Source of the DNA: a virus
Virus record (IMG/VR): IMGVR_UViG_3300009705_000095
Coordinates: 1-26,291 of that record
DNA: 26,291 nucleotides
Direction: 5' to 3' (one strand)
Positions 1 to 26,291 of this stretch are shown in pieces (positions within the stretch are counted from its first letter, which is position 1; each line of letters starts with the position of its first letter). The notes below the pieces were generated by a model. The model searched no databases. It was not told the origin of the DNA and saw only the letters and a program-made list of their open reading frames with translations. The position numbers and the translations under genes were made by a program.

Positions 1-183
1 ATGTGGTCTAGCCCACTTGAGCTATACCCAGTTCATGTCTCTCCTGACATTGCACCGCAAGGACAAAGGTTATTAGTTGAACCAACAACACATAAAGTAG
101 ATGTGCCGTACCTTGTAGTGCAACCTTCTAGGGAGCCTTACGGGATTCCCCAAGAATACACAAGGAGGTTATGGATATGTTAG
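1..183 (+). CDS. hypothetical protein, 60 residues or C-terminal fragment
   Basis: The reading frame is open from the first base, which happens to be an ATG, to a TAG at 181-183. Because the window begins exactly here, I cannot tell a complete 60-residue gene from the 3' end of a longer one, and no upstream ribosome-binding site can be inspected. The product is Pro-rich (several VxP and EP pairs), has no hydrophobic segment, and ends in WIC. It overlaps the start of the next gene by a few bases, as genes do throughout this strand, which supports it being real coding sequence. I do not recognise the family. In related phages this position is usually occupied by capsid or connector genes, but nothing in the residues shows that. 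Confidence 0.5.
   Translation: MWSSPLELYPVHVSPDIAPQGQRLLVEPTTHKVDVPYLVVQPSREPYGIPQEYTRRLWIC
162..168 (+). promoter_or_regulatory. Shine-Dalgarno site that decides the start at 177
   Basis: AAGGAGG lies 8 bases before the ATG at 177 but only 2 bases before the ATG at 171. The spacing favours the second ATG as the true start of the coiled-coil protein. Confidence 0.7.
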
Positions 184-611
184 CAGAACTAGCAATTGCT
201 AATGCAGCCTTTCAAGTCATCAAGCAAACCCTGTCTAACGGTGGGGAACTACTGTCTGCAGGTAAGGCAGTAGGTGAATACTTTGGAGCTGAAAAGGCAA
301 TAGCCAAACAGGTTGAAGCCGGGACAGGTAATGTACTTGAGGCCTTTCAAGCTAAAGAGCAGCTAAGGATTCAAGAAGAAGAACTGAAGTACATGCTAAA
401 CAAGCAACGTCTACAGGGCTATCAAGATTTTCTTGCATTCAAGCAGCAGTATACAAGGGATTTGCGAGAAGCTGAGAAAGAAAAAGCACGTAAGAAGTAC
501 AGGCAACAGCAAGCAATTGAAGAGAACATTACAGTTGCCCTTAAGGCAATGGGCATTGTACTCGTAATTATGGCAGCTGCATTTGGCGTTGCTGTATACA
601 TAAAGGTATAA
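177..611 (+). CDS. tail-anchored coiled-coil membrane protein
   Basis: This is a 144-residue product from the ATG at 177; an in-frame ATG at 171 is too close to the strong AAGGAGG site. The N-terminal third is Ala/Gly-rich and mildly hydrophobic. Residues about 55-110 are rich in Gln, Glu, Lys and Arg with heptad-like spacing, suggesting a helical coiled coil. Residues about 120-141 are a single strongly hydrophobic segment ending in a Lys-Val tail. The predicted topology is one C-terminal membrane anchor with the charged helix on one side. It sits just upstream of the endolysin and holin and resembles in build the other tail-anchored coiled-coil gene at 1800-2075, so a lysis-accessory or spanin-like role is possible. 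Known inner-membrane spanins are usually N-terminally anchored, so this is not a confident assignment; a virion structural role is the alternative. Confidence 0.75.
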   Translation: MLAELAIANAAFQVIKQTLSNGGELLSAGKAVGEYFGAEKAIAKQVEAGTGNVLEAFQAKEQLRIQEEELKYMLNKQRLQGYQDFLAFKQQYTRDLREAEKEKARKKYRQQQAIEENITVALKAMGIVLVIMAAAFGVAVYIKV

Positions 612-612
612 C

Positions 613-714
613 ATGACTCCCTGTAAAATCTGCGGGTCGTACGATGTTGAGGCAGGTCATAAGGTTTGCAGACAATGCAGCCGAAAGAAAAGGAATAAAC
701 AATGTGGTCAATAA
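613..714 (+). CDS. 33-residue zinc-ribbon-like peptide
   Basis: A short frame starts with ATG one base after the preceding stop and ends at TAA 712-714, overlapping the next gene by 13 bases. An AAAGG sits 6 bases before the ATG. The product has a treble-clef or zinc-ribbon-like pattern, C4-x2-C7 and C19-x2-C22, with 11 residues between the pairs, followed by a basic tail (SRKKRNKQ) and one more Cys near the end. Four spaced cysteines and a basic tail in 33 residues are unlikely by chance in a gap that otherwise would be unexplained. Similar tiny zinc-binding peptides occur in many phages, where they may bind nucleic acid or host proteins. No specific function can be given. Its position between two membrane or lysis-region genes gives no clear hint. 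Confidence 0.6.
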   Translation: MTPCKICGSYDVEAGHKVCRQCSRKKRNKQCGQ

Positions 715-929
715 TACTAGCAACAATGTTAGCTAATGGTGAGCCTCAAATACCTGTAATAGTATCCAGCTACAGTACTCTTAATAACTGTAGGTTTGAA
801 TTGATACGAATAGGTAAGTCAAGAGGTTTTGAACTTGTAAATAACCCTATGGTGGGATACGCAGTGGTCAAAGTAGAAGATGAGAAAACTACTACAGCAT
901 TCTGTGTAAAGAACATACAAAGTATTTGA
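702..929 (+). CDS. small hypothetical protein with hydrophobic N-terminus
   Basis: The product is 75 residues and is preceded by AAAAGGA about 8 bases before the ATG. It begins with a short hydrophobic stretch (about residues 3-11) that could be a weak signal or membrane-association segment followed by a Gly/Glu/Pro break. The remainder is a mixed, probably beta-rich globular stretch with two cysteines. It lies directly before the endolysin gene with an 8-base gap, inside the apparent lysis cluster. I do not recognise the family. An exported lysis-accessory protein is possible, but the hydrophobic segment is shorter than a typical signal peptide. Confidence 0.65.
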   Translation: MWSIILATMLANGEPQIPVIVSSYSTLNNCRFELIRIGKSRGFELVNNPMVGYAVVKVEDEKTTTAFCVKNIQSI

Positions 930-937
930 GGTAATCT

Positions 938-1327
938 ATGAGCTTTCAATTAGGAACAAACAGTATAAATAATTTAGCAGGTGTAGATGGACGACTTATT
1001 GATATCGCAGACCTTGCGATTAAACTTACTAATATTGATTTCGGTATCCCTGCTACTGGTGGGTTGCGCACCGAAGAAGTACAAGCCAAGTTGTTTGAGG
1101 ATGGTTTCTCAAAAGCAGATGGTGTCAGCAACAAATCATATCACCAATCAGGAAAAGCTCTCGATGTGTACGCTTACGTAGACGGTAAAGCTTCATGGGA
1201 TAAACTACACCTAGCACTGATAGCAGCAGCAATGTTACAGGCATCTGCTCAGTTAGGCTATGAACTAAAGTGGGGTGGCCTCTGGAAATCATGGCAAGAC
1301 ATGCCTCACTTTGAGTTGAGGGATTAG
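938..1327 (+). CDS. endolysin, peptidase M15 family (D-Ala/L-Ala peptidase type)
   Basis: This 129-residue protein has the M15 (VanY / T5-endolysin) zinc-peptidase signature. SYHQSGKALD at residues 67-76 supplies the zinc ligands H69 and D76, and DMPHFEL near the C-terminus supplies the third ligand H124, with D121 as a candidate catalytic acid three residues before it. The GGLRTEEVQ segment (41-49) matches the conserved region upstream of the first ligand. Family members cleave the peptide stems of peptidoglycan and act as phage endolysins. The length is typical of a single-domain enzyme with no cell-wall-binding domain and no signal peptide, so export should depend on a holin, which follows immediately downstream (2 bases after the stop). 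Confidence 0.93.
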   Translation: MSFQLGTNSINNLAGVDGRLIDIADLAIKLTNIDFGIPATGGLRTEEVQAKLFEDGFSKADGVSNKSYHQSGKALDVYAYVDGKASWDKLHLALIAAAMLQASAQLGYELKWGGLWKSWQDMPHFELRD

Positions 1328-1329
1328 TT

Positions 1330-1773
1330 ATGAACTGGCTTTCAGGATTACTCAGCCCTATAGCAAGTATAGGCACAACTTATTTAGAAGGTAAGAACCA
1401 AGTAGCCAAAGCTAAATCAGCAGCAGCTATTATAGCTATTGAAGCAGATGCAGACGTTAAGGTAGCTGGTGCTAAAGCAGCACACAAGCTGGCAGAAAAT
1501 GGTCAATCCCAAGACTTCAACTTAGATCTTGTGGCTATGCAGCAGATGGATAAGTCTTTCCTCGATGAGATTATGATTGCATTACTACTAGTCCCTATAG
1601 CAGCTTCATTTGTAGGCTATCAAGCAGAAGTAACTGCAGCCTTTGAATCCTTTGCTTCTATGCCAGAGTGGTACCAGTACTTAGTGCTAGGTGTTTACGT
1701 GGTTAAGTTTGGTATGCGTGGGTTACTCACTAAATTAATATCAGGTCAGTTCAATAAAATAAGACTCAGGTAA
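1330..1773 (+). CDS. putative holin, GTA/3TM holin type
   Basis: This is a 147-residue membrane protein. An amphipathic N-terminus (residues 1-18) and an Ala/Lys-rich helical region (22-58) are followed by a DEI-anchored hydrophobic segment (about 81-96), a short loop containing the MPEWYQ motif (111-116), a second hydrophobic segment (about 115-128) and a basic tail (FNKIRLR). The layout, with a hydrophobic pair around an F-x3-PxWYQ loop and a following FGxR, resembles the family called holin of 3TMs for gene-transfer release. Its position 2 bases after the M15 endolysin supports a role in permeabilising the inner membrane. The family call rests on remembered motif shape rather than a search. 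Confidence 0.75.
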   Translation: MNWLSGLLSPIASIGTTYLEGKNQVAKAKSAAAIIAIEADADVKVAGAKAAHKLAENGQSQDFNLDLVAMQQMDKSFLDEIMIALLLVPIAASFVGYQAEVTAAFESFASMPEWYQYLVLGVYVVKFGMRGLLTKLISGQFNKIRLR

Positions 1774-1799
1774 CTTTCAATAAAAGGGATATTCATAAT

Positions 1800-2075
1800 A
1801 TGGATCATGATGCAAGATTTGACAGGCTTGAGGCTAAGTTAGACAGGCTGGCAGAAGCTATGGTAAAACTCGTAGAGATAGACACAAAGATTGATGGCCT
1901 TCTCTTCCATAACAACACACAAGATAATCGTTTAAATAAACATAGTGAAGCCATAGATACTCATGCTGTTAAACTAGCTGTAGTCTCTAAGTCTAGTGGA
2001 GCGAACGAGTGGTTCGTAAGACTACTTATAGCTTGTCTTGTCACAGGCGCAGCATTAATGTTTAGAGATGTATAA
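1800..2075 (+). CDS. small tail-anchored coiled-coil protein, XhlA-like build
   Basis: The product is 91 residues. Residues 5-35 show heptad-like leucine spacing (RFDRLEAKLDRLAEA), residues 36-65 are polar helix, and residues about 71-88 form one C-terminal transmembrane segment followed by a short RDV tail. A coiled coil followed by a single C-terminal anchor is the arrangement of XhlA-type hemolysin/holin accessory proteins, and the gene follows the endolysin and holin. It could assist the holin or link it to the virion release step. It could equally be an unrelated small membrane protein. An AAAAGGGA precedes the ATG by about 10 bases. Confidence 0.7.
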   Translation: MDHDARFDRLEAKLDRLAEAMVKLVEIDTKIDGLLFHNNTQDNRLNKHSEAIDTHAVKLAVVSKSSGANEWFVRLLIACLVTGAALMFRDV

Positions 2076-2090
2076 TAAACAGGAGGCACT

Positions 2091-3659
2091 ATGCCATTTC
2101 AAATATCCCCAGAGATTGACTTCTCATCTGTGGGTCTTATCACAGACGTACCTGCACATGCTTTACCCCAAGGGGCTTGGAGTGACTGCCTTAACATACG
2201 AGTAAAAGATGGTTCAGTTCAGGGTGTCAATGACTTTGTAACTGGCTTTTCTGTTAACTCTTCGTATTCCACAGGAGAACCTGTAGCAGTAACACAATGG
2301 ACTCCAGCAGGTTCCTCATTCCTTAACATTGCTTATATCATTAAAGATGTTGGGTCTTCCACAGGTACTAAGGGTCGAGTGTTTGTATACAACTCTTCAA
2401 CAGCTCAGAATGTAGAGATAACAAATGCTACTGCAGGTGCTAACTTTGAGATTAGTGATACCTACCCACCACAACTATTTGTGTTCAACGGGGTTCTCAT
2501 ATGTAATCCGGGAACAGGTAACCCACAGTACATCACAGCTGATGCTACAACTGCAGGTAACCTTGTAGACTTACCTAACTGGGCAGCTATGGCTGGCACA
2601 CAATACGCAAGGATCATGAGACCCTTTAACAATCGTCTTGTGGCTATGAGTTTCTTTGATGACAAAGACACAGCCAGTACATCAGACGATGTAGCGTACC
2701 CCATAGACTTTGTATGGTCTTCTCATATCACAGCATTAGATTCATTAGCTGCTGTAACATGGCAAGCTTCTTTTGTTAACACAGCAGGTGACTCATTCTT
2801 ATCCCAGACTCCGGGCAGGATACTTGATGGTCAACAACTTGGTGATAACTTTATAGCGTACAAGACAGATTCAGCTGTTCGTGTATACGAAACTGGTGAT
2901 AGTTTTGTACTAGGCTTTGACTCTATCTTTGAGGATGATGGTATCTACTCAACAAGATGTGTGGCAAACATAGGGGACGCACAGCACTTAGTTGTGGGTA
3001 ACTATGGCGTATACTTACATGATGGTCAGTCTCAGAAACAAGACATAGCCAAAGGGCTATTCCAAGACACTATGTTTGATCTTGTAAAAGGTACTGACAA
3101 AGATAAGTCTTTCATGTTCCACCAGACCAGAGACAAAGAAGTATGGTTTTGTTTCAGAGAAACTGGAACATCAGGTTCTGGGTGTAACAAAGCATTTGTA
3201 TTTAACTATTCAGATCAAAAGGTACACATAAGGACTCTTCCTAATATTACAGATATGTATGAGACTGAGATTGATGGCCAGCTACGTATCTTTGCAGCAT
3301 CCCCTGACACTTATACTGTCAAAGAACTTTCAAGTTCAGTCTTGATATCCAATGGTTGGTTAATCAGATCTGAAGATGATCTGGGTTCAAGGGCTACGTA
3401 TAAAGATTTAAATATCATGTACCCTCAGTCTGATGGAACTGTTAACATTGCTGTGTTTGGTACTTCATCAAAGACATCTGACAGTGCATTAACCACAGGG
3501 TTTAACAGTACAACTAGGTCTTTTGACCCATCAAGCAGTCACAAGATAGATGTAAGGCAATCTGGTAGGTACATGAACATACGTATCACTATGTCTGGAA
3601 CTACAAATCCAAAGCTAACTTCAATTCAATTTAGCTTAAAGCCCACTGGTTGGCGATAG
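2091..3659 (+). CDS. virion structural protein, probable tail/connector beta-propeller
   Basis: This 522-residue protein has a strong AGGAGG site 4 bases before the ATG. The N-terminal segment at residues 25-46 contains ALPQGAWSDCLNIRVKDGS, the form seen at the N-terminus of podovirus tail-tube, stabilisation and connector proteins. The middle of the protein has repeated beta-rich blades with G-x-Y/V patterns, including VVGNYGVYLHDGQSQ around 301-315. No signal peptide or membrane segment is present. In several marine podoviruses a similar protein lies between the head genes and the tail fibres, and P22 gp10 and T7 tail tubular B play the analogous role. The resemblance is to composition and short motifs only, so tail tube B, a gp10-like hub or an unnamed virion protein are all possible. 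Confidence 0.7.
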   Translation: MPFQISPEIDFSSVGLITDVPAHALPQGAWSDCLNIRVKDGSVQGVNDFVTGFSVNSSYSTGEPVAVTQWTPAGSSFLNIAYIIKDVGSSTGTKGRVFVYNSSTAQNVEITNATAGANFEISDTYPPQLFVFNGVLICNPGTGNPQYITADATTAGNLVDLPNWAAMAGTQYARIMRPFNNRLVAMSFFDDKDTASTSDDVAYPIDFVWSSHITALDSLAAVTWQASFVNTAGDSFLSQTPGRILDGQQLGDNFIAYKTDSAVRVYETGDSFVLGFDSIFEDDGIYSTRCVANIGDAQHLVVGNYGVYLHDGQSQKQDIAKGLFQDTMFDLVKGTDKDKSFMFHQTRDKEVWFCFRETGTSGSGCNKAFVFNYSDQKVHIRTLPNITDMYETEIDGQLRIFAASPDTYTVKELSSSVLISNGWLIRSEDDLGSRATYKDLNIMYPQSDGTVNIAVFGTSSKTSDSALTTGFNSTTRSFDPSSSHKIDVRQSGRYMNIRITMSGTTNPKLTSIQFSLKPTGWR

Positions 3660-3672
3660 ATAGGGAGTAACT

Positions 3673-4689
3673 ATGAGTACTATTTCTGAAACAGAATTAC
3701 AGCGGAGACTGAAAGCTCTGGAACGTAAACCTACTATCACTGAGAATAATTATGTTTCAAACATAGACCCAGTTGCAGGGTATTTTACAGATAACGATAC
3801 ACACTACAATGCAGTCACAAACAACTTGTGGCTTTTCTCAAGTGGCACATGGGCAATAGATACATCTGTTCTTCATGTGAGGTATGCAGATGCTGTCTCA
3901 ACTAACCCACCTACAGTTCAATCACAAGTAACTGGCTTTAGCTCTGACCCACTAAACCCTAATGGTTCTATTAAGAACTGGAGAGGTCTATGGTGGGGCA
4001 ACCTAACAGCCTCTACAAGCTCTATTGCTTATGAATGGCATGACACCTCTACATCCCCATCAGCCCTTACAAGGTACTATACAGAGTCCTCAGGGCTTCG
4101 TGCAGACATAGGGACACCAAGTCATCCTGTTGCAGGTGTAACTTGGGTTCTTGGTGGTGCAACAACAAACACTACATGGCTTGCTGACAGGTTCACTATA
4201 GATTCTAAGGTAGGTCCTTGGGAAGTATACCCAGTTCAGGCAATGGACAATGGTGTTACGTTAATCAGATATGTTAAGACAGGTTATAATGCACCTACTC
4301 TTAATGACTCCGTATGGATTGCTGATGTTGTAACTGCAGCTCAATCTTTTACAGGCAGACCATACTCTAATCAAAAAGAACTAGGATATGGCACTGTGTG
4401 TGTGATCAAGTATGATGACGCTACACTGTCAGGTAAGTTTACTTTGAGCAGTGGCGTAAGCACTTGGGTATCCGCTGGTGAACTTATAGATGGTTCTTTG
4501 GTGGTCACAGGGACTCTTGCTGCAGACAGGATACAAGCTAACTCTATCACTGCAAGTCAGATAGCCACAGGTGCTATCACTGCCAACATGGTTACTACAG
4601 GTACTGGTAATGACAGGATTGAGATAAGTAACACAAACATCAAGGTTTATAACAGTGGGACTCTACGAGTTAACATAGGTCTTCTGTAA
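3673..4689 (+). CDS. tail fibre / host-specificity-like protein
   Basis: The product is 338 residues. A short N-terminal helix (LQRRLKALERKP, residues 9-20) could trimerise or attach to the tail. The body is Thr/Ser/Asn-rich and beta-structured. At about 268-310 it has the repeating pattern IDGSLVVTGTLAADRIQA followed by SITASQIATGAITANMV, which is typical of the C-terminal part of phage host-specificity (lambda J-like) and tail-fibre proteins, where alternating LxADxI / ITAxxI units form an intertwined trimeric shaft. The last residues (IKVYNSGTLRVNIG) also match that family's ending. The gene ends in TAATG, overlapping the next start by one base, so it is probably translated together with the following tail-tip modules. 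Confidence 0.75.
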   Translation: MSTISETELQRRLKALERKPTITENNYVSNIDPVAGYFTDNDTHYNAVTNNLWLFSSGTWAIDTSVLHVRYADAVSTNPPTVQSQVTGFSSDPLNPNGSIKNWRGLWWGNLTASTSSIAYEWHDTSTSPSALTRYYTESSGLRADIGTPSHPVAGVTWVLGGATTNTTWLADRFTIDSKVGPWEVYPVQAMDNGVTLIRYVKTGYNAPTLNDSVWIADVVTAAQSFTGRPYSNQKELGYGTVCVIKYDDATLSGKFTLSSGVSTWVSAGELIDGSLVVTGTLAADRIQANSITASQIATGAITANMVTTGTGNDRIEISNTNIKVYNSGTLRVNIGLL

Positions 4690-4979
4690 TGGCACATGGT
4701 ATAAAGCTTTTAGACAGCTCAAGTAATATCATATATGACTCAACGTCTGTCACATGGAATCTTATAGGTGTGTACACTGCACCCCAGAATGGTAATGCAA
4801 CCTTTACGGGTGTTACATCTATGAGCGAAAGGATAGTCATACGGCAGATGGTGAGTGACGATAACGATACTGACAGGGCATACGTACACACTTACGTACT
4901 ATCTGGTACAACTCTTACTGCAACAAGACCGTCTTCTACACAGACACAAGCCACTACATTTCAAGTCTTTGGGAGATAA
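4689..4979 (+). CDS. small tail protein with DUF6453-like module
   Basis: The product is 96 residues and starts at the A of the preceding gene's TAA. Its opening (MAHGIKLLDSSSNIIYDS followed by a VTWNLIGVY segment) is the same module as the beginning of the next gene (MAYGLKVTNDSGQVLIDS followed by FSYHFIGKY). That opening, M-A-x-G-[LI]-x-[VLI] then a short turn with S-G and [IVL]-x-D-S, is common in small virion proteins placed next to tail-fibre genes in marine phages and is often listed under DUF6453-type names. The rest of the protein is Thr-rich beta structure. A tail-tip or receptor-binding accessory role is likely from the position. Confidence 0.7.
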   Translation: MAHGIKLLDSSSNIIYDSTSVTWNLIGVYTAPQNGNATFTGVTSMSERIVIRQMVSDDNDTDRAYVHTYVLSGTTLTATRPSSTQTQATTFQVFGR

Positions 4980-4982
4980 CCT

Positions 4983-5954
4983 ATGGCCTACGGATTAAAA
5001 GTAACTAATGATAGTGGTCAAGTATTGATAGATTCTGATTTATTTAGTTATCATTTTATTGGTAAGTACAGCTCAGCTTCTAGCCATAACCATACTTACC
5101 TAAGCGATTTAGGTGGTGAGGACTACTGGGATTCACCTAACACAATAGATTCTAATCAAACCCCCGGACGTGTCTTTGTTTATTCTATAACATTACCATC
5201 CTCAACTAAACCTCCGATGTGTTTCATTAAACCTACAAACACAGGAACTAGTGCTAGGTACTCCAGTGTAATTCGTGTATGGAAATATGACACTAACACT
5301 TGGAAGGTCTGGGTCTTACAGTCTTCAAACCATACCACGGGTCCAATGCTATATGCGTTCTCGACTATGGATCAGACAAACAGTACAGTAAGTGATACGT
5401 ACGGGTTGCAAACATTTAACAGTTCAGGACAAGTTACTTTTGATTCAAGACGTAAACCATTACGTATCATTGGTGCTGCTAATGCAACACCACCTTCAAG
5501 TCCTAATTCTGGATCCTTAGGGTCAGGTACTACACCGTATCTTAATGTGAATGCTACACCAAACTCGTACACAACTGGTGCAAACACAACTGCAAGTGAT
5601 CAGATTTACTATTGCCCTTCTTTAGCTTCTGCTTGTAATGAGCACGAACTCGGCAGAGAGGAAAGCGGTTTCAGTAACTGGTCGTACTACACATGGAGTC
5701 GTTACGATATCTGGTGGTGCTTCTACAGGTCTGCCTTTCGTATATCTGCTAATAATACTTTCCAATCTAATTGGTCTGTATATATGGCAGGTCACATATG
5801 GAAAGCTCAAGTTAGTGGTTCATTCCTTGGACTAGGTTATTTAAATGGAATCCCTGTTGTTGGGGCAACACAACATTACCCCTATAGTGATGCTGCACGT
5901 AATCAGGGTGAAGCTAACAGTGTTCTTATAAGCAAGGCATCTTATTATGATTAG
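4983..5954 (+). CDS. tail protein with two DUF6453-like modules
   Basis: The product is 323 residues. The N-terminal module (MAYGLKVTNDSGQVLIDS, then HFIGKY) is repeated inside the protein from Y140 (YGLQTFNSSGQVTFDS, then LRIIG). The stretch between residues about 165 and 200 is a low-complexity Asn/Thr/Ser/Pro linker. The C-terminal third is rich in Trp, Tyr and aromatic pairs and contains three cysteines, as expected for a compact carbohydrate- or receptor-binding tip. The location directly after the fibre gene, with only three intergenic bases before it and an 8-base overlap with the following gene, puts it in the tail operon. It may be a tail-tip adhesin, but no known receptor-binding fold can be assigned by eye. 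Confidence 0.75.
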   Translation: MAYGLKVTNDSGQVLIDSDLFSYHFIGKYSSASSHNHTYLSDLGGEDYWDSPNTIDSNQTPGRVFVYSITLPSSTKPPMCFIKPTNTGTSARYSSVIRVWKYDTNTWKVWVLQSSNHTTGPMLYAFSTMDQTNSTVSDTYGLQTFNSSGQVTFDSRRKPLRIIGAANATPPSSPNSGSLGSGTTPYLNVNATPNSYTTGANTTASDQIYYCPSLASACNEHELGREESGFSNWSYYTWSRYDIWWCFYRSAFRISANNTFQSNWSVYMAGHIWKAQVSGSFLGLGYLNGIPVVGATQHYPYSDAARNQGEANSVLISKASYYD

Positions 5955-6156
5955 TACAACTTATGAAGTTATGCAAGAAGTGGGGAGTCCCGAGGGTGCT
6001 ATAGTTACACTTAAAGTAATTGTAGTTGACGAAGTTATAGGAGTTAACGAGGGTTATAAGAACACTACAGTAAATAAAGTAGTTGCGTCTTTACCTTCAG
6101 GTTACAGTACTTTAGATCTTGTAAATGCTATACAAGCAGAGGGGTATGACTTATGA
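5947..6156 (+). CDS. small hypothetical tail-module protein
   Basis: The product is 69 residues, beginning 8 bases before the preceding stop and ending in ATGA with the next start. It is acidic, beta-rich in the first half (alternating Val/Ile strands) and helical at the C-terminus (LDLVNAIQAEGYDL). No motif that I recognise is present. The translational coupling on both sides suggests it is produced in proportion to its neighbours and works with the tail proteins, for example as an assembly factor or a minor structural piece. Confidence 0.65.
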   Translation: MISTTYEVMQEVGSPEGAIVTLKVIVVDEVIGVNEGYKNTTVNKVVASLPSGYSTLDLVNAIQAEGYDL

Positions 6157-6638
6157 CTTTTGAAGTAGGTACTATCCTTGCTACAACTAATGGTGAGGTA
6201 AGACGTGCGGAGTACCATAGGTTTAAACATCCTTTAGAATACTCAGAGTTAATTTCTGAAGTAGGTGTGGATGTAGGGCTACCGTTAACTGCAGCTAAGG
6301 AAAGTGAAGATATCTATCGATTTGTTTATGCAAGACAAGACCGACCTAGTATCTTCAGTGAAGACCATGAAGTGTATAGTTTACGTGTGGTTAAAAGCAC
6401 TGGAGCTATGTCAGGTAAAGCCTACGACTTTGGTAACACTTTAAATAAGGTTGAAGACTTTACTATCGTAGCCACAGGTGTTTACACAGATGAAGATAAG
6501 TATACTTTGTACCACTCTGTAGATGGATCTGAGATGCCTGAGATAAATACTATTACAATCGATACACCTTATGCAGGTACTACGTATAATGCAGATGGGA
6601 CAATCTATCGCACCACACAATACTCTGTTCAAGAGTAA
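6153..6638 (+). CDS. hypothetical tail-module protein
   Basis: The product is 161 residues, coupled to the previous gene by an ATGA overlap and preceded by GAGGGG. The sequence is acidic and beta-rich, with many Thr/Tyr/Val residues and a Tyr/Thr-rich C-terminus (TPYAGTTYNADGTIYRTTQYS). No signal peptide or membrane segment is present. It is the last gene of the tail block; a 23-base gap with a fresh ribosome-binding site separates it from the acyltransferase-like gene. I do not recognise the family. A minor virion protein or fibre chaperone is the most natural reading. Confidence 0.65.
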   Translation: MTFEVGTILATTNGEVRRAEYHRFKHPLEYSELISEVGVDVGLPLTAAKESEDIYRFVYARQDRPSIFSEDHEVYSLRVVKSTGAMSGKAYDFGNTLNKVEDFTIVATGVYTDEDKYTLYHSVDGSEMPEINTITIDTPYAGTTYNADGTIYRTTQYSVQE

Positions 6639-6661
6639 TCATAAGAGAGGACAACCTAAAC

Positions 6662-7102
6662 ATGTCAATTGAAATCACACAAGTAGTGGGTGAAGACATA
6701 CTTATAAAGTACAACGATCTAAAGCCATACATTGAGTCTGCGTTAGCTCACAGCTCAGGTGAATGGACTACAGAACAAATTATACAAAGCGCAATATCAC
6801 ACCCCTCAATCTTTCATGTATGGGAAGTGTTTGATAACGGAACCCTTGTTGCCATTGGGACTACGAGAGTAGTACAGTACAACAACTTTGTATCACTTCA
6901 CATAATCACCCTTGGTGGTAAAACAAATGACAAGTTCCCTGAGTGGACTCAAGAGTTTACTGATAAGATTAGTCAGTTCCCCGAGATAGATTGCTTAGAG
7001 TTCACAGGCCGAAGAGGTCTTCTTAAACCACTTGAGAAAGCTGGGTGGAAGGAACGATACACAACAATGAGATTAAGTTTAAAGGAGACCTTTGATGTCT
7101 AA
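6662..7102 (+). CDS. GNAT-fold protein, T7 gp13-like
   Basis: The product is 146 residues. The order of elements fits a GNAT (acyl-CoA N-acyltransferase) fold: an N-terminal helical part, a central beta hairpin (HVWEVF then LVAIGTTRVVQYNNFVSLHI), a strand followed by a helix, and a C-terminal LEFTGRRGLLKPLEKAGW segment, the usual end of such proteins in T7-like phages. T7 gp13 is associated with assembly of the internal core and has this fold without known enzymatic use. The position immediately before the internal virion proteins is the same as in T7-like genomes. A canonical acetyl-CoA binding Q/RxxGxG/A loop is not evident, so a structural or assembly role is more likely than acetyl transfer. 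Confidence 0.7.
   Translation: MSIEITQVVGEDILIKYNDLKPYIESALAHSSGEWTTEQIIQSAISHPSIFHVWEVFDNGTLVAIGTTRVVQYNNFVSLHIITLGGKTNDKFPEWTQEFTDKISQFPEIDCLEFTGRRGLLKPLEKAGWKERYTTMRLSLKETFDV
7081..7087 (+). promoter_or_regulatory. Shine-Dalgarno site that decides the start at 7095
   Basis: AAAGGAG is followed after 7 bases by the ATG at 7095. The in-frame TTG at 7092 is closer (4 bases) and is the less likely start. Confidence 0.65.
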
Positions 7103-7811
7103 ACTAGTAAAGATTTATGATGGCATGACATTCAGCCTTGCCACAGGAGAAGTACTTTCTCATGGTGACGTTACCTACCATGCTGAAAAAGATATTACAC
7201 AATGCGGTGGTGGTGGCCCATCAACTCAGGTATCAACCTCTGGGTTTGCTAAAGAGTATAAGCCTCAGATCGCAGGTATGATGGCAGACGCTAAAGGTAT
7301 GTACGATGCAGGTCAGCTGGGTCAGGTCGCAGGGTTCACGCAGACAGGCTTAGACGCACAACAGGCAGGTATCGCAGCAGCTAATAACCAGACAGGTATG
7401 GCTAACAACATGATGAACATTGCCAATCAACCTGTGGATCTCTCAGGTCAGAGGGCAGCTTCACTTCAGCAAGCACAAGGCGCACTGGGTACTAACTCAC
7501 AGGCAGCAGGTGGATATAACAGCCTTGGGGGTTCACGTCAGAGCCTCAACCAAGCTGGCATTGAGAACAACCTTGCTGCTTCCTTTGCAGGTATAGACCA
7601 GCAAGCACAACAGAATCAAATGGCTAACCTTAACTCTGCTATGCAGATGCAAGGTCAAGGTGCACAGACAATGGGTATGGTTGGTCAGGCTCAACAAGCA
7701 CAGAACCAAGCTCAAAAGGATTCTGCTTACACAGCTCTTGCTCAACAGATAGGTTTGTTCTCTGGCATTGCGCCTAAGGAACAAACAACTAATAAAACTG
7801 GGGGTAAGTAG
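7095..7811 (+). CDS. Q/A/N-rich internal virion (ejection) protein
   Basis: The product is 238 residues from the ATG at 7095. After about 30 ordinary residues there is a CGGGGPST turn, and the remainder is strongly enriched in Gln, Ala, Asn, Gly and Met, with repeated A-Q-Q and Q-G/A pairs and long predicted helices. It has almost no aromatic residues after residue 90. This composition is typical of podovirus proteins that are packaged in the capsid core and ejected with DNA (compare P22 gp7/gp20 and T7 gp14 in type, not in alignment). It overlaps the gp13-like gene by 8 bases and leads the ejection-protein run. Confidence 0.65.
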   Translation: MSKLVKIYDGMTFSLATGEVLSHGDVTYHAEKDITQCGGGGPSTQVSTSGFAKEYKPQIAGMMADAKGMYDAGQLGQVAGFTQTGLDAQQAGIAAANNQTGMANNMMNIANQPVDLSGQRAASLQQAQGALGTNSQAAGGYNSLGGSRQSLNQAGIENNLAASFAGIDQQAQQNQMANLNSAMQMQGQGAQTMGMVGQAQQAQNQAQKDSAYTALAQQIGLFSGIAPKEQTTNKTGGK

Positions 7812-7813
7812 TC

Positions 7814-8395
7814 ATGGCTCAACAAGGCTTTAACCCCTTTGCTCCACAGATGTCACAACAACAACAACCACAGGTGCAAGGGTTTCAGTCACCCAATGTA
7901 GCTATGCAATCAAAACCCGGACTTATGGAAACGATTGCACCTACAGTTATGCAGCAAGCTATGAGTTCAGACGCAGCAGGTTCTATTGCTAAGGGTGCAG
8001 TAGACTTAGGTAAGCAAGGTGCTATGGATGCATGGAGTGCGCTTACAGGTCCATCACAGTATCCTGCTGGAACTGCACCAGTATCCGCACTGTCTAACGC
8101 ATCAGCCGCAGCACCTGTGGCACAAACACTAGGTGAGCTATCAGCTAATGGGCTTATTGGCACTGGCGTTACTGCCGCAGCTCCAACCTTAGCAGCCACA
8201 GGGGCTACCGCTGCAGAGATAGCCGCAGGTGCAGGTGCGTTTGCAGCCCCAGTAGCTACAACAGTTGCATCAACAGTAGCCCCTACAGTAGCAGCAGGTA
8301 CCGTGGCAGGTGCAGCCCCACTGGCATTAATGGCAGGTCCATTTGCCCCATTGGTAATCGGTGGCATGATGCTAGCCGCTAACTCAGGTAAATAA
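7814..8395 (+). CDS. Ala-rich hydrophobic ejection protein, T7 gp14-like in build
   Basis: The product is 193 residues, almost the length of T7 gp14 (196). The N-terminus is Gln/Pro-rich; residues about 70-193 are dominated by Ala, Val, Thr, Pro and Gly, with several stretches capable of entering a membrane, the last being at about 170-189 (LALMAGPFAPLVIGGMML). In T7, gp14 inserts in the outer membrane during ejection. The shared size, position and composition suggest a similar pore-forming job here, but I see no alignable motif. It starts 2 bases after the previous stop. Confidence 0.65.
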   Translation: MAQQGFNPFAPQMSQQQQPQVQGFQSPNVAMQSKPGLMETIAPTVMQQAMSSDAAGSIAKGAVDLGKQGAMDAWSALTGPSQYPAGTAPVSALSNASAAAPVAQTLGELSANGLIGTGVTAAAPTLAATGATAAEIAAGAGAFAAPVATTVASTVAPTVAAGTVAGAAPLALMAGPFAPLVIGGMMLAANSGK

Positions 8396-8407
8396 GAGGT
8401 ATTATAT

Positions 8408-9571
8408 ATGAGTTGGATAACTCCAGAGTTACTCGATGCTCTCCGTATGGTAGAATCTAGTGGAAATAATAAAGCTGTATCCTCAGCTGGTGCTGTAGGT
8501 GAGTACCAATTCATGCCTGAAAATGTACATGATATGGGGTATGGTGTAGATAAGTTTGACCCCAAGAATCCCGAAGAAGCACGTAAAGCTGCAGCCCAAT
8601 ACTTAAGCGGTATGCAAGAGCATCATGGCTGGACACCTGAGCAAACCTTACAGGCTTACAACTGGGGTCCGGGTAACATGAAGAAGTACCTTTCCAATTC
8701 AGGATTAGACACTGATATAACTATGCCTGATGAAACTTCAAATTATGTAGGTAAGTTTTCCCAGTTTGGGTGGTCTCCTTCTGAAAAAGGAGGAATACAG
8801 ATTGCACAAGAATCTGTTAAACCAATAGATAATATACCAAGAGTTACAGCTGGACTTCCTAGTTTTTCTTTTGATAAGATTGTTGAAATGTTCAGTGATA
8901 AAAACACTGAAGAGACAAAACCTGTATCGGAGATAAAGAAAATGGCAACACAAGAAGCTCAGGCTTACTTTCAAGATTTTAAGACCTTAGATTCATTACC
9001 AAGTATGGACAGTCGTCTAATGGCACCTATGCAACAACTGGTTGAGGAAAAAGTAATACCTGTAAACAGCTATAGTCCGGGCGTAGATATGAATGAAAAC
9101 CCTAAACCAATGTATCCACTTGCTGGTGGATTAACTCAAGAACCACTTGATACGGGTCCAGCACAGTTTGCTGATATTGAAACATTATTTAATGAACCAA
9201 GAACATATGTACCTGCCAGCGGACGTACGGATGCATATAGTTATATTGATAATACTATACCACCACATGCCTCTGAGTTTAGTCAGGCTTATGTAGCACC
9301 TGCAGGTAGAGAACCAGCGGGAGTAGCTGTTGAACAACCTGCTTTAACTCTTGCACAACGTGGGGTAAATCCAAACGCTATATACCCATTACAAAATGGT
9401 ACAGTTGTAGATCAGTCTGGAAAACCTGTCAGGTCTGGTAACAATAATGTTATTGGTCTCCCAACACAGAACGCAGCTTACGCAGCCCCTGCTGGTGGTA
9501 AAGGCGCTAACGCAACACCTCAGTCAGCTATAGATCAGCTAACGGGTATCAAAGGATTTGGAGGTAAGTAA
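8408..9571 (+). CDS. virion lytic transglycosylase (SLT/lysozyme-like) with long disordered tail
   Basis: The product is 387 residues. Residues 1-100 form a lytic transglycosylase domain: VESSGN with catalytic Glu16, then SSAGAVGEYQFMP (25-37), a DPKNPEEA segment (51-58), and AYNWGPGN (83-90), the order found in the SLT family and in the N-terminal domain of T7 gp16. From about residue 120 the sequence is Pro/Asn/Gly-rich with low predicted order. The enzyme should cleave peptidoglycan glycan strands locally so the ejection channel can cross the cell wall. In T7 this activity is the first domain of the giant gp16; here it is a separate gene placed before the giants. The stop overlaps the next ATG by one base (TAATG). 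Confidence 0.85.
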   Translation: MSWITPELLDALRMVESSGNNKAVSSAGAVGEYQFMPENVHDMGYGVDKFDPKNPEEARKAAAQYLSGMQEHHGWTPEQTLQAYNWGPGNMKKYLSNSGLDTDITMPDETSNYVGKFSQFGWSPSEKGGIQIAQESVKPIDNIPRVTAGLPSFSFDKIVEMFSDKNTEETKPVSEIKKMATQEAQAYFQDFKTLDSLPSMDSRLMAPMQQLVEEKVIPVNSYSPGVDMNENPKPMYPLAGGLTQEPLDTGPAQFADIETLFNEPRTYVPASGRTDAYSYIDNTIPPHASEFSQAYVAPAGREPAGVAVEQPALTLAQRGVNPNAIYPLQNGTVVDQSGKPVRSGNNNVIGLPTQNAAYAAPAGGKGANATPQSAIDQLTGIKGFGGK

Positions 9572-12030
9572 TGTTACAAGATTTATTCGATGAACTATGG
9601 GGTAATAAAGCAAATGCTAACGCTTCCTTACGAGATAAGCTGGGACTACCCCCTCAGAAAAGCGTAATGCAAAAGAGTATCGATTCAAGGACAGGTGTTA
9701 ACTACCCACACTCAGATACAACACGACAAGCTATTCTTAGTGATCAGAAAGAGCGGCTACAGCAAGCACGTCAGGCAAAGGGTGTACCTAGTCAGTCATC
9801 TATCCCGAAGGCTACAGGACCTCAACAAATGAACCTACCTCTTGGAGGTGGTCAATCAGGTGCTTCTCAGTTTAAGCCACCATTCCAAGGACCATCTGTG
9901 CCACCTTCACCTCAAATGGATCTTGATTTTAATTCGACTAAGCCATCTGTTAAAGTACCTGTTAATAATAAACTACCTGTACCCACTAACAAACCTAACT
10001 GGGTCCCCGGAAGTAGCAGGGGTGCTAATAGTCCAGCAATGACTTGGTGGGATAATAACGCTAATGTTAAGACTAAAGCTGTTAACCCTGCAAGTGCAGC
10101 AGCCTTAGGTGTTACAGGTTTACTCCACTCGCCTATGCTTGGTAACCCTGAAGATAATGAAGAGTGGGTTGCATCTCAAGTTGAACGAGGTGTTTATCCT
10201 GAGGGATATACCTTATCAACTGTACGTTTAGAAAAAGAATTAACTAAAGATGAAGGTTCTGTCTCTGAAGATCTTACCAGTAAGTATGACGCTGCAGTGG
10301 GTAAACTTGCTGTGCTGGCAGAAGCTGGTGCAAGTCAAGATGTTCTTGATTCTGTTCAGAAAGAAATTAATCTTTTAGATTCTCAAATAAAGTCAGCATC
10401 AGGTGGTGGTCTTACTTCTAACTCTACTCAACTAGAGAAACGTAGGCAGGAACTACTTTCTGAAAAGAAAGATATAGATGCTAAAGTTTTAGAACTATCA
10501 AAGGGTAATATGTTTACTCAGTTAGGTATTATGGATGCCCCTAACGCTGAAGATATGAATAAGATACTAGACAATAGCGGAACCTTTGGTGTTAGTGTTC
10601 GTCAACAAATGACTAACAACGCACAAGCATTAGCAGACTTAGATAAGATACAAGCCATGCGTAAAACAACAGAAGATCTACAGACTAAGGTATCAGAAGA
10701 TACAGAGGTACAAGATCTCATAGCAGAGATGGAGAAACTAGGTCCAGAGGATCCCATTGACCCTAACTTAGGGGCTGAAGCGCAGATCAAGATTGAAAAA
10801 GTTTCCAAGGTAGTTACTAAAGGTTGGTTTGACGGTGTCGATCTTAGTAAGATGATGTCTGCAGCTGGTGACTTCTTAGGTGACATATGGGCTGACCCTG
10901 CTGTTAAGAGTGCGTTAACTTACTATGTAGGTTCTCGTCTTATGGGTTACTCTGCAAGTGGTTCAGGTATGGCTGCTGGTGAAGTATATGTTAAGGGTGT
11001 TGAACAACAGAATAAGATTGATGTGGTTAACGCTAAAGCTGACAAGGATGCTGCTATAGCTGCTAAGAAAGCTGCTCAACCTGACATGTCAAAGACTGTT
11101 GAAATGTTTGACCGTAACTCTAAGAAAATAGTTAGCGGTAATATGGCACCTAATGGAGACTTTTATCTTCCGGGATCTGACATAGCCTTTAACGCAGCTA
11201 AAGCTGGACTTGTCACATATAAGTCTGGACTTAAAGATCATAGAACCTTTGAAGAAATAGATAACGATATGATTACGTACTCTAACGATGCTGTTGTAGA
11301 TGCAATTTCACTTCTTGATGAAGAGTCTTTCCCTTATATTGACCAAGTAAAACGTTTGTTTAGTGATGGTCAAGCAGTCGACTCTATGGTTCTTCACGCT
11401 TCTCGTAGGTTAAAAGAGCAAGGTGTAGACTATGGTACAACTGCATTTAGGGCAGCACTTTCAGGTACTCTTAAAACTGAAATAGAAAAGATTGCAAAGA
11501 ATGGCGGTACAGATACTAACGAATCTATGATGAAGGATCTTATCGGTGCTGTTGAAGCTAACTGGCTTAAGTCTAATCTATTGAAGCAAGGTGCTGTGCC
11601 TAAGTTTGTATTAGGTAAGTACACAGATTGGGGTAAAGACGGTAAAGGTATGAAGTATGACAGTGACTTTGAGTTATCTTCTGTAGATACTTCAAAGTTG
11701 TTTAAAACAGCTTCAGGTATTAACGAAGCTTTTCTTTTGACTGCTGATGAAAAATATCCAAAGCAGATAGCTAAAAACCATAGCATCATAACTCAAACTA
11801 AAACAATACAAAAGTTAGCTATGATCTTTAAGAACGAGGTTATGACTAATAAAGCTGCAGCTAAACATTGGCAACAGATTGCAGATAAGACTGATTCAAA
11901 TGCTTTTAGTTCTTGGCTTCAAAGTTCAAGTATGGATGATGCTCAAGCCCCTAGTAAGTATAATGGTCTTAATCAAGAATCGATAATGTCTCAAGTAGAA
12001 AAACTCTATGACAAGCAGTTTAAAAAATAA
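9571..12030 (+). CDS. large internal virion protein, 819 residues
   Basis: This is a large late protein lying between the transglycosylase and the nuclease-bearing giant. Residues 1-150 are Pro/Gln/Ser-rich and probably disordered. Residues about 230-390 are long charged helices suited to a coiled coil (repeated L-x2-E/K patterns). A mildly hydrophobic Gly/Ala stretch lies around 443-480, followed by mixed helical sequence rich in Lys and Asp. No catalytic motif is visible. Size and position make it comparable to T7 gp15, which builds the middle of the ejection tube. Translation is coupled to the preceding gene through a one-base overlap. Confidence 0.7.
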   Translation: MLQDLFDELWGNKANANASLRDKLGLPPQKSVMQKSIDSRTGVNYPHSDTTRQAILSDQKERLQQARQAKGVPSQSSIPKATGPQQMNLPLGGGQSGASQFKPPFQGPSVPPSPQMDLDFNSTKPSVKVPVNNKLPVPTNKPNWVPGSSRGANSPAMTWWDNNANVKTKAVNPASAAALGVTGLLHSPMLGNPEDNEEWVASQVERGVYPEGYTLSTVRLEKELTKDEGSVSEDLTSKYDAAVGKLAVLAEAGASQDVLDSVQKEINLLDSQIKSASGGGLTSNSTQLEKRRQELLSEKKDIDAKVLELSKGNMFTQLGIMDAPNAEDMNKILDNSGTFGVSVRQQMTNNAQALADLDKIQAMRKTTEDLQTKVSEDTEVQDLIAEMEKLGPEDPIDPNLGAEAQIKIEKVSKVVTKGWFDGVDLSKMMSAAGDFLGDIWADPAVKSALTYYVGSRLMGYSASGSGMAAGEVYVKGVEQQNKIDVVNAKADKDAAIAAKKAAQPDMSKTVEMFDRNSKKIVSGNMAPNGDFYLPGSDIAFNAAKAGLVTYKSGLKDHRTFEEIDNDMITYSNDAVVDAISLLDEESFPYIDQVKRLFSDGQAVDSMVLHASRRLKEQGVDYGTTAFRAALSGTLKTEIEKIAKNGGTDTNESMMKDLIGAVEANWLKSNLLKQGAVPKFVLGKYTDWGKDGKGMKYDSDFELSSVDTSKLFKTASGINEAFLLTADEKYPKQIAKNHSIITQTKTIQKLAMIFKNEVMTNKAAAKHWQQIADKTDSNAFSSWLQSSSMDDAQAPSKYNGLNQESIMSQVEKLYDKQFKK

Positions 12031-12031
12031 C

Positions 12032-12036
12032 AGGAG
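12032..12036 (+). promoter_or_regulatory. Shine-Dalgarno site that decides the start at 12044
   Basis: AGGAG is followed after 7 bases by the ATG at 12044. An upstream in-frame ATG at 12008 lies inside the preceding gene and has no such site, so the shorter product (1341 residues) is preferred. Confidence 0.75.
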
Positions 12037-12043
12037 AAACACT

Positions 12044-15000
12044 ATGGCAAATGGTCTTGTAGTAGATCTAAGTTCTGCACTCTCACAACAAGAAGAGGCT
12101 ACTCAAGGCCCTAACCCCGTAGCCCAAGAAGACTTTTATGACTACGCTTCCCCACAACAGTATACTATTGGAGACACCTCATGGCGTTTCTTAGATGGTG
12201 ATACAATTAAAGACTCTGTAACAGGGGAGTCTGTCAGACTACGTGGTATTAACACAAGAGAAACTTCTAAGTTTCTTGAGGACTCTAGTTTTAAACAGGG
12301 AGAACTTGGTGGTGATGCAGCGACTGCTTACATCTGGGATCTCGCACAGAAACATGGCTTCACTACTGTTATAAAATCAGGAGAAAAAGGTCATCATGGT
12401 AGAGCTATGGGGGATCTTGTGGATAAGGATGGAAACTCTTTTGTAGATACCCTACTTAGGACAGGTGTTGCCAGCCCTTGGCATTTTTCAGATGACTCTG
12501 ATGTTTCATTGTCTAGTTGGGGTATTGCAGCTGAAGCTGGAAAACCAAATGAACCTACGGATTCTTACGAAAATGCAAGGCAAGCAATATATGAGGCAGA
12601 GACCGATCAGTATGGCGGCTTACCTATACAGAAGTTAATGGCATTTGATGCTGCTGAGTACCAAGCAAACCCAGAATTATATATGGGGATGAAGCAAATA
12701 AACAAAGGTGCTGACTATAAGGGTAGGTCTCGTACTCCCTTTGGTACTGGCTATGACACTGGTTTTGCAACACTATACAAGTCTCTTAACAGGCTTGGAG
12801 AAGCTCTTGCAAACAGAGTAGGTGCGGAGGAAACAGAAGCTAGTTTTGCTGCTGATGCTTCTGTTAATCAAGATTATATTAATGCATTACCTACTGTTAA
12901 AATGGATGTTACCGAAATTGATTGGACTTCTTTTGATGAGATAACAACAGGTATGTCAGGTATGCTGGGTACATCTCTGCCTTTTATGGGGGCAACAATG
13001 TTAGGTATGGTAGCAGCCCCTGCAACTTCGGGGACTTCTTTAGCCTTACCTGTATCAATGTACACAGGTATGGTTCTTGACACTATGGAAGGTAAGGTTG
13101 AAGATAAGAATCTTGGCATAGCGATAGTGGCTGGCGCTGCTATGACGTTCTTAGACAGGTTAGGTATCAAGGGTTTTGTATCTCCTTCGATGATGATTAC
13201 AAAAGAAGGTAGGGATCAAGCCATAAAAGCTATTGCTAAAAGTAAATCTATTAGTGAGGGTGAAGCATCTAAACTTCTCCTTAACTTCTCTAAGAAAGAG
13301 ATGTTAACTTACATTGATGACGCTAAAGCTTTTGGAGCTAATCAAATACTTAAAGGTAATCTGTTTAGGGAAGGTGTTAAGAGTCTTACTAAATCAACTT
13401 TGGGTGAAGGGGCTACGGAAGCACTTCAGGAATTAACAGAGTACACTGCTGCTGTTATTGGTTCTGAAAAAGAATGGGACTACGATGAGATAGAGAACCG
13501 TATGACTAATGCTATTGTTGCAGGTGGTCTTATGGGTGCTGGTTTTGCTACGCCCGGAGTTGCAGTTCAAGTAGGTGATTGGAAATCTATTGTAGATTTT
13601 GAAGGGGTTGATGATGGTAGGTTTGATAATATTAACACTAAGTACCGTAAGGAAGAAGAGTCTGAGTTTGGATACGTAAGATCTGTAGAAGAAGTTTCTG
13701 AGAAAGTACGTGCGGAGTATGACAAAAACTATACTGATAACAAAGGTGTCAAAGGTGATGACCATATAAATGACCTTGCGGATAAGCATAAACTTCCCGG
13801 AACTACAATTGAGCACATTAAAGCTTTTATACACAATCCTTTAGTAGCAGTAAGAGCAGCTGTTCGTGATACGTTTGCAGAAGCAATGGGTAAATCTAAA
13901 ACTGTTTCTCAGATTCAAGATATCATGGGATCTGTTCGTAATAAAGTTTATAGTGGTGCTGGTTATATTCAACAACAACAACTTATGATGGCTGAGTATA
14001 GAAAATATATTGGTGAAACAGAAACAGTTGAAGCATCTTTTGATGTACCTAAAGGTATGAGTTCTAAAGGCCGTACTGATTATGTTAGCACTATTATGTA
14101 TAAGTTTTACAGAGAGGTTGTGGAACCAGCTACTAAAGCTAACTCTAGTTGGGATTGGAGTAAGGCATCACCTGATGTTTTAGCTAGAAAGGATGCTATC
14201 ATTAAGCTTGATAGCGGTATCCGTAAAAATGCTGAGGCTTTACGTAATGGTAATAACAAAGCTAAGAAGTACACTGGTGAAGAACCTATCAAATTTCTAC
14301 CTGATTGGGGTTACAGGCATAAAGGTTTTAGAAAAGAATACATTGCTAGTCATAAGGATTTATTTATAAACACCTTGACATCTTCTTATGGAATGTCACA
14401 TGCTGATGCAACTGAATTAACTAATGCTATTATTAATGAAAATCAAGTATCTACTCTTGGCGATGCATTTGATATGACAAGGGGTGGTGTGTCTCCTTCT
14501 TCACAGAAAAGACGTACGATGCACATATCAGATAGGCCTGAGTTTGATCAGTTCTTAGAGCAGAATATATTTAAGAACATGGATGATGCTTCAAGAGAGT
14601 CTGCAAGGTTTCAAGTTCACCGTAAGTTTGTTGGAAAGGATTCCATATATATTAATAGGATGCTAGCTAACGTTCGCAAAGATCTTGATAAAACAATGAA
14701 GCCTGAGGATGCTAACAGACTTTTATATAAGATTGCATACAAGCTTCGTAACATGTTGAATGCCGAGTCTGGTAACTATAATCGTATAGAGAATGAATCT
14801 ATAAAGCAAGGTCAGAAATACCTTACGCTTGTAGCAACTCTTCAGGGTTTATCTAACGCTGCGTTCTCCTCTATGCCAGAGATGGCTATGCTACCACTAG
14901 GTGTATCTCGAGATGTTCTTGTCAAGAATGCAGCCACACAGGGTTATTTGTTTGGTGAGGCTGTTGGTTCATGGATACGTAACAACGCTGTTATGTTAAG

Positions 15001-16069
15001 GATTGCACAACCTCGAGAAGACCCTACAACTTATCTTGACAGAAAGATAGCTGAGGTTAGATCTAAAGGTGAAGCGGATCCACGTTACATTTTCTATACA
15101 AACATGAAACAATTGTTAAGAGAGACTGGGTTTAAAGCACAAGAAACAGGTGCCGCAACTACCACAGGTGTTCAAGAAACTAATGAGATGACTAAAGGTC
15201 TCACTGATGCATACTTTAAGGCTAACTTTTTACATGACCAGCAAGACATGCACCGTATGGTGAGGCTTTCATTATTCAATGATTTCCTTATTGAAAAGCT
15301 AGACTTAATTGAGTCTAAGAAAGGTGAAGAAGATACTGTTGGTGTGTCCGAAGCTAAGCACATGTTAAGGGAGCTAGGAATATCCTTGCACACTATAGCG
15401 CCTATTGCTAATATGTTAAAGGAAGGTAAGGAGTTATCAGCAAATGATGCTTCAAAGTATAAGCGTGAGTTTCTTAACGGAGCTGCTAACTTTGTTAACC
15501 AAGCTGTACCTTTACCAAACGCATTCAACAGACCACTGTTCTATAGTGACCCACGTTTTGCATTACTTACTCAGTTTAATGGTTTCACTTCTACATTTAC
15601 AGCTAACCAGTTGCCGATGTTATGGGATCAACTTAAAGGTAAAGGAAGTAAAGGTTTAACGTATGGTACTTTTGCAACTATGGGAAGTATGCTTGCTCTT
15701 GCATTTATATCTCAAGGAATTAAAGATGAACTTAAGTATGGGGAGACTTCACCGTACTTAACTGATAACCAAAAGATACAACGAGCTATCTATTCAAGCG
15801 GGTTATTAGGAACTACAGAGCGTGTAATTGGGAGTAACTTTATCTTTCCTCTATACGGAAATAGCAGCTACGGTCCGGGAGAGTTTGTATGGGATAACAT
15901 TGCAGGTGAAGCAGCTGCCACAGGTACAGTTGGTCGTGTCTATGGTATGCTAGACTCAGCAATACAGAGTGACGGTGACAAGTTTATGAAGAACTTCTAT
16001 GGAAGTTTACCATTTCTTGCACCTTACAAGCATAGGCTTATGCAATATCAGTGGGGAAAAGAGGAGTAG
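12044..16069 (+). CDS. giant ejection protein with N-terminal staphylococcal-nuclease-like domain
   Basis: The product is 1341 residues. Residues about 38-148 match the SNase/thermonuclease fold. LDGDTI (50-55) aligns with the calcium-ligand loop, VRLRGINTRE (64-73) with the strand carrying SNase Arg35 and Glu43 (here R65 and E73), and GHHGRAMGDLVDKDGN followed by a LLRTGVAS stretch (117-144) with the region of Arg87 (here R120). The ligand equivalent to Asp40 is N70 and the Pro before Glu43 is R72. The remainder is not recognised; it has hydrophobic stretches near 302-345, 486-505 and 1209-1224 and a C-terminus ending in basic/aromatic residues. The location among ejection proteins suggests it enters the host with the genome, carrying a nuclease domain of unknown target. 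The polymerase-bearing giant starts 3 bases later. Confidence 0.78.
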   Translation: MANGLVVDLSSALSQQEEATQGPNPVAQEDFYDYASPQQYTIGDTSWRFLDGDTIKDSVTGESVRLRGINTRETSKFLEDSSFKQGELGGDAATAYIWDLAQKHGFTTVIKSGEKGHHGRAMGDLVDKDGNSFVDTLLRTGVASPWHFSDDSDVSLSSWGIAAEAGKPNEPTDSYENARQAIYEAETDQYGGLPIQKLMAFDAAEYQANPELYMGMKQINKGADYKGRSRTPFGTGYDTGFATLYKSLNRLGEALANRVGAEETEASFAADASVNQDYINALPTVKMDVTEIDWTSFDEITTGMSGMLGTSLPFMGATMLGMVAAPATSGTSLALPVSMYTGMVLDTMEGKVEDKNLGIAIVAGAAMTFLDRLGIKGFVSPSMMITKEGRDQAIKAIAKSKSISEGEASKLLLNFSKKEMLTYIDDAKAFGANQILKGNLFREGVKSLTKSTLGEGATEALQELTEYTAAVIGSEKEWDYDEIENRMTNAIVAGGLMGAGFATPGVAVQVGDWKSIVDFEGVDDGRFDNINTKYRKEEESEFGYVRSVEEVSEKVRAEYDKNYTDNKGVKGDDHINDLADKHKLPGTTIEHIKAFIHNPLVAVRAAVRDTFAEAMGKSKTVSQIQDIMGSVRNKVYSGAGYIQQQQLMMAEYRKYIGETETVEASFDVPKGMSSKGRTDYVSTIMYKFYREVVEPATKANSSWDWSKASPDVLARKDAIIKLDSGIRKNAEALRNGNNKAKKYTGEEPIKFLPDWGYRHKGFRKEYIASHKDLFINTLTSSYGMSHADATELTNAIINENQVSTLGDAFDMTRGGVSPSSQKRRTMHISDRPEFDQFLEQNIFKNMDDASRESARFQVHRKFVGKDSIYINRMLANVRKDLDKTMKPEDANRLLYKIAYKLRNMLNAESGNYNRIENESIKQGQKYLTLVATLQGLSNAAFSSMPEMAMLPLGVSRDVLVKNAATQGYLFGEAVGSWIRNNAVMLRIAQPREDPTTYLDRKIAEVRSKGEADPRYIFYTNMKQLLRETGFKAQETGAATTTGVQETNEMTKGLTDAYFKANFLHDQQDMHRMVRLSLFNDFLIEKLDLIESKKGEEDTVGVSEAKHMLRELGISLHTIAPIANMLKEGKELSANDASKYKREFLNGAANFVNQAVPLPNAFNRPLFYSDPRFALLTQFNGFTSTFTANQLPMLWDQLKGKGSKGLTYGTFATMGSMLALAFISQGIKDELKYGETSPYLTDNQKIQRAIYSSGLLGTTERVIGSNFIFPLYGNSSYGPGEFVWDNIAGEAAATGTVGRVYGMLDSAIQSDGDKFMKNFYGSLPFLAPYKHRLMQYQWGKEE

Positions 16070-16072
16070 CCG

Positions 16073-19000
16073 ATGGCTAAATTTACACAAGCAATTAGTA
16101 ACACTGCTGAAAAGGGAGTTGCGTTGTCTGACAACGTATCCCTTAAAGCAAAGATTAGGAACCAGTTAAGTTTAGCTAATGAAGGTGATAGCGTCATTGA
16201 CGATAACGTTATTAATGACCAAGAGCAACCAGCTACACCAGATGGTAGTAGATTTTATAACACGCAGTTGACTGAAGCTATGCCTTACACTAAAGGTATA
16301 GTGATGGAACCTGAGAAGGTTACCGAATCTGAAGCTTTGGAACTTGAGTCTCGTCAGAGAGACTTAGAAGCTGATCAGTCTTTGCAGCAGCTACATGGGA
16401 CCAGCCTTGGTGATTATAGTCCTGACGATATCACTAAGATTGCTGGACCTATCGCAGCACCTTTCATTATAAACTCTATTAAGAGACTTCAAGAGACAGA
16501 CTCTTTGTTCATACCTCTTGATGAAGCTAGGAAAATGAAGTCTGTCAAAGGTATGTTAGGTCTTAGGTCTGAACCTGAACCTGAAACTGGGGTTTCTGAT
16601 CCATCTACAATATATGAACCAGCAGATGATAAGACTTGGGTAGACAAGGATAATACAATACCTTTAACTTCAGCCGAACTATTTGGCCACATGAATGGAG
16701 TTAGGTTTTCATTTGACTCTAGAGTTATGGAAGTTCTACCAGATTTACAGGTATTATCTTTAACACTTATGGAATCTGTGCTTAGTAAGCAAACAGAACA
16801 AGAGTCTATGATTTCTCAGGAAATGATTGACAACTTTTCTAGAGATGAGATTAAAGACATAGTAGGTCTTACTTCTGAAGAAACATCTTCTGGTATTTCA
16901 GAAGAACAGATAGGGCGTACTCTTTCAGAAGAGTGGCTTAAATTCCAACAAGTTCAGGAACTAGGGATGGACACTGTACCTGACGCTCATCTTGATCCAC
17001 AAAACGAGATGACCAAGGAGGCTTATGAGAAGCTTGGCTTATGGGCTAAACAACTTTATTCCTTAGGTAATCCAATTATGTATCAAGCTGTTCAAGTTAA
17101 AACTGGTAATGGTAGAACCCGTGGGGACTACCTTGTTACACCTCTTGGTCGTAGGATTTTAGGGGAAAACAAGAGACAGCTCATGCCACCTAAAGTGAGG
17201 TCTAGGCCTCAAGTAAGTGACAAACCTCAGGTAACAAACCAGTATTCAAATGTTAAAGAGAAAACTGGTAATCATTACGAAGACCCTAAACAAAGTGCAC
17301 AGGATAAAAGAAAACCAAAATCACCTGAAGCACAGATTAGGGTTAACACATCTAAGGTTCGTCATGTTATCACACCAGTACGGTTTAAGTCTGGTATGCT
17401 GTTAAGTCTTATGGGTTTAGCTGCCGCTGCAGATAGAAAGATAGTCAACGGTATGTTGGTTGTTGTAGGTAACGCTGCTGAGATTCTTGGTATAGGTCAA
17501 AAGACTGCAGATAGTATTAGCAATATGTCGCGGGATGCTCTGTATCGTGTTGATAGTATGTTAGTTGAACTGTCAACTTTTAAAAACCTAAACCACCCTA
17601 AGGTTGCACAGTTGAACCGTAAGATTGAAATCTTAAGGGCTTTTGCTGCTGAGTCTTCTACCGATGAATTTAAGATTAGAATGTACGATTTTAGATCAGG
17701 TCAGGTTCTTACGATGTTGCAAGATATTGCAGAGTTTAAGGATGATCCTATTAGTTTTGCTAACTATATTCAAAAGGGAACATCTCGTCTTGGGTACAGC
17801 CCACAGTCAATGAACATGCAAACACATAAACTTGCACGACAATTATATGGCAGTGGAAATTCATATCAAATAAAGCCCGGAAGTAATTCCAATGCTGAGT
17901 TTGCCATGCTTGTAACTTGGGGTGCACATTTCTTTGAAGAGTCTAATGTTGTACCTGAGCAGATGATGGCTAACATGCGAAAGCGTATTGCTATGAAAGA
18001 TGACAAGCTTATGTCTATTGCAAGTGTTGGTAAAAAACTTAAAGAGATCCTTAATAATTATGATTCGGACTCAACCAGTAATGCTATCCTTGCGATGCAG
18101 CAAGTGGAGAATCAAATTCAAGGTGTAGGTAATGTTCTTAAAACAAAAGCTGAGTTCAATGCTGACAGTGAAGTTGTTCGTTTTATGGATGAAATATTTG
18201 AACATCCTAATGAGGCTATTAACTTAGTTGAAGAAGCTATCGAGCTTGGCAGGTATATGGATACAGTTGAACGTGGCGGTAGCTTCTCTTCGTCTATGCG
18301 CCCTGTTGAAGTTGACGGAATCACTAATGGCCTTGCAAGTATGGGTGCTCAGTTGGGTATTGGAGAGATGATGTATCGTGTTGGAGTATTACGTGAGAAC
18401 CCAACTAAAGTTCTTGCAGAGTACGAGGGGGTTGAGGGTAACTTACGTGAAGTCCTTTCAAAGAATATGCGCAGCACGTTACCTGATGTTCTTAATAGTA
18501 TACAGTTTAGGGAGAAGTTTAAAGGTCTTGATATTGAGTACTTACCTGAGCTTGAGAACATACTTGCATTAGCTTTTAACAATACTGATGACTTCTTAAA
18601 ATACCCTTTGATGACTTTACCTTATGGTCAAGCGATCAAGAGTATGATCTCTATGATGATGGATGTGGTTACCAAGGACCCTTCGCTTACTGAGATTGCT
18701 TCTAGAAGGAAAGGGGGTGTGCCAGAGTTGTCTCAAATTCTTCATTTTATTCTTGAAAAGAATCTTATGGAAACTTTGAACCCAGAGATGATTGCTTTTA
18801 CCCATAGAGTTAAACAGCTAACCGAGTTAGGTATGTTAGTTGATGAACCTATACGCTACAAAAAAGCAACAGGTATCTACACTTCAATCAACACAGTAGA
18901 TTATGTACCACGAAAAGGTGCACCTGTTATCTCTGAAATAAAAGAGAAGTATGTTAAACCTAAAGGCGATTACGTGTATGGGGACCCTAGTAAAGAGTAC

Positions 19001-19801
19001 CCATCTGTTCTTGGAAGCACTCGTCTTACAAGGAATAAGTATCAACCTACTAGTTCAGAGCAGAACTCTCTTGGACTAACCCCTGATGGTGGTTGGAAAG
19101 TGGAACAGAGTATACTACCCCAAGTTATCATTGGACTAGACGGGGCTACACTTGCTGTTGCTCTTTCTGATTCTAACTATCGACAGTTACAACATGCTTC
19201 TGGGGTTGACACTCCTTATGTTACTACTATATACGATGCTGTTATAGGTGACCTTGGTTCTTTTAAACCACTAACAGAGTTAGTTAATAGGTCTTGGAAG
19301 AAAGTAACCTTTGAGTATGATTTAATAAAGGAACTAGCTGACGGGGCTAATGAAGCGTTAAGTCGTGGTGGTGAGAAGCTTAAGGCTGAAGCTCTTAACA
19401 ATCCTAAGGGATTGAGAGAGAACGATGCTCACTCTGCTTACTTGCTTGATAAGGGCTATGATATGATAAGGTATCGGCCAAAGAATGCTAAGGGTAAACA
19501 AGGTCCTTTAACAGATGGTATGGAACACATAAGGAGTATTCAACAAGATACGACTGCAAGGTTTGATGTTCTGTCTGATAAAGAAAGGAAATTGTTTTCT
19601 TCCAGAGCTAGTATGCTTACAAATCAACAAGCTTACGATCTGTTTAGAATAACTTCTCAAGGTTTGGGCAATGTCTTACAAAGCATGTACACTTCTGCAG
19701 CTACTGCAAAGAAAGGTAGGTCTGCTATTTTGAAAGCACTTGGACCTAACCCTGTGTTTCAATACCATGTTGATGCAATTAAACGTTTTAACTTTAACTA
19801 A
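16073..19801 (+). CDS. putative virion-packaged single-subunit RNA polymerase (N4 vRNAP type)
   Basis: The product is 1242 residues, the last late gene. The C-terminal half carries the motif set of T7/N4 RNA polymerases. Motif A is RPVEVDGITNGLASMG with D748. Motif B is KYPLMTLPYG with K843-x7-Y851-G852, the same spacing as T7 K631/Y639 (KRSVMTLAYG). A PQVIIGLDGATLAVAL stretch matches the T7 PNFVHSQDGSHL region. Motif C is TTIYDAVIGD with D1055. Motif A to B is 95 residues (94 in T7). A possible counterpart of the T/DxxGR element lies near 569-591 (GTSRLGY then NMQTHKLAR). The Arg four residues before the motif B Lys is D839 here. The first 400 residues are acidic and unrecognised. Location with ejection genes implies packaging in the virion, where it would start early transcription on entry. 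The motif match is visible; packaging is inferred. Confidence 0.8.
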   Translation: MAKFTQAISNTAEKGVALSDNVSLKAKIRNQLSLANEGDSVIDDNVINDQEQPATPDGSRFYNTQLTEAMPYTKGIVMEPEKVTESEALELESRQRDLEADQSLQQLHGTSLGDYSPDDITKIAGPIAAPFIINSIKRLQETDSLFIPLDEARKMKSVKGMLGLRSEPEPETGVSDPSTIYEPADDKTWVDKDNTIPLTSAELFGHMNGVRFSFDSRVMEVLPDLQVLSLTLMESVLSKQTEQESMISQEMIDNFSRDEIKDIVGLTSEETSSGISEEQIGRTLSEEWLKFQQVQELGMDTVPDAHLDPQNEMTKEAYEKLGLWAKQLYSLGNPIMYQAVQVKTGNGRTRGDYLVTPLGRRILGENKRQLMPPKVRSRPQVSDKPQVTNQYSNVKEKTGNHYEDPKQSAQDKRKPKSPEAQIRVNTSKVRHVITPVRFKSGMLLSLMGLAAAADRKIVNGMLVVVGNAAEILGIGQKTADSISNMSRDALYRVDSMLVELSTFKNLNHPKVAQLNRKIEILRAFAAESSTDEFKIRMYDFRSGQVLTMLQDIAEFKDDPISFANYIQKGTSRLGYSPQSMNMQTHKLARQLYGSGNSYQIKPGSNSNAEFAMLVTWGAHFFEESNVVPEQMMANMRKRIAMKDDKLMSIASVGKKLKEILNNYDSDSTSNAILAMQQVENQIQGVGNVLKTKAEFNADSEVVRFMDEIFEHPNEAINLVEEAIELGRYMDTVERGGSFSSSMRPVEVDGITNGLASMGAQLGIGEMMYRVGVLRENPTKVLAEYEGVEGNLREVLSKNMRSTLPDVLNSIQFREKFKGLDIEYLPELENILALAFNNTDDFLKYPLMTLPYGQAIKSMISMMMDVVTKDPSLTEIASRRKGGVPELSQILHFILEKNLMETLNPEMIAFTHRVKQLTELGMLVDEPIRYKKATGIYTSINTVDYVPRKGAPVISEIKEKYVKPKGDYVYGDPSKEYPSVLGSTRLTRNKYQPTSSEQNSLGLTPDGGWKVEQSILPQVIIGLDGATLAVALSDSNYRQLQHASGVDTPYVTTIYDAVIGDLGSFKPLTELVNRSWKKVTFEYDLIKELADGANEALSRGGEKLKAEALNNPKGLRENDAHSAYLLDKGYDMIRYRPKNAKGKQGPLTDGMEHIRSIQQDTTARFDVLSDKERKLFSSRASMLTNQQAYDLFRITSQGLGNVLQSMYTSAATAKKGRSAILKALGPNPVFQYHVDAIKRFNFN

Positions 19802-19821
19802 TAATAACAATAGATAATAAT

Positions 19822-19861
19822 AAAAAAGCCCTCTAAGTTCCAGTTAAGGAACCCAAAGGGC
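19822..19861 (-). terminator. intrinsic terminator of the - strand operon
   Basis: A nested hairpin pairs GCCCT (19828-19832) with AGGGC (19857-19861) and GTTCC (19837-19841) with GGAAC (19848-19852) around an AGTTAA loop. On the - strand it is followed by six T (complement of A 19822-19827), the usual shape of a Rho-independent terminator. It lies about 40 bases beyond the last - strand stop. Confidence 0.85.
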
Positions 19862-19864
19862 CTT

Positions 19865-19906
19865 ACCCTCAGGTATACATTACGTATACTTGGGGGTTAT
19901 TTTATT
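19865..19906 (+). terminator. intrinsic terminator of the + strand late operon
   Basis: A 14-base-pair stem pairs 19865-19878 with 19884-19897 around an ATTAC loop (with G-T wobbles at two or so positions), followed by a T-rich tail (TTATTTTATT). The inner part is a GTATAC/GTATAC palindrome. The T-rich tail is on the + strand only, so it should stop transcription of the late genes. It lies about 64 bases after the last late stop codon and its tail overlaps the end of the - strand gene. Confidence 0.8.
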
Positions 19907-20159
19907 CGTATTGTTTTGAAAGGGCATTTTCTATTGTCATCCGACCAGCTTTCCTACCATCTTCAGCATAGGCTTTGGCTTCCTCATCAGACAGACCTTC
20001 AGCCAGTGCACCTGCGTAGTTATCATCCCATACTTTACTAAGGATTGCCTCATTGATATCGGGTGTGTACGCAAGGGCTGGGTCAAGATTGTACATCTCA
20101 ACGTATTCCATATCGTCAATGCCCGGAACTATATTGTAGGACTTCTTTTCATTACTCAT
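19902..20159 (-). CDS. small acidic hypothetical protein
   Basis: The product is 85 residues and acidic, with many Asp/Glu and Ala-rich helices (GLSDEEAKAYAEDGRKAG near residues 55-72). The start overlaps the stop of the MazG-like gene by 8 bases and a GGAGT lies about 11 bases before it. It is the last gene of the early strand before the terminator. No motif or fold is recognised; small acidic proteins at this place in phage genomes are often host-takeover factors, but there is no direct evidence for that here. Confidence 0.65.
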   Translation of the reverse strand: MSNEKKSYNIVPGIDDMEYVEMYNLDPALAYTPDINEAILSKVWDDNYAGALAEGLSDEEAKAYAEDGRKAGRMTIENALSKQYE

Positions 20160-20496
20160 CTTTTACAAATACTCCATCGACCATACGACCAGTTCGCACA
20201 GATATTTTATTATAGGCTTCATCTAAACAATCTGTTAAGTCAAGGCCCCATAGGTTTGATTGTATTACCAGAGTGACAAGGACATCCCCCATCTCATCTC
20301 GTATCTTATCCACATTTCCAGAAGAGATAGCATCAATCATTTCAACTGACTCTTCTTCAAACTTACTTAGTTGTTTTTGAATACGTTTGTGCCTGTCGGC
20401 ATCTGTATGTAGGTCACCAAGGATACCCTTGATGTGACCCCAATCAATAACCTTAAGTTCAATCTCCTCAAATATCTTATACATCATCATCACCAT
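20152..20496 (-). CDS. MazG-like nucleotide pyrophosphohydrolase
   Basis: The product is up to 114 residues (the exact start among several clustered Met codons is uncertain). It carries the all-alpha NTP-pyrophosphohydrolase signature EExxE (E48, E49, E52 in KFEEESVE) followed 15 residues later by ExxD (E68, D71 in DEMGDVLVTL), and a C-terminal NKISVRTGRM...GVF segment typical of phage MazG-type proteins. Such enzymes coordinate magnesium with these acids and hydrolyse nucleoside triphosphates to monophosphates. Cyanophage homologues have been studied as modulators of host nucleotide pools; the substrate here is unknown. It overlaps the upstream small gene by 20 bases and the downstream one by 8. 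Confidence 0.82.
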   Translation of the reverse strand: MVMMMYKIFEEIELKVIDWGHIKGILGDLHTDADRHKRIQKQLSKFEEESVEMIDAISSGNVDKIRDEMGDVLVTLVIQSNLWGLDLTDCLDEAYNKISVRTGRMVDGVFVKDE

Positions 20497-20674
20497 CTGC
20501 TTCTAAGGCTTGCTCTGCAATAGACAGGAAGACAAAGTTTGCTGTTGACTGTAGTACACCTAGCATTGCTACATTGGTTACTCTGCCGTTATATTTATTA
20601 ACAATGTCACCAACGTCATTTAGCATATCGTTTTCAGCTACATACTTATCTGGGAATTGTGTTACGTTACTCAT
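20477..20674 (-). CDS. small hypothetical protein
   Basis: The product is 65 residues from the ATG at 20674, chosen because AGAGGA (20682-20687) lies 7 bases upstream; that site overlaps the stop codon of the RNA polymerase gene, suggesting translational coupling. The sequence has an acidic N-terminal half, a hydrophobic helical centre (VAMLGVLQSTANFVFLSIAE, residues about 40-59) that reads more like a packed amphipathic helix than a membrane span, and a GDDDV acidic end. I do not recognise the family. Confidence 0.65.
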   Translation of the reverse strand: MSNVTQFPDKYVAENDMLNDVGDIVNKYNGRVTNVAMLGVLQSTANFVFLSIAEQALEADGDDDV

Positions 20675-20681
20675 ATAGTTA

Positions 20682-20687
20682 TCCTCT
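20682..20687 (-). promoter_or_regulatory. Shine-Dalgarno site overlapping the RNA polymerase stop codon
   Basis: AGAGGA (- strand) sits 7 bases before the ATG at 20674 and overlaps the polymerase stop (20686-20688). It favours this start over an in-frame TTG at 20692. Confidence 0.65.
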
Positions 20688-22932
20688 AACAAAAGAAATA
20701 ATCAGAGGAGATGATCTCAGATATATCTAATGACCCTAGCTCTGGTTGTTTAAGTTTATAACCCTCTCGGGTCTCTAATAGCATCTGCTCTATAGCAGTA
20801 AAGAAGTTATCACTGTTATACATCATAGCAAATTGCCACTTGGTGTGGTCTATCAATTTATTTATATCACATGCATGAGTTGAAAAGGAATCATGTATAG
20901 CTCCAAAGTCTCCAGAGAAACTCTGAACAACTTTAGCCATGTGAGCTGCGTCCATTGAATGGATAAAATTAGGTGAGCATCCAGATGCAAACGATCTCCT
21001 ACACGGTAACAAGTTACCATTGGAAGTGATGTAAGGTATCTTAATGCTATGACCTATCTGACCAAGACCACGTATGGTACTGCGTACAGTGATGTTCTTC
21101 TGTCTCCACACTTCGTACAACACTGGGAATCCTGAAGGAGTTGTCCAACGTGTACATGTGTTACCTGATGACAGTATGTGGTCAGTCATCTTCTGTATAA
21201 ACTTCATAGTTTTCAAGGGACCCACACAAGTATCATTGATTGAAAGTATAAGTTGTTTTGACAGAGAGGTACAGTCATCTTCTGTAATATTATACTCCGT
21301 GTCATACCCTTCAACCTTACAATCATAATACATGTTAGCTGCAATCTTCTTTTGACCAGCTGAGTAAGCCCTTGTCATTGACCCACGCTTTGCTATACCT
21401 TTTCGTATAGCTTTCATTGGCATGTTACGACCTTCAAACCACTCAGGCATTCTCTCTGTAAGACGCTTGGCTACTTGGACATAGAAGTCCTTCTGTATCT
21501 TACTAGGTACTAGGGATACTAGTTCGCCAGCTTGCTTGTCTTTAGAGATAGCTGCCAGATGTTGCCATCCATTGTTACTCCCATCAACAGGGATAGGTAG
21601 TCTACTCATATGTACAGCACCTTCAAGTACGGAAGTGCCGTACCCCTGAACATCTAAGCAACATGCAAGAAAGCTAACTGGTTTTTCTGCTTCTGTTCTG
21701 AAGCTCTGTCCATCCGCTAATTGGTTTATCCAAGTCAGGTTGTTTAGGGTCCACAACTCTCTGTCCTTTAGCGTCATCTTGTCTACTGAAATTGTGTATA
21801 ATCCTTCGTCTTGAAGATAGGTTCGGTAGTCCGCTGTTACCCATGTTGGTAGTTCCTCTATATCATAAGATTGATTATAAGAACAAGCTGTGTGTATGCA
21901 TAGCCATCTGTACCCCTCGGTATCCATAGCTTTTGCATAAGCAAACTCAAAGAGTCCCTTGGATACATCAGAACCTTGGTAGTTTAAGAATGGTTCTGTG
22001 TAGTACACACGCCCACGATAGTCACACTCTACCATTTGATAGAAGTCACGTAGTCCTATGGCATGTACCTTAGCAATTACGAACTTCATCTCTATAGCTT
22101 TTGACTTAGCTTTTATAGACTGATCCTCAAGATCTATGAACAACCCTAGGTTAGTCTCTAAAGCCTTGGCTACTGTACTGTTAAGCCTCCAAGGTGTCTG
22201 CTGCAGCTTGTTAAGAGCAGTAATAAAAGGTGCTCCTATAAGCTGCTTAAAGTCTTCCTCTGAACTCATACGTTTAATGTATGGCCTCTTGGTGAACTCA
22301 TTACGCAGTGACACTATGTCTTTTGGAGGGGTGAATGACGTACCTATAAGCGTACTCTTTATATACTCAGGGGGTAGGTCACCAAGGGTAGCCCATGTAC
22401 TTAGTAACTTTATAATGTACGGTGCACGGAACCCTTCGTACTCCCTTTCAATATGTATATAACCAAGTTGAAAGAAAGCTTCTAGGTATAGGTCACCTAC
22501 TGCAAGGATCTCCTGATGGTTAGTGTTTAGTACACCTAAAGCAGACAGCACCTGTAAGCCTATCACAGACGATGTAACGGTTAGTTTAAAGGGGTTTGAT
22601 GATGACCTCCGGGACTTCTGATAAGCTGCCACAGCACCTGCTACGGCCCTTACAGTGAGCTTCTCGTACGTGTATCCGTAGGGTATCATTGAAGATATTA
22701 ATCTGGCCCCTTCCGGGGGCCTCCCACGAAATGAATTACCCTCACATCTTTCCTTTATGTACTCTGTTATACGCTCTACACCAGCAGAGTTATCCAGTGT
22801 ACTCGAGGAAGTCCTCTTGTCCTCTGAGTCTGTTGGTTTTGGTATCGTAGTATGCTGATCCGCAGTCTCCAGTGCGTCCTGTGAATCGTGACTTAAGTAC
22901 TCGGAGTTTAATTGTGTTTCGTTCATCTTCAT
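20686..22932 (-). CDS. T7-like single-subunit DNA-directed RNA polymerase
   Basis: The product is 748 residues (T7 RNAP is 883, so the N-terminal domain is shorter). Landmarks in order are DYRGRVYY with DxxGR at 304-308; motif A PIPVDGSNNGWQHLAAISKD with D450; motif B AKRGSMTRAYS with K515 and Y523; SPNFIHSMDAAHM, matching T7 PNFVHSQDGSHL; and motif C AIHDSFSTHA with D681, 67 residues before the C-terminus (71 in T7). The protein ends in aromatic residues (DYFFC), comparable to the T7 FAFA foot. The Arg four before the motif B Lys is K511 and the Gly after Tyr is S524. It would transcribe phage genes from its own promoters. The start lies 143 bases inside the primase-helicase gene; no better in-frame start with a ribosome-binding site is visible downstream. 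The distal position in the operon is unlike T7, where this gene comes first. Confidence 0.95.
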   Translation of the reverse strand: MKMNETQLNSEYLSHDSQDALETADQHTTIPKPTDSEDKRTSSSTLDNSAGVERITEYIKERCEGNSFRGRPPEGARLISSMIPYGYTYEKLTVRAVAGAVAAYQKSRRSSSNPFKLTVTSSVIGLQVLSALGVLNTNHQEILAVGDLYLEAFFQLGYIHIEREYEGFRAPYIIKLLSTWATLGDLPPEYIKSTLIGTSFTPPKDIVSLRNEFTKRPYIKRMSSEEDFKQLIGAPFITALNKLQQTPWRLNSTVAKALETNLGLFIDLEDQSIKAKSKAIEMKFVIAKVHAIGLRDFYQMVECDYRGRVYYTEPFLNYQGSDVSKGLFEFAYAKAMDTEGYRWLCIHTACSYNQSYDIEELPTWVTADYRTYLQDEGLYTISVDKMTLKDRELWTLNNLTWINQLADGQSFRTEAEKPVSFLACCLDVQGYGTSVLEGAVHMSRLPIPVDGSNNGWQHLAAISKDKQAGELVSLVPSKIQKDFYVQVAKRLTERMPEWFEGRNMPMKAIRKGIAKRGSMTRAYSAGQKKIAANMYYDCKVEGYDTEYNITEDDCTSLSKQLILSINDTCVGPLKTMKFIQKMTDHILSSGNTCTRWTTPSGFPVLYEVWRQKNITVRSTIRGLGQIGHSIKIPYITSNGNLLPCRRSFASGCSPNFIHSMDAAHMAKVVQSFSGDFGAIHDSFSTHACDINKLIDHTKWQFAMMYNSDNFFTAIEQMLLETREGYKLKQPELGSLDISEIISSDYFFC

Positions 22933-24418
22933 CTTCTGCCACTAAGTTACGAGAGAATGTTATTATATCAAAGCTGATCTGTTTAATCGAACCAGAACCT
23001 TTGATGTCATCGATAGACGATAGGTGTCCTTCTTCAAAGGACTTACCTTGTGACTTCCTAAGGTGGCTTATCAAACCTAGCCATACGTTATGCTTCTTGA
23101 CTATCTTTAGAAGGTCAGACATGACTGAATCTATAGCTTCGTTACCTGTCTTTCCATCAGCCCCTTCAGATACTGCAATGGTGATATGATCAAGAATGAT
23201 ATACTGGCACCCAAGTAAGCATAGGTTTTCAATTTGATCAATGAGACTAGAATCCGAAACCGCACCGTTATGGTCAAGTAGGATGAGTCTTTCATTCCCA
23301 AATACTCTTTCAAATGCTTTACGTTCTTGCTCAACAGTCGGGTCTGTAGGAGTAAACATCTTGATAAACTTCTCTGCAGAATCCCCAATGCTTTCTTCAA
23401 GAGATACAAGGCCAATGACTTCATCTGTATTATCCTCCAATTCTAATATTATTTCTTTGATCATGGTAGATTTACCTGACCCTGTACCAGATGTGAACAG
23501 TACAATCTCACCCTTACGCATACCATCTAGCTTATTGTTAAGACCTTCAAGACACTGAGGGTATGGTACAGACTTAACAGACTTACGTTCAACATATGCT
23601 TCCCAGATAGCTTCACCACGTACAATAGCTGCTGGTGTGTACCTTCGTGCGTTAAACACAGCAGTTATGATAGCACTGGGGTTAGACATAAGTGTGTCAC
23701 ATGGATCATTATCAGGCAGTGATGCTACTTTAGTTTTATCCCAACCAATTATCTTGGCTGCTTCTGCTACTGCTTTTTCTCCAGCATCATCTTGATCAAA
23801 CATTAAGATTACTTCTTTGAATGATCGTAACCAATCTCGGTTAGCCACAAGTATCTTCATGTTAGATGAGGATGGTAGGGATACCACAGGATATACTTTC
23901 TTATACTTGATAAGCATAGCTTGTTGTACTGCGATAGCATCTAACTCACCTTCAGTTATGATTACTTTTAATCCACCGGGTTGGAACTTAGATTGACCAA
24001 ACAGTTCAAGCTTGGCGTTCTTAAGGTCACCTACAACTCGGAACTCCTTAGGTAAAGTCCTCTTCTTATATGCAACTGTCTTACCTTTGACTGTGTATGG
24101 GTAGTAGTGTGCATTAACTGTTCCGTTAGAGTCATAAGATATTTTCATATCATACTCATCACATGCAGTCTTAGTTAGGTTACGGTCACGTACTCCCGCA
24201 CTGTCGTAGTTGTGTATATCTTGAAGTGAATCTCCACTCATATCGTACTCTCGTTTGGTATTCGGTTTAAACTTTGACACTACGGTGTCGTCATATTGAT
24301 CTAGGAAAGCTGGCTTGTTACATGCAAAGCACTTACCTCTTCCATTGGACCATAGTGCTACTGCATCTGATGATCCACAATGTACACATGGATAGTGTTT
24401 AGTAAAGGTTGCACCCAT
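22790..24418 (-). CDS. T7 gp4-like primase-helicase
   Basis: The product is 542 residues from ATG 24418. A zinc-binding domain has C11-x2-C14 and C30-x2-C33. The TOPRIM primase domain has ITEGELD (E156-D160), MFDQDDAG (D208-D211) and a CDTL segment (240-243). The helicase domain has Walker A SGTGSGKST (310-318), a conserved SLEES (339-343), Walker B YIILDH (D410), H3 ISHLRKSQGKSFEEGHLSSI and the C-terminal KSRFTGRTG (509-517) carrying the candidate arginine finger R511. The protein would unwind DNA ahead of the DNA polymerase and lay down RNA primers for lagging-strand synthesis. All domains are intact and the length is close to T7 gp4 (566). The last 47 codons also encode the N-terminus of the RNA polymerase in another frame. 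Confidence 0.97.
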   Translation of the reverse strand: MGATFTKHYPCVHCGSSDAVALWSNGRGKCFACNKPAFLDQYDDTVVSKFKPNTKREYDMSGDSLQDIHNYDSAGVRDRNLTKTACDEYDMKISYDSNGTVNAHYYPYTVKGKTVAYKKRTLPKEFRVVGDLKNAKLELFGQSKFQPGGLKVIITEGELDAIAVQQAMLIKYKKVYPVVSLPSSSNMKILVANRDWLRSFKEVILMFDQDDAGEKAVAEAAKIIGWDKTKVASLPDNDPCDTLMSNPSAIITAVFNARRYTPAAIVRGEAIWEAYVERKSVKSVPYPQCLEGLNNKLDGMRKGEIVLFTSGTGSGKSTMIKEIILELEDNTDEVIGLVSLEESIGDSAEKFIKMFTPTDPTVEQERKAFERVFGNERLILLDHNGAVSDSSLIDQIENLCLLGCQYIILDHITIAVSEGADGKTGNEAIDSVMSDLLKIVKKHNVWLGLISHLRKSQGKSFEEGHLSSIDDIKGSGSIKQISFDIITFSRNLVAEDEDERNTIKLRVLKSRFTGRTGDCGSAYYDTKTNRLRGQEDFLEYTG

Positions 24419-24423
24419 TAGTT

Positions 24424-24429
24424 CCACCT
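24424..24429 (-). promoter_or_regulatory. Shine-Dalgarno site that decides the start at 24418
   Basis: AGGTGG (- strand) ends 5 bases before the ATG at 24418. The upstream in-frame GTG at 24427 lies inside this site, so the ATG is the likelier start. Confidence 0.65.
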
Positions 24430-24484
24430 GTTTTCTTTAAGGGATTTAGTATCTATACGTCTGACAGTTGCTTTAGTTTTAGTG

Positions 24485-24973
24485 TCAATCCGTTGTTGCT
24501 TTTTCTCCTTTGGTTTTAATAAGTAATCTTCCGCTTCTGTAGATTTCGTCAAGTCTTGTTTTTGTTTCATTTGTTATTGCTTCTTTTGGAATGAATTTAA
24601 CTGCACCTATTTGTCTGTTAAGGTACAGAGGTACACCCTCAGGGCATTTCTCTGTAAGAACATCTAAGTACCATTGAACTTTACATTCTGCTGCTGAGAG
24701 TCCTCCCCTTGTCTCAAACAATTGTATCATTTCATATGATAACTCTGACCCATCTTCCTTTAGGTCATTAATATGTTTGGAGGAACTTGTGTACGACTTC
24801 CAGTTAGACTCCTTGTCTCTCTTAGTTTTCTTGTAAGAGTGGAACTGTTTCTTACCTACGTATCTGATTGGGTTACCGTCTGGTACAGATACAGTTATAA
24901 GATATATGAAACCAAAGTAATCGTCAACAACAAATGGATCTCCTTTGTAGTCCCAGTGTCCTAGATTAGCCAT
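24485..24973 (-). CDS. GIY-YIG-like endonuclease
   Basis: The product is 162 residues. FGFIYLIT (20-27) and IRYVGKKQF (36-44) fit the GIY and YIG strands of a GIY-YIG nuclease core. Downstream come WKSYTSSSKHI (58-68), usual in phage members, and SAAECKVQWYLDVL (93-106), which carries a candidate catalytic metal-binding Glu96. Several phages have such a protein among replication genes, annotated as an endonuclease, although its job is rarely tested; options are a junction-resolving enzyme (no T7 gp3-like gene is seen in the window) or a homing-type nuclease. It is placed between the exonuclease-side small gene and the primase-helicase, starting 13 bases before the upstream stop, with GGGGAG 7 bases ahead. 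Confidence 0.75.
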   Translation of the reverse strand: MANLGHWDYKGDPFVVDDYFGFIYLITVSVPDGNPIRYVGKKQFHSYKKTKRDKESNWKSYTSSSKHINDLKEDGSELSYEMIQLFETRGGLSAAECKVQWYLDVLTEKCPEGVPLYLNRQIGAVKFIPKEAITNETKTRLDEIYRSGRLLIKTKGEKATTD

Positions 24974-25239
24974 CTATTAGCTCCCCTAATACTACTTGGA
25001 TATTCATGGCATGTATCAAAATCTCTGTAGGTTAGTTCATCAACTGTAAGGTCTCCATTTTCACGTAATAAATCTATGATTGCTTCACCTAAGTTTCTGG
25101 ACACAGTATGTGTAAATTCTTTAGACCCCATTGATGCAAGATGTTCTTTATGTGGGTCTTCCCAATCTATCCAATGTCTATCATAGGTAATTTGATAGAA
25201 GTCTTTATTGTTAGATGATCCTGATTCAACTATCTTCAT
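24961..25239 (-). CDS. small hypothetical protein in replication operon
   Basis: The product is 92 residues from ATG 25239, which has AAGAGGTG (25247-25254) 7 bases ahead and overlaps the exonuclease stop by 14 bases. An in-frame TTG at 25257 is within that site and is less likely. The sequence is polar, with a WIDWEDPHKEH segment, a central helix (NLGEAIIDLLREN) and a conserved-looking C-terminal part with single Cys and His. No family is recognised. Tight coupling on both sides suggests a replication-linked role or a small regulator. Confidence 0.65.
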   Translation of the reverse strand: MKIVESGSSNNKDFYQITYDRHWIDWEDPHKEHLASMGSKEFTHTVSRNLGEAIIDLLRENGDLTVDELTYRDFDTCHEYPSSIRGANRWLI

Positions 25240-26014
25240 TTTTAAACACCTCTTCAATAGTTAACCTACGAAACCCATCCCAATTCCTGCGCATGTATAG
25301 TAAGTTGAAACAGGTCTCAAGTTTAGGTTTCCAATCACGTGGATGATGGTCACGCCATGTGTCCGCAACAGTTTCAATCATATCTTTTGTCGGTACCCCT
25401 TTTAAAATCTTCTCAGCTTTCTTAGGGCCTATACCTTTGAGTCCATGAATGTTATCTGTACTGTCACCTGTAAGCATTTGAATACACATCTTATAGTGAC
25501 CCTCGTCACCGTCAATGAAGTACTGTGTCTTCTTATTGAAGTTGTAATGCCATCCGGGAACCATGTCTATGTCTTTATCTATATGTGCTATGACATAATG
25601 TTCACCAGCTTCATAGGCTTCTTGTGCCCAGATAGATACAATGTCATCTGCCTCACAGTTATCAGACTTGAAGCATCCTGTTTCCCATGCGTACTCTGTT
25701 ACTGCCTCTCGTCTTTCCTTAACCTTAGGATCTATTTCTGTCTTACCTCTGTTACCTTTGTAGTCTTCAGAGATACCGTATCGGAAGTTACCTTTACCTT
25801 TGACAGCTACGTAACCTTTGATACTACCTGTGTCACGCATGATGGCATCAAGTGCTTTGTCAAAGGAACTCTTTGCTTGTGTGACTGAGTCTGTTGTCAC
25901 TGCTATACGGAAGATGATTGAGTCAGCATCTATGAAACACTTATCGTACTCCATCTCTTCTGTCATACAGCTCTTGTTAAACATCTCGTATACTGCATCG
26001 TTATTGTTGAACAT
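25226..26014 (-). CDS. 5'-3' exonuclease, FEN/T7 gp6 family
   Basis: The product is 262 residues. The metal-binding acids of the PIN/FEN fold are visible: IDADSIIFR (D29, D31), CEADDIVSIW (E121, D123, D124), HIDKDID (D146, D148) and TGDSTDNIHGLKGIGPKKAEKIL (D184, D187 followed by the helix-three-turn-helix DNA-binding motif at 191-204). R78 and the K86/R89 pair in the ISEDYKGNRG part fit the conserved helical arch. Such enzymes remove RNA primers and degrade DNA from 5' ends to supply nucleotides and allow recombination in T7-like phages. The gene follows the DNA polymerase with a 15-base gap, the same pairing as in T7, though T7 has further genes between. Confidence 0.93.
   Translation of the reverse strand: MFNNNDAVYEMFNKSCMTEEMEYDKCFIDADSIIFRIAVTTDSVTQAKSSFDKALDAIMRDTGSIKGYVAVKGKGNFRYGISEDYKGNRGKTEIDPKVKERREAVTEYAWETGCFKSDNCEADDIVSIWAQEAYEAGEHYVIAHIDKDIDMVPGWHYNFNKKTQYFIDGDEGHYKMCIQMLTGDSTDNIHGLKGIGPKKAEKILKGVPTKDMIETVADTWRDHHPRDWKPKLETCFNLLYMRRNWDGFRRLTIEEVFKNEDS
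25247..25254 (-). promoter_or_regulatory. Shine-Dalgarno site that decides the start at 25239
   Basis: AAGAGGTG (- strand), 7 bases before the ATG at 25239, lies inside the exonuclease coding sequence. Confidence 0.65.
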
Positions 26015-26029
26015 ATTTATTACTCTTTG

Positions 26030-26291
26030 TTAATGGATCTCTGCATAATTAATACCTATCTTCCCATCTCCATCCATACAAGTTACACCTACAGACTTAG
26101 GACCCTCACGGAATCCAGCTATAGATATTTCTAGTACAGTCTTAGCATGTTTAGTAGGCGTAACCCAAGCAGTCTCGTCATGATAGAACAAGATAGGGTA
26201 CGTACCTTCGATACCTAACTCTTTAATCTTCTTGTACTGGTAGACTAACGCAGTCTTACACGTTATACCTTCCAGTGTTTGAAGTAAATAG
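26030..26291 (-). CDS. DNA polymerase family A, C-terminal fragment (cut by window end)
   Basis: The frame is open from the window end to a TAA (26030-26032), giving 86 residues without a start, so this is the 3' end of a larger gene. FYHDETAWV contains the motif C His-Asp-Glu of family A polymerases (T7 VHDEIQV), preceded by a LEGITCKTALVYQY helix and followed by a helix and a strand ending in DGDGKIGINYAEIH, which matches the T7 DNA polymerase end (EGKMGPNWAICH). The motif C Asp is one of the two metal ligands of the polymerase active site. The upstream exonuclease/palm regions are outside the window. Confidence 0.92.
   Translation of the reverse strand, partial: YLLQTLEGITCKTALVYQYKKIKELGIEGTYPILFYHDETAWVTPTKHAKTVLEISIAGFREGPKSVGVTCMDGDGKIGINYAEIH

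Follow-up and report, generated by a model that had tools for sequence, protein, structure and literature searches.

What does a nuclease-like domain do at the N terminus of a giant phage protein that may enter the host together with the viral genome? The question is raised by a protein of 1341 amino acids encoded by an uncultured marine short-tailed phage (IMG/VR record IMGVR_UViG_3300009705_000095, 26 291 nucleotides; this whole stretch of DNA is referred to below as the window). A first-pass annotation had described the protein as an ejected virion protein carrying a domain similar to staphylococcal nuclease (SNase), and had considered that the domain might act as a nuclease or serve only to bind nucleic acids.

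The gene and its neighbourhood

The features of the locus are compiled in table 1. The open reading frame, its length, the motif DGDT at residues 51–54 and the residues R65, N70 (at the site of SNase D40), E73 and R120 are all found where the first-pass annotation had placed them. The same open reading frame contains an alternative ATG upstream, at position 12008; the start at 12044 is favoured because of the Shine–Dalgarno sequence in front of it and because homologues begin at the equivalent methionine.

Table 1. Features of the 1341-aa protein gene and of its neighbours (all on the + strand; positions are those of the window).
Feature	Positions	Strand	Basis
387-aa protein with SLT transglycosylase domain	8408..9571	+	PF01464, E 3.4e-16
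819-aa protein, presumed second ejection protein	9571..12030	+	homologues in 38 loci; function inferred from position
Shine–Dalgarno AGGAGA for the 12044 start	12032..12037	+	sequence; homologues begin at equivalent Met
Gene of the 1341-aa protein (SNase plus ejection-protein-like body)	12044..16069	+	ORF and translation; homologues in at least 60 distinct loci
SNase domain, residues 38–180 by family model (OB-fold core ~38–150)	12155..12583	+	profile and fold matches
D51-G-D53-T54 = SNase D19-G20-D21-T22	12194..12205	+	D51 and D53 62/62; T54 61/62
R65 = SNase R35	12236..12238	+	62/62
N70 at the position of calcium ligand D40	12251..12253	+	family D 40, N 20, E 2 (n = 62)
E73 = SNase E43	12260..12262	+	62/62
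R120 = SNase R87	12401..12403	+	62/62
Linker, residues ~181–240, ahead of the body common to SNase-less virion proteins	12584..12763	+	body homology starts near family-model position 230
Hydrophobic region, residues 307–379 (cf. T7 gp16 TMH I)	12962..13180	+	Kyte–Doolittle scan
Hydrophobic segment, residues 490–508	13511..13567	+	Kyte–Doolittle scan
Conserved C-terminal body, residues 1022–1341	15107..16066	+	phrog_6958 virion structural protein, E 6.8e-17; alignments A4 and A5
1242-aa protein, presumed third ejection protein	16073..19801	+	homologue directly downstream in 30/60 loci (single-sequence search)

Beyond the late structural genes, the coding strand switches to genes for an RNA polymerase, a primase/helicase and an exonuclease. 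The RNA polymerase ORF (748 aa; 20686–22932, minus strand) matches phrog_414 only from residue 271 onward. As called, its start lies within the primase/helicase ORF (22790–24427, minus strand), giving an overlap of about 140 bases, and the true start is probably further downstream. Within the structural module, a 323-aa protein (4983–5954, plus strand) matches PHROG families of host-takeover or membrane-associated proteins. Among the fetched loci a homologue turned up in L017 alone (82% identity), suggesting that the gene was inserted recently.

The N-terminal domain and its active site

Taken alone, the window domain, at about residues 38–160, scores 18.6–19.3 bits with the Pfam model PF00565, under the cut-off of 21, and a PDB search with the window sequence alone returned chance matches only. 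One relative (L129) exceeds the Pfam cut-off with 21.9 bits, and the window protein matches PHROG 452, 'endonuclease', with an E-value of 1.9e-4. Family profiles match the S. aureus nuclease in the PDB, with E-values of 4.7e-6 for a profile of 17 sequences and 2.1e-8 for one of 56 sequences, in a register that aligns the DGDT motif, R35, D40, E43 and YGR87.

A first AlphaFold model, built from a shallow alignment of 17 sequences, had a pLDDT of 51 and was too poor for use. The AF2 model built from 56 sequences (pLDDT 91.8, pTM 0.86) has the SNase topology, with the same OB-fold order as S. aureus thermonuclease (PDB 1SNC), namely beta1-3, alpha1, beta4-5 and alpha2-3. When this model was compared with the PDB by Foldseek, each of the 50 matches listed was to SND1 or to staphylococcal nuclease, with E-values from 5e-5 and a TM of about 0.5. 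Both the profile search and the structure prediction, which the first-pass annotation had proposed as checks, thus bear out the SNase-like domain, and together they strongly support the view that the N terminus of the 1341-aa protein is a genuine member of this family. Of the two outcomes named there as grounds for rejection, a predicted structure lacking an OB-fold and homologues in which R65, E73 and R120 vary, neither was observed. R65, E73 and R120 should be grouped in three dimensions, to judge from the fold match and from the register of the alignment. Given the invariance of these residues, the fold and the result of the profile search, we reject the possibility that the DGDT/R/E/R pattern is an artefact of chance or composition.

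The best match of the model in BFVD is A0A646QXC0 (E 6.6e-10), whose length of 1368 aa equals that of gp34 of Roseobacter phage CRP-7, described below. The second, A0A6J5NQ80 (1342 aa, from an uncultured Caudovirales phage), is entered under the automatically assigned name 'Staphylococcal nuclease (SNase-like), OB-fold' and is probably a member of the same family; the domain itself was already visible to automatic annotation.

Conservation was assessed on 62 distinct homologous domains, which form 42 clusters at 70% identity with a median pairwise identity among clusters of 26%. The equivalents of SNase D19, D21, R35, E43 and R87 are all present in the phage domain, and the corresponding residues D51, D53, R65, E73 and R120 are the only fully invariant columns of the 56-row alignment A6. 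In SNase, D21 binds calcium. Apart from being the N-terminal module of a 1341-aa protein, the phage domain differs from S. aureus thermonuclease in having Asn at the D40 site, which could mean weaker metal binding in the window protein. This substitution is common enough in the phage family (20 of 62), and it also occurs in one of the 11 cellular SNases used as a control, the other 10 having Asp; Asp40 is not strictly defining.

Between the two functions that the first-pass annotation had considered, the evidence favours an active enzyme, because the metal-ligand and general-base positions are as invariant as the phosphate-binding arginines among the 62 sequences, and because the dN/dS of the domain is 0.06–0.24 in ten close pairs, pointing to purifying selection. 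A pure binding module, whose OB-fold would hold on to the front end of the phage DNA as it is ejected, without catalysis, is unlikely. OB-folds are often nucleic-acid binders, 22 of the 62 domains have N or E in place of the D40 ligand, and the C-terminal domain of T7 gp16 binds DNA (PMC8954989), but such a role would not demand invariant equivalents of E43 and D21 (62/62) while identity over the remainder of the domain drops to about 26%.

Distribution of the family and origin of the body

Scans of IMG/VR with the protein and C-terminal alignments as queries located the C-terminal body in 75 distinct ORFs. The SNase domain is found at the N terminus of 59 of the 60 that have a complete 5' end, the lone exception being a 439-aa fragment (L156) close to the end of a contig; the 59 intact members with a complete 5' end all retain the domain. 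This fragment (DNHN01000098.1, 645–1961), the sole relative detected in scans of the genome_contigs collection, lies in a MAG contig labelled Bacteroidetes, which is likely to be a phage contig binned with the MAG.

One of the 59 members comes from a cultured podovirus, CRP-7 (gp34; MK613349), a short-tailed phage infecting Roseobacter RCA bacteria (PMC6918029). Annotated as a hypothetical protein, gp34 has about 22% overall identity to the window protein, with the same architecture and the full set of SNase residues, including Asp at the D40 site.

The C-terminal body of the window protein contains the motif QFxGF..TFxAN and a hydrophobic segment at residues 1204–1226 (Kyte–Doolittle). Its match to phrog_6958 (table 1) is shared by the relatives P0003 and P0005–P0008 (E-values from 4e-18 to 6e-24); CRP-7 gp34 gave no match to this family. 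Proteins that match in the body only include gp14 of Vibrio phage VPp1 ('particle protein', 927 aa), a 1043-aa protein of Pseudomonas phage JB8 and gp88 of Kochitakasuvirus R4900a ('structural protein'). The homologous body of these phrog_6958 proteins extends over family-model positions ~230–1224, starting at about 230 in VPp1 and JB8 and at about 660 in R4900a, and none of the three has an SNase domain. The domain is a modular addition to the body: since related bodies occur in other phages without it, sequence comparison identifies it as an N-terminal module of the marine lineage. The internal virion protein of VpV262 (1536 aa) gave no match to the family profile.

The related bodies that do without SNase also speak against the idea that the nuclease acts on the phage's own DNA, in the producing cell or at entry, for instance by trimming or nicking ends at packaging or release, and not on foreign DNA. 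SNases are nonspecific nucleases, so that end processing by one of them would be use of a blunt tool, and we consider this idea rather improbable. It would be in keeping with the late operon position, which would bring the enzyme near packaged DNA, and for ParB-like DNases of polyvalent proteins a part in the element's early replication has been proposed (PMC5512222).

Comparison with known ejected proteins and a proposed role

Internal virion protein D of phage T7, gp16 (1318 aa), begins with a transglycosylase (residues 1–156), continues with a tape and has two hydrophobic regions and a C domain that binds DNA; once ejected, it has its gp16-N part in the periplasm and its gp16-C part in the cytoplasm (PMC8954989). 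The 1341-aa protein resembles it in length, in its N-terminal enzyme, in its late structural context and in the presence of hydrophobic regions after the enzyme module and close to the C terminus. The enzyme differs, being a transglycosylase in T7, whereas the window phage has its SLT domain on the separate 387-aa protein. Comparisons by hhalign, using the full family profile and the C-terminal profile, with a single sequence and with a seven-member gp16 profile, detected no significant homology to T7 gp16, the C-terminal alignment being collinear over 97 columns but not significant; the resemblance is therefore treated as an analogy of layout and not as kinship.

We infer that the nuclease is active and Ca2+-dependent, that the virion carries it and that it works at entry. 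In the reading that we prefer, with a probability of roughly 0.6, a marine podovirus lineage has a large internal virion (ejection) protein whose N-terminal module, an SNase-family and probably Ca2+-dependent nuclease, cleaves unshielded nucleic acid as the phage enters. That it is an ejected virion protein, as the first-pass annotation had it, is supported only indirectly, by the late structural position of the gene and by the body, whose relatives bear the annotation of virion, structural or particle protein; the SLT protein and two other large proteins encoded alongside fit this reading. SNases are typically secreted and Ca2+-dependent, and Ca2+ is high in seawater, as would also suit an exposed tail component whose nuclease digests extracellular or capsule-bound DNA before attachment; this is very improbable, as the hydrophobic segments of the body, its size and the gene adjoining an SLT ejection-type protein better suit an internal protein.

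As an internal protein, it would be packed in the capsid and would presumably leave it at infection along with the SLT enzyme and the large proteins of the neighbouring genes. Like T7 gp16-N, the N-terminal domain would then refold in or at the periplasm; in seawater bacteria, Ca2+ would be high there. SNase requires Ca2+, and the gp16-like layout, by analogy, would expose the domain to the periplasmic ion; this placement rests on analogy with T7 gp16 because no sequence homology between the two is detectable. The nuclease might cut nucleic acid not shielded by the DNA channel, either envelope-associated or host DNA, or the incoming DNA of a competitor. The phage DNA would be spared if the domain were inactive or sequestered in the virion and if the genome passed through a closed channel. 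In seawater, a nuclease that depends on Ca2+ and lies packed next to DNA would need such a silencing step, which counts against the proposal. A more specific version is tentative, and we think it somewhat doubtful: widespread marine podoviruses would bring a Ca2+-dependent nuclease to the periplasmic end of the channel, silent in the virion and activated by refolding in the Ca2+-rich periplasm, which would destroy rival phage DNA or host DNA as soon as infection begins while their own genome is inside the channel.

Polyvalent proteins, for example those with the ParB-like DNase of P1 DdrB or with PBECR RNases, are large, contain nuclease modules and are thought to be co-injected with the genome, host DNA or rival elements being the proposed targets (PMC5512222). 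The window protein is similar to them as a large phage protein bearing a nuclease module; the main text of that paper (Iyer et al. 2017, PMC5512222) makes no mention of SNase or staphylococcal nuclease. Pfam revealed neither an LPD nor a peptidase domain of the polyvalent kind in the window protein, and compared with the definition of polyvalent proteins (at least two disparate domains) it has one recognised enzyme domain and an unclassified body. In the open-licence literature searched, no SNase was found on an internal virion or ejection protein of a phage. The combination of SNase with an ejection-type body is new; injected phage proteins bearing nucleases are already an established idea.

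The invariant catalytic residues in dozens of distant relatives suggest that these phages bring in a nuclease together with the genome. If the domain is active and virion-borne, it would be a generic nuclease that enters with the phage DNA. How, then, does a phage pack such an enzyme beside its own DNA, and what is attacked on entry? As CRP-7, growing on a Roseobacter RCA host, is a cultured member of the family, the idea is experimentally accessible. A further suggestion from the comparison with T7 is that ejection proteins have, at their N terminus, a slot in which enzymes can be swapped, filled by a transglycosylase in T7 and by a nuclease in the window phage. Kayfunavirus gp16 (e.g. that of Escherichia phage EcoDS1, L194 229–4116) is about 53% identical to T7 gp16, with an alignment that begins only at residue 152; the enzyme in the N-terminal slot thus appears to have been exchanged in Kayfunavirus as well, and that of gp16 itself may be exchangeable.

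Follow-up and report, generated by a model that had tools for sequence, protein, structure and literature searches.

A compact candidate for an N4-type virion RNA polymerase in the last late gene of an ocean phage

The late operon of the viral DNA analysed here (the window: 26,291 nucleotides, IMG/VR record IMGVR_UViG_3300009705_000095) ends in a gene for a 1242-aa protein, which raises the question of whether this protein is an RNA polymerase carried in the virion, like that of phage N4. An earlier note on the window had proposed this from polymerase motifs and gene position. The answer that we prefer, and consider very probable, is a compact, packaged RNAP of the N4 virion type that starts early transcription, with hairpin promoters in part of its relatives and a T7-like RNAP coming next.

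Table 1. Coordinates of the putative polymerase, its matched residues and related genes in the window
Feature	Position	Strand	Details
Compact RNA polymerase, putative virion type	16073..19801	+	1242 aa; no Cys; profile match, model
R572, paired with N4 mini-vRNAP R424	17786..17788	+	35/35 members
Motif A catalytic Asp D748 (N4 D559)	18314..18316	+	35/35 members
Motif B Lys K843 (N4 K670)	18599..18601	+	35/35; Arg in CRP-7 gp33 and L364
Motif B Y851-G852 (N4 Y678-G679)	18623..18628	+	35/35 members
Motif C catalytic Asp D1055 (N4 D951)	19235..19237	+	35/35; flanked by two predicted strands
Probable ejection protein, SLT (lytic transglycosylase) domain	8408..9571	+	387 aa; no Cys; Pfam SLT E 3.4e-16
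Probable ejection protein	9571..12030	+	819 aa; position, no Cys
Probable ejection protein	12008..16069	+	1353 aa; no Cys; PHROG 6958 virion structural protein E 7.1e-17
T7-like RNAP, replication module	20686..22932	-	748 aa; 14 Cys; PHROG 414 E 1e-103; Pfam RNA_pol E 7.6e-53
Primase/helicase, marker of oppositely transcribed replication module	22790..24427	-	PHROG 239 E 2e-142

Polymerase motifs and the profile match to N4 vRNAP

Both the ORF and the residues of motifs A, B and C were found where the earlier note had placed them (Table 1). The motifs read VDGITNG (D748), KYPLMTLPYG (K843-x7-Y851-G852) and IYDA (D1055), with 95 residues from A to B and 212 from B to C. The corresponding distances are 94 and 181 in T7 RNAP (D537, K631, D812) and 111 and 281 in N4 mini-vRNAP (D559, K670, D951); the T7-like order and near spacing described earlier are thus confirmed. 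The N4 motif A pattern ExDGxxxG is shared by the window protein (EVDGITNG), whereas the Gln-His that follows motif A in T7 is missing in its family, and motif C is YDA or FDA (YDE in two) rather than the HDS of T7; distant family members have HDA or HDS. A difference from N4 lies in motif B, where the Arg of N4 (R666) is replaced by an aspartate (D839).

The comparison with N4 vRNAP and T7 RNAP that the note had proposed was carried out at the profile level. Using hhalign, the family profile matched that of 11 N4-like vRNAPs with Prob 98.7 and E 1.8e-16, and the controls were flat (0.27 when reversed, 0.49-0.98 for eight shuffles), whereas the same profile reached T7 at E 0.0042 only. Upon enlargement of the profile by seven more distant members, the values were 4.5e-20 to N4 and 9.1e-6 to T7. 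The motif spacing is closer to T7, while the sequence profile is closer to N4, and as far as sequence comparison goes the difference in E values supports the N4 type rather than merely a relative of T7. In a low-threshold alignment, R572, D748, K843, Y851 and D1055 were paired and identical with N4 R424, D559, K670, Y678 and D951 respectively; the default alignment pairs residues 554-867 only and contains the first four of these matches, and the pairing of D1055 with D951 comes solely from the longer alignment at the lowered threshold.

Single-sequence and HMMER-profile searches of Pfam, PHROGs and PDB sequences with the 1242-aa protein returned nothing relevant, nor did tblastn in 50,697 phage records. 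Pfam RNA_pol (PF00940) was unmatched (no family reported up to E 10), and a PHROG search of three distant family members gave no match. Matches to PDB sequences (E 0.098, 0.98) and to Pfam (E 0.03-0.28) were treated as noise. This lack of a relevant HMMER-level match in any library searched is what would be seen if an unrelated ejection protein resembled a polymerase by chance. Such a coincidence is opposed by the profile match with its flat controls and by structural Z-scores above 20 to several RNAPs (see below), and we regard its probability as negligible.

Predicted fold and conservation of the catalytic residues

The earlier note had expected a structure prediction to show a right-hand polymerase, and the AlphaFold2 model of the 1242-aa protein (pLDDT 83.3, pTM 0.81) bore this out. 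Using Foldseek against the PDB, the best 50 of 185 matches (E up to 10) were all single-subunit RNAPs, with moderate TM-scores (0.32-0.43 by query), and the VIA structure comparison likewise gave single-subunit RNAPs for all 50 among the matches listed. The Z-scores were 24.9 for T7 RNAP (514 aligned, 3.5 Å), 24.2 for yeast mtRNAP (675 aligned, 4.8 Å) and 20.6 for N4 mini-vRNAP 2po4 (753 aligned, 7.3 Å), and the model residues aligning with single-subunit RNAPs run from 90 to 1232. The model therefore supports a predicted right-hand fold of the single-subunit RNAP superfamily, shared with mitochondrial RNAPs and with T7, to which the motif spacing is also near.

We analysed conservation in a non-redundant set of 35 members that counts the window protein and extends down to ~18% identity. 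D748, G749, G753, K843, T848, Y851, G852, Q853, D1055, D1060, R572 and R589 are invariant in all 35. Some of these sequences had been collected by a scan with motif B and C peptides, and the set taken alone is therefore biased on the motifs. In a set of 26 sequences, 22 of which were retrieved via another gene (that of the 748-aa RNAP), D748, K843, Y851, G852 and D1055 were conserved in 26/26. On this sequence evidence, the motif resemblance goes beyond chance.

The family extends to a cultured phage. Roseobacter phage CRP-7 gp33, annotated as 'hypothetical protein', joins it via intermediates at E 5.6e-12; direct comparison with the window protein gave nothing until the intermediates were used. 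The host of CRP-7 is Rhodobacteraceae FZCC0042. Like the window protein, gp33 has no Cys and occupies the same genome place, and its neighbour gp34 is homologous to the 1353-aa protein of the window (E 2e-17 in a two-sequence comparison). The two differ in that the motif B Lys is Arg in gp33, as it is in the distant member L364, and in that no hairpin elements precede the early genes in CRP-7. For a relative of gp33, structure prediction from 6 sequences reached a pLDDT of only 37.5. No match was found by tblastn of three intermediates in the phage records; a profile (A9) compared with ICP2, SIO1 and HMO-2011 gave no match either and missed N4 and T7 equally, and is hence uninformative. The gene for the compact polymerase is present in many ocean phages, one of them cultured.

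The loss of the motif B Arg and the Lys-to-Arg change in CRP-7 gp33 and L364 would be consistent with an ejection protein that descended from a virion RNAP, lost polymerisation and acts only as a DNA conduit. However, both catalytic Asp residues, K843, Y851, G852 and R572 are kept in 35/35 members, and an inactive enzyme is unlikely to keep its catalytic residues to this extent. Several relatives also have hairpin elements in their early regions, which counts against a dead enzyme; we consider this reading very unlikely. Taken together, the profile homology with its controls, the matched catalytic residues and the confident model support the identification of the 1242-aa protein as a polymerase.

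Late-operon position, cysteine content and size

The gene is the final one of the late operon and converges with oppositely transcribed genes, as does N4 gp50. Directly before it lie three genes for Cys-free, probable ejection proteins (Table 1); for the 819-aa protein, no Pfam family was found at E 0.01, and homologues of the 1353-aa protein had 0 Cys in 48/48 ORFs over 700 aa (near-duplicates counted). The window polymerase and, in all, 34 of the 35 family members are Cys-free, with one Cys in 43,666 aa; the family of the co-encoded RNAP has 18.8 per 1000, and N4 gp50 has 0 Cys. Among 80 loci retrieved via the 748-aa RNAP, a homologue of the polymerase lies downstream in 51, and in the remaining 29 the sequence runs out at most 1,878 bases from the RNAP gene.

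Homology to the catalytic domain of N4 vRNAP, the catalytic residues, the single-subunit fold and the near-zero Cys content were computed here. Packaging in the virion we infer from the position of the gene, its transglycosylase neighbour, the near-absence of Cys and the hairpins in some relatives. Since the virion placement comes from position and composition, the protein might instead be an active polymerase that is made late and stays in the cell, functionally like N4 RNAPII. The phage, however, already owns a T7-like RNAP whose composition, with 14 Cys, is that of a cytoplasmic protein, whereas the candidate lacks Cys, as do the ejection-type neighbours and N4 gp50; moreover, its gene ends the late structural operon, and in sequence profile it comes closest to the virion enzyme of N4. 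An unpackaged polymerase is therefore, in our judgement, unlikely, and a packaged one remains the preferred reading.

The shared properties with N4 gp50 and its mini-vRNAP (Schitoviridae) are a homologous catalytic domain, the catalytic residues, the absence of Cys and the last place in the late operon. The difference is in size, 1242 aa against 3500 aa for gp50: the large N-terminal and C-terminal domains (NTD and CTD) of N4 are absent, with a short N-terminal extension only and no room for a CTD. The protein would thus be a natural stand-alone mini-vRNAP without the membrane-linked N-terminal and autoinhibitory C-terminal domains of N4. If these domains were lost or never gained, ejection, tethering and autoinhibition must, on a two-polymerase reading, do without them. 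N4-like vRNAPs in reference genomes measure 2,842-3,820 aa (PMC10654107) and that of Alteromonas phage R22Y 2,083 aa (PMC11705849). The IMG/VR survey in the former study discarded every candidate below 2,500 aa (PMC10654107), so vRNAPs of ~1242 aa would have been invisible to it. A large, Cys-free, helical late protein has been proposed as a vRNAP outside Schitoviridae in StenR_269, DES1 and Zobellviridae, on the basis of size, Cys absence and helix content and with low-confidence models (PMC10747016).

Early-region hairpins and the second polymerase

Of the 27 early regions from relatives, 13 contain hairpin elements in the style of N4, with a stem of 5-6 bp, a T-N-Y loop of 3 nt and GG 11 nt past the loop. 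An example is GGAGCC-TTT-GGCTCC in G002. The 27 regions had 24 elements, with 0 on the other strand and a mean of 0.375 (max 2) in shuffles. The same scan of the N4 early region gave 11 hairpins, three of which had a T-N-C loop with GG[A/T] 9 nt past the loop. A likeness to the N4 hairpin with its 3-nt T-N-C/T loop thus exists in part of the relatives, with a loop-to-GG spacing of 11 compared with 9 in N4. In the nearest relative with an early region (61% to the window protein), a hairpin is well placed and has no GG at +11; in another (G004), one match lies inside a late gene. Hairpin repeats of the form CTCAC-TNC-GTGAG in two relatives (G002 and G006) initially looked like candidate promoters and were dropped because they have no GG at +11.

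The frozen rule found 0/24 in early regions of phages with a more distant TerL. Nine distant records, which overlap only partially with those 24, were compared with the 35-sequence profile and five matched; two more of the nine, G011 and G019, were later recognised to encode a distant member. The hairpin rule is therefore not general in the wider family, since none of the 24 distant regions follows it though distant members exist. In CRP-7, the scan gave none before the early genes and two matches, both within gp29 (a primase gene). In part of the relatives, the hairpins are probably promoters of the compact polymerase.

The ordinary T7-like RNAP of the window went unmentioned in the earlier note. 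This single chain stands in place of N4 gp15/gp16. A T7-type promoter motif, ATCTTTTAAGTACCTTATAG-like, was found in 7/7 relatives, pointing at late and middle genes; its core was derived from a repeat scan of the very records in which it was then counted, and five of 22 core matches fell outside sites before the late operon or a middle gene. The hairpin rule, likewise, was drawn up on the sequences that supplied its count.

On the preferred reading, the compact polymerase would be synthesized late, packaged as the last ejection protein and threaded into the host with the DNA or just after it. There it would begin transcribing the early genes with no need of the host polymerase; in some of the relatives, DNA hairpins upstream of those genes would probably be its promoters. 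In a second stage, the 748-aa RNAP would read the middle and late genes from the conserved ATCTTTTAAGTACCTTATAG-like promoter. The early genes of T7 depend on the host polymerase. Those of N4 that depend on it are the late genes (PMC4496689). We put the chances at about even that a widespread group of marine podophages distinct from the known N4-like ones carries out all transcription with an injected mini-vRNAP (hairpin early promoters) and a T7-like RNAP (middle and late genes, own promoter), the host polymerase being unneeded at every stage.

If compact vRNAPs are real, giant size would be unnecessary for packaging, ejection and early transcription, and the NTD and CTD of N4 could be studied against enzymes lacking both. 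As CRP-7 is in culture, its link to the family makes packaging directly testable, and the T-N-Y-loop hairpins with their other spacing would provide another system in which to study how promoters are recognised via DNA hairpins.

Homology and predicted fold of the 1242-residue protein

Searches of Pfam, PHROGs, PDB sequences and phage records gave nothing matching the 1242-residue window protein. We scanned IMG/VR with this protein, the window's second, T7-like RNA polymerase (748 residues) and the growing family, and obtained 121 homologous ORFs of more than 600 residues (117 of at least 900), many of them one contig found twice; removal of near-duplicates gave a family of 35, the window protein included. 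A scan anchored on the T7-like polymerase, made without use of the window protein, yielded 80 loci, of which 51 showed a homologous ORF of more than 350 residues beyond the polymerase gene and the other 29 stopped at most 1,878 bases from it. Although identity to the window protein was as low as 18% within the family, the residues D748, K843, Y851, G852 and D1055, from which the earlier note had read polymerase motifs A, B and C, were each invariant (35/35), as were R572, R589, G749, G753, T848, Q853 and D1060.

The proposed kinship with the virion RNA polymerase (vRNAP) of phage N4 was upheld by profile comparison. The 35-sequence profile matched that of 11 N4-like vRNAPs (residues 998-2103 of gp50, the giant N4 enzyme, with ORFs L179-L188) with a probability of 98.7 and an E-value of 1.8e-16, against 0.27 for the reversed N4 profile and 0.49-0.98 for eight column-shuffled profiles. 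By default the alignment covered residues 554-867 of the window protein and 407-694 of N4, extending at a lowered threshold to 471-1094 and 350-989. The longer alignment paired R572, D748, K843, Y851, G852 and D1055 with R424, D559, K670, Y678, G679 and D951 respectively, the last pair coming from the low-threshold alignment, as D1055 lies outside the default range. N4 has an arginine (R666) in motif B where the window protein has D839. Motif A of the window protein, EVDGITNG, fits the ExDGxxxG signature used for N4 vRNAPs in the accessible text of PMC10654107. Against a T7-like profile the family reached an E-value of only 0.0042, whereas N4 reached 1.2e-8.

An AlphaFold2 model of residues 90-1242, with the 35-sequence alignment as input, had a mean pLDDT of 83.3 and a pTM of 0.81, and placed D748 in a short strand and D1055 between two strands. 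Single-subunit RNA polymerases made up all of the best 50 of 185 Foldseek matches (E up to 10; TM-scores moderate, 0.32-0.43 by query length) and all 50 among the VIA matches listed, suggesting that the predicted fold is that of a polymerase, as the earlier note had expected. The model aligned with T7 RNAP over 514 residues (Z 24.9, 3.5 Å), yeast mitochondrial RNAP over 675 (Z 24.2, 4.8 Å), the N4 mini-vRNAP (the RNAP domain; 2po4) over 753 (Z 20.6, 7.3 Å) and N4 gp50 over 778 (Z 17.5, 7.3 Å). The aligned residues span 90 to 1232, so that little of the protein remains for other domains. In contrast, N4 gp50 has a large NTD and CTD, for neither of which the window protein has room; the available part of a preprint (PMC12633501) describes gp50 as NTD, RNAP and an autoinhibitory CTD.

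Late-gene position and cysteine content

Features of the window discussed in the text
Feature	Position	Strand	Remarks
Window protein ORF, 1242 aa	16073..19801	+	intact; final rightward late gene
1353-aa protein	12008-16069		
T7-like RNA polymerase, 748 aa	20686-22932	-	14 Cys; top-scoring named match CRP-7 gp30, 39% identity
162-aa protein	24485-24973	-	

Placement of the gene after probable ejection proteins was confirmed, with three such ORFs preceding it: a 387-residue protein that carries a lytic transglycosylase domain (SLT in Pfam, E 3.4e-16), an 819-residue protein and the 1353-residue protein, which matched PHROG 'virion structural protein'. A leftward module encoding a MazG-like protein, the T7-like polymerase, a primase/helicase and a 5'-3' exonuclease converges on it; in N4, gp50 likewise stands at the end of the leftward late genes and converges on the others. 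The top-scoring named genome for the T7-like polymerase was the cultured Roseobacter phage CRP-7, in which the gene order around the convergence point resembles that of the window and gp34 is homologous to the 1353-residue protein (E 2e-17, two-sequence comparison). By eye, the first 150 residues of the latter have a staphylococcal-nuclease-type look (FLDGDTIKD...VRLRGINTRET), without a Pfam match at E 0.01, and the 162-residue protein that of a GIY-YIG-type endonuclease (FIYLI...RYVGKKQFHSYKK).

Cysteine occurs once in 43,666 residues of the polymerase family (none in 34/35 members) and is absent from all 48 homologues of the 1353-residue protein longer than 700 residues (64,417 residues, near-duplicates counted); the co-encoded T7-like polymerases and primases have 18.8 and 18.1 per 1000 residues. 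N4 gp50, like the window protein, lacks cysteine, as do CRP-7 gp33, gp34 and gp35, whereas CRP-7 gp30 has 14. The accessible text of PMC3715699 suggests that the absence of cysteine from vRNAPs eases passage through tail and periplasm. With this support, we infer that the window protein is probably packaged in the virion.

Candidate promoters in relatives

In the long contigs, of 39-60 kb, early (+) genes and late (-) genes point away from each other, out of an intergenic region next to the gene of the terminase large subunit (TerL; PHROG 2, E 1.6e-28 for the copy in record G005). TerL-anchored loci gave 27 non-redundant early regions (80,170 bases), all from relatives and none from the phage of the window itself. 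In 13 of the 27 we found at least one copy of an element consisting of a perfect hairpin with a stem of 5-7 bp (mostly 5-6) of varying sequence, a 3-nt T-N-Y loop and GG[T/A] 11 nt past the loop. There were 24 copies, none on the opposite strand, a count that is not independent because the rule was built on these same regions. Forty Markov shuffles gave a mean of 0.375 and a maximum of 2, and loop-to-GG spacings of 6 to 17 other than 11 gave 0-4 matches. The closing pair was C-G in 23/24, with nine different inner stems, and in loci L214, L221 and L246 one element lay 63-64 nt upstream of the first early ORF.

The identical hairpin scan over the first 4.7 kb of N4, outside the 27 regions, agrees with the element. 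Three of the 11 hairpins listed had a T-N-C loop (GTTGC.TTC.GCAAC ttatGGACA, AAGAAGC.TCC.GCTTCTT ttGGATG and AAGCTGC.TCC.GCAGCTT ttGGTAA), which puts the GG 9 nt after the loop in N4, whereas it is 11 nt in the relatives. The accessible part of PMC4496689 locates three start sites within the left-hand tenth of N4, with inverted repeats around -11 and a -10G/-12A pair in the loop; the positions of the three hairpins fit this account, and we assign them here as P1, P2 and P3.

The frozen rule found no element in 24 early regions of phages with a more distant TerL, and none lies upstream of the CRP-7 early genes; G005 has GAGACA.TAC.TGTCTC 66 nt upstream of the first ORF, but GG is absent at +11. 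A family polymerase and an element in the early region occur together in G002, G006, G010 and G007 (L239); in G004, G005 and G021 (L254) polymerase and early region are present and the element is absent there, and the early region of G003 is cut by the contig end. In part of the relatives, the hairpins are supported as putative promoters for the compact polymerase.

Repeats precede the early genes in L221 (upstream of TerL; G002 9990-10470, reversed orientation), L246/G006 and L242, each bearing a CTCAC-TNC-GTGAG hairpin with GG absent at +11; those of G002 form five copies of 73-bp period, the hairpin lying within an outer CAGACA/TGTCTG stem. Within the region where early and late genes diverge, many contigs (L210-L285) break off some 200-1000 bases upstream of TerL, which may reflect genome ends or repeats left unassembled at this place.

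A second motif, with the core AGTACCTTATAG, mostly as ATCTTTTAAGTACCTTATAG, occurred in 7/7 relatives scanned (G001-G006, G010), with 22 matches at no more than one mismatch and a shuffled expectation of 0-0.8 per record; the core was not found in the window. Ten of the matches are exact copies facing the late operon, one or two in each of six records (the stretch of G006 that was scanned stops short of the late genes). Seven more, one in every record and with 0-1 mismatch, precede a middle-region gene of 148-167 residues by 25-40 nt, and the remaining five lie elsewhere. The motif resembles a T7-type promoter, and we tentatively assign it to the 748-residue polymerase.

Distant relatives and published counterparts

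Phages with a more distant TerL have more distant polymerases, the family being found in 7 of the 20 records searched, many short. Seven distant ORFs of 1134-1265 residues (L364-L368 from this search, L369 via the family of gp33, the candidate CRP-7 counterpart, and L371 by motifs) comprised six without cysteine and one with a single cysteine. The E-values of their profile were 1.2e-39 against the window's family, 4.4e-11 against N4 and 5.6e-12 against the gp33 family (7.7e-9 without L369; controls 0.51 reversed and 0.12-0.81 for six shuffles). L369 alone matched the window's family only at 0.0036 and the other six ORFs at 3.3e-18. In gp33, D678, R766, Y774-G775 and D979 align with motifs A, B and C; the motif B lysine, invariant in the window's family, is arginine in gp33 (R766, L004) and in L364. 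The accessible text of PMC6918029 describes the CRP-7 RNAP gp30 and mentions no virion polymerase. The RNAP gene of G010 (54,067 bases) lies in two parts, one at each end of the contig, and several stop codons interrupt the matched frame of one of them, which points to an assembly that is circularly permuted and faulty where its ends were joined.

Among the matches listed in the open-access literature (subscription journals and most preprints being outside its scope), we saw no compact N4-type vRNAP described, and the available portions of PMC12629253, PMC10386132 and PMC12324425 held nothing bearing on one. The nearest published cases, as far as the accessible texts go, are a vRNAP proposed from size and composition (PMC10747016) and the 2,083-residue vRNAP of Alteromonas phage R22Y (PMC11705849). 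Taken together, our results indicate that the window protein is a real, previously unannotated, compact N4-type RNA polymerase.
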